Shown here one piece after another: positions 1 through 64,000 of a stretch of DNA of 64,000 nucleotides; position 1 is the stretch's first letter; every line of letters starts with the position of its first letter. The notes under the pieces were generated by a model. The model searched no databases and was not told where the DNA came from. It saw only the letters and a program-made list of their open reading frames with translations. Origin of the DNA: Rubripirellula lacrimiformis (GTDB lineage Bacteria; Planctomycetota; Planctomycetia; Pirellulales; Pirellulaceae). The stretch spans positions 4,216,001 through 4,280,000 of the forward strand of contig NZ_CP036525.1 of the NCBI RefSeq assembly GCF_007741535.1. The letters run 5' to 3'. Made by a program: the position numbers and the translations under genes.

Positions 1-2
1 AA

Positions 3-89
3 CGGAATCCATGGTTCGAACACGACGTGCTTCCGGTACTTCGTCAGGCCACCGGTGAACTGGTGAAAGTCCATCGTGACGGAGCTTGA
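3..89 (+). CDS. Possible 3' end of a gene cut by the window start
   Basis: An open frame runs in from the left edge and stops with TGA at 87-89, giving 28 residues that end in LVKVHRDGA. The composition (WFEHDVLPVLRQ...) reads like real protein rather than a shadow frame, but nothing in so short a tail identifies a family. If real, the gene ends about 250 bp before the AhpD-like gene and lies on the same strand. It could equally be a chance open frame. Confidence 0.3.
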   Translation, partial: RNPWFEHDVLPVLRQATGELVKVHRDGA

Positions 90-342
90 TCCCAGTGGTT
101 TTGCAATGGAAATGCATATCGAGGGGCCAGCGGCGTCATGAATTTCAGTTGGTCGATACGCGGCATCAAATCTAGCAGACGGACTTGAATTGCAGCTTTG
201 TTGCCGATTTCGAGATCCACGATCCCCAATCACCCGACCAAGTCGTCATCGTTGGGGACGTGACGACCGATCGCTAGGTTGGCACACGGTGTGCGGTGCA
301 GATGTTGAACTCAATCGTTTTCACCCGCAACGGATTTTCAAC

Positions 343-858
343 ATGCCCTATGTGCAACCGCTCGATATCGATGACGCCCCCAAGAAGTCGCAGCCCATTC
401 TGACGGCGATCCAGGAAAAGTTTGGTCGCTCGATGAATATCTTCAGCACGGCGGCCCACCAACCAGATCTGCTTGGTGGGATGACGCAAATCAATGACGG
501 CATTCGAAACGACTTGCCTGACAAGTTTCGAGAGCTCGCGTATATGAAAGCCTCCCACATCAACGCTTGTGAGTATTGCTCGCACTACCACGAACAGGCC
601 GCCAAGCAAGCTGGCATCAGCGATCAACAGATCGCGCAGATCGGTACCTTCGAATCAAGTGACGCGTTTGATGACGAGGAGAAGGCGGTCCTGTCTTACG
701 CGGAACAGTTGACGAAGACAGCCAACATCGATGCCGCAACGGTTCATCAGTTGAAGGAGTTTTTGGACGACAAACAACTGGTCAGTCTGGCCGGTGCTGT
801 CGCACTCGCAAACTTTACCAACCGCTTCAACCACGGACTGGACATTCAACTGCCATGA
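343..858 (+). CDS. AhpD-like / carboxymuconolactone decarboxylase family protein
   Basis: This 171-residue protein belongs to the AhpD/CMD fold, whose members act as disulfide-based peroxidases or reductases in the cytosol. The diagnostic CxxCxxxH motif is visible as CEYCSHYH, preceded by an acidic residue in KFRELAYMK, the usual proton-relay arrangement of AhpD. An in-frame ATG exists upstream at 190, but its extension is rich in Arg, Pro and Trp and unlike the family, so I start at 343 (MPYVQPLDID). The stop codon overlaps the start of the following flavoprotein reductase in an ATGA at 855-858, so the two are probably translated together. In known AhpD systems a lipoamide dehydrogenase supplies electrons; the neighbour could do the same here, which is inference. 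The true substrate is unknown. Confidence 0.85.
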   Translation: MPYVQPLDIDDAPKKSQPILTAIQEKFGRSMNIFSTAAHQPDLLGGMTQINDGIRNDLPDKFRELAYMKASHINACEYCSHYHEQAAKQAGISDQQIAQIGTFESSDAFDDEEKAVLSYAEQLTKTANIDAATVHQLKEFLDDKQLVSLAGAVALANFTNRFNHGLDIQLP

Positions 859-2213
859 TCGATCATTCATTTGACCTGATTGTGATCGGCACCGGACCAG
901 CAGCGGGAACGGTCGCGAAGAAGACGGCGGAGTCCGGTAAGTCGGTTGCGGTCGTGGAATCGCGAGGCTTCGGTGGAACCTGCGCCCTGCGTGGGTGCAA
1001 TCCCAAAAAGGTTTTCACCAATGCGGGCAAGTTGGTGGACCAAGCGATTCGTGCCAACGGCAGTTTGGCAACGTTTCACCATCCACAGATCGATTGGGGA
1101 AACTTACTGGCGTTCAAGCAGCAGTTCACTCGTCCGGTCACGCAGAAGAGCGAAGCGTCATTTCAAAAGCGTGGGATCCGCACCTTTCACGGTATCGCTC
1201 GCTTCTCGGGCCCCGACACGATTCGCGTGGATGGTGTCGAGTTACGAGGCGAACGGATCTTTATCGCAACCGGTTCCATGCCGTCGCCTCTACAGATCCA
1301 GGGGAGCGATCTGGTAACCAGAAGCGATGCGTTCTTGGAGATGGAAACGATGCCTTCGCAGGTGACCTTCATCGGTGGCGGCTACATTTCGATGGAGTTT
1401 GCCCATGTCGTGGCCCGTTTCGGCAGCCGTGTCGTCATCGTCGATTCGAACGAGCGGCCGCTGATGCGATTTGATGCCGATCTGGTGGGCCAGCTAGTCG
1501 ATCGGTCGCGTCAAATCGGTATCGAGTTCACGATGCAGTCGAAGGTGACCGGCGTCACACGCACGAAAGACGGATTATCTGTTTCCATCGATGGTAGTGG
1601 CGATGATCAGACCGTCGAGTCGCAGCTTGTCGTTCACGGGGCCGGACGCGTCCCCAACATCGTTGATTTGGACCTAGCTGCTGGAAGTGTAGACTTTGGC
1701 GAGCAAGGAATCGAAGTCGACGAAACGATGCGCAGCGTTTCCAATCCCCGCGTATTCGCTGGAGGTGACTGTGTCCACAGTGGGATGCCGCGATTGACAC
1801 CTGTCGCCAATGAAGAGGCACGAATCGTCGTCAAGAATCTGTTCTCGGAAACGCCCGACACGGCCCCCGACTACGGTGCGGTGCCCGCGGTCGTCTTCAC
1901 CACACCCTGCTTGGCAGCAGTCGGATTGACACAGGCCCAGGCATTGGAGCAGTATCCGAATGTAGACGTTCGGTACGAGGATACTTCCACGTGGGGATCG
2001 GTCCGCAAGACGAGACTGGATTGCGCAGGCTATAAGGTGCTGGTCGACAAACAGACCGATCGGATCTTGGGGGCTCATCTGCTTGGCCCTGCCGCGGAGG
2101 AAACGATCAACCTGTTCGCTTTGGCGATGAAGTTCGGTTTAACAGCAACCGATCTGAAATCCACCTTGTTTGCGTTCCCGACGTTTGCATCGGATGTACG
2201 ACGAATGGTCTAA
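855..2213 (+). CDS. FAD/NAD(P)-dependent pyridine nucleotide-disulfide oxidoreductase
   Basis: A 452-residue class I flavoprotein disulfide reductase of the glutathione reductase, lipoamide dehydrogenase and mercuric reductase group. The N-terminal FAD-binding motif GTGPAAGTVA is followed by the redox-active pair in GGTCALRGCNPKKV, with the CxxxxC spacing typical of the group. A second Rossmann motif (GGGYISMEFA) binds NAD(P)H, and GRVPN then AGGD(C) mark the second FAD-binding segment. The C-terminal dimerisation domain is present but appears to lack the terminal HxxxE catalytic dyad (the tail reads SDVRRMV), so it may be a shortened or divergent member rather than a true GR or Lpd. The gene overlaps the AhpD-like gene by 4 nt, suggesting an electron-donor and thiol-protein pair. 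Confidence 0.88.
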   Translation: MIDHSFDLIVIGTGPAAGTVAKKTAESGKSVAVVESRGFGGTCALRGCNPKKVFTNAGKLVDQAIRANGSLATFHHPQIDWGNLLAFKQQFTRPVTQKSEASFQKRGIRTFHGIARFSGPDTIRVDGVELRGERIFIATGSMPSPLQIQGSDLVTRSDAFLEMETMPSQVTFIGGGYISMEFAHVVARFGSRVVIVDSNERPLMRFDADLVGQLVDRSRQIGIEFTMQSKVTGVTRTKDGLSVSIDGSGDDQTVESQLVVHGAGRVPNIVDLDLAAGSVDFGEQGIEVDETMRSVSNPRVFAGGDCVHSGMPRLTPVANEEARIVVKNLFSETPDTAPDYGAVPAVVFTTPCLAAVGLTQAQALEQYPNVDVRYEDTSTWGSVRKTRLDCAGYKVLVDKQTDRILGAHLLGPAAEETINLFALAMKFGLTATDLKSTLFAFPTFASDVRRMV

Positions 2214-2341
2214 GCCAAACACGAAGGCGGGTGACCGTCTTGATCGTGAACGAATACGAAATGGTCAACTAATTTAGGAGTGATGGGCTGGGCAGCGTAT
2301 CGACGATCGCTCGATCGGTGAGGATCGTCGCCAGATTCATC

Positions 2342-3697
2342 CTAGGGTGCGGTTGGAGATGTCCCAGCCGAATCGAGGTCACGAAAAACGTTCTCTAGCA
2401 GCGATCGCATCTCGGTTCGGCGTGCGTTGTCTTCGCCCGAGGTGAACGGGTATTGTTCCAGTGGATCCTCGGCCATGTGGATCAGCCGTCCATTGTTGTA
2501 GAGTTTCCAATCTTGATTGCGGACCCATTTAAGGCCCGAACTTTCACCATCAGGTTCGACGCCACCCGGTTTCGGCAAAACCGCCTCCTCGCAGTACGTG
2601 AACGTTCGCGGTGACGTTCCGGTGCCACGCAGTCGATCTGCAAAACTAACACCATCTAGCTTCAGACCATCGGGGATGGGCTGCCCAGCTAGGTCCATGA
2701 ACGTTGGCAGAAAGTCGCTGAAGTCCACCAAGTCGTCCACGACCTGGCCTGGACGGATCGTGCCGGGCCAATTGGCGATCATCGGAACGTTGGTTCCCGC
2801 ATCGGTCAGCTGCTTCTTTCCACCCGGTACGTCCAGACCATTGCGACGCGACACCACAGGCACTCTGCTCAATTCCTGTCCATCGGCACGGATGATGATT
2901 TCTGGTGGCGTTCCATTGTCTGCTAGAAATATCACCAGTGTCTTGTCACGCAATTTCAATGCGTTCAGCGCGGCGATCAAGCGGCCGACGTTCCGATCTG
3001 TTTCAGCGACCATCTCGTCGTAGTTGTCGTAGCGATCGAAGGGGCCATGGGGGACAGGTGGCGTTAAGTCATCCGTCACTTCGTGGGCAACTGCCATCGA
3101 GTAGTAGGCCAAGAATGGCCGATCTCGATTGTCCTTCATGAAATCGATCACGCTGCGGACATAGAGATCGGGGCCGTAGAAACCCAACGTGTCGGCACGC
3201 ACCTGGCCATTCTGATGGATCATTGGTTCGTAATATCGGGGACCTTCGTGCCAACCGAAGAGATCCCAATGGTCGAATCCCATCCGCCGCGGATGGAAAG
3301 GATCTTCGCCCAACAAGCACAGTTGCCACTTGCCGGCGATCGCCGTTCGATAACCGGCCGTCTTCAGTAGATTCGAAAACGTGTACGGTTCGGCCTGTTT
3401 CGGATAGTCTCCCCAACTCACTGGACCGTGACGAAACGGGTACTTCCCCGACATCAACGTGATCCGTGATGGATGACAAACCGGCATGCTGAACGCCTGA
3501 TTGAACTTCATGCCTGTCCGGGCCAGTTCGTTCAGGTGAGGCGTTCGGTAAGACTGACCTCCGTAACATTCCAGCACCTCCTGTCCAATGTCGTCAGCAA
3601 AGATGAACAGAATGTTCGGTTGCCTTGGATCGCTCGCGCTGCTGACGCCGCCGCAACCCAAAGCGAACAATAGGATTGTTTTCAATGCAGTTTTCAT
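2342..3697 (-). CDS. Secreted type I sulfatase
   Basis: A 451-residue arylsulfatase-family enzyme that hydrolyses sulfate esters, in planctomycetes usually on algal polysaccharides. The signal peptide is [14 protein letters not shown]...SSA. Metal-binding aspartates follow in FADDIG (about residues 33-38). The formylglycine signature CHPSR begins at Cys74, and GKYPFRHG follows as in the family. Further landmarks are HEV and DNGTPPE. An in-frame ATG at 3706 (MGRMKTALK) and another at 3727 are possible; I prefer 3697 because the signal peptide begins there, though no clear Shine-Dalgarno decides it. It is transcribed leftward, away from the repeat array. The exact polysaccharide substrate cannot be read from sequence. 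Confidence 0.93.
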
Positions 3698-3750
3698 GCG
3701 GCCCATTCTAGCCGAAAGCAAAGCCACCAGGCATTCGAATGTGATTTAGA

Positions 3751-4498
3751 CGTAAGCGGCCGGGAATGCATTGCAGTAGGCCGGACCAAGGAGCGCAGCG
3801 ACGCCGCTCCGGCAATCCCACACAACAGACAGCACAAAATCATGCCGGAGCGGCGCTTCGCTTGGTCCGGCCTACACGGTCGGCCTTCGTGAGCCGTGAT
3901 CGCGTAAGCGGCCGGGATTCTATTGCAGTAGGCCGGACCCAGGAGCGCAGCGACGCCGCTCCGGCAATCCCACACAACAGACAGCACAAAAGAATGCCGG
4001 AGCGGCGCTTCGCTTGGTCCGGCCTACACGGTCGGCCTTCGTGAGCCGTGATCGCGTAAGCGGCCGGGATTCTATTGCAGTAGGCCGGACCCAGGAGCGC
4101 AGCGACGCCGCTCCGGCAATCCCACACAACGGACAGCACAAAATCATGCCGGAGCGGCGCTTCGCTTGGTCCGGCCTACACGGTCGGCCTACACGGTCGG
4201 CCTTCGTGAGCCGCGATCGCGTGAGCGGCCGGGAATGCATTGCAGTAGGCCGGACCAAGGAGCGCAGCGACGCCGCTCCGGCAATCCCACACAACAGACA
4301 GCACAAAAGAATGCCGGAGCGGCGCTTCGCTTGGTCCGGCCTACACGGTCGGCCTTCGTGAGCCGCGATCGCGTGAGCGGCCGGGATTCTATTTCAGTAG
4401 GCCGGACCAAGGAGCGCAGCGACGCTGCTCCGGCAATCCCACACAAAAGACAGCACAAAATCATGCCGGAGCGGCGCTTCGCTTGGTCCGGCCTACGC
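3751..4498. repeat. Tandem array of five ~152-bp palindromic units
   Basis: Units begin at 3751, 3903, 4055, 4220 and 4372; the last is cut at about 4498. The period is 152 bp except for the third unit, which is 165 bp because GGCCTACACGGTC is duplicated inside it. Each unit holds a long imperfect inverted repeat, for example left arm 3776-3814 and right arm 3843-3875 around an AT-richer 28-nt loop, followed by a spacer around CGTGAGCCG(T/C)GATCGCG. Copies differ at a few bases (AATGCA versus TTCTAT, CAACAG versus CAACGG), so the array is old enough to have diverged slightly. Open frames cross the array on both strands only because the repeat lacks stops; I do not call them genes. Confidence 0.95.
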
Positions 4499-4614
4499 TA
4501 TTGGACTGATGCGGGACTTGCGATTGGATTGCTGATGGTCGATCATTCTGTTCGGCTCTTCTTTCCCTTTTGACGCCGACCGTCACTCAATCCCCAATCC
4601 ATCGACAACTCCTT

Positions 4615-5850
4615 ATGCACCGAAATCATCCTGTGATCAGCCAACGAGTCCGCCGATCGTTTGCCCCGATGTTATTGAGTATCGCGATGCCGTTTGTTGC
4701 TGGTCTATCGGCAGCAAGGGCCCAGGACGACGTGCCGACACAGCTTTGGGATGCCGACGCACCGCTGCTATCAGCCAATCAAATTCCGCTCCTTATCAGT
4801 GTAGATTTCCAGGTCATCAAACGGTGGGACAAGGCAGCGGATGGATATACCTTTTTGCATGGGGTCAGCTTGGCGTGGCATGACGACAAACTTTACGCAT
4901 CGTTCGGACACAACCAAGGTTCGGAGAACACAGTGTCCGAGGAGGCTCATTACCGGGTTAGCGAAGATGACGGACAGACGTGGGGACCGCTACAGAAAAT
5001 CGACACAGGAGACGAAGAAGATCTTGCAGTCAGCCATGGCGTATTCCTGTCCAACCAAGGAACACTGTGGGCGTTTCAGGGATCGTACTACGGGAAGATG
5101 AAGGACGTTCACACTCGCGCCTATCGACTGGATCCGAAGACCAACCAGTGGCAAAAGCTTGGTGTAATCTTAGAGGGTGGTTTCTGGCCCATGAACCAAC
5201 CTGTCCGGATGGACGATGGGAACTGGATCATGTCAGGCTTCGCCGCCGGTCCCTATTCGAGTGACGGTGTCTTTCCCGCTGCGATCGCCATCAGCCACGG
5301 TGACGATTTCACAAAATGGGACCTGAACCACATTCCGGTCGCCGAATCGGTCAAACGGATGTGGGGCGAATCGGCGATCTTTGTGGATGGGAAGAACGTT
5401 CACAACATCGCCAGATTCGGTGGCAGTGCCGTCGCACTGTTGTCGGTCAGCAACGACTTCGGCCGCACATGGACTCCATCAACGCCCAGCAATCTTCCGA
5501 TGACAACGTCGAAACCGGCCGCCGGGGTCCTGAGCAACTCTCAGCGATACCTGGTATGCACGAACGCAAAGGACAACGGAGGCAAGCGAAACCCACTGAC
5601 GATTGCCGTGTCCAAGCCCGGTGAAGATCAGTTCAGCAGGATCTATGTTATCCGCCGATCGCTCTCTTCACGGCGGATCGGGGAATCAGGTAAAAACGTC
5701 AGCCTGTCCTACCCCTGCGCTATCGAACACGAAGGGAAACTCTATGTCGGCTACTCCAACAACGGGGGTCGAGGCGGCAACCTGAACAGCGCCGAGTTGG
5801 CTGTGATCCCGATCGAGTCACTTTCGGTTCCAAGTTTCCCTGCGAAGTGA
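4615..5850 (+). CDS. Secreted sialidase-like (BNR/Asp-box) protein
   Basis: This 411-residue protein has a signal peptide (basic MHRNHPVISQRVRR, then a hydrophobic stretch ending AARAQ) and a body resembling the six-bladed sialidase/neuraminidase propeller. Two Asp-box motifs are clear: SEDDGQTW near residue 115 and SNDFGRTW near residue 278. A late GYSNN(G) segment lies where sialidases carry a catalytic Tyr. Exo-sialidase activity is not assured, because many planctomycete paralogues are catalytically unassigned. A TTG at 4570 could extend the frame, but the ATG at 4615 begins the signal peptide directly. The gene lies just downstream of the repeat array and next to a sulfatase, consistent with glycan scavenging. 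Confidence 0.82.
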   Translation: MHRNHPVISQRVRRSFAPMLLSIAMPFVAGLSAARAQDDVPTQLWDADAPLLSANQIPLLISVDFQVIKRWDKAADGYTFLHGVSLAWHDDKLYASFGHNQGSENTVSEEAHYRVSEDDGQTWGPLQKIDTGDEEDLAVSHGVFLSNQGTLWAFQGSYYGKMKDVHTRAYRLDPKTNQWQKLGVILEGGFWPMNQPVRMDDGNWIMSGFAAGPYSSDGVFPAAIAISHGDDFTKWDLNHIPVAESVKRMWGESAIFVDGKNVHNIARFGGSAVALLSVSNDFGRTWTPSTPSNLPMTTSKPAAGVLSNSQRYLVCTNAKDNGGKRNPLTIAVSKPGEDQFSRIYVIRRSLSSRRIGESGKNVSLSYPCAIEHEGKLYVGYSNNGGRGGNLNSAELAVIPIESLSVPSFPAK

Positions 5851-6004
5851 TGCCCCGCAGGTGATGCCCCGCGTGGGCCATCCAACAACCAACTTCAATG
5901 CGCCCTCTTCGCCTCGATTTCCACGAACCGCTGACGATTTGGCTGGAAAATCGAAACAGCGACAAGCCTAGCGATTCGGCAAATCGACACGCACGGCGAC
6001 TTCG

Positions 6005-7435
6005 TTAGGCCAAGATGGATTCGACGACCTCGCCGTGGACGTCGGTCAACCGGAAGCGGCGTCCTTGGTATTTGAAGTTCAGTCGTTCGTGATCGAGGCC
6101 CATTTGGTGCAGGATCGTGGCGTTGAAATCGTGAACATGAACTCCATCTTCGACAATGTTGTAGCCAAACTCATCCGTCGTTCCGTGGCTGATGCCGGGT
6201 TTGATACCGCCGCCCGCGATCCACGTGGTGAAACATCGTGGATGGTGGTCGCGACCGTAATTGTCGTTGGTTAGCACTCCCTGTGTGTAGGAGGTACGCC
6301 CGAATTCGCCGCCCCAAATCACCAGGGTGTCGTCCAGTAGGCCAAGTTGCTTTAGGTCTTTGACCAACGCCGCCGACGCTTGGTCAGTCTCCTTCGCTTG
6401 GCCTTTGATTTGTTTGGGCAGGTTCGAGTGTTGATCCCAGCCCTGGTGGTACAACTGAATGAACCGGACATCGCGTTGAGCCAAGCGTCGCGCCAGCAGG
6501 CAGTTTGCGGCATAGGTGCCCGGCGTCTTCGCATCCTGACCGTACAACTCGAACGTCGATTCCGGTTCGTCCGAAAAATCCGCGGCGTCGGGAACGGACG
6601 TTTGCATCCGATACGCCATCTCGTACTGCGAAATTCGCGATTCAATTTCCGGATCGAATTCCTTCGAAAACTGATGCTGATTCAGGCTGTTGATCGCGTC
6701 CAACTGAGCACGCCGGCGGCCCGCCGAAATGCCGTCGGGATTGGACAGATACAAGACCGGGTCGCTACCGCCGCGGAATTGGACTCCTTGATACTTGGAA
6801 TCCAAGAATCCGTTGCCCCACAGTCGGGCGTAGAGTGGCTGACCGCCCTGACCAGCCGAAACCAGCACGATGAACGCGGGCAGGTCGTCGTTTTCGCTGC
6901 CTAACCCGTACGACAACCATGAACCGAGGGATGGTCTGCCAGCGATCTGCGACCCGGTTTGGAACATCGTGATCGCTGGGTCATGGTTGATCGCGTCGGT
7001 GTGCATCGACTTGATAAAACAGACGTCATCGACGATATCGCGATGGTAGGGCAACAAATCGCTAAGCCAAGCGCCAGATTCGCCATGTTGAGAAAACTTG
7101 AACGCCGATCCGGCAAGCGGAAGCGACGACTGGTTGACCGACATCCCCGTTAGACGCTGCTGACCGCGAACCTGGTCTGGGATCTGTTCGCCGTTCATCT
7201 TGTTCAACAACGGTTTGTGGTCAAACAAATCTTGTTGGGCGGGACCACCGGATTGGAACAGGTAGATGATCCGTTTTGCTTTCGGGGCAAAATGGGTACG
7301 CGGTGCCGCGGACGAAGGCACGGTGTCAGCGGAGGTGGCCGAGTCGTTTGCCAGCAGGCTAGCCAGCGCTGCGGCGCCAACACCGGTCGAACCGTTCTGA
7401 AGAAAGGTTCGGCGGTTGATTGCGAAATGGTTCAT
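6005..7435 (-). CDS. DUF1501 family protein, Tat-exported
   Basis: A 476-residue planctomycete-type DUF1501 protein, a family related to the alkaline phosphatase/sulfatase superfamily and of unproven activity. The N-terminus MNHFAINRRTFLQNG holds a twin-arginine signal, so a folded protein is probably exported. Family landmarks include FQSGGPAQQDLFDHKP, the GGEFGRT segment, GRDHHPRCF, and the C-terminal HDFNATILHQMGLDH. It lies 66 bp downstream of a DUF1549/DUF1553 protein on the same strand, the standard pairing for these families, and the two probably form one transcript. The same pair recurs at 52636-56795. Confidence 0.93.
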   Translation of the reverse strand: MNHFAINRRTFLQNGSTGVGAAALASLLANDSATSADTVPSSAAPRTHFAPKAKRIIYLFQSGGPAQQDLFDHKPLLNKMNGEQIPDQVRGQQRLTGMSVNQSSLPLAGSAFKFSQHGESGAWLSDLLPYHRDIVDDVCFIKSMHTDAINHDPAITMFQTGSQIAGRPSLGSWLSYGLGSENDDLPAFIVLVSAGQGGQPLYARLWGNGFLDSKYQGVQFRGGSDPVLYLSNPDGISAGRRRAQLDAINSLNQHQFSKEFDPEIESRISQYEMAYRMQTSVPDAADFSDEPESTFELYGQDAKTPGTYAANCLLARRLAQRDVRFIQLYHQGWDQHSNLPKQIKGQAKETDQASAALVKDLKQLGLLDDTLVIWGGEFGRTSYTQGVLTNDNYGRDHHPRCFTTWIAGGGIKPGISHGTTDEFGYNIVEDGVHVHDFNATILHQMGLDHERLNFKYQGRRFRLTDVHGEVVESILA

Positions 7436-7501
7436 GGTTTGGCTCTTTGTTTCAGATCAAGTCGATCGGTTGGTGCGGGATGGTGTTGACGTTGGTCAGG
7501 A

Positions 7502-10500
7502 TCAACGTTTCCAGATCGTGGCATCCAGGTTCAGGATCGCTTGACACACGGTGGTGAAGGCGGCAATTTCAATCGAATGAACCGCATCCCCAGTTTCCGT
7601 TTCACCAAGGGACAACAGCTTTGCTGCAGCCTCGGGATGTTGGGAATAGTAGGCGGTTTCCCCGGCCAGCAAGTCGTTCAGGGTTTTGTATTCGATCGCG
7701 TCTGGCTTGCGACCGGTCAAACTGACAAAGGCGGTTTCGATTCGATTTTCGGCTGGCTCGTTGACCAGTTCCTGAGCGAGCACACGAGCCGCTTCGACGA
7801 ACTGGATGTCGTTGAGCAACACAAGTGCTTGCAGCGGTGTATTGGTTCGCGAACGCTTGACGCTGCAAGCCTCTCGCGTCGTGGTGTCAAAGGCCATCAT
7901 GTTTGGTAGCGGCGCGGTACGCTTCCATACCGAGTACAGCGACCTGCGGTACAGCGATTTCCCAACCGACTGTTGGTACGGTGGCGACATGCCATTGGAT
8001 TCCGTCCACAAGTCTTCGCCCGGTTGGTACGGCGACACCGGTGGACCACCGAACGTCGGGTTTAGCAGTCCCGAGGCGGCAAGAGCGAGGTCGCGAATCT
8101 GTTCCGCGGCTAAACGATGGGCCGGCCCACGCGTCAGCCATTGGTTGGTTGGATCGCTTTCTAGTTGTTTGGCGTTGGCGGCCGAGTCTTGCCGATAGGT
8201 AGCCGACAACGCGATCATTCTGCATAGCCGTTTGACGTCCCATCCGTTGTCGATGAAATCGCGTGATAGCCAATCCAATAACCCTGGGTGCGTGGGCAGA
8301 TCGCCTTGCGATCCGAAGTTTTCGGGCGTTCGAACCAGAGGCGAACTGAAGAAGTTTCCCCAAAATCGATTGACCGCGACGCGTGCGGTCAATGGATGCT
8401 GTGGATCGGTGACCCAACGAGCCAGTCCAAGCCGGTTGTTGGGAGCACCCTCGGGCAGCCCCACAGGTAAACCCGAAAGTGTGGCACGACGGACTAGTGT
8501 TTCGTCGTTCTTGGGCGCATCGTATTCGCCCCGCGCCAACTGGTGAGCCGGACGTGGCGTTTCCGTTTCTCGCATCACAGGGATCTCGTTGATCACTTCT
8601 TCGGCCATCACGAACGACTTACGAGCCGCCGTCAACGCCGCCTGCGATGATCGAACTTCAGCGTCGACCGCAGATGCGTAGTAGTCAAAACTTGGTTTAT
8701 CCCCCGTCAAGGATGTCGGTCCGTGCGACAGAATTTTCAACTCGATCGGTGTCAATGCGCGGTAGTAGACGCGGACATCGTCGATCAGTCCGCCCGCCAA
8801 CCCGCGAGCACGGAAGCGTTGGCCGATCACGAACTCACCGCCATGATCCACTTTGACGTTGCAGCTCTTTTTCAGTTCGTCACGGATCGTTTCTGTTTCA
8901 AGCAGATCACCGTTCAGATACAGCTTCAGACCGGCCGCCCGCGATGAACCGTCGTAGGTCGCGGTGACTTGCTGCCAGCGATCCACCGGAATCGGCTCGG
9001 TCGTGCGAACGCTGATCGCATTGCCAGGCCAGACCCTAGCCATTCGGGATTCTAGAAAGCCGTCTTGGATCGTCAGGTCCCAACCGTTGTAGCCGCAGTC
9101 GGTTCCGCGGGTGTGGTGAGCAATGATGCTGCGCAGCGGCGACCGCTTGGTTTCTCGCATGCTGACCACCACTGACATCGGCAGCCATCGGTCAAACGGT
9201 TCAACCCCATGAGTCGTGACACCACTTTCGCCGTCCAGCGAGATTGCACGCCGCGTGGGTGGAAGTTCCGAATCGCGTTGATCGCTGGCCAGTGCTGCGT
9301 CTAGAGGTTCGATCGTGGATTCTTGGACTTCGACAAGCTTTGGCATCTGAGTCCAAGAGCGATCCGATTGAGACGGATGATAGATGTCCTTGATCGAACT
9401 ATCGAAGTCTTGGTCGAAGGCCAGCGCAAGATGCAGGTCCGGAATCTCCGGCGACTGTTTAGCGTTAGGCATCCATGCAGAGTAGCGAGTTCGTGCCGCT
9501 GCTAAGCTGTTCTGGTAGGCCTGCAGTGCGGCGACTAGGTTTTGTTTTGCGGCATCCAGTGTCGATTGCTGTTCCGCGGTGGGCAACAAGATCGACGGGC
9601 ATGGAACCTTTTCTGTGCGATCGTAAACTCCACTTTCGTCGATCGAATTGAAATAGGCTGACAGCGAGTAGTAGTCTCGCATCGGGATCGGATCGTATTT
9701 GTGATCGTGACAACGACAGCATTCCATCGTCAGTCCAAGCACAGCCGTTCCAAAGGTGTGCACTCGGTCCGCAACACTTTCCAAACGCCACTCTTCAAAG
9801 ACCGCGCCGCCTTCGTTGTTCAGACGATGGATGCGGTTGAACGCGGTGGCGACGATCTGCTGTTGAGTTGGATCGTCCAGCAGGTCACCGGCAATCTGCC
9901 AGGTCAAAAACTGGTCGTACGAAAGGTTTTGGTTGAACGCGTCGACCACCCAATCGCGATAGGGCCATTGGGTGTTGAGCTTGTCGGACTGGTAGCCGTA
10001 GGAATCCGCATAGCGAGCCGCATCGAGCCAAGCGACGGCCATGTGTTGACCAAAGGCGGGTGAATCGAGTAACCGATCGACCGTCTGGCCGTAGGCTTCT
10101 TCACCCTGGCTTTGGACTGCCGATTCAAAGTCCGCGATCGCACCGACGGTTGGCGGCAGCCCCGTCAAATCCAGCGTGATTCGGCGAAGCCAACGCACGG
10201 GATCCGCTTCGTCGCTATGTGTCAGCCCCATTTCAGATGACTTTGCCAGAACAAAATTGTCCAACGTTTGACGGGGCCAGTTCGATTCACCGACCGCAGG
10301 CACATCGACAACCAACGGCAGTGTGCCGAACGACCAAATGCCATCGTAGACGGCGCCCTGTTCAATCCACCTTTCCAATTTCAGCTTCTCTGCCTCGGTC
10401 AGCGACAGCTTGGATTTCGGCGGCGGCATCACTTGGTCCGGATCTTCGTGGTTGATCCGTTCAACCAACTCTCCCGCTTCGATGATGTCGATCGCGTCTT

Positions 10501-10702
10501 CGCGGATGTCCAACCGAAGCCCGGCTTCCTGGTTGTCTTCGTCGGGCCCGTGACAGAAGTAGCACTTGTCCGACAGGATTGGTCGAATGTCGCGGTTGAA
10601 ATCCAATTGGCCGGTGGTGGCGTCGGCGGCGGCTGCATGGTCGACCAGCATGCAGGCAACGATGAATGCACAGACTGCGATCTTCTGCTGCGAAAGGTTC
10701 AT
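7502..10702 (-). CDS. PSD1-type protein: cytochrome-c-like, DUF1549, LamG-like, DUF1553
   Basis: A 1066-residue exported protein. A signal peptide (about residues 1-26) precedes a planctomycete cytochrome-c-like segment with the haem motif CYFCHG (Cys47, Cys50, His51). The DUF1549 domain follows, starting near NFVLAKSSEMGL and running through WLDAARYADSYGYQSDKLN. A central insertion of about residues 450-650 with GEFVIGQRFRARGLAGGLIDDVRVYYRAL has the pattern of a LamG/concanavalin-like carbohydrate-binding domain. The C-terminal DUF1553 domain begins near [22 protein letters not shown]. The biochemical role of these families is unproven; the lectin-like insertion suggests binding of an extracellular glycan. 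It is divergent from the PAS-AraC gene at 10842, which may control it. Confidence 0.92.
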   Translation of the reverse strand: MNLSQQKIAVCAFIVACMLVDHAAAADATTGQLDFNRDIRPILSDKCYFCHGPDEDNQEAGLRLDIREDAIDIIEAGELVERINHEDPDQVMPPPKSKLSLTEAEKLKLERWIEQGAVYDGIWSFGTLPLVVDVPAVGESNWPRQTLDNFVLAKSSEMGLTHSDEADPVRWLRRITLDLTGLPPTVGAIADFESAVQSQGEEAYGQTVDRLLDSPAFGQHMAVAWLDAARYADSYGYQSDKLNTQWPYRDWVVDAFNQNLSYDQFLTWQIAGDLLDDPTQQQIVATAFNRIHRLNNEGGAVFEEWRLESVADRVHTFGTAVLGLTMECCRCHDHKYDPIPMRDYYSLSAYFNSIDESGVYDRTEKVPCPSILLPTAEQQSTLDAAKQNLVAALQAYQNSLAAARTRYSAWMPNAKQSPEIPDLHLALAFDQDFDSSIKDIYHPSQSDRSWTQMPKLVEVQESTIEPLDAALASDQRDSELPPTRRAISLDGESGVTTHGVEPFDRWLPMSVVVSMRETKRSPLRSIIAHHTRGTDCGYNGWDLTIQDGFLESRMARVWPGNAISVRTTEPIPVDRWQQVTATYDGSSRAAGLKLYLNGDLLETETIRDELKKSCNVKVDHGGEFVIGQRFRARGLAGGLIDDVRVYYRALTPIELKILSHGPTSLTGDKPSFDYYASAVDAEVRSSQAALTAARKSFVMAEEVINEIPVMRETETPRPAHQLARGEYDAPKNDETLVRRATLSGLPVGLPEGAPNNRLGLARWVTDPQHPLTARVAVNRFWGNFFSSPLVRTPENFGSQGDLPTHPGLLDWLSRDFIDNGWDVKRLCRMIALSATYRQDSAANAKQLESDPTNQWLTRGPAHRLAAEQIRDLALAASGLLNPTFGGPPVSPYQPGEDLWTESNGMSPPYQQSVGKSLYRRSLYSVWKRTAPLPNMMAFDTTTREACSVKRSRTNTPLQALVLLNDIQFVEAARVLAQELVNEPAENRIETAFVSLTGRKPDAIEYKTLNDLLAGETAYYSQHPEAAAKLLSLGETETGDAVHSIEIAAFTTVCQAILNLDATIWKR

Positions 10703-10805
10703 AAAACGAAATGGGCTGGTGGTTCAGTTGGGGTTGGGGCCAAGAAAGACGGGCATCCCGCCACCCTGGCCTGCGACCATTGTGCGTGCGCCGGCGACCG
10801 ATGTC

Positions 10806-10835
10806 TTGCACAGCAAAACCTTTTTCGTGTAAATT
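10806..10835 (+). promoter_or_regulatory. Putative promoter of the PAS-AraC gene
   Basis: TTGCAC at 10806-10811 and TAAATT at 10830-10835 are separated by 18 nt and resemble -35 and -10 boxes. Transcription would begin near 10842, which is the A of the predicted ATG, so the message may be leaderless. There is no Shine-Dalgarno sequence before the ATG, which agrees with this. Confidence 0.45.
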
Positions 10836-10841
10836 ACGTGC

Positions 10842-11576
10842 ATGGAAAATACCGGCCTGCGAACAGAGTTCTTCCGCCGACTGGGGCCCAGCGATCAGAC
10901 TTTCGCATTGTTCGACTACTTGCCGGGCCTGTCGTTCTTTGTCAAGGACCGTGACGGACGGTTCATCGCACTCAATCGCCGCGGCTGTGAATACTGTGGT
11001 GTGCCGAACGAAGAAGCTGCGATTGGGAAGACCGACCACGACTTCTTTCCCAAATCCAGGGCCGATGAGTACCGTGCCGACGATTTCGCGGTGATGGAAT
11101 CCGGCGACGCGATCATCGATCGAGTGGAAAGTGCCCCGGAAGACGCCGGTTCGCCGCGGCTGGTCATGACCAGCAAGGTACCGCTTCGCGACAAGCGGGG
11201 AACCGTCATCGGGGTCGCCGGTTTTTCGCGTCAGATCGAGCGGATTCAGACTCCCTCGGGCAGCGTCGACGCCTTTGCCAACGTGATGTCCCACCTGCAC
11301 GAGAATTACGCGGATCGATTGTCGTCGGAAGATCTAGCCGAAATGGCGGGCTTGTCGGTCAGCCATTTTGAACGTCGTTTCCGTCGCGCGTTCGGATCAT
11401 CACCGCGCCAATACCTTGTGCGGGTGCGAGTCGAACATGCCGCCAGGATGCTTCAGGAGACGACCAAAACGGTTTCGGAAATCGCGCACGCATGCGGCTT
11501 TTACGACCACGCACATTTCAGTCGCAGTTTCCGAAAGATCATGCAGCAGTCGCCTAGTGAATACCGGTCGCGTTAG
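10842..11576 (+). CDS. PAS domain AraC-family transcriptional regulator
   Basis: A 244-residue cytosolic regulator with two parts. Residues about 20-125 form a PAS sensor domain (FDYLPGLSFFVKDRDGRFIALN, then DHDFFPKS and a conserved G(V)AGFSR end). Residues about 145-244 form a double helix-turn-helix AraC/XylS DNA-binding domain (LAEMAGLSVSHFERRFRRAF and AHACGFYDHAHFSRSFRK). The gene starts 139 bp from the divergent PSD1 gene and is the obvious candidate to regulate that PSD1/DUF1501 pair. The PAS domain holds Cys49 and Cys52 (CEYC), so redox or metal sensing is possible, but the ligand is unknown. The start is fixed by the PAS boundary; no upstream in-frame ATG is better. Confidence 0.93.
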   Translation: MENTGLRTEFFRRLGPSDQTFALFDYLPGLSFFVKDRDGRFIALNRRGCEYCGVPNEEAAIGKTDHDFFPKSRADEYRADDFAVMESGDAIIDRVESAPEDAGSPRLVMTSKVPLRDKRGTVIGVAGFSRQIERIQTPSGSVDAFANVMSHLHENYADRLSSEDLAEMAGLSVSHFERRFRRAFGSSPRQYLVRVRVEHAARMLQETTKTVSEIAHACGFYDHAHFSRSFRKIMQQSPSEYRSR

Positions 11577-11594
11577 CAGAGAGCGATCATCGCA

Positions 11595-14372
11595 TCAACC
11601 GTCAAGCAGTTCACGCGTCTTGTTCAACAATCCGTGGACGGTAAACGGCTTTTGCAAGAATGGATACTTCCGTCGAAGCGATGCGTCGCTGTATCCGCTG
11701 ACACAAAGTACTTTCACGTTGGGAAATCGTTTACAGATCTTATCGGCCAGTTCCAGGCCACCCATATGCGGCATGACGATATCGGAAACTAGGATCGCAA
11801 AGTCTCCGTTATGCTCTTCGGCCAACTCCATCGCTTCGACGCCCGAACTGGCTTCCACAACTTCGTATCCATGCAGCCGGAAGGCTGAACTAGCCGCAAG
11901 GCGTACCGCCGGATCGTCTTCGACCAACAACACGCGTTCGGTTCCGCCGGACGGTTTCTGAACGGTTTCTCGGCGCGTCGCTTTGGGGACTTGTTCCGAA
12001 ACGGGCAACAGGATCCGGAATTCTGCACCTTTCCGCGGTGCGCTTTCCACTAGGATCGCGCCGCCGGCTTCGCGGATGACGCCGTAGACAACCGACAGGC
12101 CCAGTCCGGAACCCTGGCCAACCGGTTTGGTCGAAAAGAATGGCTCGAACACCATCGGGCGAACATCGTCTGCGATGCCACATCCGGTATCCGTCACTCG
12201 CAGTTCGACATAATCGCCAACGACCAGATCGTCGAAAACCAGCACGCCTTCGTCGACCGTTGTGACGTCCGTTTCAAGATGCAGCGATCCACCATGCGGC
12301 ATGGCATCGCGAGCGTTCACGGCAAGATTGACAATCACTTGGTCCAAGTGACTGGGGACCGCAAGCACGTTGGGCAACTTCGCATGCAGATTGGTGGTCA
12401 GCCGAATGTCTTCGCCGATCAGTCGCTTCAACAGACGTTCGGAACTCTCGACAACGGAATTCAGATTCAGCGGAACCTGAAGGTTGACCGAGTTGCGTCC
12501 AAACATCAACAACTGGTTGGTCAGGCCCTGGGCGCGTAACACGGCGTCCTGGATCGCCTTCAGCGATTCAACATTTTCAGGATCGCTTTGACCGCGGATC
12601 AACAGGATTTCGGCATAGGTATTGATCACGGTCAACAGGTTGTTGAAGTCGTGCGCGACACCACCAGCGAGTCGTCCGATGGCTTCCATCTTCTGCGTGT
12701 GACGAAGTTTGTCCTCCATCGATTTGCGAAAATTGATATTCGAAAGCACACCACGCAGCAGCGTGATCTGATCGCATTCGACCACGGCCTCGACGATCGC
12801 TTCGATCCAGATGTATTCGCCGTTTTGGTGCATCATCCGAAAATCGATGCGTTGGACGTCGTGTTTGGACAGCTTGATGCGTTCGGAAACGGCATCCACG
12901 TCATTGGGATGGATGCGTGCCGCCCAGAACCCCGGTTGTAGCCAGTCCGGATTGGGGAAGCCCAGCAGTTCGACGCAGGACCCACTCAGAAATTGAAAAT
13001 GAAGCGTCGTTGGGTCCGCTTCCCAAGTGACCATTTTGGCGTGTTCCAAAACCAATCGGCTGGTGTCTTCGGCACGACGTCGTTGACTTTCATACTCAAG
13101 CCGCTCGGTCGTATCGCGAATCGCTGCCAGATACGACTTCACCCCGCGGTAGTCGATCGCATTGATCCGGATTTCCACGCTGAACGTCGTACCATCTTTT
13201 CGTCGATGGCGGCCACTGACCAAACGAGGCGTTTTGCCAACCAGCGAATCGAAGCCATCTGCGAACGGTGCCGGCAATTCATCCACAACGTCGTGAAAGT
13301 GCAGCTGCATCAGCTCGCTGGCCGTATACCCCAGGCTACGGCAGGCTTCACGGTTCACATCCAGGATGCCCCCATTATGGTCCAGCGAAATCAGCGCGTC
13401 GGCGGTGCTGTCGAAGATCGCTCGAAAGTAGTTCTCATTTTCCTTAATCTGTTCGGCCAGAACTTTTTGACCGATCGCAGACGCAACCAGCTGTCCGACG
13501 GTTTGAACGAAGTCCAATTGAGAATCGTTCAGCCGGGTCAGACGTCTGGAGACAAACGACATGACCCCCAGCAGACGATCGTCAACAATCAACGGGACTC
13601 CCACAAACATGCGGAATCCCGATTCCCACAGGCAGCTCGCTTCGGGAATCGACTTCAGTTGATCGCTGGGGGCGTAAAGCAATCGCTGGGTCGATGCACA
13701 GAGACCGAACATCTGTTGGCCAAGCTTCAAATGTTGCATCTGGTCCAACGCCACGTTGGAAAAACCTTCGGCCACCAGCAACGACAATTGATCGTCGCTG
13801 AATTCGAAACTTGCAAATCCATCACAGCCGAGATGGTTGGCGATGTCTCGAAACAGAGAAACCCATTCTTCCTGAGGCCGGCTGACCAGAGTTGTGCCGG
13901 CCGACAACGCCAACAGTTTCAGGCCGTCGATCTGCCACGCTTGAGCTTTTTGACCTTCGACGCGGTTGGTCACGTCGCGGCAGACCCCCACCAGTTTGGC
14001 TGGGTTCCCATCGCCATCGGCCAGCACTTGCCCGCGGCTCTCGATGACGCGGATCTGGCCCGATGAGTGAAGGACACGTTCGATGTTTTCGAACACGCCG
14101 CAGGTTTGGATCGCATGATGGATCGACAACTGAACTCGCTCGCGATCCTCGGGGACCACGCGTTCAACAAACGATTCTAGCGTCGCTTCGAAATCGTTCG
14201 GATCGAGTCCGTAGATGCGGTAGAGTCCGTCAGACCAACGCACGTGGTTCGACCGAATGTCCCACTCGAAACACCCCAGTGCCGTCAGTTCTTCGGCCTG
14301 AGCCAAGAAGATCGAATTCGATACATCATTGGTGATGGATGAATCGCTGGACTCTTTCCCATCAACCATCAA
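11595..14372 (-). CDS. Hybrid sensor histidine kinase: PAS-GAF-PAS-PAS-HisKA-HATPase-REC
   Basis: A 925-residue soluble sensor kinase with no membrane segment. In order: PAS (about 30-130, ALGCFEWDIRSNHVRWSD), GAF (about 160-300), PAS (about 315-430, NYFRAIFDSTADALISLD), PAS (about 435-545), then HisKA with the phospho-acceptor His in GGVAHDFNNLL (about 572). The HATPase domain shows NLAVNARDAMP (N box), DTGCGI (G1), and GQGSGLGLSVVYG (G2). A C-terminal receiver domain has its phosphorylatable Asp in VSDIVMPHMGG (about 861). HDFNNLL-type kinases with a C-terminal receiver usually signal to a separate regulator; none is adjacent. The gene is convergent with the PAS-AraC gene (18-bp gap), and no partner is evident in this window. 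Confidence 0.94.
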   Translation of the reverse strand: MMVDGKESSDSSITNDVSNSIFLAQAEELTALGCFEWDIRSNHVRWSDGLYRIYGLDPNDFEATLESFVERVVPEDRERVQLSIHHAIQTCGVFENIERVLHSSGQIRVIESRGQVLADGDGNPAKLVGVCRDVTNRVEGQKAQAWQIDGLKLLALSAGTTLVSRPQEEWVSLFRDIANHLGCDGFASFEFSDDQLSLLVAEGFSNVALDQMQHLKLGQQMFGLCASTQRLLYAPSDQLKSIPEASCLWESGFRMFVGVPLIVDDRLLGVMSFVSRRLTRLNDSQLDFVQTVGQLVASAIGQKVLAEQIKENENYFRAIFDSTADALISLDHNGGILDVNREACRSLGYTASELMQLHFHDVVDELPAPFADGFDSLVGKTPRLVSGRHRRKDGTTFSVEIRINAIDYRGVKSYLAAIRDTTERLEYESQRRRAEDTSRLVLEHAKMVTWEADPTTLHFQFLSGSCVELLGFPNPDWLQPGFWAARIHPNDVDAVSERIKLSKHDVQRIDFRMMHQNGEYIWIEAIVEAVVECDQITLLRGVLSNINFRKSMEDKLRHTQKMEAIGRLAGGVAHDFNNLLTVINTYAEILLIRGQSDPENVESLKAIQDAVLRAQGLTNQLLMFGRNSVNLQVPLNLNSVVESSERLLKRLIGEDIRLTTNLHAKLPNVLAVPSHLDQVIVNLAVNARDAMPHGGSLHLETDVTTVDEGVLVFDDLVVGDYVELRVTDTGCGIADDVRPMVFEPFFSTKPVGQGSGLGLSVVYGVIREAGGAILVESAPRKGAEFRILLPVSEQVPKATRRETVQKPSGGTERVLLVEDDPAVRLAASSAFRLHGYEVVEASSGVEAMELAEEHNGDFAILVSDIVMPHMGGLELADKICKRFPNVKVLCVSGYSDASLRRKYPFLQKPFTVHGLLNKTRELLDG

Positions 14373-14818
14373 TTGCTCTTGCTTGTCGTGAATCGTGCTG
14401 CTGAATCATTCACCGACAGCGAGACAGAGTGCCTGACGAAACACCGCATCGTCAACGGATCTGGGTGTCCCACAGGCCTGTGATCGAATGAACCGGTGGA
14501 TTGTATAGCGTATGGATGTCCAGCACGATGCTGACGCGGCGCCGTCATTGCACATTCCACTCGATTCAATCACACCGGCGAATCCGAATCGCCCCTCGCT
14601 TGGTGATCGATCGCAGTCATCATGCAGCGATAAAGGTGCGGTTCCTAGTGTCCGAGCCGATGCCGAGCGTGGGGATGTATCTGCGACGAAGAGTCTGAGG
14701 ATACGGCAAGCCGCGTCCGGTTTTGGATGGGATGGGGAGTTGGTGGTGGTGGGGGAAATTGTGGCGAATCTCACGACGGGTTGGGGGGATCTGGTAGCGG
14801 GGGGATTCTGAACGCGCA
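14373..14818. other. Intergenic region without a recognisable gene
   Basis: About 450 bp upstream of the histidine kinase start and downstream of the tRNA terminator. The stretch 14720-14815 is strongly G-rich on the + strand (runs such as GGTGGTGGTGGGGG). I see no coding frame with support, no tRNA and no clear repeat. The promoter of the kinase presumably lies at its left end. Confidence 0.6.
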
Positions 14819-14867
14819 ACAAAAAACCCCGTGATCTGGCGTTTGAATGCCAGGACCACGGGGTTTC
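14819..14867 (-). terminator. Rho-independent terminator of the tRNA-Lys transcript
   Basis: Read on the minus strand, AAACCCCGTG and GTCCTGGC pair with GCCAG and ATCACGGGGTTTTTT around an 8-nt loop, followed directly by a T run. The hairpin starts about 10 nt beyond the 3' end of the tRNA. Stem strength and T-tract make this one of the clearest terminators in the window. Confidence 0.88.
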
Positions 14868-14876
14868 GTGAATCAG

Positions 14877-14949
14877 TGCCCCCACTAGGACTCGAACCTA
14901 GGACCCAGTGATTAAGAGTCACTTGCTCTACCAACTGAGCTATAGGGGC
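14877..14949 (-). tRNA. tRNA-Lys (anticodon CTT)
   Basis: A 73-nt cloverleaf folds cleanly. The acceptor stem GCCCCTA pairs with TGGGGGC (one G-T pair), the D arm is GCTC-AGTTGGTA-GAGC, the anticodon stem AGTGA/TCACT encloses loop CTCTTAA, and the T arm is CTAGG-TTCGAGT-CCTAG. Loop position 34-36 is CTT, reading lysine codon AAG. The discriminator is A and CCA is not encoded. A promoter lies upstream and a terminator immediately downstream, so it is a single-gene unit. Confidence 0.97.
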
Positions 14950-14952
14950 TGG

Positions 14953-14979
14953 TCGCAACCGACGCTTGCCGTTGGTTGC
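14953..14979 (-). other. Hairpin in the 5' leader of the tRNA-Lys precursor
   Basis: CGCAACC and GGTTGCG form a perfect 7-bp stem, extendable through AACG/CGTC with one mismatch, just before the mature tRNA 5' end. It would sit in the precursor leader that RNase P removes. A role in processing is only inferred. Confidence 0.5.
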
Positions 14980-14987
14980 GAGAGGGG

Positions 14988-15015
14988 ATTTTAGCAACTT
15001 CCGCGATCGCGGCAA
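14988..15015 (-). promoter_or_regulatory. Promoter of tRNA-Lys
   Basis: On the minus strand TTGCCG (15015-15010) and TAAAAT (14993-14988) are spaced by 16 nt, close to the sigma-70 consensus. The predicted start lies near 14981, giving a leader of about 32 nt before the tRNA. The spacer contains the palindrome CCGCGATCGCGG. Confidence 0.7.
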
Positions 15016-15030
15016 CGTGGGTTACGGACT

Positions 15031-16992
15031 TTATTCTTCAGCTCGCAAAGTGAAGGATCCCAGATGGATTCCGGAGGGTTCGTCGTAGCCGAATGAGCCG
15101 CTGGGGGCGAAGTATTTTTCGAACTGCTTGAACGGCGGAAGTTGGTTCTTTCGCAGCAATTCCGCCATTTTCGCGGCGAAGGGATTGTTCTGTCCCTGCT
15201 TTTCCAAAAAACGTCCAGCGTCGGGGGACTGGGCAAGTTCATAGAACTGACGCACGTATTCCGAGCTGCGTAGGAACGAAACCATGAACGGTTTTTCTCC
15301 ATCCAATTTTCCGCCCAGCTCGCTGGACACCAGTTCGTATTGGGGGACGGTGACCAAACGCGGCAACGAATCCGCACCGGCCATCATGGCTCGCTCTAGA
15401 AACTGTTTCGAATCGCTAAACAACAGCCATTTCCCGTAAACGGCAAAACAGGGTTCGGGTTTCCGCAGCGTATCGGGCATCTTTCCTCGCCCATCGGTCT
15501 TGATCAGATAGATGACGTTCCCGGCGGCGGTCGCAACTTCGAATCGGTCATTTGCACGCTCACGAATCTTTGCGATGACCGCTTTCGCCTTGACGGAGTC
15601 TTTGATCCCAAAGGCGTGCAACTGAACTTGGCTGTTCAGTTTGATCGGCGGTTGGACCCAACGACAGGAAACGTATCGGCCGCTCAGCTGTTCCAAGACG
15701 TCTTCGTAAACATCGACGCCTAGCCGCTTCTGCATCGGCTCTTGGACCAAACGCTTCATGGGCTCCGGACCCTGCCACATTTCCAACACTTTGCCCATGT
15801 TGTCGAAGGCGGTTGGAAAGTCCCATTGAACCGTCGTGTAGCTGGTCACATCGGAAGGCACCCAATTGGGCGGCGCCGAATCGACCACTTCTGGTCGCAG
15901 AACACCGAAGAACCCATCGCGGGGAGCGTCGATTAAAACATGTGCGTGGCTGATCTCTTCGAAAAACTCGCCACCACGGAACGAACTGCCGCCGAAACCG
16001 CGGATCTTCCCCAGTCCCAAGTCTTCGATGATCGGCCATACGAAAGCGGCTGCACCGCCACGTTTGACGATTCGTTCAACGATGTGATAAGGATCGAAAA
16101 AGAAGGTCATTTGCGGTCGAGTGTCCTCGGCCCCAATCGATCGCGACATCACAGAAGTAAAGTCTGCGCGGTCGGCCAAAGTCGGTTCTTCGCTCTTCCC
16201 GGTCCATTGATCAAGGGCCTTTGCAGCCGTGTCATGCCCGATCCCAAGCACAAGGGTTCCGTCGCGAAAGAAGTACTCGATCTCTGGACGTCCTGGACGC
16301 GGAGGCAACATTTTGACCAACGTGGTTTGATCGATCTTGCTGACACGGCGAACGTAGCCAGTCGTCTGCGCCAAATCTTCGATTTTCTGAATCACGGATT
16401 CCAGTTTATCCAGATTCGAGCCAGCTTCGACGACGAACAAACCGCCAAACGAGTTCTGTTCTCGGCGTTTGCGTGCGATCCGCCGACGAATCGCGTCAGG
16501 CGACTCGTCATCCTGTTCGGCCTGATCGGCCACTGCATCGGACTGATCATCCGAAAGGTTCCCAGGCATCGCGGCAACGGAAACCTGGCCCGTTGGGATC
16601 GCCAGCAACTCGTCCAGCGTCAGTCCAATCGGCTCGCCTATCCTAACGAACAAATCAGCGAAAACCTGATAGATCTCGCTGGCAAAAGGGCGAAGCGCCG
16701 GATCGGTGATCATCCGACCGACCGCCGATTCCGACATCGCAGATCGGAAATCGTCGGCGTTGTCGATCCGGACATAGGCCAACGTGTCCTGGGGCAGCAA
16801 TCGGGGCGCACCGGGAACCGTCGATTCCTTCTCTTTCGAAACGCTCGACGTCCCTTTGCCTCGCGAAGAATCTTGGGCATTCAGCTGCCCGGGGAATGGC
16901 CCCCAAGCGGTGATGGATCCCACCACAGTGGCGATCAGCAGGAACGATGCGTTGGCACGGCGAAAATGGATCAACGGTGTCTCCGATTCCAA
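15031..16992 (-). CDS. Secreted hypothetical protein, possibly DUF3352-like
   Basis: A 653-residue protein with an N-terminal signal segment (a basic stretch FRRANA, then a hydrophobic core, ending near QLNAQ). The mature part opens with RLLPQDTLAYVRIDNADDF, a pattern I associate with large planctomycete exported proteins annotated as DUF3352-like, in which proteolysed or surface-exposed beta-rich domains are assumed. A charged, Arg-rich stretch (IRRRIARKRREQ) near residue 180 is probably a linker. No catalytic motif is visible. It is followed on the same strand by the tRNA-Lys unit, which has its own promoter. Function unknown. Confidence 0.72.
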   Translation of the reverse strand: MESETPLIHFRRANASFLLIATVVGSITAWGPFPGQLNAQDSSRGKGTSSVSKEKESTVPGAPRLLPQDTLAYVRIDNADDFRSAMSESAVGRMITDPALRPFASEIYQVFADLFVRIGEPIGLTLDELLAIPTGQVSVAAMPGNLSDDQSDAVADQAEQDDESPDAIRRRIARKRREQNSFGGLFVVEAGSNLDKLESVIQKIEDLAQTTGYVRRVSKIDQTTLVKMLPPRPGRPEIEYFFRDGTLVLGIGHDTAAKALDQWTGKSEEPTLADRADFTSVMSRSIGAEDTRPQMTFFFDPYHIVERIVKRGGAAAFVWPIIEDLGLGKIRGFGGSSFRGGEFFEEISHAHVLIDAPRDGFFGVLRPEVVDSAPPNWVPSDVTSYTTVQWDFPTAFDNMGKVLEMWQGPEPMKRLVQEPMQKRLGVDVYEDVLEQLSGRYVSCRWVQPPIKLNSQVQLHAFGIKDSVKAKAVIAKIRERANDRFEVATAAGNVIYLIKTDGRGKMPDTLRKPEPCFAVYGKWLLFSDSKQFLERAMMAGADSLPRLVTVPQYELVSSELGGKLDGEKPFMVSFLRSSEYVRQFYELAQSPDAGRFLEKQGQNNPFAAKMAELLRKNQLPPFKQFEKYFAPSGSFGYDEPSGIHLGSFTLRAEE

Positions 16993-17518
16993 GAGGGCAA
17001 AAGGCGTGATGAGGCGATGATGGTCGGTCTAGCCAACAGAATACCAGCCGGCTGGTCGGAGGGCTGCGACGGCTTCTATTCGATACAAACGTTGCAACCT
17101 TGGCACCATGCACGCAATTTTCGCCGAACCAGACATGTAAAAGCGGCGACGCGATCCATCGGGGCCCGGATTCTGCGGCCAACGCCACCCGCCGATCTGC
17201 TCGACATTGCCCGCCAAGCCCCGCTCGCTGGCCAATCACCTGGAAATGGGATGGTACAGGCCGCAAAGTCGACGCATTTTCGACGCGGATCGCTGGGAAG
17301 CCAGAAACAGGCGAAACGATTCGTCAAAGCGGCGGTTAAAATATCGTAGGCACCCACGACGTCCCGGATGCCCCGATTCAATGCTCCCGTCGCAATGCCC
17401 CCGTCTGCTGTTCCAAGTGAGCTTGCACTTTAAAGGGGGCGACGCCCGGTTGGGTCTATCCAGGACGACTGCTGCCGCCACGAATTTCTGCTACTCGCAA
17501 CTGCGTTTGGAGCCCACT
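16993..17518. other. Intergenic region between divergent genes
   Basis: About 525 bp between the secreted hypothetical gene (leftward) and the Gly-rich BON-like gene (rightward). Short open frames exist on both strands but none has family-like composition or a ribosome binding site. The promoters of both genes must lie here; I could not pick a convincing -35/-10 pair. Confidence 0.55.
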
Positions 17519-18136
17519 TTGAAAACCAAATTTCGCCACTTCGTTGTCGCCGCAACCGTGATCGCGTTCGCTGCGAACGCCCCAGATGCGGCTGCCCAGA
17601 CGACCAACGCGACCGGAGCCGGTGCGGCTGCGACAGGCAGCTTGGGAACTCTTGACGCAGACACCGCGTTTTCGAACGTCGAACGAGGTGCCGCCGTTGG
17701 ATCCACCGGAGACACCGGCGCAGGTTTCAGCGGCCTGAGTGTTGCCCCGCCCGGAGGCGGTGGTGCAACCGGTGGCGGTGCAGGTGGCTTTGGCGAAGGC
17801 CTAGGCGGATTCGGCGGGCTGGGCGGATTCGGAGGACTCTTTGGCGGTGCCGGTGGCAACGCACAAAATACCAAACCCGTCATTCGTACACGCCTGCGAT
17901 CGGCGGTGGAATTCACTCCTAGACCTAGCGGGCACGTCCAGCGAACGGCCAACCACCGATTGCGTTCGGTTCCACTTCGTGGCGGAGTGAACGGGGTCAG
18001 CGCCGAAGTGATCGATGGCACCGCCATCGTGACCGGCACGGTGCGAAGCGAGCGTGACCGCAGAATGAGCGAGCTGTTGATGCGACTAGAACCAGGCGTT
18101 CGCAACGTCGAGAATCGCGTGACCATCGCCCCGTGA
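17519..18136 (+). CDS. Exported Gly-rich protein with BON-like C-terminal domain
   Basis: A 205-residue protein starting with TTG at 17519. GGAG lies 10 nt upstream, and the start begins a good signal peptide (basic KTKFRH, hydrophobic core, then DAAAQ). Upstream in-frame ATG codons would bury this signal, so I reject them. Residues about 75-120 are almost pure glycine with Phe and Leu (GGFGGLGGFGG), a flexible or adhesive linker. The final 60 residues (AEVIDGTAIVTGTVRSERDR, then LEPGVRNVENRVTI) match the BON/OsmY pattern, which binds phospholipid or peptidoglycan surfaces. It converges on the polysaccharide-export gene at 18245 and is probably envelope-associated. Confidence 0.78.
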   Translation: MKTKFRHFVVAATVIAFAANAPDAAAQTTNATGAGAAATGSLGTLDADTAFSNVERGAAVGSTGDTGAGFSGLSVAPPGGGGATGGGAGGFGEGLGGFGGLGGFGGLFGGAGGNAQNTKPVIRTRLRSAVEFTPRPSGHVQRTANHRLRSVPLRGGVNGVSAEVIDGTAIVTGTVRSERDRRMSELLMRLEPGVRNVENRVTIAP

Positions 18137-18244
18137 CACTCGTCCTGTAACACGCGTCCTGCAAGAATCACCCGGCCCATGGCCAAATCACTCTTCCGTT
18201 ACCGAAAGATGTGGCTAGGCCTGGCCAGTTGCCTCCGCCGGCGA

Positions 18245-19525
18245 CTAGAAGTCGCTGAGGTTGTTGGCCTGGACTGGCAAGATTCGATAAAGCCCGTCGG
18301 TGAAGATCTGCTGGGCCCAGTTGTTGAATCGCGTGATCGGCTTATCGGGCACGATGATCACGTCGCCATCACGTAGCCAAATCTCATCGGCAGGTGTGGG
18401 CCGTTTGCCGTAGATCGCACCTTGCAGGTCCAGCACGGTCGAGATCAATCGCCAATCTTCGGCACGACGGAAGATCACGACCTGGCGCATGTTGCCGGCT
18501 GGCAGATGTCCACCCGCCGACGCGATCGCGCTGAGCACGGTCGTGGGAGCTTCCAATTGAACGCGTCCCGGCTGTCCAACTTGCCCCAGCACGTGAACAA
18601 AGTGCGGTGCTTGTTGCACCAAGATTGGTTCGGTGTCGATTCCAACGACGATCTCGCCGTACCGCAGATTGATCTCTCGCTTCAACTGGTTCAACGAGAA
18701 ACCTTGGACGCAGATCTCGCCAATCCCTGGCAACCGAATCTTGCCATCGGGCATGACGGTCACCGTGATGGATTGTTGGTTGAATCCGCTTTGTCCACCG
18801 ACCGCGTTGCGAATATCTTCGGCCAATGTGTTTGTCTTGACGGGGGTAACATCGATCGCCGGTTGCTTCACATACCGCGAGTATTCCTCGTCCAGAATTT
18901 CGCGAAGCTGAGTGACGGTTAAGCCAGCCGCGTGAACCTGCCCCAACATCCGAACGGTGATGGTTCCATCGGGTTGGACCAACAGACCATTTTCGAGCGT
19001 GCCGCGTGTCAGGTCGTCGTCGGTGCCGGATTCAATCAGCACTTCGTCGCCCGGGGTCAGCCGATAGGCTCCCACCTTCTGACGACGAGTGATCAGATAC
19101 AGCACTTGAATTTGATCGCCGGGCCGTAGCCGATATTCGCCTAGATGGGCTAGCCGTGCTGGGCCTGCGTAGCCACCGGGACCGTAGGCACCGAATGGCA
19201 TCGGGCGAATGTCTTTCCATCTGGCTTCGGCACCACAATTGTCTTTGCAATCGACTCCGATCATGCACTTTGGGCATCCGCCTGCACATGGATATCCCCC
19301 CGGCTCGACATTGCATCCGCAATCTTGGCTTGGTGCGGTTTCGTTCGGCAATGCACCGGCAATCGGTGATACTGCGACCGAGTCATTCGCCAGCGTCTGT
19401 GCCGACGCATTCGGGTTTGAATCGAAAGACGCTAACACGATCAGCGCGATCGCGCACATGCCAGACTTCCGAAAGACGGAGGTTGCCAGTGGTGCGAGGC
19501 GATGGAGAAGTGTTGTCAAATGCAT
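18245..19525 (-). CDS. Polysaccharide export protein (Poly_export/SLBB), Cys-rich N-terminus
   Basis: A 426-residue Wza-type outer-membrane export or scaffold protein. It has a signal peptide (VLASFDSNPNASAQ), then a Cys-rich segment at about residues 65-100 with eight cysteines, including CPKC. The Poly_export domain follows (YRLRPGDQIQVLYL, then YRLTPGDEVLIES and LLVQPDGTITVRMLGQVHAAG). SLBB motifs come after (RLPGIGEICVQGFSL; VHVLGQVGQPGRVQLEAPTTV; IVPDKPI). These proteins carry exopolysaccharide across the outer membrane; no polymerase or flippase genes are near. It lies 81 bp downstream of the 437-residue secreted protein at 19607 on the same strand, probably as one operon. Confidence 0.9.
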   Translation of the reverse strand: MHLTTLLHRLAPLATSVFRKSGMCAIALIVLASFDSNPNASAQTLANDSVAVSPIAGALPNETAPSQDCGCNVEPGGYPCAGGCPKCMIGVDCKDNCGAEARWKDIRPMPFGAYGPGGYAGPARLAHLGEYRLRPGDQIQVLYLITRRQKVGAYRLTPGDEVLIESGTDDDLTRGTLENGLLVQPDGTITVRMLGQVHAAGLTVTQLREILDEEYSRYVKQPAIDVTPVKTNTLAEDIRNAVGGQSGFNQQSITVTVMPDGKIRLPGIGEICVQGFSLNQLKREINLRYGEIVVGIDTEPILVQQAPHFVHVLGQVGQPGRVQLEAPTTVLSAIASAGGHLPAGNMRQVVIFRRAEDWRLISTVLDLQGAIYGKRPTPADEIWLRDGDVIIVPDKPITRFNNWAQQIFTDGLYRILPVQANNLSDF

Positions 19526-19606
19526 CGAGACTTACCGAATCAGAATGGAATCGACCGACAGGAGCCGGACAGGGTGATCAGCGATCGTTGGTGGCCAACG
19601 ACGTGA

Positions 19607-20920
19607 CTACCAAGGCTTCTTAAACTTTCCAAAGAACCTGCGTACGACTCCGGGTTGTTTCGGTTCTTCGCCATCGACGATCACCTGGCCGCTGGCACCA
19701 TCACCCTCGGTGATCCGTGTGCTGGCCAACGATGCTGGCACACCTTCCATTGTCGGTTTACGGATAGCATTGGACGGTGCTGCTGCGACCGACGCTGGCG
19801 AGGGGTTGCCTTCGACAATCGCGCCGCCCGACATCACCGACTTGGATACCGACGCGAATTCGCTTGGCGACAGTTCCACAATCTCGGGTGTAAAGACTTG
19901 CGGTTGCTTGGCGGGTTCGGATTGCTGCAGTTTCGCAACCAATTGGGACGCACCCGTGGTGTCGCCGGTGCGCTGCATGACCGCGACCAAGGCGTGAGCG
20001 GTTTGTGGAGTGAACTCCATCGACAAAGAGTGCTGCAATGCCCAGCAGGCTTCGTCGTGCAGTCCCACGTCCGCTAGGTGCATGCCCAACCGAGAAGCCA
20101 AGCTTGCGTTGTTGGGTTGTCCCTGCAAAGCAGCACGCCGCATGCAGATTGCCGTTTCGCTCGGCAAAGTACTGGCGTCAGCCCGGCCCAAGTAAACCGC
20201 GGCCAACAAATCGAGTGCTTGCGCGGCTTCGATGCGTTCACCCGCAATGGTGGCTAGCTGAACTCGAGCGAAATCCAGGTATCGATCTGTCGCTTCGTTC
20301 GCCGTCACGGTGGACGCCGACGCGGGATCGATCAGTTTGGTTTGGTGGCTGCGTGCCATCCGGGCAATCGCGGCCGCGTCAACGGCACCGTAGACACCGG
20401 CGAAGTCGCGAGACTCCGTGATGGCGTGCTTTGCCATTTCGATGCGAGTGCGAGCGTTTGGCCCAGCAGACGGTTGATTAGGATCGGCGACGTTTGCCAG
20501 ATCGATCGATTCGCCGATGTGACGAATGGCATCCCACGCGGTGTTTTCAGCCGACATCCACGCCTTGGAATCGTATTCCTGAGTCGCTTGGGCAAGCAAC
20601 CGACGAGCAATTTCGAGGGACGCACCGGCGGTCGATGAACGCAGGTACCGCGGCGATGCGGCCACACTTGGCGCAGTGTTGATGGCCGGGCGGCGTGGTT
20701 GGGATACCGCATTTGGCTCGGTGCTGTACTGCGAGGTTGCAGCCGGTGGAGTGGCAGCCGGTGGGGCTGATGTTCCAGCGACGGTTGGCATCCGCGTCGG
20801 GCGGACGGACGGGCGATCTGCCATTGCTGACGACGCTCCCATCGCCGCAATCAACATTGCCGAAAGACATCGGCGGCTTGTGCTGACTTTGCAGTTCGGT
20901 TTTGGGGACGCAATCTTCAT
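19607..20920 (-). CDS. Secreted helical-repeat (TPR-like) hypothetical protein
   Basis: A 437-residue protein. I start at 20920 (MKIASPKPNCK) because a typical signal peptide follows (LSAMLIAAMGASSAMA); an upstream in-frame ATG at 20971 only adds a basic stretch. After a Pro/Thr/Ala-rich linker the body is alpha-helical, with repeated Ala/Leu patterns (AAVYLGRADAST, CMRRAALQGQPNNASLASRLGMHLADVG) suggesting tetratricopeptide-like repeats at about residues 250-340. The C-terminus ends in a basic tail, RRFFGKFKKPW. It precedes the polysaccharide-export gene, so a periplasmic scaffold role in export is plausible but inferred. Confidence 0.7.
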   Translation of the reverse strand: MKIASPKPNCKVSTSRRCLSAMLIAAMGASSAMADRPSVRPTRMPTVAGTSAPPAATPPAATSQYSTEPNAVSQPRRPAINTAPSVAASPRYLRSSTAGASLEIARRLLAQATQEYDSKAWMSAENTAWDAIRHIGESIDLANVADPNQPSAGPNARTRIEMAKHAITESRDFAGVYGAVDAAAIARMARSHQTKLIDPASASTVTANEATDRYLDFARVQLATIAGERIEAAQALDLLAAVYLGRADASTLPSETAICMRRAALQGQPNNASLASRLGMHLADVGLHDEACWALQHSLSMEFTPQTAHALVAVMQRTGDTTGASQLVAKLQQSEPAKQPQVFTPEIVELSPSEFASVSKSVMSGGAIVEGNPSPASVAAAPSNAIRKPTMEGVPASLASTRITEGDGASGQVIVDGEEPKQPGVVRRFFGKFKKPW

Positions 20921-21396
20921 GAGGACGTATCCGAATGGGTTAGCGGCGGCACGAAAACGGTGTGCCCACATCCCTTACAGATCGGACGAGTCGTCCAGAG
21001 ATCACTGCTAAACTTAACCGCGAACATCGTTGCATCCCAGCGCTGCCGATCGATCCCTCAGAATCGTCACAGATTGATGCTAGAGGCCGGTCCAAATGCA
21101 TTTTCAAATCGAATCTGGTCAGGCGGTTCACGGTCGCCGGTGCCGGTTAGGAAGCCTGGGCAGATCGGCCGGGTGCAAGTGGCGTCGGTTCAGACGCGTC
21201 GAAGCGATCTGTTGGCGTTGAAGAATACAGCCAGTCGGAAACTGGCCGGGAGAAGTTCACACGGCAACATTCCAAGGCACCGGTCGGGAAACGACTTTCA
21301 CGACGATTCCGCGACAGCGTTCTGCTTGTGAAACAAACCTGAGTGGGAAACAGCGGATTCGAACGCATCGAATAGAGAGGCGTGATCGCGACTCTA

Positions 21397-21453
21397 GAGA
21401 GCGTCCAGCTTGCAACAGCCTTGCAGAGGCGAGAACATCATGCCGGTTGCCTC
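21397..21453 (-). repeat. 57-bp dispersed structured repeat, copy 1
   Basis: Read on the minus strand, this segment aligns without gaps to 34982-35038 on the plus strand with 47 of 57 identical bases. The shared core is ACCGGCATGATG followed by TCGCCTCT. It contains nested inverted repeats (GAGGC/GCCTC and GCCT/AGGC), so it could fold as RNA or act as a REP-like element. Confidence 0.8.
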
Positions 21454-21632
21454 GAAAACCGGATTTGGCATCCCCCAGGATCTTCTGGTCCTAGAAGACT
21501 AAGATTGCGTCAGTCATCGCTAGCCGGGGGCGCGCGCCGAACAGCAGGGATCTGCGGCCGATCCGCGGCTAATCTGCGGCTAATCAACGAGCGATCAACA
21601 GGTGTCGTTTCTTTCTTCCCCCGCTCTCTAAC

Positions 21633-21675
21633 TCTCTCCCCCCCGCAACCGCTGCGCGGCGGGGGCGAGATGACT
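21633..21675. repeat. GC-rich inverted repeat downstream of the FHA-EAL gene
   Basis: A run of CTCTC and C7 with GC, a 9-nt loop, and GCGGCGGGGGCGAGA form an imperfect hairpin about 50 bp beyond the stop of the FHA-EAL gene. It may act as a terminator-like barrier or be a dispersed intergenic repeat. No long T-run follows on the minus strand. Confidence 0.45.
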
Positions 21676-21723
21676 TGAATCGCGACACTGATTGATTGCT
21701 CGCGGCTAAGTTGGACGTTCTGT

Positions 21724-22845
21724 TTAGGCGGGCGATGGCCGGCCATAGAAGAAGCCCTGGGCCAGATCGAAGCCTAGTTCGCGGCACACATCCGCTTCAT
21801 CCGGTGTTTCGATTCCCTCGGCGAGCGCCTGGATGTCCAGATCACGCACCATTTTGACCAACGTAGCAAGCATGCCGCGACGTTGGTCATTGGCGCGATC
21901 GATGCCGCGAACCAACGAGATGTCGAACTTGACAAAGTGGGGACGTGCTTCGATCAGTTCAGCCAATCGGGCCTGCCCGGATCCAAAGTCGTCATAGGCC
22001 AGTCGAATGTTCAGGTCGTTCATCGCCGAACTGAGCGACTGCATCAATGCCGGGTTGGTCACAGCAGATTCGTGGATTTCCAGCACCAAGTCGGTGTTTC
22101 CCGTCATGTCGCGGACCTTGACCAGCGAGTCAATCAGTCCTTTTCCGTCTTCCATTTCGCGTGGATGCGTGTTGACGAACAGGGTGGGACGATCGGGCAG
22201 ATCGCGTCCGACGCGGATCCCTTCCCAGCGAAGCAAACGGCTCAGTTCGACTTCCAGGTTCAATTGCTCGGCCGCTTGAAACATCGCTCCGACCGATTCG
22301 AGTCCAAAGACGCTGCCGCGACCAAGAATCTCGAATCCAATCGACTGGCTCGTTTTGATGTCGATGATCGATTGAAAGTGGGGACGGACCAAACGTTCGC
22401 TCATCAAGCGATCAAACTGCACCAGTGCCAGCGCCTGGTCGCACACGTTTTCGGCATAGGTGCCGTTGGTCATCCCGGTGGGAGATTGTCGCCGAACTCG
22501 AAAGGGAGCTTCGGCAAAGTGGATCAGGTCTTCTTCGCTGATACGGAACGTCTGATCCTCTTCGATCCGTTTCCCGTTGATATAGGTGCCATTGGTGCTA
22601 CCCATATCTTTCAGCATCAGCGCCCCATTTTCGACCCAGAGCGCAGCGTGCTGACCGCTGACCGTTCGATAATGCAGTTTCAACGACACGCCGGATTTGC
22701 GGCCCACAATGTGCGGGCTTCCATCGACGGGGATATGCAACACAGCTTCACCCGGTTTCGTTGGTCCGGACAGGAACCAAACGTCTTCCGCGACAATGGA
22801 ACTACGGCGCAATCGTTCGATCGTGGAGTGGTCAACCGAGGGCAT
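21724..22845 (-). CDS. FHA domain-EAL domain protein (predicted c-di-GMP phosphodiesterase)
   Basis: A 373-residue cytosolic fusion. Residues about 35-115 are a forkhead-associated domain, recognisable from IVGRKSG, SGQHAAL and STNGTYINGKRI, which binds phosphothreonine peptides. Residues about 145-373 are an EAL domain that retains the catalytic set: EILGR at Glu172, FVNTHP, VLEIHES, DDFGSG, FVKFD, AEGIET and LAQGFF. It is therefore expected to hydrolyse c-di-GMP. The start at 22845 (MPSVDHST) is chosen; an ATG at 22896 is also in frame. The gene is divergent from the AAA+/kinase-tubulin pair, and an FHA domain next to a Ser/Thr kinase is a common functional link. Confidence 0.93.
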   Translation of the reverse strand: MPSVDHSTIERLRRSSIVAEDVWFLSGPTKPGEAVLHIPVDGSPHIVGRKSGVSLKLHYRTVSGQHAALWVENGALMLKDMGSTNGTYINGKRIEEDQTFRISEEDLIHFAEAPFRVRRQSPTGMTNGTYAENVCDQALALVQFDRLMSERLVRPHFQSIIDIKTSQSIGFEILGRGSVFGLESVGAMFQAAEQLNLEVELSRLLRWEGIRVGRDLPDRPTLFVNTHPREMEDGKGLIDSLVKVRDMTGNTDLVLEIHESAVTNPALMQSLSSAMNDLNIRLAYDDFGSGQARLAELIEARPHFVKFDISLVRGIDRANDQRRGMLATLVKMVRDLDIQALAEGIETPDEADVCRELGFDLAQGFFYGRPSPA

Positions 22846-23232
22846 GAAACAGGGTCCAAGTGACAATCTGAGGGGGGCGTTACGGGCGTGGGGCAACTCC
22901 CAATGGTCCTTGGCGGCATTGTCACCGATCGAACCTACTGGATTTCTGGACCACGTCCATCAAAACCTAGCTCAACATTCGCTGCATAGGTTTGTTCACT
23001 GAAAAAGTTCAGACTTATTGCTTCGCCGGAGACCGGAAATGCCGGTAAATGCCACATTCCCTCTACAACGCACCCCCCGCCCATACTGAACATTGGGATC
23101 ATGCGGAAAACTGGATAGAGACGACGTGATGGGCACTGTTTGCGTTGTAGGGTTTATCGAATCGGGAACCGTGCTTGCGTACAACCTGCGCCAACGGCCC
23201 CATCACCTTTCCCTACAATCGCGACAACCGTC
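22846..23232. other. Divergent intergenic region, FHA-EAL / AAA+ ATPase
   Basis: This region of about 390 bp holds the promoters of two divergent genes. TACAAT at 23213-23218, 14 nt before the ATG at 23233, could be a -10 box, but I see no matching -35. TTGTAGGG near 23149 and CCCTACAA near 23211 form a spaced inverted repeat that might be a regulator site. No coding frame is supported. Confidence 0.5.
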
Positions 23233-24558
23233 ATGTCCACTCTTGCGACAGAAACACAATCCTTCGAACCAAGCCTGTTAGGCGGCTTACTATCGAACGA
23301 TACATTCTGGCCCAGTCAGCCGCAGAACACAGACGAAACCGGGCTCAGCGAGTCGTTCATCGAAGCCTTGGTGCTGAAGACGGTGCTGATTGGTGGGACA
23401 GTAAGCGGCAGAGTCATATCCGAACGCACCGGGCTATCGTTTCGAGTGATCGAACCGCTGTTGGATATGCTGCGAACCCGCAAATTGGTATCGCATGTGC
23501 GGCCGGCGGCATTCAATGATTACTACTATTCATTGACCGAAGCTGGACAACAACGCACGCACAAGCACATGGAACAGTGCAGCTACGTCGGACCGGCTCC
23601 GGTTCCGTTGGCGGACTATGTCGTCAGCGTCGAGGCACAGGCCGCTGGCATCGAACCGATTGATCGCGATCAACTGCGCGAAGCTCTTTCCGCGATTTCG
23701 TACCAAGATTCCCTGCTGGACGAGCTTGGCCCCGCGGTCAACAGCAACACCGGGATGTTCCTGTTTGGTCCGCCCGGAAACGGAAAGACCACCATCGCCA
23801 GGTGCCTGACGCAAGTACTAGGACAAGAGATCTGGATTCCTCATGCTGTCCTTGATGACGGGAATCTGATCAAGCTGCAAGATGATGCCTTTCACCGGCC
23901 GGCACCGGTGCCCGAATCCGGCGGAAACATTCTAAAGAATCAAGAATGGGACCGTCGTTGGCTCCGCATCGGGCGTCCAACGGTCGTCGTCGGCGGTGAA
24001 CTGATCATGGACAACCTGGAAGTTCGCCACGACCCTCGTTCGAACGTCTGCGAAGCTCCCCTCCAGATGAAAAGCAATTGTGGATCGTTATTGATCGACG
24101 ACTTCGGAAGACAACGCATTGCACCCGAGGAGCTACTGAACCGGTGGATTGTTCCATTGGAAAACAAGTGCGACTACTTGACGCTACCGACGGGAAAGAA
24201 GATCCAAATCCCGTTCGAACAATTGATCATTTTCTCTACCAACCTTGATCCGGAATCGTTGGTCGACGAAGCGTTCTTGCGGCGTGTGCCGTACAAGATC
24301 TTTGTCGATGATCCAACGGCAGACGAATTCAAGCAGTTGATGACGGAAACGTCGCAAAAGCTTGGTTTTCCCGACACGCCCCAAGCAGCCTCGCACTTGC
24401 TGCGGTTCTATGAAGACAACAAGCGGGCCAAACGCAGATGCCATCCCCGCGACCTGCTGACCCAGGTAGCGAACTTCTGCAAATATCGAAAACTGCCGAT
24501 GGCAATTCGGCCCGAGTACCTAGATCAAGCCTGTCGCAGCTACTTCAGCAACCTGTAA
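23233..24558 (+). CDS. AAA+ ATPase with N-terminal winged-helix-like region
   Basis: A 441-residue soluble ATPase. Residues about 40-110 look like a winged helix (LKTVLIGGTVSGRVISERTG, then LLDMLRTRKLV and YYYSLTEAGQQR). The AAA+ core follows with Walker A GPPGNGKTT (179-187) and a Walker B segment LLIDDFGRQR, then a sensor-1-like IFSTNLDPE and an arginine-rich DEAFLRRVPYKI. I start at 23233 (MSTLATET); an ATG at 23140 would add a Pro/Arg-rich stretch. The kinase-tubulin gene begins 6 nt after its stop, so the two are surely co-transcribed and probably act together. It could remodel or load the tubulin-like partner, or regulate DNA through the winged helix; neither is proven. Confidence 0.88.
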   Translation: MSTLATETQSFEPSLLGGLLSNDTFWPSQPQNTDETGLSESFIEALVLKTVLIGGTVSGRVISERTGLSFRVIEPLLDMLRTRKLVSHVRPAAFNDYYYSLTEAGQQRTHKHMEQCSYVGPAPVPLADYVVSVEAQAAGIEPIDRDQLREALSAISYQDSLLDELGPAVNSNTGMFLFGPPGNGKTTIARCLTQVLGQEIWIPHAVLDDGNLIKLQDDAFHRPAPVPESGGNILKNQEWDRRWLRIGRPTVVVGGELIMDNLEVRHDPRSNVCEAPLQMKSNCGSLLIDDFGRQRIAPEELLNRWIVPLENKCDYLTLPTGKKIQIPFEQLIIFSTNLDPESLVDEAFLRRVPYKIFVDDPTADEFKQLMTETSQKLGFPDTPQAASHLLRFYEDNKRAKRRCHPRDLLTQVANFCKYRKLPMAIRPEYLDQACRSYFSNL

Positions 24559-24564
24559 AACATC

Positions 24565-27500
24565 ATGTCCACGATCTACAAAAATCTGATCATCGCTGGC
24601 TACGAGCCTGTTCCGGGCTACGTGCTGGAAGAGGTGATCGGCCGTGGTGGCTTTGGCGAGGTCTGGCGAACCAGTGCGCCGGGGGGACTGAAAAAGGCGA
24701 TCAAGTTTGTCTTTGGTCACCAAGATCAGTCACGCGCCACTCGCGAACTGCGATCGTTGGAACGAGTCAAGGGAGTCCATCACCCATTCCTGTTGACGCT
24801 AGAACGATTCGAGATCATTGACGATCAATTGCTGATCATCACAGAGCTTGCGGACTGTTCCCTGGAAGATGTGTACAAGCGACATCGCGACAACGGTTCG
24901 TGTGGGATCCCACGTGACCTGCTGTTGTCGCACCTGCACGATACCGCCGACGGGCTGGACTATTTGCACCAGTCCTATCAGCTGCAGCATCTGGATATCA
25001 AACCGGGCAACTTGCTGATCATCGGGGGACACGTCAAGGTCGCCGACTTTGGACTGCTGAAGGACCTACGAGATATTGATTGCAGCGTTGTCGGCGGTCT
25101 AACACCGGTTTACGCACCACCGGAATTGTTCGACGGAAAGCCCAGTCTGCACAGCGACCAATACAGTTTGGCAGTGATGTTCCAAGAACTGCTGACCGGC
25201 ACGCGGCCGTTCAGCGGACGGACGATTGCCCAATTGGCGACTCAGCATGTCCACAGTGCACCGAACCTAGAAACGCTGCCGCCAAGCGATCGTCCAGTTA
25301 TCGCCAAAGCGCTTGAAAAGAATCCGAACCGACGCTTTCCAAGCTGCAAAGCGTTTGTCGAAGCGCTGCGACACCAAGGCGTTCGAGCTCGATTGTCATC
25401 GCGACACAACGTCGATCCCGCCGGGAACGTAGACGCCGATTCAAAAAGCGACGACGCGCCGCTTCCAGTCGAAGACTTGCCCCAGATCAAGACCGGCCCC
25501 GGGGCGGAGTCAGCTACCACGCTCCATCACGCCTTGGTGATCGGGTTGGGCGGTACGGGTGCCGCATGTGTGCGTGAACTTCGGCACCGCATCGCGGACC
25601 TTCACGTGGCAAGCCCACTGCATCTGCATAGCGCGGTGATCGACACCGATTTGGCCACCATCGATGCTGTCCGATTCATCGAAGCATCCGACCGAGTGCC
25701 CCGATGCACCCCGATCTACACGCCGCTGAAAACGGCACATGAATACCGAAGCACGCGAACCGACCGGCTGAAATCGATCTCGCGGCGTTGGATCTACAAC
25801 GTCCCACGCAGTGGTTCCACCGAAGGCATGCGGCCATTGGGGCGGCTTGCGCTCGTGGATCACGGCGAATTGGTCACGAAACAGCTTTCACAATCGATCG
25901 AAGCGTTGGTCGCTGACGCGGGCGATACCAAACCGCGAATCTATGTCGTTGGTTCGCTTGCCGGCGGCACCGGCAGCGGTATGTACATCGACGTCGTCCA
26001 TCTACTTCGCAATCTGCTGGACCAAGCCGGAAAGGAAGAACTGAAGATCCTTTCGCTGCTTTCGTCCGTCCCGATGGCCGTGGACGTTTCGAATCCACTC
26101 GCACTGCACGACACCCAAGCGGCACTGAACGAAATCGAATTCTTCATGCAGGTCGGCAATGGGTACCCAGGCGACAGCGGCGCCGGATTCTCTAGCGTTC
26201 CCGCAGCAAGAACGCCGCTGCGAGATCTGTATGTCGTGGCTTCGTCGCCGACGGATCAGTATTCGTCGCTGCCGATCGAAACGATCACCGAATACCTGTG
26301 GACCGATGCAACGGGCTGCGGCGACTTGTTGGCTACCGCACGAAAGTCGCAACAAGCAGAGAATCAATCGGTTCGTCTTCCATCGCTGCGTTCGGTCGGT
26401 GTGGTTCCGCTGGGCGATCGCCATCGTCTTGAAACGCGCGTCCTGTCGCCCGCGATCGTACGTGAACTGTTGACACGTTGGCTGGGCATTCCGTCCAAGT
26501 CTCGTCAGGCAGCACCGGCGCTGGCCGATCGATTGCAACGACGCATCAATTTGTCCTTGGAACACACGATCGAAACGATCGAAGAACATCTCGATCCAAA
26601 CTCACTCCCGTCACTGAACCTGCGGTCGCTCGATCGTTACATCGCGGATTTGGTCCGAACCGGCGAATGCGACTGGTTGTCTGCCGGATGGCAAAACAAT
26701 CTGTACCGCGAAATTTCGGTTTGCTTGAACGATCGACGCGCAAACATTTCCACTGTTTTCGAGGCCTTGGACCTGCTGGTCAAACGTTCCACCGAGTGGC
26801 AAAACGAAGCCCTGCGTTCCACGCCGACCCACACCGGATCGTCGGAATCGGGCATCGGTCAAAAGTCGTTCATCGATACGGTTGTGATGCGATTGGCAGC
26901 AAGGCAATTCGAACAGCTGACGATCCATTTGAAGTTCTTGGAAGAACGCGTGGAACGATTCGCGGCGATTCTTGCGGTCGCGATCGTCGAAACGAAGAGC
27001 GAAAATGGGGATAAGAACCCTTGGGACACATTGCCCGATGCGGTTCGTGCAACTTTTGATGATGTCGTCACCCGTCTGCACACCGCGACGGTTGGCGAAA
27101 GGCTGGTGCGGCCACTGAACGACCTAGGGGCCAATGTGCATTCGCGTTCGCTGATTTCCGGGTTGACCAAGATGGCGATTCCATTGGTCATTCGCGTGAT
27201 CGAGAAACACAGCAGCGATGTGGCGATCGCACGCGAACAGGGGGGCAGCGAAGAAGATCTATCGACGGCCAGCATTGCCGATGCTTCCCCCGCTTCGATG
27301 ATGAACGCCACGGAACACACGTTCGATTTGGATGTCGTTCAGCAGGCGCGGATGCCTTCGGGACCTGTATCGGTGGACGAGGCGATCCAGGCCGTCAAAC
27401 CGGCGCTGCTGGCGATGGGCGGACGTCAACGCCTGATCCTGATTGTGGGCAGCGAAGTCGAACGCAGTCAGCTGGAGCCGGAACTACGCGCGATCCACAG

Positions 27501-27663
27501 CGGTGCATTGACCGTGGCTGTGCTTCCCAACGCGGAACCCAAATTGATCCACGAGGCACAGGGAATTTCGATGCAGAATATCCTGTCTCGGTTGACGGTT
27601 TTGAATGGCGCCAACGAACAAGTGACCGCTCGCCTGGCAAGCCGCGTCGATGTTGACTTTTAG
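24565..27663 (+). CDS. Ser/Thr protein kinase fused to a tubulin/FtsZ-like domain
   Basis: A 1032-residue soluble protein. Residues about 15-275 are a Hanks-type kinase: P-loop GRGGFGEVW (26-34), Lys47 in KKAIKF, Glu61, catalytic loop HLDIKPGNL (Asp144, Lys146, Asn149), DFG at 161-163 and APPE at 184-187. The kinase thus looks active, although HRD is HLD. After an acidic linker, residues from about 321 resemble the tubulin-like family (Pfam Tubulin_2): ALVIGLGGTGAACVRELRHR at the N-terminal nucleotide-binding strand, VIDTD, and the tubulin signature GSLAGGTGSGMY (GGTGSG at 467-472). Residues about 600-1032 are mostly helical, with an Arg/Leu-rich pattern and no motif I recognise. No membrane segment is seen. 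It sits 6 nt behind the AAA+ gene. The kinase might control assembly of its own tubulin domain. Confidence 0.9.
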   Translation: MSTIYKNLIIAGYEPVPGYVLEEVIGRGGFGEVWRTSAPGGLKKAIKFVFGHQDQSRATRELRSLERVKGVHHPFLLTLERFEIIDDQLLIITELADCSLEDVYKRHRDNGSCGIPRDLLLSHLHDTADGLDYLHQSYQLQHLDIKPGNLLIIGGHVKVADFGLLKDLRDIDCSVVGGLTPVYAPPELFDGKPSLHSDQYSLAVMFQELLTGTRPFSGRTIAQLATQHVHSAPNLETLPPSDRPVIAKALEKNPNRRFPSCKAFVEALRHQGVRARLSSRHNVDPAGNVDADSKSDDAPLPVEDLPQIKTGPGAESATTLHHALVIGLGGTGAACVRELRHRIADLHVASPLHLHSAVIDTDLATIDAVRFIEASDRVPRCTPIYTPLKTAHEYRSTRTDRLKSISRRWIYNVPRSGSTEGMRPLGRLALVDHGELVTKQLSQSIEALVADAGDTKPRIYVVGSLAGGTGSGMYIDVVHLLRNLLDQAGKEELKILSLLSSVPMAVDVSNPLALHDTQAALNEIEFFMQVGNGYPGDSGAGFSSVPAARTPLRDLYVVASSPTDQYSSLPIETITEYLWTDATGCGDLLATARKSQQAENQSVRLPSLRSVGVVPLGDRHRLETRVLSPAIVRELLTRWLGIPSKSRQAAPALADRLQRRINLSLEHTIETIEEHLDPNSLPSLNLRSLDRYIADLVRTGECDWLSAGWQNNLYREISVCLNDRRANISTVFEALDLLVKRSTEWQNEALRSTPTHTGSSESGIGQKSFIDTVVMRLAARQFEQLTIHLKFLEERVERFAAILAVAIVETKSENGDKNPWDTLPDAVRATFDDVVTRLHTATVGERLVRPLNDLGANVHSRSLISGLTKMAIPLVIRVIEKHSSDVAIAREQGGSEEDLSTASIADASPASMMNATEHTFDLDVVQQARMPSGPVSVDEAIQAVKPALLAMGGRQRLILIVGSEVERSQLEPELRAIHSGALTVAVLPNAEPKLIHEAQGISMQNILSRLTVLNGANEQVTARLASRVDVDF

Positions 27664-27754
27664 CGAAAGCGGATCGACGTCGTCTGAAGAACGTGCTGCG
27701 ATGTAGGGCTTAACGATTGGTCGGACAATTGCCTTTCGTTTGGCAAGCGGAATC

Positions 27755-29257
27755 TTACAGATCCGCCAACGTCTTGCCCGCGGCCGCTTCTCGTTCGGCC
27801 AACTTCAGGTCGGCCAACGCACGCCAGGCCGGATGATCGCGGGTCGGTCGAACCTTGTGTGCCAACCGCAAAATTTCCGTCAGCTCAATCTTTTCAGCGG
27901 GCCGAGACAGGGTTAACGATTCTTCTTCGCCTGCGCCTGCAGTGACTCGACGCAACAACCCGGCATCGATCAGTTTGCTGGTCATCTCGCTGACCACGCG
28001 GCTGCTTAATCCGATTCGATCGGCAAGTTGTTGGTTGTCGACGGTCGTTCCGGCAGTGAATGCAGCCCCCACTTCGCTCATGATTGGCAACATCCAATCC
28101 GGATCGCCGTTGGGCAATGCGTCTTCGTTCCAGCTGAATTCATTGCGTTGACCATCCGGAACGGTCTGCAACGCGTATGTCAGCGTCAGCCCGAACAATA
28201 CGATCAGCCAAGTGATATAGATCCAAAACAAAAACAGAGGAATCAAACCAATCGATCCATAGATCGCCGAATAGGGAACTGCTTTGGCGACGTAGATCTG
28301 GAACCCGAACTTGGCGAATTCCCAGAACAAGGAACCGACCAGCGAACCGACCAGGGCGGCGCGGACTGATACGTGGGTGTTGGGCATTAGCGCGTACAGC
28401 AGGAACAGCAGCACCCAACTGGCAGCGATCGACAGCAAGTGGATGAGCACCAGACGCGACGTCGACCCGGCTCCTATCTCGACAAACCAATCGACCACTT
28501 GCCCGGACATGTACAGACTCATCGCCAACAACCCACTGCCCAAGGTGATGATGGACCAATGGATCGCCAAACGGATGTGAATGGGACGCTGCGATGGCGC
28601 GTCGTAGATGCGGTTGAATAGATGCTCGGTCGAATCCGCTAACGCAACCGCAGCGTAGACAAACAACAACAGTCCGAAGACACCGATCGATTTGAAGTCG
28701 ATCGAGGCCACTTTCGCGGTGACACCGGAAAGAGTGCGTCGAATACTGGCCCTAGCCTGACGAACAGATTCTTCTTTGACCGTCTGCTTTGCCTTGGCTT
28801 CGTCTTCGGAAACCGAGATCGCTTCGTCCAGATCCACGACGGCATCGAAATCGAACTCACCATCCTGGTCCGGCGGCGAGTCCGATTCAAAGGGAGCCGT
28901 CATCTGTAGATCCTCCCCCGGCACCATGTCCTCGGTCGCCAAGATGCTGGGCGAATAATCGGCGGGGATCTCGGGCACACCAAAGAACGAATACAGTTGA
29001 TCTTCGACCTGACTTTGGACCTCGGTTAGCCCGCCGACGACTCGAAACATCACCAATCCCAATACCACCACCGGGATCAACGAAAAGATTGTGCGATACG
29101 TCAGTTCGGCGGCCATCCCGTCGGCCCGATGACGACGCAGTTGTCGCCAACAATACGCGGTCAGTTCCCAGCTCTGCCGAATCACATTCTGGCGGCGACT
29201 GAGTTGTTCTGGTGGACAACGTACGGAATCAACGAGGTATTCGAGAAACGGCGTCAT
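27755..29257 (-). CDS. YihY/BrkB-family membrane protein with winged-helix C-terminus
   Basis: A 500-residue inner-membrane protein. The family core is evident: an N-terminal helix with ELTYRTIFSLIPVVVLGLVM, then at least five hydrophobic segments including VFGLLLFVYAAVALADSTEHLFNRIYDAP, SIYGSIGLIPLFLFWIY and WLIVLFGLTLTYAL. Between the first and second membrane helices lies an unusually acidic insertion of about 100 residues (DQDGEFDFDAVVDLDEAISV). The last 120 residues look like a winged-helix domain (NQQLADRIGLSSRVVSEMTSKLID). I start at 29257 (MTPFLEYLV); an ATG at 29323 adds a basic, Cys-containing stretch. The transport role of this family is not established. Confidence 0.88.
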   Translation of the reverse strand: MTPFLEYLVDSVRCPPEQLSRRQNVIRQSWELTAYCWRQLRRHRADGMAAELTYRTIFSLIPVVVLGLVMFRVVGGLTEVQSQVEDQLYSFFGVPEIPADYSPSILATEDMVPGEDLQMTAPFESDSPPDQDGEFDFDAVVDLDEAISVSEDEAKAKQTVKEESVRQARASIRRTLSGVTAKVASIDFKSIGVFGLLLFVYAAVALADSTEHLFNRIYDAPSQRPIHIRLAIHWSIITLGSGLLAMSLYMSGQVVDWFVEIGAGSTSRLVLIHLLSIAASWVLLFLLYALMPNTHVSVRAALVGSLVGSLFWEFAKFGFQIYVAKAVPYSAIYGSIGLIPLFLFWIYITWLIVLFGLTLTYALQTVPDGQRNEFSWNEDALPNGDPDWMLPIMSEVGAAFTAGTTVDNQQLADRIGLSSRVVSEMTSKLIDAGLLRRVTAGAGEEESLTLSRPAEKIELTEILRLAHKVRPTRDHPAWRALADLKLAEREAAAGKTLADL

Positions 29258-29572
29258 CGATTTCGTGATTCCACAGGCCCAGCGGCAACACCGACGCACA
29301 CGGTGTGGGTGCGCGGTGGTCAAAACCTAAGCTTAACCGAACACCCCAACGGCGGCCCAGACCAAGCCCAAGTTCGGACAGCCGGACGGAAAAGATGTGC
29401 GATGTCCCGGGGAAATCGGCGCTGCGTCATGCAGAAAGCATGAACCGCACTTCGTATGCAAACGACAAGTCTTGTCTTGTCCCGCATCCGCAGCTCCCCT
29501 CCCCCCCAATTCGTCGCGGCAACCCGAAGGCTGCCATGGGATGGGGCGGCGGATTTTAGTTCCTCGTTCGGG
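29258..29572. other. Intergenic region without a recognised feature
   Basis: About 315 bp between two leftward genes. A C-rich run at 29487-29507 and the GC-rich stretch at 29540-29560 stand out, but no coding frame, hairpin with T-tract or repeat family is convincing. Confidence 0.5.
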
Positions 29573-30073
29573 TTAGGCGGCGCGGCGGATCTCGCCACCA
29601 CTTTGATCATCAGCCGAATCGCGGTCGGAATCGACCGATGGGGCTTCGTCTTCCGATGCGGTGATCGCATTGGCTCGGTTCGCTGCGGCGTGATCGGCCA
29701 TCGACAGGATCGCAGGAACTTCCGCATCTTCGTGGACGTGATCGGCGTGATCATCGACTGCGACCACGGGTGCCGGGCGACGAAGGAATTGGTCGATTTC
29801 GTCGGATTTCAAGACGCAGACCACCCCATCCCGGTTGTGGTAGATCTTCAATTCGTCTTGTTCGATGAACCAAATTGCGTTGTGAGACTGGGTGCGAAAG
29901 CGACGCCCACAGAAGAACTCTTCACGAATCAGGAACGATTCTTCGATGATTTCCGCGCTGATGCAGTCAGCTTCGTCCGCTCCATCGCCGCTGCCCTGTT
30001 CGCCGCTGCCCTGTTCGCCGATCCAACGCAGGAAACACTCGCGGACGGTCGACAATCGCTGAGAATTGGTCAT
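29573..30073 (-). CDS. Hypothetical acidic protein
   Basis: A 166-residue protein of no recognised family. I start at 30073 (MTNSQRLSTVRECFL); in-frame ATGs at 30133 and 30286 would add residues with less protein-like composition. Residues about 5-20 form a short helix, followed by a 5-residue tandem duplication encoding GEQGS twice, and then a central ordered part (IEESFLIREEFFCGRRFR, WFIEQDELKIYHN) that reads like a small beta-rich domain. The last 60 residues are Asp/Glu/Ala-rich and probably disordered. It is divergent from hpt across 379 bp. Confidence 0.62.
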   Translation of the reverse strand: MTNSQRLSTVRECFLRWIGEQGSGEQGSGDGADEADCISAEIIEESFLIREEFFCGRRFRTQSHNAIWFIEQDELKIYHNRDGVVCVLKSDEIDQFLRRPAPVVAVDDHADHVHEDAEVPAILSMADHAAANRANAITASEDEAPSVDSDRDSADDQSGGEIRRAA

Positions 30074-30452
30074 GCGGCTTTCATCAACACAGGTTGCGTA
30101 AGTTGCGTACAACGGCCAAATGACTTTCGTCATCGGCCAACGCGGACACCGCCCACCCATCTTGGGGCTTCCGGCAGATGCGTTCTTGGGCGGCACCGAC
30201 TCGAAGTGTCGCCCGTTAGGCGATAAGTTGTGCTGGATGCACTTCCACGCCCCTCTCCGTTTTCGGCATCCTGCGACCGCTGCCATCGGTGCATTTGGAC
30301 CGGCCGTTACGTTGCTCCCAAACTACGCAGACTGACACCCGAATCGCTTTCCGGTTCCGGTCGGGGGATGGGGTAGTCTTCAAACATCGATCCCGACGCA
30401 AGTTTCCTGCTGCTCCTTTTTTCCATTCATTGAAGTTTCGAGGTGATCCACG
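30074..30452. other. Divergent intergenic region before hpt
   Basis: This gap of about 380 bp lies between the hypothetical acidic gene and hpt and must hold both promoters. The only site I can place is the Shine-Dalgarno GAGGTGA at 30440-30446, 6 nt before the hpt ATG. No other structure is evident. Confidence 0.5.
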
Positions 30453-30995
30453 ATGCGAGTCCTGCTGACCGAATCGCAATTGACCGATGGGGTCGAGCGA
30501 TTGGCTGCTGAAATCGACGCTCACTACGGTGATCGGCCGCTGACGGTGATCGCGATCATGACGGGATCGCTGGTTCTGTTTGCCGACCTGATTCGGCGGC
30601 TTTCGATGCCACAGCGGGTGGGAGTGATTCGGGCGTCTAGCTATCGCGGCGGAATCAAGTCGGGTGAACTGACGGTGGATTCCCAAATGATGATCGATGT
30701 GACCGGACGCGATGTGTTGTTGGTCGACGACATCTTCGATACCGGAAAGACGCTGGACCGGATCAGCGGCATGATGACGGACTTCGGCGCTGCATCGGTG
30801 AAGACGGGCGTTCTGTTGCATAAGAACACCGACCACGTGGTGGATTTGCGTCCCGATTTTGTAGCCTTTGAAATTCCAGACGAGTTTGTCGTCGGCTACG
30901 GGCTGGACTATTTGGACATGTATCGCAATCTGCCCTACTTGGCTGTTCTGTCGCCAGACGAAATCGCACAAACCGCCGCGGACGCCGCATCGTGA
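30453..30995 (+). CDS. hpt: Hypoxanthine phosphoribosyltransferase
   Basis: This 180-residue purine-salvage enzyme transfers the phosphoribosyl group of PRPP to hypoxanthine or guanine in the cytosol. The PRPP-binding loop VLLVDDIFDTGKTL (residues 88-101) is diagnostic, and MTGSLVLFADLIRRL and SSYRGGIKSGEL give the other family segments. FVVGYGLDY near the C-terminus is the conserved base-binding region. A strong Shine-Dalgarno GAGGTGA lies 6 nt before the ATG. The stop overlaps a GTG start of the following glycosyltransferase by 4 nt, an unusual coupling of nucleotide salvage to glycan synthesis. Confidence 0.95.
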   Translation: MRVLLTESQLTDGVERLAAEIDAHYGDRPLTVIAIMTGSLVLFADLIRRLSMPQRVGVIRASSYRGGIKSGELTVDSQMMIDVTGRDVLLVDDIFDTGKTLDRISGMMTDFGAASVKTGVLLHKNTDHVVDLRPDFVAFEIPDEFVVGYGLDYLDMYRNLPYLAVLSPDEIAQTAADAAS

Positions 30996-32257
30996 ATCGT
31001 TCGGTCCGCGTACTGTTGATTGGACGCCATTTCTGGCCCCACGGATCCTTCGATTCGGCGGGTTACATGGTGGAACTTGCGACCGGGCTACACCGCCATG
31101 GGGTGCAAGTTCAGGTGTGCACGCCGCGATACGCTGCCACATGGCCAGAAACGTTTTCACTGCGAGAAGTTTCCGTTCATCGCCCAGCCGCGGCCCCCAA
31201 AAGTGACTGGTCAATCGGCCGATACACGCGTCAGTTGACCCAATGGCTGCGTCAGAACGCGGCGTCGTTCGACGTGATGTACGTCGACTCGATACGCGAA
31301 GAAGCTGTTGCTGCGATCGAGGCTGCCCGATCGACAGGATGCCCGACGGTACTGCGATACGCCGGTTGGGGCAAACAATCCGATGCAACCTATTGGAACA
31401 CCACCCGTTCCGGACGTCGTTGTGGTTCGATTGGCAAAATGGCGGATGCCGTGATCGCCAAAAGTGCGCCCTGCAGCCGTGCACTGCTGGCCGATCGCTA
31501 TTCGGCCGATCGCATCGTTCGGATCGGCCCCGGATTCACCGCCGGCGCGCAGCGGACCGCGGCGGTTCGCAAGGAAGCCAGGAGTTCGCTTGCGGCCGCA
31601 AACAGCGACCTATACGCAGACCCCGACGCGCCGATCGCGATCTGTACCGCGGCAATGACGCGTGACACAGGACTGACCGACCTGGTACGTGCAACGCGTC
31701 ACCTGGTCGATCGCTACCCGAACCTGCGAGTCTGGTTTATTGGGGACGGGCCCTATCGCGATTGGATCTACGATCAACTACGAGGCGACGGAATCCGAGC
31801 CTCCATTGCGATGCCAGGTTCATTTTGCGAATACGACGACCTGTACGCTGCCGCCGATCTGTATCTGCAAACCGACGATTCGGGGTTGGACCACTTCCTG
31901 CCCAAAGCCGTATCGGCCGAGCTACCGATCGTCGCTGTTCGCAGCGAAGCGGTCTCGTCGCTGCTGGCACCACCGATTTCTGCGGCCACACAATCGGAAA
32001 AACCTCAGGACTGGGTGCGTTGGATTGACGATCCGGTTCCAACTGCGTTTCTGGCCGCGATATCGAAAGTGTTGGACGATCTGCCCGAACACCAGCATCA
32101 AGCTAGTCTGCTGCGGCGACATTGGCTTCGCGCCAACCCGATGACAGGAACGATCGACGCGTATACCAGTCTGTTCCAGCGTGTCATCGAAAAGAAGTCC
32201 AACGCCAAATTGAAACACCGCGACAGCCTCGGCGACTCGGCCGAATCAGCATCATGA
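30992..32257 (+). CDS. Glycosyltransferase (GT-B fold, GT4-like)
   Basis: This 421-residue transferase starts with GTG at 30992, overlapping the hpt stop. The N-terminal Rossmann half begins VRVLLIGRHFWPHGSFDSAGYMVELATGLHRHG, and the C-terminal half shows RVWFIGDGPYRDWI, MPGSFCEYDDLYAAADLYL and a PKAVSAELPIVAV region as in GT4 enzymes, although the classical EGxP segment is weak (DHFLPKA). No signal peptide or membrane helix is seen, so it acts in the cytosol on nucleotide-sugar donors. The next glycosyltransferase overlaps it by 4 nt, so hpt and the two transferases form one coupled operon. The sugar and acceptor are unknown. Confidence 0.88.
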   Translation: MNRSVRVLLIGRHFWPHGSFDSAGYMVELATGLHRHGVQVQVCTPRYAATWPETFSLREVSVHRPAAAPKSDWSIGRYTRQLTQWLRQNAASFDVMYVDSIREEAVAAIEAARSTGCPTVLRYAGWGKQSDATYWNTTRSGRRCGSIGKMADAVIAKSAPCSRALLADRYSADRIVRIGPGFTAGAQRTAAVRKEARSSLAAANSDLYADPDAPIAICTAAMTRDTGLTDLVRATRHLVDRYPNLRVWFIGDGPYRDWIYDQLRGDGIRASIAMPGSFCEYDDLYAAADLYLQTDDSGLDHFLPKAVSAELPIVAVRSEAVSSLLAPPISAATQSEKPQDWVRWIDDPVPTAFLAAISKVLDDLPEHQHQASLLRRHWLRANPMTGTIDAYTSLFQRVIEKKSNAKLKHRDSLGDSAESAS

Positions 32258-33345
32258 CGCAGCGAATTGTACAAATCATTCCGACAATGGATCGTGGCGG
32301 GGCCGAGAAACAGCTGTGTTTGTTGGCAGCCGGATTGCCGCGCGATCAATTCGACGTGCATGTCGTCTTGCTAACCCGCGACGGTCCACGCAGCGAACAA
32401 CTACGGCACGCCGGCATTCCCGTCACCGTGATCGGAAAACGTTTCAAAGCGGATCCGTCGGCATTGTTTCGTTTGCGCAAACATCTGACTCAGTTGAACC
32501 CCGATATCGTTCACACCTGGCTGTTCGCCGCCAATAGCTTCGGACGGGCGGCTGCGAAGTGGGCAGGCGTGCGACGGATCATCGCAAGCGAACGCTGCGT
32601 CGATCCATGGAAAACGAGTTCACACTTTTGGATCGATCGACAGCTGGCGAAATGCACGGACGCGATCACGACCAATAGCGTGGGAGTCCGTGACTTCTAT
32701 GCCAATCACGGAATCGATCCGAACCTGTTTCGGATCATCCCCAACGGAATCCCACCACGATCGAAATCCAAAATCAGCCGACAAGAAGCGTTTGCGAGAT
32801 TGAAGGTCGACCCCGAACGCAAGCTGATTCTAGCGGTCGGCCGGTTGTGGCCGCAGAAACGGTATCGTGATTTGATTTGGGCCGCCGAGATGACCGCCAC
32901 GGTCCGCGAGGATACCACGTTGGTGATCATCGGCGAGGGGCCCCAATCAGGCGAACTGTTGCGCCATCGCGACGCCGTGACAGCGCCGTCGCGAGTACGG
33001 TTTGCGGGGCAACGCAACGACGTCGCCGATCTGTTGCCCCACGCGGATGTCTTCTGGATCGGAAGCGAATACGAAGGCCAAAGCAACTCGGTCATCGAAG
33101 CGATGCAGGCGGGCGTGCCAGTCGTCGCCAGTGACATCCCCGGCAACCGAGACCTGATCGTTGACCAGGAGTGCGGTTTCTTGGTGGAGATGGGGGACAC
33201 GGCCGATTTCGCCAGGCGAACGCTGACGTTGCTTGCCAACCCTGAACTAGCCGACCGGTTAGGCCAAGCAGCCAAGCAACGTATCGACACAAAGTTCACC
33301 GTCGCCAACATGATCGCCGCCCACCAATCGCTGTACCAGGAATGA
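32254..33345 (+). CDS. Glycosyltransferase family 4 protein
   Basis: A 363-residue GT4 enzyme. It starts at the ATG of an ATGA overlap (MTQRIVQIIPTMDRGGAEKQ); a longer frame from 32122 lies inside the previous gene and is rejected. The pattern is classical: GGAEKQ near the N-terminus, KLILAVGRLWPQKRYRDLI at the domain junction, VIIGEGPQ, RVRFAGQRNDVADLLPHADV, and the catalytic SEYEGQSNSVIEAMQAGVPVV segment. It is cytosolic and probably extends a polysaccharide or lipid-linked glycan with its neighbour. It is the last gene of the hpt operon and converges on the TetR gene across 32 bp. Confidence 0.93.
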   Translation: MTQRIVQIIPTMDRGGAEKQLCLLAAGLPRDQFDVHVVLLTRDGPRSEQLRHAGIPVTVIGKRFKADPSALFRLRKHLTQLNPDIVHTWLFAANSFGRAAAKWAGVRRIIASERCVDPWKTSSHFWIDRQLAKCTDAITTNSVGVRDFYANHGIDPNLFRIIPNGIPPRSKSKISRQEAFARLKVDPERKLILAVGRLWPQKRYRDLIWAAEMTATVREDTTLVIIGEGPQSGELLRHRDAVTAPSRVRFAGQRNDVADLLPHADVFWIGSEYEGQSNSVIEAMQAGVPVVASDIPGNRDLIVDQECGFLVEMGDTADFARRTLTLLANPELADRLGQAAKQRIDTKFTVANMIAAHQSLYQE

Positions 33346-33377
33346 TCGCGATTGGATCCGGCCGCGCGGTGACGGTC

Positions 33378-33959
33378 TTAGCAGATCAACCGTTTGGCTT
33401 GTTCGGCAATTTGTAGCAAGGCCGTTTTGGTGAACGGTCCGCGGCCAAGCACACGGATCCCAGCCACCAGCGCCAGCAGAGCTCGGGCAGTCGGTTTCGC
33501 ATCCACCGACGCGGGGATATCACCGCGGTCCTGCCCACGCCTGATCGCCTTCTCGAAGAACGTGGTCAATTCTTTCAACGCGTCGGTGACGACTTTTTGG
33601 ATTTCCGCGTCGCGGTGCGAGTAGTCCAGTGAAGTGTTGACCAACAAGCATCCCTTTTTGCTCGGGTCGTTCAGAGAATCGCTGACGACGTGGTCAATCA
33701 ACGCCGCGATACATTCACAGGGATCGTCGATGGCGTCCATGCGGCGGAGCAAAGTCTTCTGTCGCTGTTGGTCGTACCGCAGCAGCGACCGAAGAAACAG
33801 GTCGTCCTTGCCACCAAACGCGTTGTACAGACTGCTTCGCTTGATCCCCGTGGCAAGCAGAATGTCCGAGATCGAGGTGGCGTCGTACCCTTTCTGCCAA
33901 AACACCAACATCGCCTTCTCGACCACATCCGACTCTTCAAATGATTTTTCCCAAGGCAT
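33378..33959 (-). CDS. TetR/AcrR-family transcriptional regulator
   Basis: This 193-residue repressor begins at 33959 (MPWEKSFEESDV); a frame extending to 34085 has no family-like content before it. The N-terminal DNA-binding domain shows KAMLVFWQKGYDATSISDIL, then LATGIKRSSLYNAFGGKDDLF, a typical TetR helix-turn-helix. The C-terminal half (about 80-193) is the helical ligand-binding and dimerisation domain with two Cys (DPCECIAAL), but its inducer is unknown. It is divergent from the SOUL haem-binding gene, which it may control together with itself. Confidence 0.94.
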   Translation of the reverse strand: MPWEKSFEESDVVEKAMLVFWQKGYDATSISDILLATGIKRSSLYNAFGGKDDLFLRSLLRYDQQRQKTLLRRMDAIDDPCECIAALIDHVVSDSLNDPSKKGCLLVNTSLDYSHRDAEIQKVVTDALKELTTFFEKAIRRGQDRGDIPASVDAKPTARALLALVAGIRVLGRGPFTKTALLQIAEQAKRLIC

Positions 33960-34283
33960 CGCATGCGACTCGTGTTCGGTTTGATCTTGAGTTCGATGCT
34001 TGATTCTAACCGTCGTGGACCTTTCGGTCCAAACTGTACTTTCAAGCCCTAAAAACGCGGGCCGATTCAATCGTTTGCACGACAATCGTTGTCGGACGCG
34101 TCGTGCATCCTGATGGAATCAACGGTCGGACATCTCGGCGGTGACTGCCAAGGTTGGAATCGCTGCGGTAAGCCGCATGAAGGTTTGCCCGCAGGCGCCC
34201 CTTTTCATCGATCTACAATCCAACCGAAAAGGGTAGTCGGCGTTCGATCTACCGTCGCGGGTTTCGGTTGGAACAGATTTGCC
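33960..34283. other. Divergent intergenic region, TetR / SOUL protein
   Basis: About 320 bp separate the two divergent genes. The TetR operator and both promoters should be here. TACAAT occurs at 34213-34218 as a possible -10 for the SOUL gene. I did not find a convincing long palindrome by eye. Confidence 0.5.
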
Positions 34284-34961
34284 ATGGATTTCGGGATGAT
34301 GCGTAAGAAAATGTTGTACGTCGCAAGTGTCGCCGTCCTGGTGACGGTGGGAGTATTCGTGTTTGGGCGCTCCACTCGTGCAGGGTACGAATCGGCCGAG
34401 TACAAGGTGATTGAATCCGACGGCAAGTTCGAAGTTCGCGAGTATCCGGATCTGATGCTGGTCGCAACGACGACCGAGATCGATGCCGAGGGACGCGACG
34501 GCAGTTTCATGAAGCTGTTTGGCTACATCAGCGGTGCCAACGAATCGGAACAGAAGATTTCGATGACCACCCCCGTCTTCATGGAAAACGACAAGGCCGA
34601 TTCAGAAGCTCAAATGGGGTTCGTGATGCCCAAGGACGTCGCCGCCGGCGGTGTCCCAGTTCCCACCGGAGCGGATGTGGACGTCCGAAAACGTTCCGGC
34701 GGTCGCTTTGCCGTGCTACGCTTCTCTGGACGAATCAACGCCAAGTTGGCGAAAGAGTCGGAGGCGAAATTGAGGCAGTGGATGAAGTCGAAAGGCCTGG
34801 TCGCAGCTGACGATCCCGGAAACAGCGGTGTTGAGGCCGCTTCCTACGACCCACCCTTCACTCCTGGACCACTGCGTCGAAACGAGGTGCTGATTCGTCT
34901 ACAGACGCCCGCGCCAGCTGCTGCCGAAGCACAGCCCAGTGATAACGCACCGGCGAAGTAG
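34284..34961 (+). CDS. SOUL-family haem-binding protein, membrane-anchored or exported
   Basis: A 225-residue protein. I start at 34284 (MDFGMMRKKML); an ATG at 34296 would be equally good for the hydrophobic segment (VASVAVLVTVGVFVFG), which acts as a signal or anchor. The SOUL domain follows: YESAEYKVIESDGKFEVREY at its start, FMKLFGYISGANESEQKISM with TTPVFME, then GRFAVLRFSGR and a C-terminal YDPPFTPGPLRRNEVLI. These are the family landmarks. SOUL/HBP proteins bind haem or porphyrin; the transport role is not proven. A disordered Ala/Pro-rich tail ends the protein. It may be regulated by the divergent TetR gene. Confidence 0.92.
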   Translation: MDFGMMRKKMLYVASVAVLVTVGVFVFGRSTRAGYESAEYKVIESDGKFEVREYPDLMLVATTTEIDAEGRDGSFMKLFGYISGANESEQKISMTTPVFMENDKADSEAQMGFVMPKDVAAGGVPVPTGADVDVRKRSGGRFAVLRFSGRINAKLAKESEAKLRQWMKSKGLVAADDPGNSGVEAASYDPPFTPGPLRRNEVLIRLQTPAPAAAEAQPSDNAPAK

Positions 34962-34981
34962 ACGCCATAACCCGTTGGCCG

Positions 34982-35038
34982 GAGGCGACCGGCATGATGC
35001 TTTCGCCTCTCCGAGGCTGTCGTCAGCTGGGCGGTCTC
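34982..35038 (+). repeat. 57-bp dispersed structured repeat, copy 2
   Basis: This is the plus-strand copy of the element at 21397-21453, with 47 of 57 bases the same and no gap. It contains two overlapping inverted repeats: GAGGCGA pairs with TCGCCTC, and GCCTC pairs with GAGGC across TCC. It lies 21 bp after the SOUL gene stop. Confidence 0.8.
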
Positions 35039-35254
35039 TTTCGCCGGGTTCCCTTGTCTCCGTACGCCCCGACGCTCAGGCCCGATTCCGCCTGAAGGCG
35101 GGACTACCAACGGTGACAATGCAGCGCGTGTCGCTATCGGCGATGCGTCTCTGGGATGTGCCCGGACGCTCACCACCGTGCGAAAGGGCTCGGATCCGAT
35201 CTCTGGAATAGCCCCGCGTATGCTTCTGTCTAAAAATCTTTCACAAACAATACA

Positions 35255-35282
35255 TTGACACCTCGCAAGGTGACGATATATT
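35255..35282 (+). promoter_or_regulatory. Promoter and operator of the ArsR-type regulator
   Basis: TTGACA (35255-35260, a perfect -35) and TATATT (35277-35282, a near-perfect -10) are 16 nt apart. The palindrome CACCTCGCAAGGTG (35259-35272) overlaps the -35 and fills the spacer, where a bound repressor would block polymerase. A related palindrome appears at 35722-35735 before the next gene, so the ArsR-family product probably regulates both. Confidence 0.75.
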
Positions 35283-35307
35283 GAATGGAAATGCTACGGA
35301 GAATCCT

Positions 35308-35655
35308 ATGGCGACAAAATCGATCAAGACGAAGTCGACCAAGCCGGTGGCGGATGCGTCTGGCAAGCCACCTGGTTCGGTCGACGACTTTGTAGATGCG
35401 GCAGAATGCCTGAAAACTTTGGCACACCCCGTGCGACTTCGGATTGTGCAGCTGTTGTTGCATGGCCGTTTTACGGTGGGTGAATTGGCGGCAGACTGCG
35501 GGATCCCGGACAACGTGGGTTCGGAACATTTGCGGTTGTTGCAGCGTTGTGGTTTTTTGACCAGCCAACGTGACGGGCGGCGGGTTTATTACAGCGTCGC
35601 GGAACCCCATTTGCAGCAGTTGATGGCCTGCATCGAAGGACGTTTCTTGCCCTGA
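35308..35655 (+). CDS. ArsR/SmtB-family transcriptional repressor
   Basis: A 115-residue winged-helix repressor. The ATG at 35308 has GGAG 8 nt upstream; an upstream in-frame ATG at 35284 is less likely. The pattern LKTLAHPVRLRIVQLLLHGR, FTVGELAADCGI, GSEHLRLLQRCGFLTSQRDGRRVYYS is typical of the family. Cysteines are Cys34, Cys64, Cys81 and Cys108. The Cys positions do not match the classical arsenic CVC motif, and I cannot confirm the two-Cys pair of the sulfide sensors BigR/SqrR. The neighbours (rhodaneses, TauE, CstB-like) favour a reactive-sulfur signal. It is followed by a terminator. Confidence 0.9.
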   Translation: MATKSIKTKSTKPVADASGKPPGSVDDFVDAAECLKTLAHPVRLRIVQLLLHGRFTVGELAADCGIPDNVGSEHLRLLQRCGFLTSQRDGRRVYYSVAEPHLQQLMACIEGRFLP

Positions 35656-35676
35656 TGGGCGAAGGAACGTGGAAAT

Positions 35677-35704
35677 GAGACGGTCTTTCGAGCGTCTCTT
35701 TTTT
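35677..35704 (+). terminator. Rho-independent terminator after the ArsR gene
   Basis: GAGACG and CGTCTC form a stem around a 10-nt loop and are followed by TTTTTT. It lies 21 bp after the ArsR stop, so that gene can be transcribed alone and the rest of the island probably uses its own promoter. Confidence 0.8.
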
Positions 35705-35721
35705 AGAAACATACATATCGT

Positions 35722-35735
35722 CGCCTCGCGAGGTG
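35722..35735 (+). promoter_or_regulatory. Second ArsR-type operator before the rhodanese gene
   Basis: CGCCTCGCGAGGTG, with a perfect inner CCTCGCGAGG, resembles the palindrome in the ArsR promoter (CACCTCGCAAGGTG), and both are followed by ACG. It lies about 50 bp before the rhodanese/DUF2892 gene and after the terminator. I cannot place -35 and -10 boxes with certainty. Confidence 0.65.
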
Positions 35736-35784
35736 ACGTCGCGGAGATGTTTAAGATTGTGCTGGGAACTATTGGAAAGGAACG

Positions 35785-36324
35785 ATGGAAATGCAAACGA
35801 TTGATGTCAAGACGCTGGCGAAACAGCAAGCGAGTAGCGAACGGAATCTGATCGACGTTCGGATGCCGACGGAGTACCGCGAGGTGCATGCCGAGGGCGC
35901 CGAAAACTACCCACTGGATTCATTGGACCCCCAGTCGATCGCAAAAGCGAAAAGCGGGCCGATCTATGTGATTTGCAAAAGTGGCAACCGTTCCAGCAAA
36001 GCGGTTCAGAAGTTCCTGGACGCCGGGGTCGACAACGTCGTCAACGTGGATGGCGGCACGACTGCGTGGGTGTCTGCTGGGTTGCCAGTCGTGCGAGGCA
36101 AAAAATCGGTTTCGCTGGAGCGCCAAGTTCGCATCGCGGCCGGTTCCCTCACCTTGGTTGGTGCGGTGCTTGGGTACTTCGTGCATCCGGCCTTCATCGG
36201 TCTATCGGCATTCATCGGTGCGGGCCTGATGTTTGCGGGGATCACCGATACCTGCGGGATGGGCATGATGCTATCGAAGATGCCCTGGAATCGTTGCACG
36301 GACGGCGGATCATGTTCGCTTTAG
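35785..36324 (+). CDS. Rhodanese domain fused to DUF2892 membrane segment (YgaP-like)
   Basis: A 179-residue membrane-bound sulfurtransferase. Residues about 1-107 are a rhodanese domain with active-site loop CKSGNRS (Cys64, CxxGxR intact) and VDGGTTAWVSAGLP. Residues about 115-179 hold two hydrophobic helices typical of DUF2892 (SLTLVGAVLGYFVHPAFIGL and AFIGAGLMFAGIT), ending in WNRC. Escherichia coli YgaP has this order. The Shine-Dalgarno-like GGAAAGGA precedes the ATG at 35785. It overlaps the TauE gene by 13 nt, so translation is coupled. It probably moves sulfane sulfur at the membrane. Confidence 0.94.
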   Translation: MEMQTIDVKTLAKQQASSERNLIDVRMPTEYREVHAEGAENYPLDSLDPQSIAKAKSGPIYVICKSGNRSSKAVQKFLDAGVDNVVNVDGGTTAWVSAGLPVVRGKKSVSLERQVRIAAGSLTLVGAVLGYFVHPAFIGLSAFIGAGLMFAGITDTCGMGMMLSKMPWNRCTDGGSCSL

Positions 36325-37136
36325 CGATCCTCTTCGGCGGCATCGTCGGCTTTGCACTGGGATTGACCGGTGGCGGCGGCGGTGTGTTTGCGGTGCCTTT
36401 GCTGGTTTACGGACTAGCGGTCGCTCCGCGAGAAGCCGTCGGGATTTCTTTGGCTTCGGTCGGCGGCACCGCGCTGTTTGGTGCGGTACCTCGATTGATT
36501 CGCGGTGAGGTTGAGCTTCGAACGGGCTTGCTGTTCGCGGTCGCAGGAATGTTCGGTGCTCCGATCGGCTCGTACCTGTCGACGCTGATCCCCGAGAACG
36601 TCTTGCTGATGATGTTTGCAGTGTTGATGTTGGTTGTCGCACAGCGGATGTGGGTAAAGACAAAGAACCCGAGTCTTCCCAGTGGGGTTTGCAATACCGA
36701 GAACGCTACCAGTCGTGACCTTAGTGCTTGTCAACGCGATCAGGACGGCAAGCTTCGGTTGACGTCGAAATGCGTGCGGTTGTTGATCCTGGTTGGGCTG
36801 GTGACGGGCGTGCTTTCGGGCATGTTCGGCGTCGGCGGAGGTTTCGTCATCGTGCCAGCCTTGGTGCTCTTTAGCGGGATGGCGATTCATCGTGCAGTGG
36901 CGACATCGCTGTTCGTGATTGTGTTGGTCAGTATCAGCGGCGTCGCTTCGCACCTGGCTAATGGAAACGAGTTGTCGTTGCCGGTGGCTCTGCAATTTTT
37001 GGCGGGAGGCTTTGCAGGCATGTATGTGGGTGGCGTCGTGGCAAAGCGTCTGAAGGGACCCACGCTTCAGAAAATATTTTCCGTTGCCGTCGTGTTGGTG
37101 GCAGCTTTCGTGATTTTTAAATCCATTGCTCTCTAA
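36312..37136 (+). CDS. TauE/SafE-family membrane transporter
   Basis: A 274-residue permease with about eight membrane helices in two homologous halves. The first half carries FGGIVGFALGLTGGGGGVFAVP and the second GVLSGMFGVGGGFVIVPALV, the paired glycine-rich signature of the TauE/SafE family. The family exports sulfite or organosulfonates, which suits the sulfur-related neighbours. The ATG at 36312 overlaps the end of the rhodanese gene by 13 nt. The loop between the halves is short and polar, including Asn- and Cys-containing residues (GVCNTENATSRDLSACQRDQ). A longer reading frame upstream overlaps the rhodanese gene and is rejected. Confidence 0.93.
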   Translation: MFALAILFGGIVGFALGLTGGGGGVFAVPLLVYGLAVAPREAVGISLASVGGTALFGAVPRLIRGEVELRTGLLFAVAGMFGAPIGSYLSTLIPENVLLMMFAVLMLVVAQRMWVKTKNPSLPSGVCNTENATSRDLSACQRDQDGKLRLTSKCVRLLILVGLVTGVLSGMFGVGGGFVIVPALVLFSGMAIHRAVATSLFVIVLVSISGVASHLANGNELSLPVALQFLAGGFAGMYVGGVVAKRLKGPTLQKIFSVAVVLVAAFVIFKSIAL

Positions 37137-37168
37137 GTCTCATTGGCAATTCACCGGGGAACCAAGTC

Positions 37169-38599
37169 ATGTTGCTAAAGTATTTCTACGATCCAAAACT
37201 TGCTCACGCTTCGTACCTTGTTGGTTGCCAGCGCACCGGCGCAGCGGTGGTTGTTGACCCGGGTCGCGACATCGACCAATACATCAGCGCGGCGGGCAAC
37301 GAAGGTGTGGAGATCACCGCCGTTGCCGAGACTCATATCCATGCGGACTACGTCTCCGGTGCACGCGAGTTAGCCGATCGCGTCGGTGCCAAACTGTATG
37401 TGTCGGACGAAGGCCCGGCGGAGTGGAAGTACCAGTTTTTGGATGCCTACGAACACCAACTGGTGCACGATGGCGATCACTTCATGATCGGTAACATCCA
37501 GTTCGATGTGCTTCACACCCCCGGGCACACGCCCGAAAGCATTTCCTTTGTGTTGACCGATCGGGGCGGTGGTGCGGACAAGCCAATGGGCATCTTCACC
37601 GGCGACTTTGTGTTTGTCGGATCGATCGGACGCCCTGACTTGTTGGAGGAAGCCGCCGGGATAGCAGGCACTGCCGAACCCGGTGCTCGCGACCTGTTCA
37701 AATCAGCCGAGCGTTTCAAGACACTGCCCGATTATTTGCAAGTCTGGCCGGCCCACGGCGCAGGCAGCGCATGCGGCAAGGGATTGGGAGCGATTCCGTC
37801 CTCCACCGTTGGCTATGAAAAACGGTTCAACCCGGCGTTGCAGTTTCATGACCAGGAAGAGTTCGTACGATACATCCTGGCCGATCAACCCGAGGCACCC
37901 AAGTATTTCGCGGTGATGAAGCGAGTCAACAAGGAAGGGCCAAAGATCCTAGGACCAGATCATCATCACACCATGCTGGACATCGCCAAACTGCCGGACG
38001 CGCTTGCATCCGGTACGGTGGTCGACCTGACCGAGTCTGCTGAATTCGGAAAGGGGCATGTGGCCGGCACGATCAACATTCCACTCGGCATGCTGGCCGG
38101 ATGGGCGGGTTGGTTGGTTGACTACGATCGTCCGACCTACCTGATCTGCGACGCTGATCAGTTGGAAGAAGCTGCCCGCATCCTGCACAAGATCGGTGTC
38201 GAAGAAATCGTCGGCGGTTTCCCCGCCCGCGAGGTGAGATCGGCTGGGCTTGAGACGGAAACCTACACGACCGGTACCCCGGCCGAACTCTCCGCCGCCA
38301 TCGAATCGGGCGAAGTCCAACTGCTGGATGTTCGGTCCAACGACGAGTGGAACGAGAGCCACATCGAACAAGCCCAGCATCGCTTCTTAGGACGACTGCC
38401 GAACAATTTGGAAGATCTTCCGAAAGACAAGAAGCTAGTGGTTCATTGTCGCAGCGGAGCCCGTTCGGCGATTGCCGCCAGTGTGTTGCAGGCTGCTGGC
38501 GTCAAGCAGGTCATCAACCTGACGGGCGGGTACATGGCTTGGAAATCGGCTGGCTTGCCGAGCGTCAAGTCGGAACCCGCCACCATCGGTCGCAGCTAA
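37169..38599 (+). CDS. MBL-fold persulfide dioxygenase-like protein with two rhodanese domains
   Basis: This 476-residue cytosolic protein has the architecture of Staphylococcus aureus CstB: metallo-beta-lactamase fold, degenerate rhodanese, active rhodanese. The MBL metal ligands appear in ETHIHADYVSGA (His56, His58, Asp60), HTPGHTPES and FTGDFVFVGSIGRPDL, with WPAHGAGSACG as the later His. The first rhodanese (about 265-365) has CDADQLEE where an active domain has CxxGxR, so it is probably non-catalytic. The second (about 375-470) has an intact loop HCRSGARS. It is predicted to oxidise protein or glutathione persulfide to sulfite and thiosulfate. It lies 32 bp after the TauE gene in the same operon. 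Confidence 0.93.
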   Translation: MLLKYFYDPKLAHASYLVGCQRTGAAVVVDPGRDIDQYISAAGNEGVEITAVAETHIHADYVSGARELADRVGAKLYVSDEGPAEWKYQFLDAYEHQLVHDGDHFMIGNIQFDVLHTPGHTPESISFVLTDRGGGADKPMGIFTGDFVFVGSIGRPDLLEEAAGIAGTAEPGARDLFKSAERFKTLPDYLQVWPAHGAGSACGKGLGAIPSSTVGYEKRFNPALQFHDQEEFVRYILADQPEAPKYFAVMKRVNKEGPKILGPDHHHTMLDIAKLPDALASGTVVDLTESAEFGKGHVAGTINIPLGMLAGWAGWLVDYDRPTYLICDADQLEEAARILHKIGVEEIVGGFPAREVRSAGLETETYTTGTPAELSAAIESGEVQLLDVRSNDEWNESHIEQAQHRFLGRLPNNLEDLPKDKKLVVHCRSGARSAIAASVLQAAGVKQVINLTGGYMAWKSAGLPSVKSEPATIGRS

Positions 38600-38692
38600 C
38601 CGAGCGATCGCGGAACAGCCGCCATCGCGGTTGTTCCCAACTTGTCCACCCAACTCTCCCCCGCGAAAAAAACGAGAGAACGAAGCAGATCG

Positions 38693-39739
38693 ATGATTGT
38701 GAACACCCCAACCATGCTAGTCCGAACACTTTGCAGCTTGATTGCGATGGCGGCAACCACGGTCGTGGCGGCAGACTTCGCCGCCCTTCCCAAGACTGCG
38801 ACTTTGGAAACCGATTCGCCGCAGATCATCGCACTGGGCAAGAAGCTATTCTTTGATCCGAGGCTTTCGGCTACGGGCACGGTGTCTTGCAACAGTTGCC
38901 ACAACCTGATGGAAGGCGGGGACGATGGTCGCGCCACGTCGATGGGTGTCGACGGGTTGACGGGAGGGCGAAATTCACCAACCGTTTGGAATGCAGTCTT
39001 CCAATCGTCTCAGTTTTGGGACGGTCGTGCAAAGGATCTAGCGGAACAGGCCAAGGGACCGTTCGTCGCAGATGTCGAAATGGGGATGGGCGTCCACGAT
39101 CAAGTCGTCGGGCGGATTCAGCAAATTCCGGACTATGTCCGAGAGTTCGACAACGTCTTCGGCCAAGGCAACGCAGTCACGATCGACAACGCGGTGACGG
39201 CAATCGCGGCATTCGAACGAACTTTGATCACCCCCAACGCACCGCTGGACCACTATTTGGCAGGCGACAAGAACGCCCTGACCGATGCTCAGGTTCGCGG
39301 CATGGACTTGTTCCAGTCCACCGGATGTACCGAGTGCCATTTTGGGCCAGCGTTGAACGGATGGGACCCCGGCGATGACGAAGCGGTCTTCGTTGAATTT
39401 CCGCGGAATTTGGATTCGTCCTTCGTCAGGAAATATGATCTCGACAGCGACCGCGGCAGGGCGGAGGCGACGCAGCAAGAATCAGACGCCCACCAATTCA
39501 AAACGCCGGTTCTGCGAAACATTACGCTGACCGCTCCGTACATGCACAACGGCAATGTCGCGTCGCTTGCCGAGGCATGTCGGGTGATGGCAAGCACGCA
39601 GCTAGATACAGATCTGTCCGAGGACGAAATTTCCGACCTCGTAGCGTTCATGGAATCCTTGGTGGGCGAGTTCCCACCAATCACCTTGCCGCGACTGCCA
39701 TCTCGCAGCGGCACATCCGTCGTCGTTGAATTCAAATAG
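38693..39739 (+). CDS. Di-haem cytochrome c peroxidase family protein
   Basis: A 348-residue exported protein with a signal peptide (TLCSLIAMAATTVVA). Two c-type haem sites are visible: CNSCH (Cys66, Cys69, His70) and CTECH near residue 211. LGKKLFFDPRLSATGTVSC and AAFERTLITPNAPLDHYLAG are the family's landmarks, and HNGNVASLAE follows. Members reduce hydrogen peroxide using electrons from small cytochromes in the periplasm; MauG-like members act on proteins instead. I start at 38693; a TTG at 38642 and an ATG at 38714 are alternatives. It follows the CstB-like gene by about 90 bp. Confidence 0.93.
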   Translation: MIVNTPTMLVRTLCSLIAMAATTVVAADFAALPKTATLETDSPQIIALGKKLFFDPRLSATGTVSCNSCHNLMEGGDDGRATSMGVDGLTGGRNSPTVWNAVFQSSQFWDGRAKDLAEQAKGPFVADVEMGMGVHDQVVGRIQQIPDYVREFDNVFGQGNAVTIDNAVTAIAAFERTLITPNAPLDHYLAGDKNALTDAQVRGMDLFQSTGCTECHFGPALNGWDPGDDEAVFVEFPRNLDSSFVRKYDLDSDRGRAEATQQESDAHQFKTPVLRNITLTAPYMHNGNVASLAEACRVMASTQLDTDLSEDEISDLVAFMESLVGEFPPITLPRLPSRSGTSVVVEFK

Positions 39740-39812
39740 CAGTGCGAGGCCACCAACAATCGCGTGGTCAAGCAAATCAACATTTTTTCACTTCACCCCA
39801 TAAGGGAAACCG

Positions 39813-40304
39813 ATGAACAAGCCGATCACGAAGCAAAACCTGCAGACCGCTCTATCGATGGAACTCACAGCGATGCATCAGTATCAACTGCATGCATGCG
39901 TCCTGGACGATTGGGGCATGGATCTTCTAGCCGCCAAGATGCGTGAGGAGATGATGGAGGAAATGGGCCACTCGGAAGCATTCCTGGTGCGGTTGCTGTT
40001 TCTAAAGGGCGAACCGCGCGTCGAACATGCCAAGCTTCCCAAACGGGCCACGTCGCTGAAGGAGATGTTCGAACTGGACCTTGCCGACGAAACAGAAGCA
40101 ATCGAGTTTTATTCCAAGGCCTCGGTCGAAGCGGCGCAGGAAGGCGACATCGGCGGCCGGTTGCTTTTCGAGCGAATCGCGTTGGACGAGGAAGGACACA
40201 TGAGTTGGCTGGAATTGCAGCTTGATTTGCTAAAGCGGATGGGCGAACCGGCCTATATCGCCAAACACATGCCGGCACCCACGACACATTCCTCCGCCGA
40301 GTAG
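39813..40304 (+). CDS. Bacterioferritin-like ferritin-superfamily protein
   Basis: A 163-residue four-helix bundle protein of the ferritin superfamily. Iron ligands are visible as Glu17 in SMELTAMHQY, Glu50 and His53 in EEMGHSEAF, and a late EEGHMSWLE, with ADETEAIEFY between. It resembles bacterioferritin in length and motif order but the usual haem-ligand Met is not clear to me. It could store iron, or scavenge it from peroxide, as Dps proteins do. It follows the di-haem peroxidase by 73 bp, so the two probably share a role in peroxide and iron handling. Confidence 0.85.
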   Translation: MNKPITKQNLQTALSMELTAMHQYQLHACVLDDWGMDLLAAKMREEMMEEMGHSEAFLVRLLFLKGEPRVEHAKLPKRATSLKEMFELDLADETEAIEFYSKASVEAAQEGDIGGRLLFERIALDEEGHMSWLELQLDLLKRMGEPAYIAKHMPAPTTHSSAE

Positions 40305-40352
40305 TCGCTGCGAACCCTTTCATCCAAATTCTGCGTCCCCATAGGTGCCCAC

Positions 40353-41507
40353 ATGAATCGCTTTCCTCTTTTAATCGTCATCGGTTGCTGCTGTACATTG
40401 CTGTCGGCGGCGGCTTGGTCACAAGACAACCAGAGCCGTGGACAGGGACACGGACAGGGACACGGCCCCGGTTTTGGGGCTGGACGCGGACAAGGATTGG
40501 GGCCGGGGCGTGGAATGGGACGTGGCGCAGGACGTGCAGCGGGCCAGGGCCGACAAGGCCAGGCACAGCATGAAGCGGCGCCAGCGACGGAAAATCATGG
40601 ACACCATGGGCACGATGATCGACACGACGAAGATCGCAGCGTCTTTCAGTACCTATTGCAGAACCACCAACAGATCCGACGCACGGTCAAGGAATTGCCC
40701 AACGGCGTCGAAACGTTGACAGAGTCCGACGTTCCCGAGATCGCCAGCAAGATCAAAGAGCACGTCGAGTGGATGGAGTATCGTATCGAGAACACGAATC
40801 CGATCCGCATGCGAGATCCACTGTTCGCAGAGATATTCAAGCATACCGATAAGATCAAGATGATTCACGAGGACACCGAAAAAGGCGTCCGGGTTACCGA
40901 AACGTCCGACGATGCGTACGTCGCCAAATTGATCCAGGCCCACGCGAAGGCAGTCTCGGGTTTTGTGGAGCATGGCTTCGCCGAAGCGATGAAGAATCAT
41001 GCTGTTCCATCGCAGCAACCTGCAACGGCGGTCGGAACCTCACATCCCGCGATCGCGGGCCACGGTGCGGTTGTCCAATTGCCAGTCGCCGCGATGCAAC
41101 CACGCACCGGCACCAAGCTGCTTGTTGACATCACGCGGGGTAGCGACCCCGGTGAATTGAACAACGCACTTGAAAAGGTTGCGAAGTATCTGAACATCTA
41201 CGCCGGTGGCGGCGCAGAGCCCGCATCCGCCCAGATCGCGTTGGTCTTCCACGGCGACGCAACGCTGGCCGTCCTGAATTCAGATGCCTACGCGGAAAAG
41301 TTCAGCACGGACGAAAACCCCAATTTGGATCTGCTGCGGCAGCTGCACGAAGCCGACGTCGAAATGTATGTCTGTGGGCAAACGTTGATCTCCAAAGGAT
41401 CATCCCCGAAGGACGTTGCGGTATTTGTGCAGACTGCGGTCTCGGCACTTACCGCGGTCGTCAACCTACAAGCCGACGGATACGCCTACCTTCCGCTTGG
41501 GAAATGA
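40353..41507 (+). CDS. Exported Gly-rich protein with C-terminal DsrE-like domain
   Basis: This 384-residue protein has a signal peptide (LLIVIGCCCTLLSAAAWSQ) and then a Gly/Gln/His/Arg-rich repeat (GHGQGHGPGFGAGRGQGLGP, about 30-75). Residues about 90-210 form a helical region with several His (HHGHDDRHDEDRS; KEHVEWMEYR; FKHTDKIKMIHED). Residues about 255-384 match the DsrE/DsrF-like fold (LVDITRGSDPGELNNALEKV, LVFHGDATLAVLN, VEMYVCGQTL), retaining the Cys typical of sulfur-relay members. DsrE proteins are normally cytosolic, so export is unusual. It lies between the bacterioferritin-like and DUF3365 genes. Confidence 0.8.
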   Translation: MNRFPLLIVIGCCCTLLSAAAWSQDNQSRGQGHGQGHGPGFGAGRGQGLGPGRGMGRGAGRAAGQGRQGQAQHEAAPATENHGHHGHDDRHDEDRSVFQYLLQNHQQIRRTVKELPNGVETLTESDVPEIASKIKEHVEWMEYRIENTNPIRMRDPLFAEIFKHTDKIKMIHEDTEKGVRVTETSDDAYVAKLIQAHAKAVSGFVEHGFAEAMKNHAVPSQQPATAVGTSHPAIAGHGAVVQLPVAAMQPRTGTKLLVDITRGSDPGELNNALEKVAKYLNIYAGGGAEPASAQIALVFHGDATLAVLNSDAYAEKFSTDENPNLDLLRQLHEADVEMYVCGQTLISKGSSPKDVAVFVQTAVSALTAVVNLQADGYAYLPLGK

Positions 41508-41663
41508 ACAAGATGACCGCCCACCCTTTCGATGTCACCTCACCACCATGCGCAACCTATTTGACGAACCAAGCTGGGGTTGGACCAGCGATCCTGTTCA
41601 GGTCAACCATCCCTCGGGGATGTACGAATGGGGATGCGTTCTTTCACGACAGGAATCGAGAGA

Positions 41664-42284
41664 ATGAAACGTACAGTGATCCGATCACCCCTTCCCCTTG
41701 CGTGCGTCCTGACGACCATCGCATTGATGGGATGCGGACAAAAAGACATCTCCGTCAGCGAGCCGAACACGCAAGATACCGCCGACACGACGGCGGTGGT
41801 CGCAGGTGAACTGCCTAGCGAAGAAGACCAGCAATCCATGTTGGCGGCGAAGGACGCGTTGTTCCAAAAGCTATCAGGCCGACTGATGCAAGCGATGGGC
41901 CAACAAGGGCCCGCGGCGGCAATTCAGGTTTGTCAGAAGGAAGCTTCTCAAATGGCGGCGGAAGTTGGCCAGGCGACGGGCATGCGTATCGGACGGACAG
42001 GCGTTCGACTGCGAAACCCCCAAAACCAGCCGCCGGCTTGGGCCAAGCCGCTGACGGAACAACGCATCGATACGGCGACTTTCGTTAAACTTGACAACGG
42101 TGACTCGGCCGCTTTGCTGCCGATCAAATTGCAAAGCCAATGTTTGATGTGCCACGGTCCCGAAGACCAGATTGCCCCCATCATCTCCGATCAACTTGCC
42201 AAGCTGTACCCCGCCGACAAAGCCACGGGGTTTCGCGAAGGCGAGCTACGTGGATGGTTCTGGGTTCAAATGCCATCCAGCTGA
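41664..42284 (+). CDS. DUF3365 (Tll0287-like) haem lipoprotein
   Basis: This 206-residue protein has a lipoprotein signal with the lipobox ALMGC (Cys24). AGGA lies 9 nt before the ATG at 41664, so I choose that over longer in-frame starts such as 41580 and 41634. The mature domain includes QVCQKEASQMAAEVG, RNPQNQPPAWAKP, and the c-type haem motif CLMCHG near residue 159, with GELRGWFWVQMP at the end, all as in DUF3365. The family binds haem and is thought to sense or transfer electrons in the periplasm. It follows the DsrE-like gene by 156 bp. Confidence 0.9.
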   Translation: MKRTVIRSPLPLACVLTTIALMGCGQKDISVSEPNTQDTADTTAVVAGELPSEEDQQSMLAAKDALFQKLSGRLMQAMGQQGPAAAIQVCQKEASQMAAEVGQATGMRIGRTGVRLRNPQNQPPAWAKPLTEQRIDTATFVKLDNGDSAALLPIKLQSQCLMCHGPEDQIAPIISDQLAKLYPADKATGFREGELRGWFWVQMPSS

Positions 42285-42360
42285 TCCAGGTCGCAAACGT
42301 TTGATTTCATCCATCACGATCGATTGACCTTTTTCCTCACAGTCCTGAAACCAATTCAAC

Positions 42361-42888
42361 ATGAAGAACAACTTGATTCCAATCGCCACGCTCACACTGG
42401 TGTGTATGACGGCCGTTCCTGTATCGGCCCAGTTTGGGCGTCTTTTTGGCGGTCCTAAAATTGAGACCGTTGAAACCGACGAGCTGAACAAGATGTTGTC
42501 ACAACAGCATCAGGCGGTTTTGAAAGCGAAAGACTCGGGCACGGAAGCCCCCGAGGCAAACTTCGTACTGGTGGATGTAAGGTCCAACAAGGAAGTGAAG
42601 GTTTCTGTCATTCCCGGCGCGATCACCAAACAGCAGTATGAAGAGGATCCGGCGAAGTATCGGGGAAAGCTAGTCATTGCATATTGCACCGTCGGTGGAC
42701 GCAGTGGCAACTATGCACGCGAACTGGCAGGCAAAGATGTCAAGGTAAAGAACTACGAGGGGAGCATCCTGAAGTGGGTCGGCGCCGGCTTGCCACTGAT
42801 CACCTTAGACGGCCAGCCGACCAAGCGGGTCCACACCTACAGCGACCGCTACAAGATTCCTGCCCAATACGAACAGATCGCCGACTGA
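42361..42888 (+). CDS. Exported single-domain rhodanese
   Basis: A 175-residue protein with a signal peptide (LIPIATLTLVCMTAVPVSA). The rhodanese domain (about residues 35-155) contains LVDVRSNKEVKVSVIPGAI and an active-site loop CTVGGRSG with Cys109 and Arg114 intact, then YEGSILKWVGAGLP. A periplasmic sulfurtransferase is expected, consistent with the other sulfur genes upstream. It is separated by 67 bp from the small gene that starts the ABC exporter unit. Confidence 0.91.
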   Translation: MKNNLIPIATLTLVCMTAVPVSAQFGRLFGGPKIETVETDELNKMLSQQHQAVLKAKDSGTEAPEANFVLVDVRSNKEVKVSVIPGAITKQQYEEDPAKYRGKLVIAYCTVGGRSGNYARELAGKDVKVKNYEGSILKWVGAGLPLITLDGQPTKRVHTYSDRYKIPAQYEQIAD

Positions 42889-42955
42889 TCCAGACATTCA
42901 CGACCAGAACGACCACCTGCGTACGACACACATTCACCACCGAGGTACCCAAGCG

Positions 42956-43219
42956 ATGAATCAAAGCGAACCACAAATGACGGAAACACCGATAGATGCA
43001 GACAGTCCCCCCAACGATGTCGACCTGAAACAACGTGTCAACGAATCGTTGTTGAAACTTGGATACGTGCAAGCGAAGTTTGTCAGCGAAACGGCGGGCA
43101 AGGTGACCATCGAGTGTACCGATACGGATCGAAATGATCAGTGCGTGATGCAGGTCGCGGTCCGTCTATTGCCCGGGGTGACTTCGGTGGCGTTTGTTGC
43201 CAGCGAAGGAGCCCGCTGA
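42956..43219 (+). CDS. Small hypothetical protein coupled to an exporter operon
   Basis: An 87-residue protein of no clear family. Residues about 24-87 (LKQRVNESLLKLGYVQAKFV, VTIECTDTDRNDQCVMQVAV, PGVTSVAFV) have the helix-strand-strand pattern of a small BON-like domain, but this is only a resemblance. The ATG at 42956 is preceded by GAGG 13 nt upstream. Its stop overlaps the start of the following MFP gene (TGATG). It probably belongs to the exporter, perhaps as a regulatory or accessory subunit. Confidence 0.7.
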   Translation: MNQSEPQMTETPIDADSPPNDVDLKQRVNESLLKLGYVQAKFVSETAGKVTIECTDTDRNDQCVMQVAVRLLPGVTSVAFVASEGAR

Positions 43220-44364
43220 TGCGACACGCCGCCAAACTGCTGAATCTCGCAATCTTAGTCGCGGTTGTCGGTGGCGTCGTTTACTGGCTACGGTTCAAAC
43301 CCGTCCCCGTGATAGAACACCAGGTTCAGATCGGCACTGTGTTTGACGAAGTGATGGGCACCGGAACGTTGGAAGCCCGCGTTTCCGCCACCATCAGCCC
43401 CAAGATCTCGGGGCGCATCGAAGCCCTGTTCGCAGATCAAGGAGACACCGTGTCGGCCGGGGATCAGTTGGTGCGACTTGACAGTAGCGAACTGGAGCAA
43501 CAGGTTGCCATCGCCGCAGCGAACGTCGAAACAGCCAACGCCGCCATCGTTCGGCTGAAAGCTGACAAAGATCGCGCCAACGTCGTGCTGACGCAGGCGG
43601 AAAAGAACTACAACCGCGTTGAACAGCTTGCCAAGCGAGACGCAACCAGCCAAGGCGACATCGACCAGGCCGCCGAAGCACTTGGGATCGCTGTTGCCGA
43701 CGTGTCTCGTGCCGAAGCCGGTATCAACGAGGGACAAAAAGGGTTGTTGTCGGCGGAGAAAAACCTGCAGTATCAACAAGCCCGGCTCAGCGACACGGTG
43801 ATCGTCGCACCCTTTGATGGAATGCTGGTGAAGCGACGTCGCGAACCCGGTGATGTCGTCGTGCCGGGCAGTGCGATTTTGACGTTGATTTCGACCGACG
43901 AACTATGGATCAGCGCATGGGTCGATGAAACCGAGATGTCAAAACTGGACACCGGTCAGCAGGCCCGAGTCGTGTTTCGCTCGGAACCGAATCGATCTTT
44001 TCCGGCGCAAGTTGTGCGACTGGGACGCGAAGCCGACCGAGAGACGCGGGAATTTGTGGTCGATGTCCGTGTGATCGAGTTGCCCAAGAACTGGGCCGTG
44101 GGTCAACGCGCCGAAGCCTTTGTTCGTGTCGCGGATCCACAAGATGTTCCCCTGGTTCCGAAACCATTTTTGGTCCGACGTGATGGTCAAGATGGCGTCT
44201 TTGTCAACGATGGCGGGGCTGCGATCTGGCAACCATTGACGCTTGGCACTGAACATGCCGATTCGATTGGGATCCCCACGGGTTTGGCGGCGGGCACCGT
44301 CATTGTGAAACCAGTATCGGACGGCGGATCGCTTGAATCCGGCCGCAGGGTCGTGGTTCCATGA
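43219..44364 (+). CDS. HlyD/MFP-type periplasmic adaptor subunit
   Basis: A 381-residue membrane fusion protein with one N-terminal transmembrane helix (LLNLAILVAVVGGVVYWL). The body shows GTGTLEARVSATISPKISGR, then the biotinyl-lipoyl-like ALFADQGDTVSAGDQLVRLD, a long coiled coil with ELEQQVAIAAANVETANAAI, and the second lipoyl strand IVAPFDGMLVKRRREPGDVV. It links an inner-membrane ABC transporter to an outer-membrane channel that is not encoded here. Its stop overlaps the permease gene by 4 nt. Confidence 0.93.
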   Translation: MRHAAKLLNLAILVAVVGGVVYWLRFKPVPVIEHQVQIGTVFDEVMGTGTLEARVSATISPKISGRIEALFADQGDTVSAGDQLVRLDSSELEQQVAIAAANVETANAAIVRLKADKDRANVVLTQAEKNYNRVEQLAKRDATSQGDIDQAAEALGIAVADVSRAEAGINEGQKGLLSAEKNLQYQQARLSDTVIVAPFDGMLVKRRREPGDVVVPGSAILTLISTDELWISAWVDETEMSKLDTGQQARVVFRSEPNRSFPAQVVRLGREADRETREFVVDVRVIELPKNWAVGQRAEAFVRVADPQDVPLVPKPFLVRRDGQDGVFVNDGGAAIWQPLTLGTEHADSIGIPTGLAAGTVIVKPVSDGGSLESGRRVVVP

Positions 44365-45572
44365 ACTTGGCATTCAAAGACATCAAACACAATTGGGGAC
44401 GATTCGTTCTGACAGCCGTCGGCATTGGAATGCTGTTGATGGTCGTGATGGGCATGGGCGGGATCTACCGCGGCATCATCGAGGACGCGACATTGTTGGT
44501 CGACCGTGTGGATGCCGACATCTGGGTTGTCCAGCGTGACACCCGTGGCCCGTTTGCCGAACTGTCCCGCGTACCGCCGACGCTTGTGCACCGCGTTGCT
44601 GCGGTCCCCGGTGTCCAATCATCGCGAGGATTTGTTTACCACACGATCCAACGGGAACGTTGGGGGCACCCCATGCGGATCGCGGTTCTAGGGCTCGATT
44701 GGCCGACCGATCAAGGAGGGTGGCTGCCACTTGTCGAGGGCCGCTCACTTCGGCGGGCTCACTATGAAATGATCGCCGACCGTTCGTTGGGCATGAAGGT
44801 TGGTGAAACGATTCCGTTGGGAAGGGACCATTTCACGGTCGTTGGTGTGACCGATAGCATGATCAGTGCCAGCGGTGACGGGTTGGCCTTCTTTTCAATT
44901 TCCGACGCGCAATCGATTCAATTTGACAGCCCCGGTGAAGCGATTCGTCTGGAGCGATCGGCCAGAGAATCACGCGGTGAAGCCTTCGAAGCAATTGTTC
45001 GCCAACCGTCGCTTTTGGACAACGCATCCAACCCCACCGCACAACTTCCCGCGATTGCTCGGTCGCAGGTCAGTGCGGTCATGGTAAAAGTGTCCAAGGG
45101 TCACCTTGCCGAGGATGTGATGTCGATCATCGATGGTTGGGGCGATGTTTCGGCTTTCACCAGTGATGGTCAAAAACAGTTGCTGCTTCGCGGGACCGTG
45201 GAGAAGGCTCGCCGACAGATCGGCATGTTTCGCATTCTGTTGACGGCTATCGCAGCGATCATCATGGCCCTGATCTTGTATACGCTGACGCTCGACAAGA
45301 TTCACTCGATCGCACTGCTGAAACTGATCGGAGCGTCGAACTTTGTGATTCTTGGCTTGATCCTGCAACAAGCCCTCGTCCTTGGATTGGTGGGTTACGC
45401 GATCGCCTATCTGCTTGGTAGCCAATTGTTCCCTCACTTCCCCCGCCGCGTGATTTTGGCGGATATCGATCTGATTCAGTTGGCACTTGTGGTTGTCGCG
45501 ATTTCGATTGGATCCAGCCTGATGGGGATTTGGAAAGCCTTGAAGGTTTCCCCCAACGAGGCTCTCACATGA
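44361..45572 (+). CDS. ABC transporter permease (FtsX/MacB-like)
   Basis: A 403-residue inner-membrane permease. An N-terminal helix (WGRFVLTAVGIGMLLMVVMG) is followed by a large periplasmic domain (about residues 45-280) and three C-terminal helices (ILLTAIAAIIMALILYTLTL, FVILGLILQQALVLGLVGYA, LALVVVAISIGSSLMGIW), with LKLIGAS between them as in FtsX and DevC. The DevC-like subgroup exports glycolipids or other lipophilic substrates in cyanobacteria; the substrate here is unknown. It overlaps both neighbours in ATGA steps. Confidence 0.93.
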   Translation: MNLAFKDIKHNWGRFVLTAVGIGMLLMVVMGMGGIYRGIIEDATLLVDRVDADIWVVQRDTRGPFAELSRVPPTLVHRVAAVPGVQSSRGFVYHTIQRERWGHPMRIAVLGLDWPTDQGGWLPLVEGRSLRRAHYEMIADRSLGMKVGETIPLGRDHFTVVGVTDSMISASGDGLAFFSISDAQSIQFDSPGEAIRLERSARESRGEAFEAIVRQPSLLDNASNPTAQLPAIARSQVSAVMVKVSKGHLAEDVMSIIDGWGDVSAFTSDGQKQLLLRGTVEKARRQIGMFRILLTAIAAIIMALILYTLTLDKIHSIALLKLIGASNFVILGLILQQALVLGLVGYAIAYLLGSQLFPHFPRRVILADIDLIQLALVVVAISIGSSLMGIWKALKVSPNEALT

Positions 45573-46297
45573 GCAAACCGGATCAAGAGCAAGCCGCCAT
45601 CGTGGCAACCGATTTGACCAAACGATACGGAAGCGAAAACACCGAGGTGGTCGCAATGCGAGAAGCTTCGATGACCGTTCAATCCGGGGAGGTTGTCGCC
45701 TTGCTTGGCCCTAGCGGCAGCGGAAAGTCGACCTTTCTAACCGCGATTGGGCTGATCAACCCGCCGACATCCGGCACCATCGTAATCCGCGGCACTCTCG
45801 TCCTGGATGGCGAGACCGCGGGCGTCAATCTGCGTTCCTTTCGTCGACAGCACATCGGATACGTATTCCAGAAGTCGAATTTGATTCCGTTTCTATCGGC
45901 AATCGAAAACGTTCAGATTGCGATGCAGCTTAACGGCGAATCCAAGCGTGCGTCGCGTAAGCGTGCGTTGGAGTTGATGGACTATTTGGGGGTCGCAGAT
46001 CGTGCGGACAACTTTCCATCCATGTTGTCCGGAGGCCAACAACAGCGAGTCGCGGTCGCTCGGGCGCTTGCGAATCACCCAAGCGTGATCCTAGCCGACG
46101 AACCCACCGCTGCGTTGGACGGTCAGCGCGGCCGCCAAGTGATGGAACTGTTTGCGAAGGTCGCCCATGAACAAGGATCTGCCGTGATCGTCGTCACGCA
46201 TGATCACCGATCTCTTGATGTCTTTGACACGACCTACGAAATGGAAGACGGCGTCATCACCCGGTCCCAACACTCGGTCACGCAATTGGATGGATGA
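45569..46297 (+). CDS. ABC transporter ATP-binding subunit (LolD/MacB/DevA-like)
   Basis: A 242-residue ATPase starting in an ATGA overlap with the permease. Walker A GPSGSGKS, the Q-loop in YVFQKSNLIPFLS, signature LSGGQQQRVAVARAL, Walker B VILADEPTAALD, and the switch His in VVTHDHR are all present, so it is expected to be active. It energises the coupled permease; with the MFP it forms a complete inner-membrane exporter. A longer frame starting at 45530 lies inside the permease and is rejected. Confidence 0.96.
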   Translation: MSKPDQEQAAIVATDLTKRYGSENTEVVAMREASMTVQSGEVVALLGPSGSGKSTFLTAIGLINPPTSGTIVIRGTLVLDGETAGVNLRSFRRQHIGYVFQKSNLIPFLSAIENVQIAMQLNGESKRASRKRALELMDYLGVADRADNFPSMLSGGQQQRVAVARALANHPSVILADEPTAALDGQRGRQVMELFAKVAHEQGSAVIVVTHDHRSLDVFDTTYEMEDGVITRSQHSVTQLDG

Positions 46298-46586
46298 AGC
46301 AGCGGTTTGCGATCGGCAAGGACCTAGACTCCGTCACGCAAGCCAATCCACGCTCGATCAGTGCGGTTCGGTCCGAAATCGGGTGGTGCTTGGCGGGCTG
46401 CCAAGCGATGCCGTTGTTCGTCCTGTAGTTGTTCGGATGCGTCTGGCACGGCGCGATCGAGTTCACGATCCAAATGTCGGGGACCATCATGGTACTGGGA
46501 CCGGCAACCGACAATGGACACGCGGGATCGCGACCGATCGCCGCATCGACAGACGGTCCATCGCACGAGCGATCTGTTCAAATAAA

Positions 46587-47960
46587 TCAGTTCGCCGTCG
46601 CTTGCCGCGATTCCACGTGCGATGCGGAAACGTCGCGAACCCGGTTTGCGTCAGTCTGTCCGACGACGCCTTGACCGGATTCCGGAAGATCGGTGACGGT
46701 GCAATCGGTAACGCTACAGTTGGTGCAGTCTGCGATTTCGATGCCGTTTCGGGAACCCGAAATGACGCATTCGCTAACTCGCGTGTGTTTGCACGCTTCT
46801 AACGTGATGGCTGCGTTGCCGCCCAGCAGATTGTGGCAGACCAAACCGGTAACGCTACAATTCGAAGATTGTTCCAAAACGACCTGGCCTGTACCGGATG
46901 CTTCGCGCGGATTCATGATGCTGTTGGCGATCACGATCCTTTCACACTTCTGGACCAAAACGTCCGTTGGCTCGGTCGTGAAATAGGTGTTGCCGACCAG
47001 GGTGACATCAGATGCTTGGATCAGGTGCACATGGGTGTGCGTATCGCTAAGCACATTTCCCGTGACCGTAATCATGTTGGGCTGGTATTCGTCGCGACCG
47101 GCGATGCGAATGTTCGCACCACCCGGCGCTTGCTTTTGTGCATGGTAGTGCGCGGAATGCTGAATCGTGTTTCCGGTGATCGCCATCTCTGCGATGGATC
47201 CACTCTTGCGACAATCCACAAAGATGTTTCCTGATTCGGTGGGGGTGGTGTCGTCGGGCATGTTGGCTTCGATGTCGCATCCGGTGATGTGGACATTGCG
47301 TACATTGCCGCCGCGAACCACGATTCCTCCGCCCCTGTTGTAACTGATGTGCGAGTTGGCGACGTTGAACTGGTGCAGGTTGACCTCGTTTAGGAACAGA
47401 CCGATACCAGAGTTCTCGTACAGGTGCACGTTCGAGATCGCGACATTGCGATTCCGCTTGCTCAGCACGATCCCGTGGCGGGCCTTGCGTACGTGAACGC
47501 GGCTGATCGTCGCTTGCATGGTCTGGACCAATTCGATGCCGTCTGCTTCGGGATGCGCCCCAACGATTCCAATGCCATCGATCAACGGCATGCGTTCTAG
47601 CCACGTGTGCGGTTGGATCTGTTTCGGGTCCGCGGAACCGACCAGGCTGCCCGTGATACGAATCGCAGGCCCGGCCGCGTTCATATGGATCGTCACTGGC
47701 CCATCACCACGAAGTGACAAGGCACCGAACTTGGTCAAATCGATTTCCAGAGTACCACCAAACTCGTAATGCCCTGCGGGAATCACAAAGTTGCCTTGGG
47801 AACTTTCCAATTGCTGCGCCAACTTCAAATGGTCAACGGCTGTGGATGACACCGTGGGCAAGGCGGAATCCTGGGCGACGGAATTCTGGGCGGACACCGT
47901 TGTGACGGAGCAGGCGATCAACATGGATGCCGCAAACGCGGGGACAAGGCAAGGGTTCAT
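46587..47960 (-). CDS. Secreted right-handed beta-helix (NosD-like) protein
   Basis: A 457-residue protein with a signal peptide (AFAASMLIACSVTTVSA). After a short linker comes a parallel beta-helix: DGIELVQTMQATISRVHVRK, GIVLSKRNRNVAISNVHLYE, NSGIGLFLNEVNLHQFNVAN, then further repeats of hydrophobic strand plus Asn or Gly turn. Such folds bind or cut polysaccharides, but no catalytic triad is recognised. It lies 79 bp downstream of the PLP enzyme in the same direction and may be the last gene of that operon. Confidence 0.85.
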   Translation of the reverse strand: MNPCLVPAFAASMLIACSVTTVSAQNSVAQDSALPTVSSTAVDHLKLAQQLESSQGNFVIPAGHYEFGGTLEIDLTKFGALSLRGDGPVTIHMNAAGPAIRITGSLVGSADPKQIQPHTWLERMPLIDGIGIVGAHPEADGIELVQTMQATISRVHVRKARHGIVLSKRNRNVAISNVHLYENSGIGLFLNEVNLHQFNVANSHISYNRGGGIVVRGGNVRNVHITGCDIEANMPDDTTPTESGNIFVDCRKSGSIAEMAITGNTIQHSAHYHAQKQAPGGANIRIAGRDEYQPNMITVTGNVLSDTHTHVHLIQASDVTLVGNTYFTTEPTDVLVQKCERIVIANSIMNPREASGTGQVVLEQSSNCSVTGLVCHNLLGGNAAITLEACKHTRVSECVISGSRNGIEIADCTNCSVTDCTVTDLPESGQGVVGQTDANRVRDVSASHVESRQATAN

Positions 47961-48039
47961 CGATCAAAATACCAAGGGAGGGATCGGAGGGTTGGTGACA
48001 GACGGGATCAGGCGGGAAAGCAGAATCGGCCGCTTCGGA

Positions 48040-49047
48040 TCAGTTGGTCCAATCGCGGAAATCGTCGGCATCGACGTTGCGGCCGCTGACAACCACGACG
48101 ATATCGCCATCGCCATCGGTCGCGACTTGATTCGACAACAGCGCCGCGGTGGTCACCGCACCCGAAGGCTCGGTGCGTAGCCCATGATGCTGCTGAATCC
48201 ACTTCATCGCATCTTTGGTTTGATCGTCCGAAACGGTGATAGCCGAGGACACTTTGGACTGCATGATGGGCCAGTTGTGGGTTCCCACATCGTAGGAAAG
48301 CAAACCGTCACAGATGCTTTCGGGCTTCTCCACGCGGATTCGACGTCCGGCTGCAAGCGAACGGGCAAAGTCGTCGGCGCCACTTGGTTCGACGGCCACG
48401 ATCTGGGCCGCCGGAAACCCGTCCGCGATCGCGAGTGCATGCCCGGCCATCAAACCACCGCCACTGACGGCACAGACAAACTGAGACAGCCCCCGGCCTT
48501 GGCGTTTTAGCTCGTCTACGATTTCCAGGCCGCCCACTCCATTGCCCGCGATCACATTCTTGTCATCGTACGGCGACGCTTGCACGGCGCGTTCGGCTTC
48601 CGCAATCTCGCGAGTCAATTGGTCTCGCAGCCCGGTCACGTGATCAGTGGACTTGTCATAGGTGCGAATTTCGGCGCCAAACGAACGAGTGCGTTCAAAC
48701 TTGATCTCGGGTGCGTCATCCGGCATCACGATGATGACTCGCTTGCCATACGCATGTCCGGCAAACGACAAACCGGATGCGAAGTTCCCAGACGAATGCG
48801 CTGCGACCGGACGATCGCCAATAGATTCTGCGTTTCTGGCCATCCAGTTAAGCGCACCGAGCACCTTGAACGACCCAACCGGTGTCCAACCGTAATCCTT
48901 GATCCAAACGCGTCGCCCCGCCGCTAGCCCCAGGGCGGATTCCAGTGCATAGGAACGGACCATCGGCACCGGCGAAAGGAATTGGCGAATCACGCCTTCG
49001 GCTGCCCGGACGTCGGCAATCGTGGTGATGTCGTGGGTCTGTGTCAT
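48040..49047 (-). CDS. Pyridoxal-phosphate-dependent lyase (threonine dehydratase/serine racemase fold)
   Basis: This 335-residue fold type II enzyme has the PLP lysine in VGSFKVLGA (about residue 53), a glycine-rich phosphate loop SGGGLMAGHA, and HSSGNFASGLSFAGHAYG that contacts the cofactor. It may deaminate a hydroxy-amino acid or a related compound; ilvA/tdcB, serine racemase and hydroxyaspartate lyases share the fold. The start at 49047 overlaps the amidohydrolase stop in ATGA; a longer frame to 49086 lies within that gene. It belongs to the MFS-M20-amidohydrolase operon. Confidence 0.87.
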   Translation of the reverse strand: MTQTHDITTIADVRAAEGVIRQFLSPVPMVRSYALESALGLAAGRRVWIKDYGWTPVGSFKVLGALNWMARNAESIGDRPVAAHSSGNFASGLSFAGHAYGKRVIIVMPDDAPEIKFERTRSFGAEIRTYDKSTDHVTGLRDQLTREIAEAERAVQASPYDDKNVIAGNGVGGLEIVDELKRQGRGLSQFVCAVSGGGLMAGHALAIADGFPAAQIVAVEPSGADDFARSLAAGRRIRVEKPESICDGLLSYDVGTHNWPIMQSKVSSAITVSDDQTKDAMKWIQQHHGLRTEPSGAVTTAALLSNQVATDGDGDIVVVVSGRNVDADDFRDWTN

Positions 49048-49991
49048 GCGAAGAAGACCTTCTCGGCGGTGCCTCTTAGCATCCACTGTTTGTCGGAATC
49101 GGAAAGAAAGCCGATCCGATCACGCACAAGCGCAATCGATGCTTGGTAAGTATGCGGAGCGTCGACTTGGTAGGGACAGTCGCTCGCCCACATCAAACGC
49201 TCTGGGCCAAAGCTGTCATAGACCTTGCGGATCATGGGCTTCAGGTCGTCGTACGGCGGTGTTTTCATTCCCAGCGCGTAAAAAGCCGACGTCTTTACGT
49301 GTGTATTGGGATGTCGTGCCAGCTGACACAGATTCGCCAACGGTACCGATTCGATCGTTCCCGAAACACCAACGCGAGCAAAGTGGTCAATCACGACGGT
49401 GGTTTCCGGGTAACGTTCGCAGAGTGCATCCACGCTGGAGATGTCCTGCGGGTTGATCAGCGGACAAATCGCTAGCCCGCGCACAGCCGCCGTCTGCCAA
49501 AGCTTCGCCATTCCTGGATCGTCGACCCATCGATCCGTCTTTCCGTCGGTCGGAATGCGGAATCCTCGGACGCCCTGTTTCTGAAGTTCGTCGATGCGAT
49601 CGACCAAGTGCTTGTCGCGAAAGTCGATCAATGCGACTCCCGAAAAAGCCCCCGGATGCGTCCGCATCGCATGCAGCATGTAACGATGATCAAACTCATA
49701 GAAACTCATCTGAATCAGAACGATGCGTCGCACCCCGACTGGTTTGCATTGATCCAAAAGTTGGTCGGGCGTGAAGCTGGCCGGTTGCATGTCCGCGACC
49801 TTGAATCGCGGACTGATGGGATACTTCGCAACGTCCGGTGTCCAGACGTGAACGTGAGCATCAATCCACCCCGGATCGGTGTCGGATTGGGCGCCCACAT
49901 CCGCGGCCAAGCCAGTGGTTGCGACGGCGGCGGCGGCGGCACCGGTAACAAGAAAGTCCCGTCGTGACGGACGGGCGGATGAAAAAGTCAT
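49044..49991 (-). CDS. Tat-exported amidohydrolase-family protein
   Basis: A 315-residue metal-dependent hydrolase of the amidohydrolase_2 group. The N-terminus SRRDFLVTGAAAAAVATTGL is a twin-arginine signal. Metal ligands appear in WIDAHVHVW, with later residues in VIDHFARVG and LMWASDCPYQVDAP, the pattern of ACMSD-like and lactonase-like hydrolases. It may act in the periplasm on a lactone, amide or carboxylate; the substrate is unknown. It lies 39 bp after the M20 gene and overlaps the PLP gene by 4 nt. Confidence 0.9.
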   Translation of the reverse strand: MTFSSARPSRRDFLVTGAAAAAVATTGLAADVGAQSDTDPGWIDAHVHVWTPDVAKYPISPRFKVADMQPASFTPDQLLDQCKPVGVRRIVLIQMSFYEFDHRYMLHAMRTHPGAFSGVALIDFRDKHLVDRIDELQKQGVRGFRIPTDGKTDRWVDDPGMAKLWQTAAVRGLAICPLINPQDISSVDALCERYPETTVVIDHFARVGVSGTIESVPLANLCQLARHPNTHVKTSAFYALGMKTPPYDDLKPMIRKVYDSFGPERLMWASDCPYQVDAPHTYQASIALVRDRIGFLSDSDKQWMLRGTAEKVFFA

Positions 49992-50030
49992 GGGGCGTCA
50001 AATCCTGAATCAAAGGAGTCAATCACGATG

Positions 50031-51242
50031 TTAGGCAAGCAAAAACCGACGGTAGATTTCAGCAGCTTGGACAACCTGGCTGCATTCAATGTACTCCACC
50101 GCTGCGTGCGCCTGGTCGATGCTTCCGGGGCCCAGGATCATGCTGGGAATCCCCAACGCGCCGAACTTGCTGGCGTCACTGCAGAACGGAACACCAGCGG
50201 GGGTTGCATCCAAGTTCATGTCTTCCAGAACCGACACGATGTTGCGGACAGCCTTCGACGACGCGTTCGTTTCCAGCGGCCGGTCGCTTAACATCGGCGG
50301 CTCCATCGTCACTTGCATGGAAGTCTGGTTGACGGCGACCTTGTCGACTAGATCCTGGTAATGCTGCAGGACGGTTTCGCGAGTTTCGCCAGGCAACAGC
50401 CGGCGGTCAATTTCGATCTCGCATCGATCGGGAACGAAATTGATTTGCACGCCACCACGGACGACGCCGATATTGCAAGTCGCGGGGCCCAGCAGCGGAT
50501 GCGTTGACTTTGCCAAACGGCGTGTGTCCGATTCGATGGCGGTGATCACGTGCGCCATGTGCTCGATCGCGTTGACGCCCAGGTGTGGCTTAGCCGAATG
50601 CGACGAACGGCCGGTCGTGACGATTTTCCATCGCACCAAGCCTTTACTCGCGATCACTGCCCGCAGGTCCGTGGGTTCGGCAATGATTGCCGCGTCCGCC
50701 GTCCACGGATGGGTCGGTGAACTTTCCGTCGTCAGGATCGCGGCATCCACCGGCCCGGGTTCTAGCGAGTCGCACAGCGCGACGACGCCACGATACGAAA
50801 ATTCCTCGTCGATGGTGGCGGTGAAAAGCACATCGCAGGGTGGTGTGGTCCCGGCCGACACCATGGTTGAAACGGCATTCATCATGGCCGCCATCCCGCC
50901 TTTGGTATCACAGGATCCACGTCCGTACATTCGCCCCTGACGAATCTCGGGTGTCCACGGCGGGATCGTCATCCCTACGACTGAAACCGTGTCCATGTGA
51001 GCTTCCAGCACGATTCGGCGACTCGAATCCAGACCGGGGACCCGTGCGATCACATTGGGGCGATCCGGATAAACCTGTTGACGCCAAGTTTCGATCCCAC
51101 GCTGCGTGAAATAGCGATCGACGTAATCCGCCATCTCGGCCTCGGGGACACCGCCGTCATAGTTCGGATTGACGCTGTTGATCCGGACCAAATCAGCCAA
51201 CAGGCTGACCGGGTCATCGGGACTGGGCGATTTCACGGTCAT
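50031..51242 (-). CDS. M20-family metallopeptidase/deacylase (ArgE/DapE-like)
   Basis: A 403-residue zinc enzyme starting at 51242 in an ATGA overlap with the MFS gene; a longer frame to 51983 lies inside that gene and is rejected. Metal ligands and catalytic residues are visible: LEAHMDTVSV, GRGSCDTKGG, IDEEFSYRG (catalytic Glu), IIAEPTD. The dimerisation domain carries SSHSAKPHLGVNAIEHM. The family cleaves N-acyl amino acids or small dipeptides, for example acetylornithine or succinyl-diaminopimelate. Because the operon also has a transporter, a scavenging role is more likely than arginine synthesis. Confidence 0.92.
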   Translation of the reverse strand: MTVKSPSPDDPVSLLADLVRINSVNPNYDGGVPEAEMADYVDRYFTQRGIETWRQQVYPDRPNVIARVPGLDSSRRIVLEAHMDTVSVVGMTIPPWTPEIRQGRMYGRGSCDTKGGMAAMMNAVSTMVSAGTTPPCDVLFTATIDEEFSYRGVVALCDSLEPGPVDAAILTTESSPTHPWTADAAIIAEPTDLRAVIASKGLVRWKIVTTGRSSHSAKPHLGVNAIEHMAHVITAIESDTRRLAKSTHPLLGPATCNIGVVRGGVQINFVPDRCEIEIDRRLLPGETRETVLQHYQDLVDKVAVNQTSMQVTMEPPMLSDRPLETNASSKAVRNIVSVLEDMNLDATPAGVPFCSDASKFGALGIPSMILGPGSIDQAHAAVEYIECSQVVQAAEIYRRFLLA

Positions 51243-52492
51243 GGATTCTCCTGCCACTTGATCTCTTGTATAGGTCCAACCAAAAACAGATACGCCACAA
51301 TGCCAAGCATCACGACCCCAGCGGCGCAGTAGAACGCTGTCTGGTAAGAACCGGTTTGTTCCACCGACCAACCTGCGACCAACGGCGAAAGAACACCGCC
51401 CATATTCCCCACGCAGTTTTGAATGCCGGTCCAACTTCCTGCCGCGGGACCAGCCATCGTCTGCGTCATCGCCCAGACGTTCGCGGTGAACATCCCCAAT
51501 GCGGCGCAGGAAGCCGCCAACAGCGCGATGCACATGGATGCGGATACCACTTTGGTCGCGGCCACCAACAACACCGCGGCAATCCCCAATCCGCACAGCG
51601 CGATCGATTTCCTTGCCAATGTGGGGGATCGTCCTGATCGAATCAAGCGATCGGCAGCCCATCCCCAGAACACCGACGACATGGCCATCGCCAAGAATGG
51701 CAGCGCGGCCAACACGGCTGTTTCCTTCAAATTCAATCCATGCACGTCCATCAAATACGATGGCAACCAAGTCAACAAGAAATACCAGACATAGCCCAGC
51801 GAAAACATTCCTAGCGAACTGCCCCACACGCTGCGGTTCATCGCGACCTGTCGAATTCGCGGTCGACCGGCTGGTTGCGCCCCGGCGGCGTGATCCTGTG
51901 GGGAACGCGAGGGAATCATTTTGATCCAAGGCACAAGCCACACAAGACTGCCGATGCCCAGCGTGATGAACAGGGCACGCCACCCGAACTGGTCCACCAA
52001 AAGTCCGCCAACCAGAATGCTAAAGGCCGGTCCGATTTTGGTCCCGGCGTCGATCAGCGAATTGACGGTCCCTCGTTGTTCTTCCCGGTAGTTTTCGACA
52101 ACCAGTCGAGAGATCGCAGGATAGGCCGCACTTTCGCCCAGTCCTAACAGCAACCGTACGGCGATCAGCGAGACGAACCCGCCGACAAAACCGGTCAGCG
52201 CCGTTGCGATCGTCCAAATCAGGAAACCGCCTGCGTAAACCCACTTGACGTCGTATCGATCGACCAGCCATCCAGCAGGCAACTGCATCAACGCATAGGT
52301 CCAAAAGAACACTGACAACAGCAATCCCTTTTGGGACGGCGTCAGCGAAAACTCGGTTTCAATGTCACCAATCGCGACCGACAGCGCGCCTCGATCGATG
52401 TAGTTGACCAAAATGGAAGTCACCAACAGAACCAGCAGCACCAATCGATAGCCGCTGATCGATGCAGATGCTTGCTCGGGTTCGTCTGTCAC
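51239..52492 (-). CDS. Major facilitator transporter (ACS-like anion:cation symporter)
   Basis: A 417-residue inner-membrane permease with about twelve helices. Family pointers are NYIDRGALSVAIGDIETEFS, LMQLPAGWLVDRYDVKWVY, the cytoplasmic-loop GLGESAAYPAISRLVVENYR, and RGTVNSLIDAGTKIGPA. These match the ACS family, which imports organic anions such as hexuronates, tartrate or phthalate. It is the first gene of a five-gene leftward operon (MFS, M20, amidohydrolase, PLP lyase, probably beta-helix), so its substrate is presumably the compound degraded by the others. Confidence 0.93.
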   Translation of the reverse strand: MTDEPEQASASISGYRLVLLVLLVTSILVNYIDRGALSVAIGDIETEFSLTPSQKGLLLSVFFWTYALMQLPAGWLVDRYDVKWVYAGGFLIWTIATALTGFVGGFVSLIAVRLLLGLGESAAYPAISRLVVENYREEQRGTVNSLIDAGTKIGPAFSILVGGLLVDQFGWRALFITLGIGSLVWLVPWIKMIPSRSPQDHAAGAQPAGRPRIRQVAMNRSVWGSSLGMFSLGYVWYFLLTWLPSYLMDVHGLNLKETAVLAALPFLAMAMSSVFWGWAADRLIRSGRSPTLARKSIALCGLGIAAVLLVAATKVVSASMCIALLAASCAALGMFTANVWAMTQTMAGPAAGSWTGIQNCVGNMGGVLSPLVAGWSVEQTGSYQTAFYCAAGVVMLGIVAYLFLVGPIQEIKWQENP

Positions 52493-52635
52493 GTTGATTC
52501 TCTGTCGAATTAGAAAGCGGCACGGATGGGCAACAAGATACCAGAGATCGATGGCCCGATTGCGAAAGGAACGGACTCAAACGGCGAGACAGCACAGGCC
52601 GTTGCACCCGAGCCCTGTTCACCGTCGGTGTTCAA

Positions 52636-54105
52636 CTAGGCGATCACATCATGGATCACGTGACCGAAGTCTTTTTCCAGACGTTGCCGACCGGGAATGA
52701 CCAGTTCGTGGGGATTCAGCCCGAGTTGGTGCAACACGGTGGCGTGGATATCGGTGACATAATGCCGGTCTTCAACGGCGTGGAATCCCAGTTCGTCGGT
52801 GGCACCGTGAGCCATGCCACCCTTCACGCCGCCACCGGCCATCCAGACACTGAATCCGTAGGGATGATGATCGCGACCATTGGACGACTGCGCGCCGGGA
52901 GTCCGCCCAAACTCGGTGGCCCACACCACCAATGTTTCGTCCAGCAAACCACGTTGTTTCAGATCTTTCAGCAATGCCGCGATCGGCTGGTCCGTCTGTT
53001 TGCACAGTTTGCTGTGCCCCGCCTTTAGGCCACTGTGGCTATCCCACTGCCCTGCCCCACCATTGCTGCCGTGATAGACCTGGACAAAACGAACGCCGCT
53101 TTCGACCAATCGACGTGCAGTCAACATCTGCCGACCGAACACCTTGGTCTCGGGTTGATCCAGACCGTATTGCCGCTGCGTCAACGCGGATTCGTCTTGC
53201 AACCTGACCACTTCGGGAACAGCTGTCTGCATCCGAAACGCAAGTTCATAAGATCGGATCCGGGCTCGCAGCGCATCGTCATCCGGGAACTGGGATGACG
53301 AAAGCTGGTTCAACTGACGCAGCAGATCGAATTCACCGGATTGTTCTTCCAAAAAGACGCCGCCGGGCGGGGCCGCGTATGGCAGCGGAGTTTCCGAATC
53401 GATGTCCAGCGGCACCCCGTCGTATTGAGGCCCCAGATAGTTCGCACGATGGCATTCACGACCACCGCAACAATCGGCAACGGGTGTTCCCATCACAACG
53501 AACTGGGGCAGGTTGTCGTTGAGCGACCCCAGACCGTAGGTGGCCCAGGAACCAATCGTCGGAAAGAACCCGTCAACACGATGCCGCCCGGTGTGGAATT
53601 GCAACTGCGCCCCGTGGTTACTGTCCTCGGTCCACATCGACCGAATCACACAGAGGTCGTCGGCACAGGTGCTGACGTGCGGAAACCAGTCACTGATCTC
53701 AATCCCGCTTTCGCCTCGCGGTCCAAAACCAACCTGCAGCGGATAAATCTCGTTGCGGATGAATCCGTTGTTGGGGTCGAAGGCCACCACGCGTTCGTTT
53801 GCAAGATAGGGAGAATCCAAGACGTTAGCGTACTTGGTTTCCTTGATCGTTTTTCCGGCTAGCTGAGTCAATTGGGGTTTGGGATCGAAGGTCTCCATGT
53901 GGCTGGCACCGCCAATCATGAACAACCAAATCACGCTTTTGGCTTTCGGCGCGATCTTGTTCAGTCCGCTATCGGCGATCGATTCCCCGTTCAACAGGCT
54001 GGACAACGCGATGCTTCCGAAACCCAAACCGAGGTCTTGTAGGAAGCCGCGACGGTTACGTTCAGCAAACGCACTGGCTGTGTTCTTTCCGGAATTCATG
54101 GTCAT
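52636..54105 (-). CDS. DUF1501 family protein, second copy
   Basis: This 489-residue protein matches the family: [45 protein letters not shown] and [15 protein letters not shown] near the end. The N-terminus [14 protein letters not shown] is a twin-arginine-type signal. The start overlaps the preceding PSD1 gene in an ATGA (54102-54105), so the pair is translationally coupled. Activity is unproven. Confidence 0.93.
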
Positions 54106-56795
54106 CGCACCGTCACAAAATCGTTGTGGTTGAACAGAACGTGAACCAGGTTTTCACGTGCGCGTAGCTTCGCATCGGTTGCGGGCGGCACCGTCGATTT
54201 TGCGGTGCCGGTTGATTGCGAAAGTTTCTCGGGGCTGGACAGCAACGTTGCCTGTTGGACCAAGAACGCCTCGCAAGTGGACCGCTCGCTTGGCGTCGGT
54301 GGCCGCCCAAGGATCGCCGCATAAGCCTGGCTGACGAACGATGGATCATCAGCGGCTTCGGAACTTAGACGCGTTGCCGTGTTGCGAGCCTGATCGATCG
54401 CCAGCGGGCTGTTGGCCAGTGCCAGTGCCTGTTGAGGGACGATGCTTTCGGACCGCCGATAACAATCGGTCGGATTGGCTGCATCGAAGACGACCAGCAT
54501 CGGCATCTGCTTCTCGTAGGCATGTCGAAAATAGATGCTGCGTCGCAGGATCGTTTCGCCCTTGCCAAAATCAATGTCCTGGCCGCCCATCGTGCGGTCC
54601 AAGGTGCCCGCAACCGCCAGCAGGTTGTCGCGAACCTGTTCGGCATCCAGACGGCGAACGTTGGATCGCCAAAAATGAAGATTGTCAGGATCGATTTCGG
54701 CGTTCTTTGCAAACACGGGCTGCGATTGCGGCGCCACCGAGGAAGCGAGTCGGTAGGTCTGCGACTGTAGAATCAATCGATGGATGTGTTTCATGCTCCA
54801 GTCGTTTTCGACCAATTCGACCGCCAACCAATCCAGCAGTTCGTGGTGAATCGGGCGTGGCGATCGCAGACCAAAGTCGTCGACGTTCTCAACCAAGGGC
54901 TCGCCAAAGTAACGCATCCAAATGTGGTTAACGGCAACCCGCGCGGTCAACGGGTTTTCCGCATCGGTGATCCAATTGGCAAGCGCAGTTCGTCGACCAC
55001 TGCTGGTCGCTGGGTAGCTTTTACCGACCGGCGTGAACTTGTCGTCGGTGTTGACCGATTGAACGGATGCGTCGACAAGGTTCTGTTCCGATTCCGCAAG
55101 CTTTTTGGCGGCAGCATCAACAGCTGCCTTCTTCTTCGCCTCGTCCGCTTCTTTGGATTCCTTTGCGTCGGCCAATGCCAACCGTTGCTTCAGCACGTCC
55201 AAAAGCGACTGTTCGAAACCGAGTTTGCGCTCGGCATCCGCCGCCTGGACGGCGAGTGTCTGACTTTGCTCGGGATCGCCGTTGGATTCGGTGGACGATT
55301 TCGGCGTCGCTACCTGAGCCGTCGCTGCGGCCCAGCGTGATTGAACGGAAAGAAGACTGGCTCGGGCGACAGTCACCTGTTGTCTTGCGATCGCGGCCGA
55401 TGCACTGTCGGCGTCATAGTCTTGTTTTGCCTCCGACGCGGCGAGTGACTTCCGCGCGGCCTTCAGCTTTCGATCTGCGGCCGCGAGTTCTTCCGTCTGG
55501 ATGTAGCCGCGCAGGTAGGGTTTCGATGCGAGATCGGAAAGCGGAACCGATTGAATCGCAAAGGGGGCCTTCACGATTTCCGGCACGGACGGATCTAGCG
55601 GCCGATCTTTGTCTGGGTTCTTTTCGTTGCCGCGGATATACAGATAGGTTTCCGCATCAAGGTCGGCGTCGTAGGCGCGGGGTAAGCCAAGTTTTCCGGT
55701 ATCGGGCTGACCGGCCAGCCGTTCGGTCCGGACATGGTGCGGTTGGAAGATGGCTCGGAACGCGTAGTATTCCCGCTGCGAAATGGGATCATACTTGTGA
55801 TCGTGGCAACGAGCGCATGCGATCGTCATCCCCAGGAATGCTTTGGCAGTGTGTTCCACGGTCGCATCGAGCCAGATATCACGATTGCTTTTGTGGAAGT
55901 TCCGCACCAGGAATCCCGTGGCACGCAGCACGTCAAGATCCTCTGACGCGATCTCGTCGCCCGCCAACATTTCCCGGACCATCGTGTCGTAGCCCTTGTC
56001 CACGTTTAGCGATTCGATGATCCAGTCACGCCAATGCCAGATGTGACGTTGGCTACCGCGAAGTTCGTTTTTGTAACCGTCCCAATCGCTGTATCGCCAA
56101 ACATCCATCCAGTGCCGGCCCCATTTTTCGCCGTAGGCCGGATCGTTCAACAAGTGATCGACTCGTTCGTTCCAAGCAGCGTCCGATGGATCCGACACAA
56201 AGGCCACTTGATCGCTTTCCGACGGTGGCAACCCGGTCACATCAAAGTGCAAGCGACGCAGTGCGGTCGTCGGATCTGCTGGTTGAACGGGGGCCAATCC
56301 GCGCTCACGCCACTTGTCGAACATCAACGCGTCGACGGGATTCGTCGACCACGGATCGGGCACATCCGTCGCCAGTTCGGGTTTGGCGGGCGGTTGGTAT
56401 GCCCAGTGTTGCCGAGGCGATTCAATGACCTCTTCGTCCGGCGGGCTTGGTGCGCCCTGCTGGATCCACTGGGTCAGTTGTTTAATTTGCAGCGAACTCA
56501 GCGGCGTCCCCTCTCCATCGGGTGGCATCCGCAGGTCAGGATCGGATGTCGCCACGCGTCGAATCAGTTCGCTTGCCGCCGGATCATCCAGATCCAACAG
56601 GCCGTTGTCGTCTTCGTCACCGCGGATCAGCGATCCCGCATCCAGTCGGATCCCGCCCTCTTGCTTCAGAACGCCATGGCAGGCGCCGCATTTCTCTTGA
56701 AAGATCGGCTTGATGTCCGCTTCGTAGTCGACATCCGCTCGGAGGTCCGAGCAGACGAAAGCAAACGCTAGAGCGGCAATGAGGGATCGCGACAT
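54102..56795 (-). CDS. PSD1-type protein: cytochrome-c-like, DUF1549, coiled coil, DUF1553
   Basis: An 897-residue exported protein. Signal peptide residues 1-21 precede a haem-type motif CGACHG (Cys36, Cys39, His40). DUF1549 follows with [20 protein letters not shown], then a region (about 440-600) rich in Ala, Lys, Glu and Gln ([20 protein letters not shown]), predicted as coiled coil in place of the LamG-like insertion of the other copy. The C-terminal DUF1553 domain begins near [20 protein letters not shown] and ends in HNDFVTVR. It is coupled by 4 nt to the DUF1501 gene. The role is unknown. Confidence 0.93.
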
Positions 56796-57000
56796 AGGTG
56801 GGACGTCTGTTGCGCGGGAGGTGGGAACCGCCTAGCGTAACGTCCACGGTAGTGCCGCGTCTACTATTTCTTGACAGAAGGGGCCAGTGAAATCACAGAT
56901 CGCCCTGAAATTGGAACGGTTCTTCAGGGGGAACATGCCGATTGGCAGCCATGCATCAACGACTGTACGCCTGCTGCCGTCGCGACGCGTTCAACGAATG

Positions 57001-57933
57001 TCATTTCGACTTATACTCGCGGCAATGAGGACAGCTCTTTTCGTTGCCCCACGACACGCTCTGCTTGACGTCTTCCCAAAGAGTCAGGCTGGGAACGTAG
57101 ATTCGGTCGCCCGGCATCAATTGATAGTTCGTCGACACATCGCCCAGTTGCAGGATCTGCTGGTAGCACACGGGCATGATCTGACGAGGATTGCTGGCGG
57201 TCTGTGGTCGGGTCAGGATGATTTTGTGATCGTTGGAACGATCCGACAATCCGCCTGCTGCGATGATCGCGTCCAGCACCGTTTCGTGACCGACCAACGG
57301 ATAGGATCCCGGTGCGTTGACCTCTCCCATCACGTAAAACAATCCGCTCTCTTTATTCACTAGCCGTACGGTGACACCATAATCGACGTTGTCATCTTGA
57401 CCGTCGTCATCGGAACCACCATCGCGGTGCGACGCCAGCGCGATCCGGTGCAGACGTTTCTCGGATTCTTGAGCCGTGACGACGTTCTGCACCCGAGATT
57501 GAATCTCTTCGGCAGACATACCGGCAACGGTTAGCCGCCCGTAAGATCCCAATTCGATGGTTCCGTCCTGTTGCACCGTTTGGTCAGCCGAGAGCCGAAC
57601 CGGCGAATTGAAATCGTTCGGTTCGATCACCAGCACGTCGCCGGCCTCCACGCGGTGTGCTGGCAATGTCAACTTGGCCAGTTCGGTAGGCACGCCGTTG
57701 GGATGCCCCGCCGATTGACGCAAATCCTTGGCGTACGAAAGCAATGAGTGACCACCGGCCGAAATCGGCAACCCCATCGACGCGGCGGTACGGCAACCCG
57801 ACTGAGTCATCAGCGTGGCCGCCAACAACAGCCAAACGGCGATCGTACCGGATGGCCCAAGGATGGCGTTTCTTGACACGCACGGTCGTCCGCGCCGCGT
57901 CTGAAGCGATTGATCTGCAAGGGAGTGGTTCAT
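57001..57933 (-). CDS. SLBB/polysaccharide export lipoprotein
   Basis: A 310-residue Wza-like protein. The signal ends in a lipobox-like TQSGC (Cys47), so it is probably an outer-membrane lipoprotein. The Poly_export domain shows HRVEAGDVLVIEPNDFNSP, IELGSYGRLTVAGMSAEEIQ, and the SLBB part reads FYVMGEVNAPGSYPLVGHET and MPGDRIYVPSL. An acidic loop (GGSDDDGQDDN) interrupts the first domain. The C-terminus carries CPHCREYKSK, a possible metal site. It lies 24 bp downstream of the AsmA-like gene. Confidence 0.88.
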   Translation of the reverse strand: MNHSLADQSLQTRRGRPCVSRNAILGPSGTIAVWLLLAATLMTQSGCRTAASMGLPISAGGHSLLSYAKDLRQSAGHPNGVPTELAKLTLPAHRVEAGDVLVIEPNDFNSPVRLSADQTVQQDGTIELGSYGRLTVAGMSAEEIQSRVQNVVTAQESEKRLHRIALASHRDGGSDDDGQDDNVDYGVTVRLVNKESGLFYVMGEVNAPGSYPLVGHETVLDAIIAAGGLSDRSNDHKIILTRPQTASNPRQIMPVCYQQILQLGDVSTNYQLMPGDRIYVPSLTLWEDVKQSVSWGNEKSCPHCREYKSK

Positions 57934-57957
57934 CTCTAAGTATCCTCTGGAAACGTC

Positions 57958-60900
57958 TTAGCGTCGTTGTGTTTTGGATTGGACGTCGGACAATCGGTCG
58001 GCTGAAACGCCAAGACCGGTTGTCAAAAAGAATTGGACGGCTGATTGGCTTAACTGTTTTCCTGGCTGCAAACGCAGCGTCGGGTGGTTGGCCGTGCCGC
58101 CAACATGAACGTTGACCACACGGTCCTTTAGCATCTCGTTGGCTCGGACCAGCAAAGCGACCGGCGCGGGTGCTGCCATCATTAAGGGTGAATTCATCAA
58201 CGAAACCAGACCGTCGGTGGGGCTGTCCGACTTTGTGCTGGCGACCACGTCCATGTTCAAACGTCCCTCGGTCGTCGCAGTCCCGGTCAGGATCACTTGG
58301 ACGTTGCTTTGGTGCAGCGCCATTTCGTCGATATGGACCAAACCATTTCCGATCCGACCATGCACAGTCCCACCGTCTTGGTCGCGTCCTGGAACCGGCG
58401 GCGACAGCGTCATCATCGTGGGAAGCTGGTTCAGGATGGGGATTTCCAACGCCTTGATGTTTTCCATTTGGAAGTCGAAGTTCCCGACCAATTGTTTCGG
58501 GGTACGAGCGTTCTTTGCGCGTAGATTGACGGTTCCGTTAACCATTCCCGACGCGGGCGATCCACCTTGCATCAGTTTCGACAAATCAACTTTTTCAACT
58601 TGGACCGACGTGTTCATGCTAAGGCTGTTGGCATAACTGCCATCGGACGCGATTCGCACGTTCCCACCACCCGTCGACACGGTACCGGCACGGCATTGCC
58701 AGCGCGCGGTTTGGCTGGCCTGCGAAAAGGACCAATGGACGGGGAAGCTGGCACGACGCACCGAGATGCCACCGGCGACCATGTGTTCGGCCGAAACATC
58801 GGCGCGACCGGTCAACGTCGGGGCAATGCGCCCACGCAGCCGAACGGTGCCCGTTCCCGAGATCCCCTTCACACCAACGGCAGTCGTGGCTCGCCGCAGA
58901 TTGACGTGACTGGCAGACAGGTCGAAAAGGCCCTGCGGAACCGAAGAAAAATCAACATCGGCGGTGCCCGATAAACGACCATCAGCAAACCGTCCAGAAA
59001 CCTCGGTCAATTCGACTCGCGTGGGATGGACCACAAAATTCGTGGAAATGCGATTGGAAAGCTGGCCATGCCCCCAACGAACATCCTCCACCGATCCGGT
59101 CACAGTGCACAGGTGCCGCCCGTCCCAAGCCGACTGCTCTCGCGTGACGTCGCCTGAAATGGTCGCGTTCAACAACCGAAGTTCTCGACCAAGTCCGGCG
59201 GCGCGAACCAAACGATCCACCGGCAACGAGGAAAGCTTGGCTTGGACCGTCAACGGGATCTTGGATAGCGGATGCTCTGCAGTGCTGAAGTGCTTGATCA
59301 ATGAACCAAGTCCACCTTCGATCGCGGCACTGAACCGACCGCCGGCCACGTTTCCTTCGCTGCCGATTCCAAGATCGCCCGCACTGATGGAAATGTGAGC
59401 GGCGGATACCTCGATCGGCAACTGGCGCAGCGACGCTTGTCGACTTCTTGCCCAGGCGTCACCCGAGAGCGTTTCGATCGATGCGATCGACGTTACCCGG
59501 AATCCACCCTCCAGCGACCCCGTGCTGGGAATCGGTTGACCGGTCAACGCGACCAACTTCGGCAGTTCGATCCCCGAAAATTGGCCTGCGACCGTCGTTT
59601 GTGTCCAATCCAGGTTCGTCATCAAGGCCGTTGCATCAAATTGCCCGCCCAAGAAGTCATCGGACTGCGTTCCAACGGACAGACCATCCAGGTCAGCGTG
59701 CCAATTCAATTCAGCGTCACCGATGCGTCCGCCGGCATAGCTCGCCTCGGTCAACGACGCCTTTCCGGAGGCCAGCAGCGCAAGCGATTGGCCACCGATG
59801 TCGGTCCCCACTTCGAACGCGCCGCGAACCGTGGCAAGTCCTCGAGCGGGAAAGCGACTGCCGGAAAATCGCGACAGCAGGTTGCCGACATCGCCGAGTC
59901 GAACCTGATCGATGTTCATGTCGCCACGCAATTCAATTCGATCGGCCACGCTACCAACGGTTTGAATTTTGCACGTGCTCCCTCGCCATGAAACCAACAG
60001 TGGCGTCATGCGAATCTGTCCGTCCTCCAGACGCGTGCTGAGGTCCACGTCCGAGACGCGTTCGCCAGCGATGGAAACGTCGGTCGACAACAATCTTGTC
60101 CCAACCTTCCACCCGGTGGGTTTCGTCGCGGTGTCGAGGGTCGAACTGGCAACGGCACCGAACTTGAACCTACCGGTTGGATGAACGCCTTCGAGGCCCA
60201 ACTGTTTTCTGACAGCGTCGGTCAGTTCCAAAAACGCCTCGGCCGATGCTTCGATGGGACGATCGCCGATCAAGGACGCAGACACGTCCGTCTGCAGTTT
60301 CGCGACGGTAAGGTTGGCACCGTCGATGACGTGAAGTTCGCCCGATGTCAGTTTGGCAACACCTTCGCTGAGGGCAACGGCGACGGTCGCGTCGTTGAGT
60401 CGCAGCCCAGCGATCCCCACGCCCGCGGTCGCGACAGAACCTGCGGCAACGTACGTTTCGGGCTCAGCAGCCGTGCCGAGTGGGATCTGAAAACGACCCG
60501 ACGCTACCAGTTGCCCGATCGCATCGGGTAGTCCTAGCTGACGAGCGATCCGATCGAGTTCAATGACACTCGTGTGGACGTCGCCACGAACCTGGCCAGA
60601 AATTTTCGTAAGGTCACGCGGATCAAGAACCGAGTTGGCTGCTAGGTTCGCGGTCACGTCTGGAATTTGAATTCCCTGGAACGAAGTATCACGGACCTGT
60701 CCATCTGCCGTTCCATCGAACTGAATCCCGTCCGGTCCCCATTTCCAGGCTAAGCGAGCTGCTGCACCAAGCCTGGATTTCAAGTCCTTGGCAGATGGAA
60801 TGTGGCGAGTGATCCCATGGACGGGGACGTCACGCAGATTCAAGGTGACCTCGCCGGTCGGATGGATCGCGTTTAGGTCGGCATTCGCCAACACTTCCAG

Positions 60901-61815
60901 GACTCCGCCGATGGGGTCCGCATGGGCCGCAACCGATAGCCGCCCACCTGCTTGGGTGACAGCCAACTGAAAGTGTCGACAAAGTGTATCGAAGCGACGC
61001 GAATGAACATCATCGACCGATACATTCAGCTTCAGACCGTGGCTTCGAATGTCGAGGTCGTTGGCCGGATGGTTGCCAAGCAAGTCAATCTGGATCTGCG
61101 CCGACAAGGGCTCGACGGCCAATTCCGCGGGCACCAGTGGCAGCATCGCCAACTGGGCTGAATCGATGTTCAGATCCGCGATCGACAGTCTAGAAACGCC
61201 CGCCAACGAATCTGCGTCCAGACGGACGTCGAATGAGATCGGTGATCCTAGAAAGTCTGGGACTGACAGGTTCGCCGCGATCGATTCGTCAAACTTGGCT
61301 TTGACCGAGACGCCTTCGACTCGGAAAGAATCGCGACCGTCTTGATGCACCAACAATGCGGCATCGTGGACCAACAGACGAGCGATCGGAATCTTCCCCA
61401 TGGGTGCGGTGGATTCACTTTCGCCACCACTGGGAAATTTGGATACGAGATTACCCGACTGGTCGAAACGCACCTGCATGACCGGAGCGTCCACGGAAAC
61501 AAGATCGATCCAGATGCCGTGTCGAATGCCTTGCCAAGGGGACGCGACAACACGAACCTCCCCAACCGATACCTGGACAGCGTTGTCCATCGCGGGCTCA
61601 AAGACGCGAATGCCTTGCACGGCGACGGTTGACCATCCAATCGAAACATCATCGATCTGAACTTCCGTTGCCAGTACCCAAGACGCGACTTGGATCCCCA
61701 AATGCCGCGTGATCGAGTTGCGTGCAAGCACCAACATCAGCAGGGCGAACCCCGCCACGATGGCAAGCCGTTTTGCGATACGGCTGGTCAGAAGTTTCGT
61801 CAATCGATGGATCAC
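57958..61815 (-). CDS. Large AsmA/TamB-like envelope protein
   Basis: A 1285-residue protein with one N-terminal membrane helix (LAIVAGFALLMLVLA) and a long beta-rich periplasmic body built of repeated strands such as LSVSIADLNIDSAQ-type patterns, typical of the AsmA, TamB and YdbH group. The C-terminal part (about 1060-1260) carries SGTGTVRLRGRIAPTLTGRA, GGNVRIASDGSYANSLSMNT, and NVHVGGTANHPTLRLQPGKQ, the usual AsmA C-terminal ending. These proteins move phospholipids or limit outer-membrane assembly. It follows the MscS-like gene by 12 bp and precedes the SLBB gene by 24 bp, so the three are probably one envelope operon. Confidence 0.8.
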   Translation of the reverse strand: MIHRLTKLLTSRIAKRLAIVAGFALLMLVLARNSITRHLGIQVASWVLATEVQIDDVSIGWSTVAVQGIRVFEPAMDNAVQVSVGEVRVVASPWQGIRHGIWIDLVSVDAPVMQVRFDQSGNLVSKFPSGGESESTAPMGKIPIARLLVHDAALLVHQDGRDSFRVEGVSVKAKFDESIAANLSVPDFLGSPISFDVRLDADSLAGVSRLSIADLNIDSAQLAMLPLVPAELAVEPLSAQIQIDLLGNHPANDLDIRSHGLKLNVSVDDVHSRRFDTLCRHFQLAVTQAGGRLSVAAHADPIGGVLEVLANADLNAIHPTGEVTLNLRDVPVHGITRHIPSAKDLKSRLGAAARLAWKWGPDGIQFDGTADGQVRDTSFQGIQIPDVTANLAANSVLDPRDLTKISGQVRGDVHTSVIELDRIARQLGLPDAIGQLVASGRFQIPLGTAAEPETYVAAGSVATAGVGIAGLRLNDATVAVALSEGVAKLTSGELHVIDGANLTVAKLQTDVSASLIGDRPIEASAEAFLELTDAVRKQLGLEGVHPTGRFKFGAVASSTLDTATKPTGWKVGTRLLSTDVSIAGERVSDVDLSTRLEDGQIRMTPLLVSWRGSTCKIQTVGSVADRIELRGDMNIDQVRLGDVGNLLSRFSGSRFPARGLATVRGAFEVGTDIGGQSLALLASGKASLTEASYAGGRIGDAELNWHADLDGLSVGTQSDDFLGGQFDATALMTNLDWTQTTVAGQFSGIELPKLVALTGQPIPSTGSLEGGFRVTSIASIETLSGDAWARSRQASLRQLPIEVSAAHISISAGDLGIGSEGNVAGGRFSAAIEGGLGSLIKHFSTAEHPLSKIPLTVQAKLSSLPVDRLVRAAGLGRELRLLNATISGDVTREQSAWDGRHLCTVTGSVEDVRWGHGQLSNRISTNFVVHPTRVELTEVSGRFADGRLSGTADVDFSSVPQGLFDLSASHVNLRRATTAVGVKGISGTGTVRLRGRIAPTLTGRADVSAEHMVAGGISVRRASFPVHWSFSQASQTARWQCRAGTVSTGGGNVRIASDGSYANSLSMNTSVQVEKVDLSKLMQGGSPASGMVNGTVNLRAKNARTPKQLVGNFDFQMENIKALEIPILNQLPTMMTLSPPVPGRDQDGGTVHGRIGNGLVHIDEMALHQSNVQVILTGTATTEGRLNMDVVASTKSDSPTDGLVSLMNSPLMMAAPAPVALLVRANEMLKDRVVNVHVGGTANHPTLRLQPGKQLSQSAVQFFLTTGLGVSADRLSDVQSKTQRR

Positions 61816-61827
61816 GAGAATGCCGAC

Positions 61828-63999
61828 CTACGATCGTGGCAGGCGATTGTTTTCACCACCAACCATTTGGATGGGGATCGGATTGTCGGCCATCAGATGC
61901 AGATCCCGTTGTGGGAAGGCAATCGATATCCCGTTTTCGCGAAACATACGATCGATCGCGAGCCGAACTTCGGTTTCGACCTTCCGCATCTGAACGATCG
62001 AACGCGCATTGATCCAAAAGTGCACCTGAAACGCCAACGCATTGTCGCCAAAGTCATTGAACCAGACGAAGGGACGCGGCCGATCGTTCACCAACGCATT
62101 GTCGGTCGCTGCTTGTTCCAACAGTTGCATGACGAGTTCCAAATCGGAACCATAGGCAACGCCAATGTGAATGGACGTCCGCAGGCGGTCATCGCGACGC
62201 GTCAGGTTCACCACATTGTTTTCAAGGAACTTGCTGTTGGGGACAATGATGTCCTGATTTTCGCCAGTTCGGATGGTGGTGCTGCGGGCGCCGATGTTTT
62301 TGACATTCCCGTAGGTATCGTCGACCATGATCAAATCCCCGGCTTTGATGGGGCGTTCGGCCAACAGGATCAGTCCGCTGATGAAGTTGTTCAGAATGTT
62401 TTGGCTTCCAAAACCAATCCCGATCGCGATCGCCCCGCCCAGAAACGTAAAGACGGTCAGCGGGACATGGGCATACCGCAGGGCGGCTAAACCGAACCCG
62501 ATCATCAGTGCATAAAACGCAAGCGATTCGATCGCGTGGGCGCCTGCTTCTTCGACACCGATTTTCGGCAGTCGGTTCCCCAAGATGCTGCTGATCAATC
62601 GTGCAGCGAAGTATCCAAACAACAGGAACAACAAACTGCTAACAGTCTTCCCGACGGTCAGTGACGTATCATCAATGGACGTGAGTTCATAGTTCCAAAG
62701 TCGGTTGATGGTCGTCCAGCTATCACTAATCCATTCGTCCAGGCTACGCGCTGGCGTGCCCGCGATGTCAACCTTTAGTCGGCTTAGAGCGCGGGTTGCA
62801 CTATCCAGGCTAAGCATGCCTCCGTTGTATAGTTCGACCTGCCGCGACAGTGAATTGTAGGTGGCGTCCAACCAACGCTTCAGTGCCTCTTTCTCGACAT
62901 CAAGGCCATCGATCCTGCCCGCGACCGCACCTTGAACTTCGCGAGTGTCCAACAGTTTCAACAGCTTCGACTGTTTTTCTCTTGCGATCTGTTCCAGCTG
63001 TTCGTTGGTTTCTTCCAACCAAGTTTGTTGATCCTTGCGATTGGCTTGCTTGCTGGCGATCAGGAAACGTCGATGCCAAGCGGTTCGCATCAAGGGCAGT
63101 CGCTGCAACCGTTGATTGATAATCGTCTGTTCGACCTGGATGGTCTGCTGAGCTGTCTTGAGCGCTTCGACGCGTTGCACCAGGTCTTCCGACGGACTGG
63201 GCTCGGAATCCAGTTCTTGCCGCGCTGCCAACCACCGTCGTTCAGCGTACTGAAGTTCTGATTGGATCAACGAAGCTCGCCGTTTCAGATCGCTCTCGCG
63301 AACATCCAGTTCAGCTTGCTTCTCGTTCAAAATTTGTTTCGAAAAGACGACGCTGGCTTTCACGACTTCAAGCTTCGCGTCCTGGATCTTGTTCTCCAGT
63401 TCGACGATCGCTTGCCCTGCCTCTTCGATCATCAATTGCTGGCGACTGAGCACCAGGACTTCATCGGCAAGCTGAACCTCTAGCTTCAAACGGTCCGTCT
63501 TCGGATCCGATTCTGCCTCGGTGGACTCTTTCAACTGTCGAAATTCGCGTTGTTTCGATTCGACCTGTTCGCGTGCCATGGCGACCGAATCACGGGCTGC
63601 CAACAACGATGCTTCGGCGGATTCGCTTTTGGCTTCGCCGCTGTTGCGGGCGTCCTGCAGCTGATCCAGCGCCAAGATGGAATAGGGCGGACCGCCATCG
63701 ACACCCTCGATTTCGACCCGGCCAAGCTCTGCGTCCAAGCTGACCTGTTTCGACTTGGCGTCCTGGAGCGATGCGGTGGCCGTCTTTTGCTGAGCCATGA
63801 TGACGTCGATCTGTTTCAACAGATCCACTTGGCTCTCGTCGGCGGCGGGCTTGTCGGGCCCGGAGGGATCGCGCTGCTCGTCTTCTTTTTCGGCTGCCTG
63901 TTGCAGCAAGGCGACGCGAAGTTCGGTCGTCACCACATCGTGCTTCTGCTGAATCGACCTGGCCGTCAACGGCTCGGGCGGGTCGGATTCTGCCCACAC
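61828..63999 (-). CDS. MscS/MscK-like mechanosensitive channel, N-terminus cut by the window
   Basis: At least 723 residues; the gene enters from beyond position 64000. Residues up to about 420 of the visible part are a long periplasmic-type coiled coil rich in Glu, Gln, Lys and Ala. Three or four hydrophobic segments follow (VGKTVSSLLFLLFGYFAARL; ALMIGFGLAALRYA; VFTFLGGAIAIGIGFGSQNI), then the MscS domain signature FISGLILLAERPIKAGDLIM and GNVKNIGARSTTIRTGENQD. The C-terminal part (IVPNSKFLENNVVNLTRRDD) is also canonical. It gates ions when the membrane is stretched. It leads the operon containing the AsmA-like and SLBB genes. Confidence 0.95.
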   Translation of the reverse strand: MWAESDPPEPLTARSIQQKHDVVTTELRVALLQQAAEKEDEQRDPSGPDKPAADESQVDLLKQIDVIMAQQKTATASLQDAKSKQVSLDAELGRVEIEGVDGGPPYSILALDQLQDARNSGEAKSESAEASLLAARDSVAMAREQVESKQREFRQLKESTEAESDPKTDRLKLEVQLADEVLVLSRQQLMIEEAGQAIVELENKIQDAKLEVVKASVVFSKQILNEKQAELDVRESDLKRRASLIQSELQYAERRWLAARQELDSEPSPSEDLVQRVEALKTAQQTIQVEQTIINQRLQRLPLMRTAWHRRFLIASKQANRKDQQTWLEETNEQLEQIAREKQSKLLKLLDTREVQGAVAGRIDGLDVEKEALKRWLDATYNSLSRQVELYNGGMLSLDSATRALSRLKVDIAGTPARSLDEWISDSWTTINRLWNYELTSIDDTSLTVGKTVSSLLFLLFGYFAARLISSILGNRLPKIGVEEAGAHAIESLAFYALMIGFGLAALRYAHVPLTVFTFLGGAIAIGIGFGSQNILNNFISGLILLAERPIKAGDLIMVDDTYGNVKNIGARSTTIRTGENQDIIVPNSKFLENNVVNLTRRDDRLRTSIHIGVAYGSDLELVMQLLEQAATDNALVNDRPRPFVWFNDFGDNALAFQVHFWINARSIVQMRKVETEVRLAIDRMFRENGISIAFPQRDLHLMADNPIPIQMVGGENNRLPRS

Positions 64000-64000
64000 A

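Follow-up and report, generated by a model that had tools for sequence, protein, structure and literature searches.

Tubulin-like proteins of the FtsZl1 or Tubulin_2 family (PF13809) were described by Makarova and Koonin in 2010, who already noted an N-terminal kinase in four planctomycete members (PMC2875224), an observation repeated in PMC9871819; the kinase-tubulin fusion is not new (PMC2875224, PMC9871819, PMC11032199). A reviewer of the 2010 paper remarked that the Pirellula staleyi gene has a c-di-GMP phosphodiesterase, Psta_0487, for a neighbour, and the authors discounted neighbours of this kind because each was confined to a single organism or to a few relatives (PMC2875224). The accessible parts of the literature cited here report no tested function for the widespread FtsZl1 proteins. 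A further likeness is to the GTPase-centric conflict systems with tubulins, in which a tubulin-family protein and an NTPase partner share one neighbourhood (PMC7159879). The locus analysed here lies in a window of 64,000 nucleotides from contig NZ_CP036525.1 of Rubripirellula lacrimiformis and encodes a kinase-FtsZl1 (Tubulin_2) fusion of the same family, here called KT, with an AAA+ ATPase and a protein with FHA and EAL domains, here called FE. What is new is the FHA-EAL gene as third member of the kinase-tubulin/AAA+ unit, and no description of the three together was found among the best literature matches (open-licence papers).

A first-pass annotation had placed an AAA+ gene and a kinase-tubulin gene, spaced by 6 nt, in the span 23233-27663, and recomputation of the ORFs and the gap reproduced this pair: the AAA+ gene (23233..24558, forward strand) encodes 441 aa from an ATG, its ORF being extendable upstream to a TTG at 23140, and KT (24565..27663, forward strand) is an ORF of 1032 aa that begins after the gap at 24559-24564. 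Both genes are there, but the span was too narrow, since the FE gene (21724..22896, reverse strand, 390 aa from a TTG), absent from that annotation, belongs to the unit. The start of FE is probably Met18 (about 22845), because its homologues here are mostly of 365-405 aa. A search for promoter-like or terminator-like sites between 22850 and 23300 found none.

The Ser/Thr kinase domain of KT (24619..25341, forward strand; residues 19-259; Pfam Pkinase, 4.1e-31) has intact catalytic residues, with the Lys, HxD, Asn and DFG of Hanks-type kinases all found. The motifs GRGGFGEVW, K47, HLDIKPGNL, DFG and APPE stand at the places first claimed for them, as do ALVIGLGGTGAA and the GGTGSG of residues 467-472. 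Across an alignment of 67 homologues K47, H142, D144, K146, N149, D161 and G467 are 100% identical, and judged by this alignment the kinase and GGTGSG motifs are conserved and not due to chance. The tubulin-like domain (25525..26499, forward strand; about residues 321-645) had been proposed from its motifs, and profile comparison agrees: PF13809 matches residues 324-506 at 2.3e-23, with 83.5 bits against a curated cut-off of 27, while PF00091 gives 0.073 and 13.8 bits, under its cut-off of 33. Loops T1, T2, T3 and T4 are kept in an alignment of 55 sequences (G329 in 55, D360 of T2 in 52, R423 of T3 in 55, P424 in 54), the T4 GTP loop GGTGSG (25963..25980, forward strand; residues 467-472) having G467 in 55/55 and G472 in 51/55. 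No conserved acidic residue stands at the expected place of the tubulin T7 loop in these 55 sequences, and the loop is not recognisable, which makes cycling polymers doubtful. Within 530-950 the only positions that are mostly D, E or N are 537 (87%) and 576 (80%); both precede the helix taken for H7 (621-640) in the AlphaFold2 model of KT (pLDDT 84.4, pTM 0.58), and neither is listed as nearly invariant. An hhalign comparison with one E. coli FtsZ sequence aligned T1-T2 alone (probability 8.3%, E 0.0041), and a search of PDB sequences with the tubulin-domain alignment A1 returned no matches at E 0.1. Beyond the tubulin-like domain follow a helical, coiled-coil-like region assigned from the secondary structure of the AlphaFold2 model (26491..27237, forward strand; about residues 643-891), a disordered insert with pLDDT below 50 that is hypervariable in the alignment (27244..27351, forward strand; residues 894-929), and a C-terminal motif, RVDVDF (27643..27660, forward strand), of the family pattern RxD[IV]xW. 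Residues R1027, D1029 and W1032 are kept in at least 90% of the 55 sequences of alignment A2, and an RxD pattern lies close to the KT C-terminus in 132/142 rows. A fold search of KT against a viral library was uninformative on the tubulin part, its best 50 rows listed comprising 40 named kinases, nine nameless proteins and one named otherwise.

The AAA+ protein has the Walker A (GPPGNGKTT, 23767..23793, forward strand; residues 179-187) and Walker B (LLIDDFGR, 24088..24111, forward strand; residues 286-293) motifs previously reported, and in 49 sequences G179, P181, G182, N183, G184 and K185 of the former and L286, L287, D289, D290, F291, G292 and R293 of the latter are invariant. Its N-terminus had also been called winged-helix-like; from the way helices and strands follow one another in the AlphaFold2 model (pLDDT 87.2, pTM 0.81) and a weak Pfam match to HTH_45 (0.076) we infer the same for residues 40-115 (23350..23577, forward strand). 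Every Pfam match of the protein is under its curated cut-off (bpMoxR, 15.7 against 27). Among the 60 of 209 matches listed in a PDB sequence search were spastin, p97 and Vps4, over short stretches only. Kinship with spastin was considered and rejected: it is the top match listed (9.7e-8), yet is confined to profile residues 139-205, and we make no such claim because fold searching returns many AAA+ classes. Among the 50 Foldseek rows listed, all with a TM over the query below 0.5, P. furiosus Q8U0N8 (8p49) was best, followed by Lon, RuvB, spastin and others. The KT-linked AAA+ proteins form one clade in a tree that carries a long-branch warning and in which the mis-extracted ORF L015 (branch 6.42) is to be disregarded; the linkage therefore has a single origin and was retained afterwards, without repeated gain.

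The affinities of this ATPase outside the planctomycetes raise the question of pilus or adhesion control, in which the AAA+ protein would have a Tad/Flp pilus, or a secretion machine derived from one, as its target, and KT and FE would only time its action. In the rows listed, homologues of 32-37% identity that cover above 90% of the protein are encoded on Rhizobium and Burkholderia plasmids; 75 plasmid records match, and in the four annotated proteobacterial records opened the gene lies within a Tad/Flp operon in 4/4. The genome of R. lacrimiformis also has seven TadE matches, but these genes are far from the window, and the planctomycete loci analysed, unlike those operons, have no pilus cluster, the only Tad genes beside their AAA+ genes being CpaF-like ATPases in six loci. 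We regard pilus control as doubtful.

FE matches EAL at 2.7e-35 and FHA at 1.3e-16 in Pfam; the EAL domain predicts c-di-GMP phosphodiesterase activity, and the FHA domain a reader of phosphothreonine. Its catalytic positions were placed by alignment to solved EAL phosphodiesterases (PDB chains) and scored against E, N, E, DD, K, E and Q, which we take to be the catalytic set; the FE of the window has 7/7. All seven are likewise present in 72/76 rows whose loci have no detected GGDEF gene, the other four being degenerate, and only 0-4 of 7 in 27/27 rows from loci with one, where the GGDEF proteins themselves lack their signature in 27/28 rows. The residues that presumably bind phosphothreonine are kept in both states, with GR in 100, SxxH in 100 and the (S/T)xN element, as STN or SSN, in 101 of 103 rows; the exceptions comprise two rows truncated at the beginning of a contig and a second EAL protein. 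Within the variable linker between FHA and EAL, Thr146, numbered from the TTG (codon at 22459..22461, reverse strand), is a candidate phosphosite: Thr occupies this position in 70/76 rows without detected GGDEF (three gaps) and in 16/27 with it, and Thr146 may be phosphorylated. In 3/8 regions, that of the R. lacrimiformis genome included, a paralogous FHA-EAL gene immediately follows a different Ser/Thr kinase gene. GarA/OdhI and the PpkA-Fha pair of type VI secretion likewise combine a Ser/Thr kinase with an FHA protein whose conserved Thr lies beyond the FHA core; the present FHA protein differs in bearing an EAL domain for c-di-GMP, and the present kinase in bearing a tubulin-like domain.

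Recurrence of the AAA+ neighbour in related genomes, on which the first annotation had staked its gene pair, was found in 70 of 78 non-redundant loci of at least 16 kb, a 25-member partnerless clade being left out of the count; FE was present in 73 of the 78, both partners in 65 and neither in none. The genes occur in six orders, which follow clades. The FHA-EAL and AAA+ genes recur across several planctomycete families, in contrast to the few related organisms of PMC2875224, a comparison that covers that paper without its supplementary families A1-B9. Five loci of Rhodopirellula and near kin (L140, L142, L144, L150 and L159) have AAA+ and KT with no FE in the flanks retrieved, and the partnerless clade, made up of families f79 and f82 plus two loci of f80, has 25 KT proteins with neither partner nearby; some KT proteins therefore do without FE. 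Neither partner is seen at three more KT loci, which lie on short contigs, L199 (15.8 kb, with only 3.3 kb of upstream sequence) being just below the 16 kb cut. The neighbours of 146 tubulin-domain loci bear on the proposal made for the whole family from gene context in 2010 (PMC2875224), that FtsZl1 lies at the centre of a membrane-remodelling system: KT, as an FtsZl1 protein, would assemble on membranes, its partners would regulate it and c-di-GMP would be incidental. The strongly recurrent neighbours are, however, the FE/GGDEF cluster (102 loci) and AAA+ (97), not the vWA, GTPase and OmpA genes on which that proposal drew, the next commonest cluster reaching 14 loci and the minor clusters of up to 14 being only partly identified. 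We consider membrane remodelling improbable for these loci.

The two further genomes of this genus in the sample have an exact empty site, lacking just this unit with the site otherwise intact. A protein query for KT found a match in 79/198 genomes of the class; a PF13809 family search found 4 over 119 genomes of the phylum and under-detects the KT subfamily, as the protein query makes plain. This distribution weighs on the idea that KT supplies a replacement division filament in an FtsZ-less phylum. That planctomycetes generally lack FtsZ had been noted, and the organism's own genome gave no PF00091 FtsZ/tubulin match at E 0.1 (0/1; the control matched in 13/14 genomes); KT does have a tubulin-superfamily domain. 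Against this stand the two same-genus genomes without the gene, the presence of matches in under half of the class genomes and the unrecognisable T7 loop, and a replacement filament is hardly credible. FtsZ replacement was rejected because of this distribution, and any division role for KT is unlikely; the usual co-encoding with a motor-type ATPase and a c-di-GMP enzyme suggests that this tubulin relative is a signalling switch and not a division filament.

The first-pass annotation had also offered a defence-type system, and this part was not supported. Kinases and tubulin-family proteins do occur in described conflict systems (PMC7159879), and PADLOC matches the kinase domain of KT, so that the unit might serve in anti-phage defence or biological conflict. 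The PADLOC matches listed (25/29 for KT; 7 for AAA+), however, fall on the kinase domain or on brief P-loop segments, none is obtained with the tubulin part by itself, and the NCBIfam scores are far below equivalog cut-offs (MAD6 70.2 bits against 460; IteA 31.8 against 510). Neither of the two strongly recurrent neighbours is an effector gene, and inheritance is clade-wise. Compared with the systems in the accessible text of PMC7159879, KT, AAA+ and FE are without a GAP1, vWA or HSP70 family match (Pfam, E 1), and the AAA+ protein stays below the bpMoxR cut-off. A defence role is very improbable; as a candidate it was set aside on part-protein matches with no whole-protein match in PADLOC or NCBIfam.

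Possible phosphosites were sought as motifs, with 1000 composition shuffles for each search; the sequences are related, so the counts are a lead only. TQx[FWMLVIH] occurs in the disordered insert of 15/50 type-a/AAA-only KT sequences (shuffles: mean 2.0, maximum 10), in 5/10 type-b KT tails (mean 0.3, maximum 2) and in 9/27 FE linkers of GGDEF loci (mean 1.8, maximum 7), and Txx[VLI] in 10/10 type-b tails (mean 4.6, maximum 9) and 24/27 FE linkers of GGDEF loci (mean 12.8, maximum 21). The search found nothing in the inserts of 8 type-b, 8 type-c and 23 type-II sequences, one case in 26 of the partnerless type and none in 14 type-a tails. The insert of the window's KT has no TQx. FE linkers from loci without GGDEF were at or below chance for TQx (1/63, mean 2.9) and Txx[VLI] (20/63, mean 26.4).

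Genomic comparison shows the three genes to be linked, reshuffled and missing together, and by their sequences the kinase, the FHA domain and, in the window type, the EAL domain retain catalytic or binding residues and the nucleotide-binding half of the tubulin-like domain is kept. On balance, and by a narrow preference, we favour FE, AAA+ and KT as one signalling module linking Ser/Thr phosphorylation to c-di-GMP. GTP-dependent assembly of the tubulin-like domain would gather kinase domains, and this clustering would turn on phosphorylation of KT, of FE (candidate Thr146) or of both; the FHA domain of FE would then read phosphothreonine and position or switch the EAL domain so that local c-di-GMP falls, and the AAA+ ATPase may disassemble or remodel the KT assembly. 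c-di-GMP usually governs surface and sessile-life behaviour, which would be the likely output of the module. In the sister type found at GGDEF loci the EAL and GGDEF domains both look catalytically dead, and there the module would therefore sense or scaffold and not hydrolyse. We offer only tentatively, as a reading we would not bet on at even terms, the fuller proposal that KT is a tubulin-superfamily signalling scaffold and not a cytoskeletal filament, its GTP-dependent assembly setting a phosphorylation read by FHA-EAL and so c-di-GMP, with a second evolved state, EAL and GGDEF dead, confined to sensing or scaffolding. Counted in favour of the module were the gene linkage and the clade-wise gene orders, the exact empty site, the split between intact and degenerate EAL domains, the kept FHA residues, the paralogous FHA-EAL genes next to another kinase gene, and the Tad operon setting of the AAA+ family in proteobacteria. 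Several observations were counted against the module: the four degenerate FE rows without detected GGDEF, the T7 loop, the FE-less and partnerless loci, the lack of a Tad cluster at planctomycete AAA+ genes, the single clade of KT-linked AAA+ proteins, and the frequency of Txx[VLI] in intact-type FE linkers, which lies under the shuffled mean.

The signalling module would give a direct, gene-level link from Ser/Thr kinase signalling to c-di-GMP in planctomycetes. The unit surrounds a divergent tubulin with a partner set of predictable chemistry, namely a kinase, a phosphothreonine reader, a c-di-GMP enzyme and an AAA+ remodeller, and intact and dead natural versions, together with natural deletions within one genus, make the role of that tubulin testable.

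In the single-contig, 8.54 Mb genome of R. lacrimiformis, of which the window covers positions 4,216,001-4,280,000, a gene for a 441 aa AAA+ protein (23233-24558, + strand) is followed after six bases by that of a 1032 aa fusion protein, KT (24565-27663, + strand), composed of a Ser/Thr kinase domain (residues 19-259; Pfam 4.1e-31) and a Tubulin_2/FtsZl1 domain (residues 324-506; Pfam 2.3e-23). Divergent from the AAA+ gene lies FE (21724-22896, - strand), which encodes a predicted c-di-GMP phosphodiesterase with FHA (Pfam 1.3e-16) and EAL (2.7e-35) domains. The motifs which the first-pass annotation had named in KT were all found in the sequence, and the kinase residues K47, H142, D144, K146, N149, and D161 were 100% conserved in 67 KT homologues. 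That the AAA+ protein, KT and FE belong to one unit is well supported by the comparisons below; the BrkB-like protein (Pfam) encoded downstream of KT is outside it. At 3751-4496 the window also carries a tandem array (152 bp period, 4.8 copies, 91% match) between ORFs 2342-3727 and 4570-5850.

The FtsZl1 family was described by Makarova and Koonin (2010), who report an N-terminal kinase in four planctomycete members (PMC2875224). The fusion is restated in PMC9871819, and PMC11032199 ranks tubulin-like domains as the most frequent of those exclusive to planctomycete Ser/Thr kinases of the cytoplasm. Joining a kinase to this domain is thus no discovery. A c-di-GMP phosphodiesterase adjoining the FtsZl1 gene of Pirellula staleyi was raised by a reviewer in PMC2875224, where the authors reply that such neighbours, being limited to one or a few relatives, were disregarded. 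What is novel is the composition of the unit and its two states, not the fusion.

The linkage was analyzed at loci selected on the tubulin domain only, so that neighbours played no part. Scanning of named genome contigs with a tubulin-domain alignment gave 174 confirmed loci, of which 80 were kept (Rubripirellula, Rhodopirellula, Stieleria, Roseimaritima, Botrimarina, and Lacipirellula, together with many metagenome bins). A tubulin-domain ORF was present at 146 loci, and 142 proteins with kinase and tubulin over >780 aa, 136 of them different, entered the tree. One clade of 25 KT (families f79 and f82 plus two loci of f80) had neither AAA+ nor FE nearby. Among the other 111 different KT the fetched stretch held both partners in 81, AAA+ only in 12, FE only in 15, and neither in three (L199, L204, and L206, all on shorter pieces). 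Outside the partnerless clade, the 78 loci whose sequence spanned 16 kb or more had both partners in 65 cases, AAA+ only in five, FE only in eight, and neither in none; L199, which is 15.8 kb long and has 3.3 kb before KT, falls barely under this cut. As a background control, neighbours within about 9 kb of the 146 loci were clustered, FE and GGDEF forming one single-linkage cluster; this cluster occurred at 102 loci, AAA+ at 97, and the third commonest cluster at 14.

This linkage is retained despite a gene order that varies by clade: FE divergent before AAA+, FE after KT, AAA+ preceded by a co-directional FE, a GGDEF gene separating AAA+ from FE, KT-AAA+-FE, or FE and AAA+ both on the strand opposite KT. 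Within the class, the tubulin part of KT matched 79 of 198 genomes and the AAA+ protein 173, because unlinked AAA+ paralogues also exist; in a FastTree phylogeny all 96 KT-linked AAA+ rows fell into a single clade (support 99), whose only other member was a mis-extracted row. The unlinked paralogue of R. lacrimiformis itself, at 6.57 Mb, adjoins an HDOD-domain gene (L099, 9942-12874); both same-genus genomes have a 288-aa ORF at the corresponding position.

Both other sampled genomes of the genus (G227 and G239; drafts, 99% complete) gave no KT match. In the window the unit adjoins SLBB (polysaccharide export) and "TPR" genes (18245-20971, - strand), as also at L059 and L143, and these are kept where the unit is absent; the 454-aa gene taken by eye for TPR had no Pfam match. 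The block at L143, SLBB-TPR-[FE-AAA-KT]-554aa-733aa, has as its counterpart in G227/G239 SLBB-TPR-538/545aa-737aa, the unit missing as one, and tblastn found no remnants of it within the four stretches fetched. Loss is the simpler reading for G227 and G239, given that the unit lies beside SLBB-TPR both in the window and in other genera.

The two states concern the c-di-GMP part. We aligned 103 EAL rows to solved EAL enzymes and scored seven positions, E, N, E, DD, K, E, and Q, which we take to be catalytic. At loci without a detected GGDEF gene all seven were present in 72 of 76 rows (one of these, L188_14380, being a second EAL protein without FHA residues), and the remaining four (L187, L195, L201, and L210) kept 0-2, two of them cut by the contig start. 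All 27 rows from GGDEF-linked loci kept only 0-4. The GGDEF signature was itself missing in 27 of 28 GGDEF rows, the exception being a second GGDEF gene at L163; the one linked example scanned had GGDEF and CBS domains and a sub-threshold REC match. FE of the window has an EAL of the intact kind. FHA residues are retained in both states, so that, judged by conservation, FHA seems to provide the constant function and catalysis an optional one.

Kinase-FHA coupling is further supported by FHA-EAL paralogues directly after kinase genes. One, at 3.99 Mb in the R. lacrimiformis genome and separate from the unit, follows a gene with Pkinase and DUF5939 (the pair at L228, 5232-10249); the pairing recurs at L233 and L234, the latter kinase gene adding a cyclase match, and thus occurs in three of the eight regions fetched around such paralogues, the FHA-EAL gene being recovered in seven. 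The FE linker after FHA is variable save for Thr146 (present in 70 of the 76 rows from loci with no GGDEF detected and in 16 of the 27 GGDEF-linked ones), a candidate kinase site on alignment grounds. Composition shuffles are exceeded by TQx-hydrophobic sites, which recur in the disordered insert of part of the Pirellulaceae KT, and by Txx[VLI] in type-b KT tails, an excess inflated by the kinship of the sequences; such sites were not found in other KT types, and the window KT lacks the TQx form.

In the tubulin-like domain T1 (GG), T2 (DTD), T3 (RPLGRLA), and T4 (GGTGSG) are conserved across 55 sequences, T3 being comparable to the NPxxGRxAA loop of FtsZ. Neither this alignment nor the AlphaFold2 model revealed a conserved T7-like acidic residue after the putative H7, which agrees with the statement in PMC2875224 that T6-H7 of FtsZl1 cannot be identified. 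In the model (mean pLDDT 84.4) residues 321-645 form a mostly confident alternating alpha/beta core. A long stretch of helices then reaches to about residue 891, the insert at 894-929 is disordered, and the C-terminal part is of alpha/beta type; with a pTM of 0.58, domain placement is unreliable. Close to the C-terminal end (27643-27660 in the window) 132 of 142 KT rows carry an RxD pattern, for the most part in the form RxD[IV]xW, a count including a few probable chance matches (such as L062, L090, and L205); of the ten rows in which it was missed, four run off a contig. RxD[IV]xW is kept in most KT despite strong divergence of the preceding 300 residues, and the partnerless clade has RxD too.

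The AAA+ protein (AlphaFold2 pLDDT 87.2) could be assigned to no clear named clade by Pfam, PDB sequence search, or Foldseek, and had no match in the phage collection. Non-planctomycete homologues came from 75 plasmid records, with 32-37% identity among the matches listed. In all four annotated records opened the homologue lies inside a Tad/Flp pilus operon (L219, 9968-11272; L221, 8899-10299; L222, 6318-7502; L223, 8992-10296). These embedded proteins, on Rhizobium, Burkholderia, and Paraburkholderia plasmids, are homologous to the window protein across its length, and the family may be an overlooked Tad component. No Tad/Flp operon was found beside the planctomycete AAA+ genes at the loci compared.

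Our guess is that the tubulin-like domain would act as a GTP-dependent assembly switch, with the AAA+ protein as remodeller of the assembly. The signal would run from kinase to FHA to EAL, a direction we infer from domain chemistry and FHA constancy. Phospho-signalling coupled to c-di-GMP is the best reading of the unit, and attachment and pili are a lead to its physiological output.
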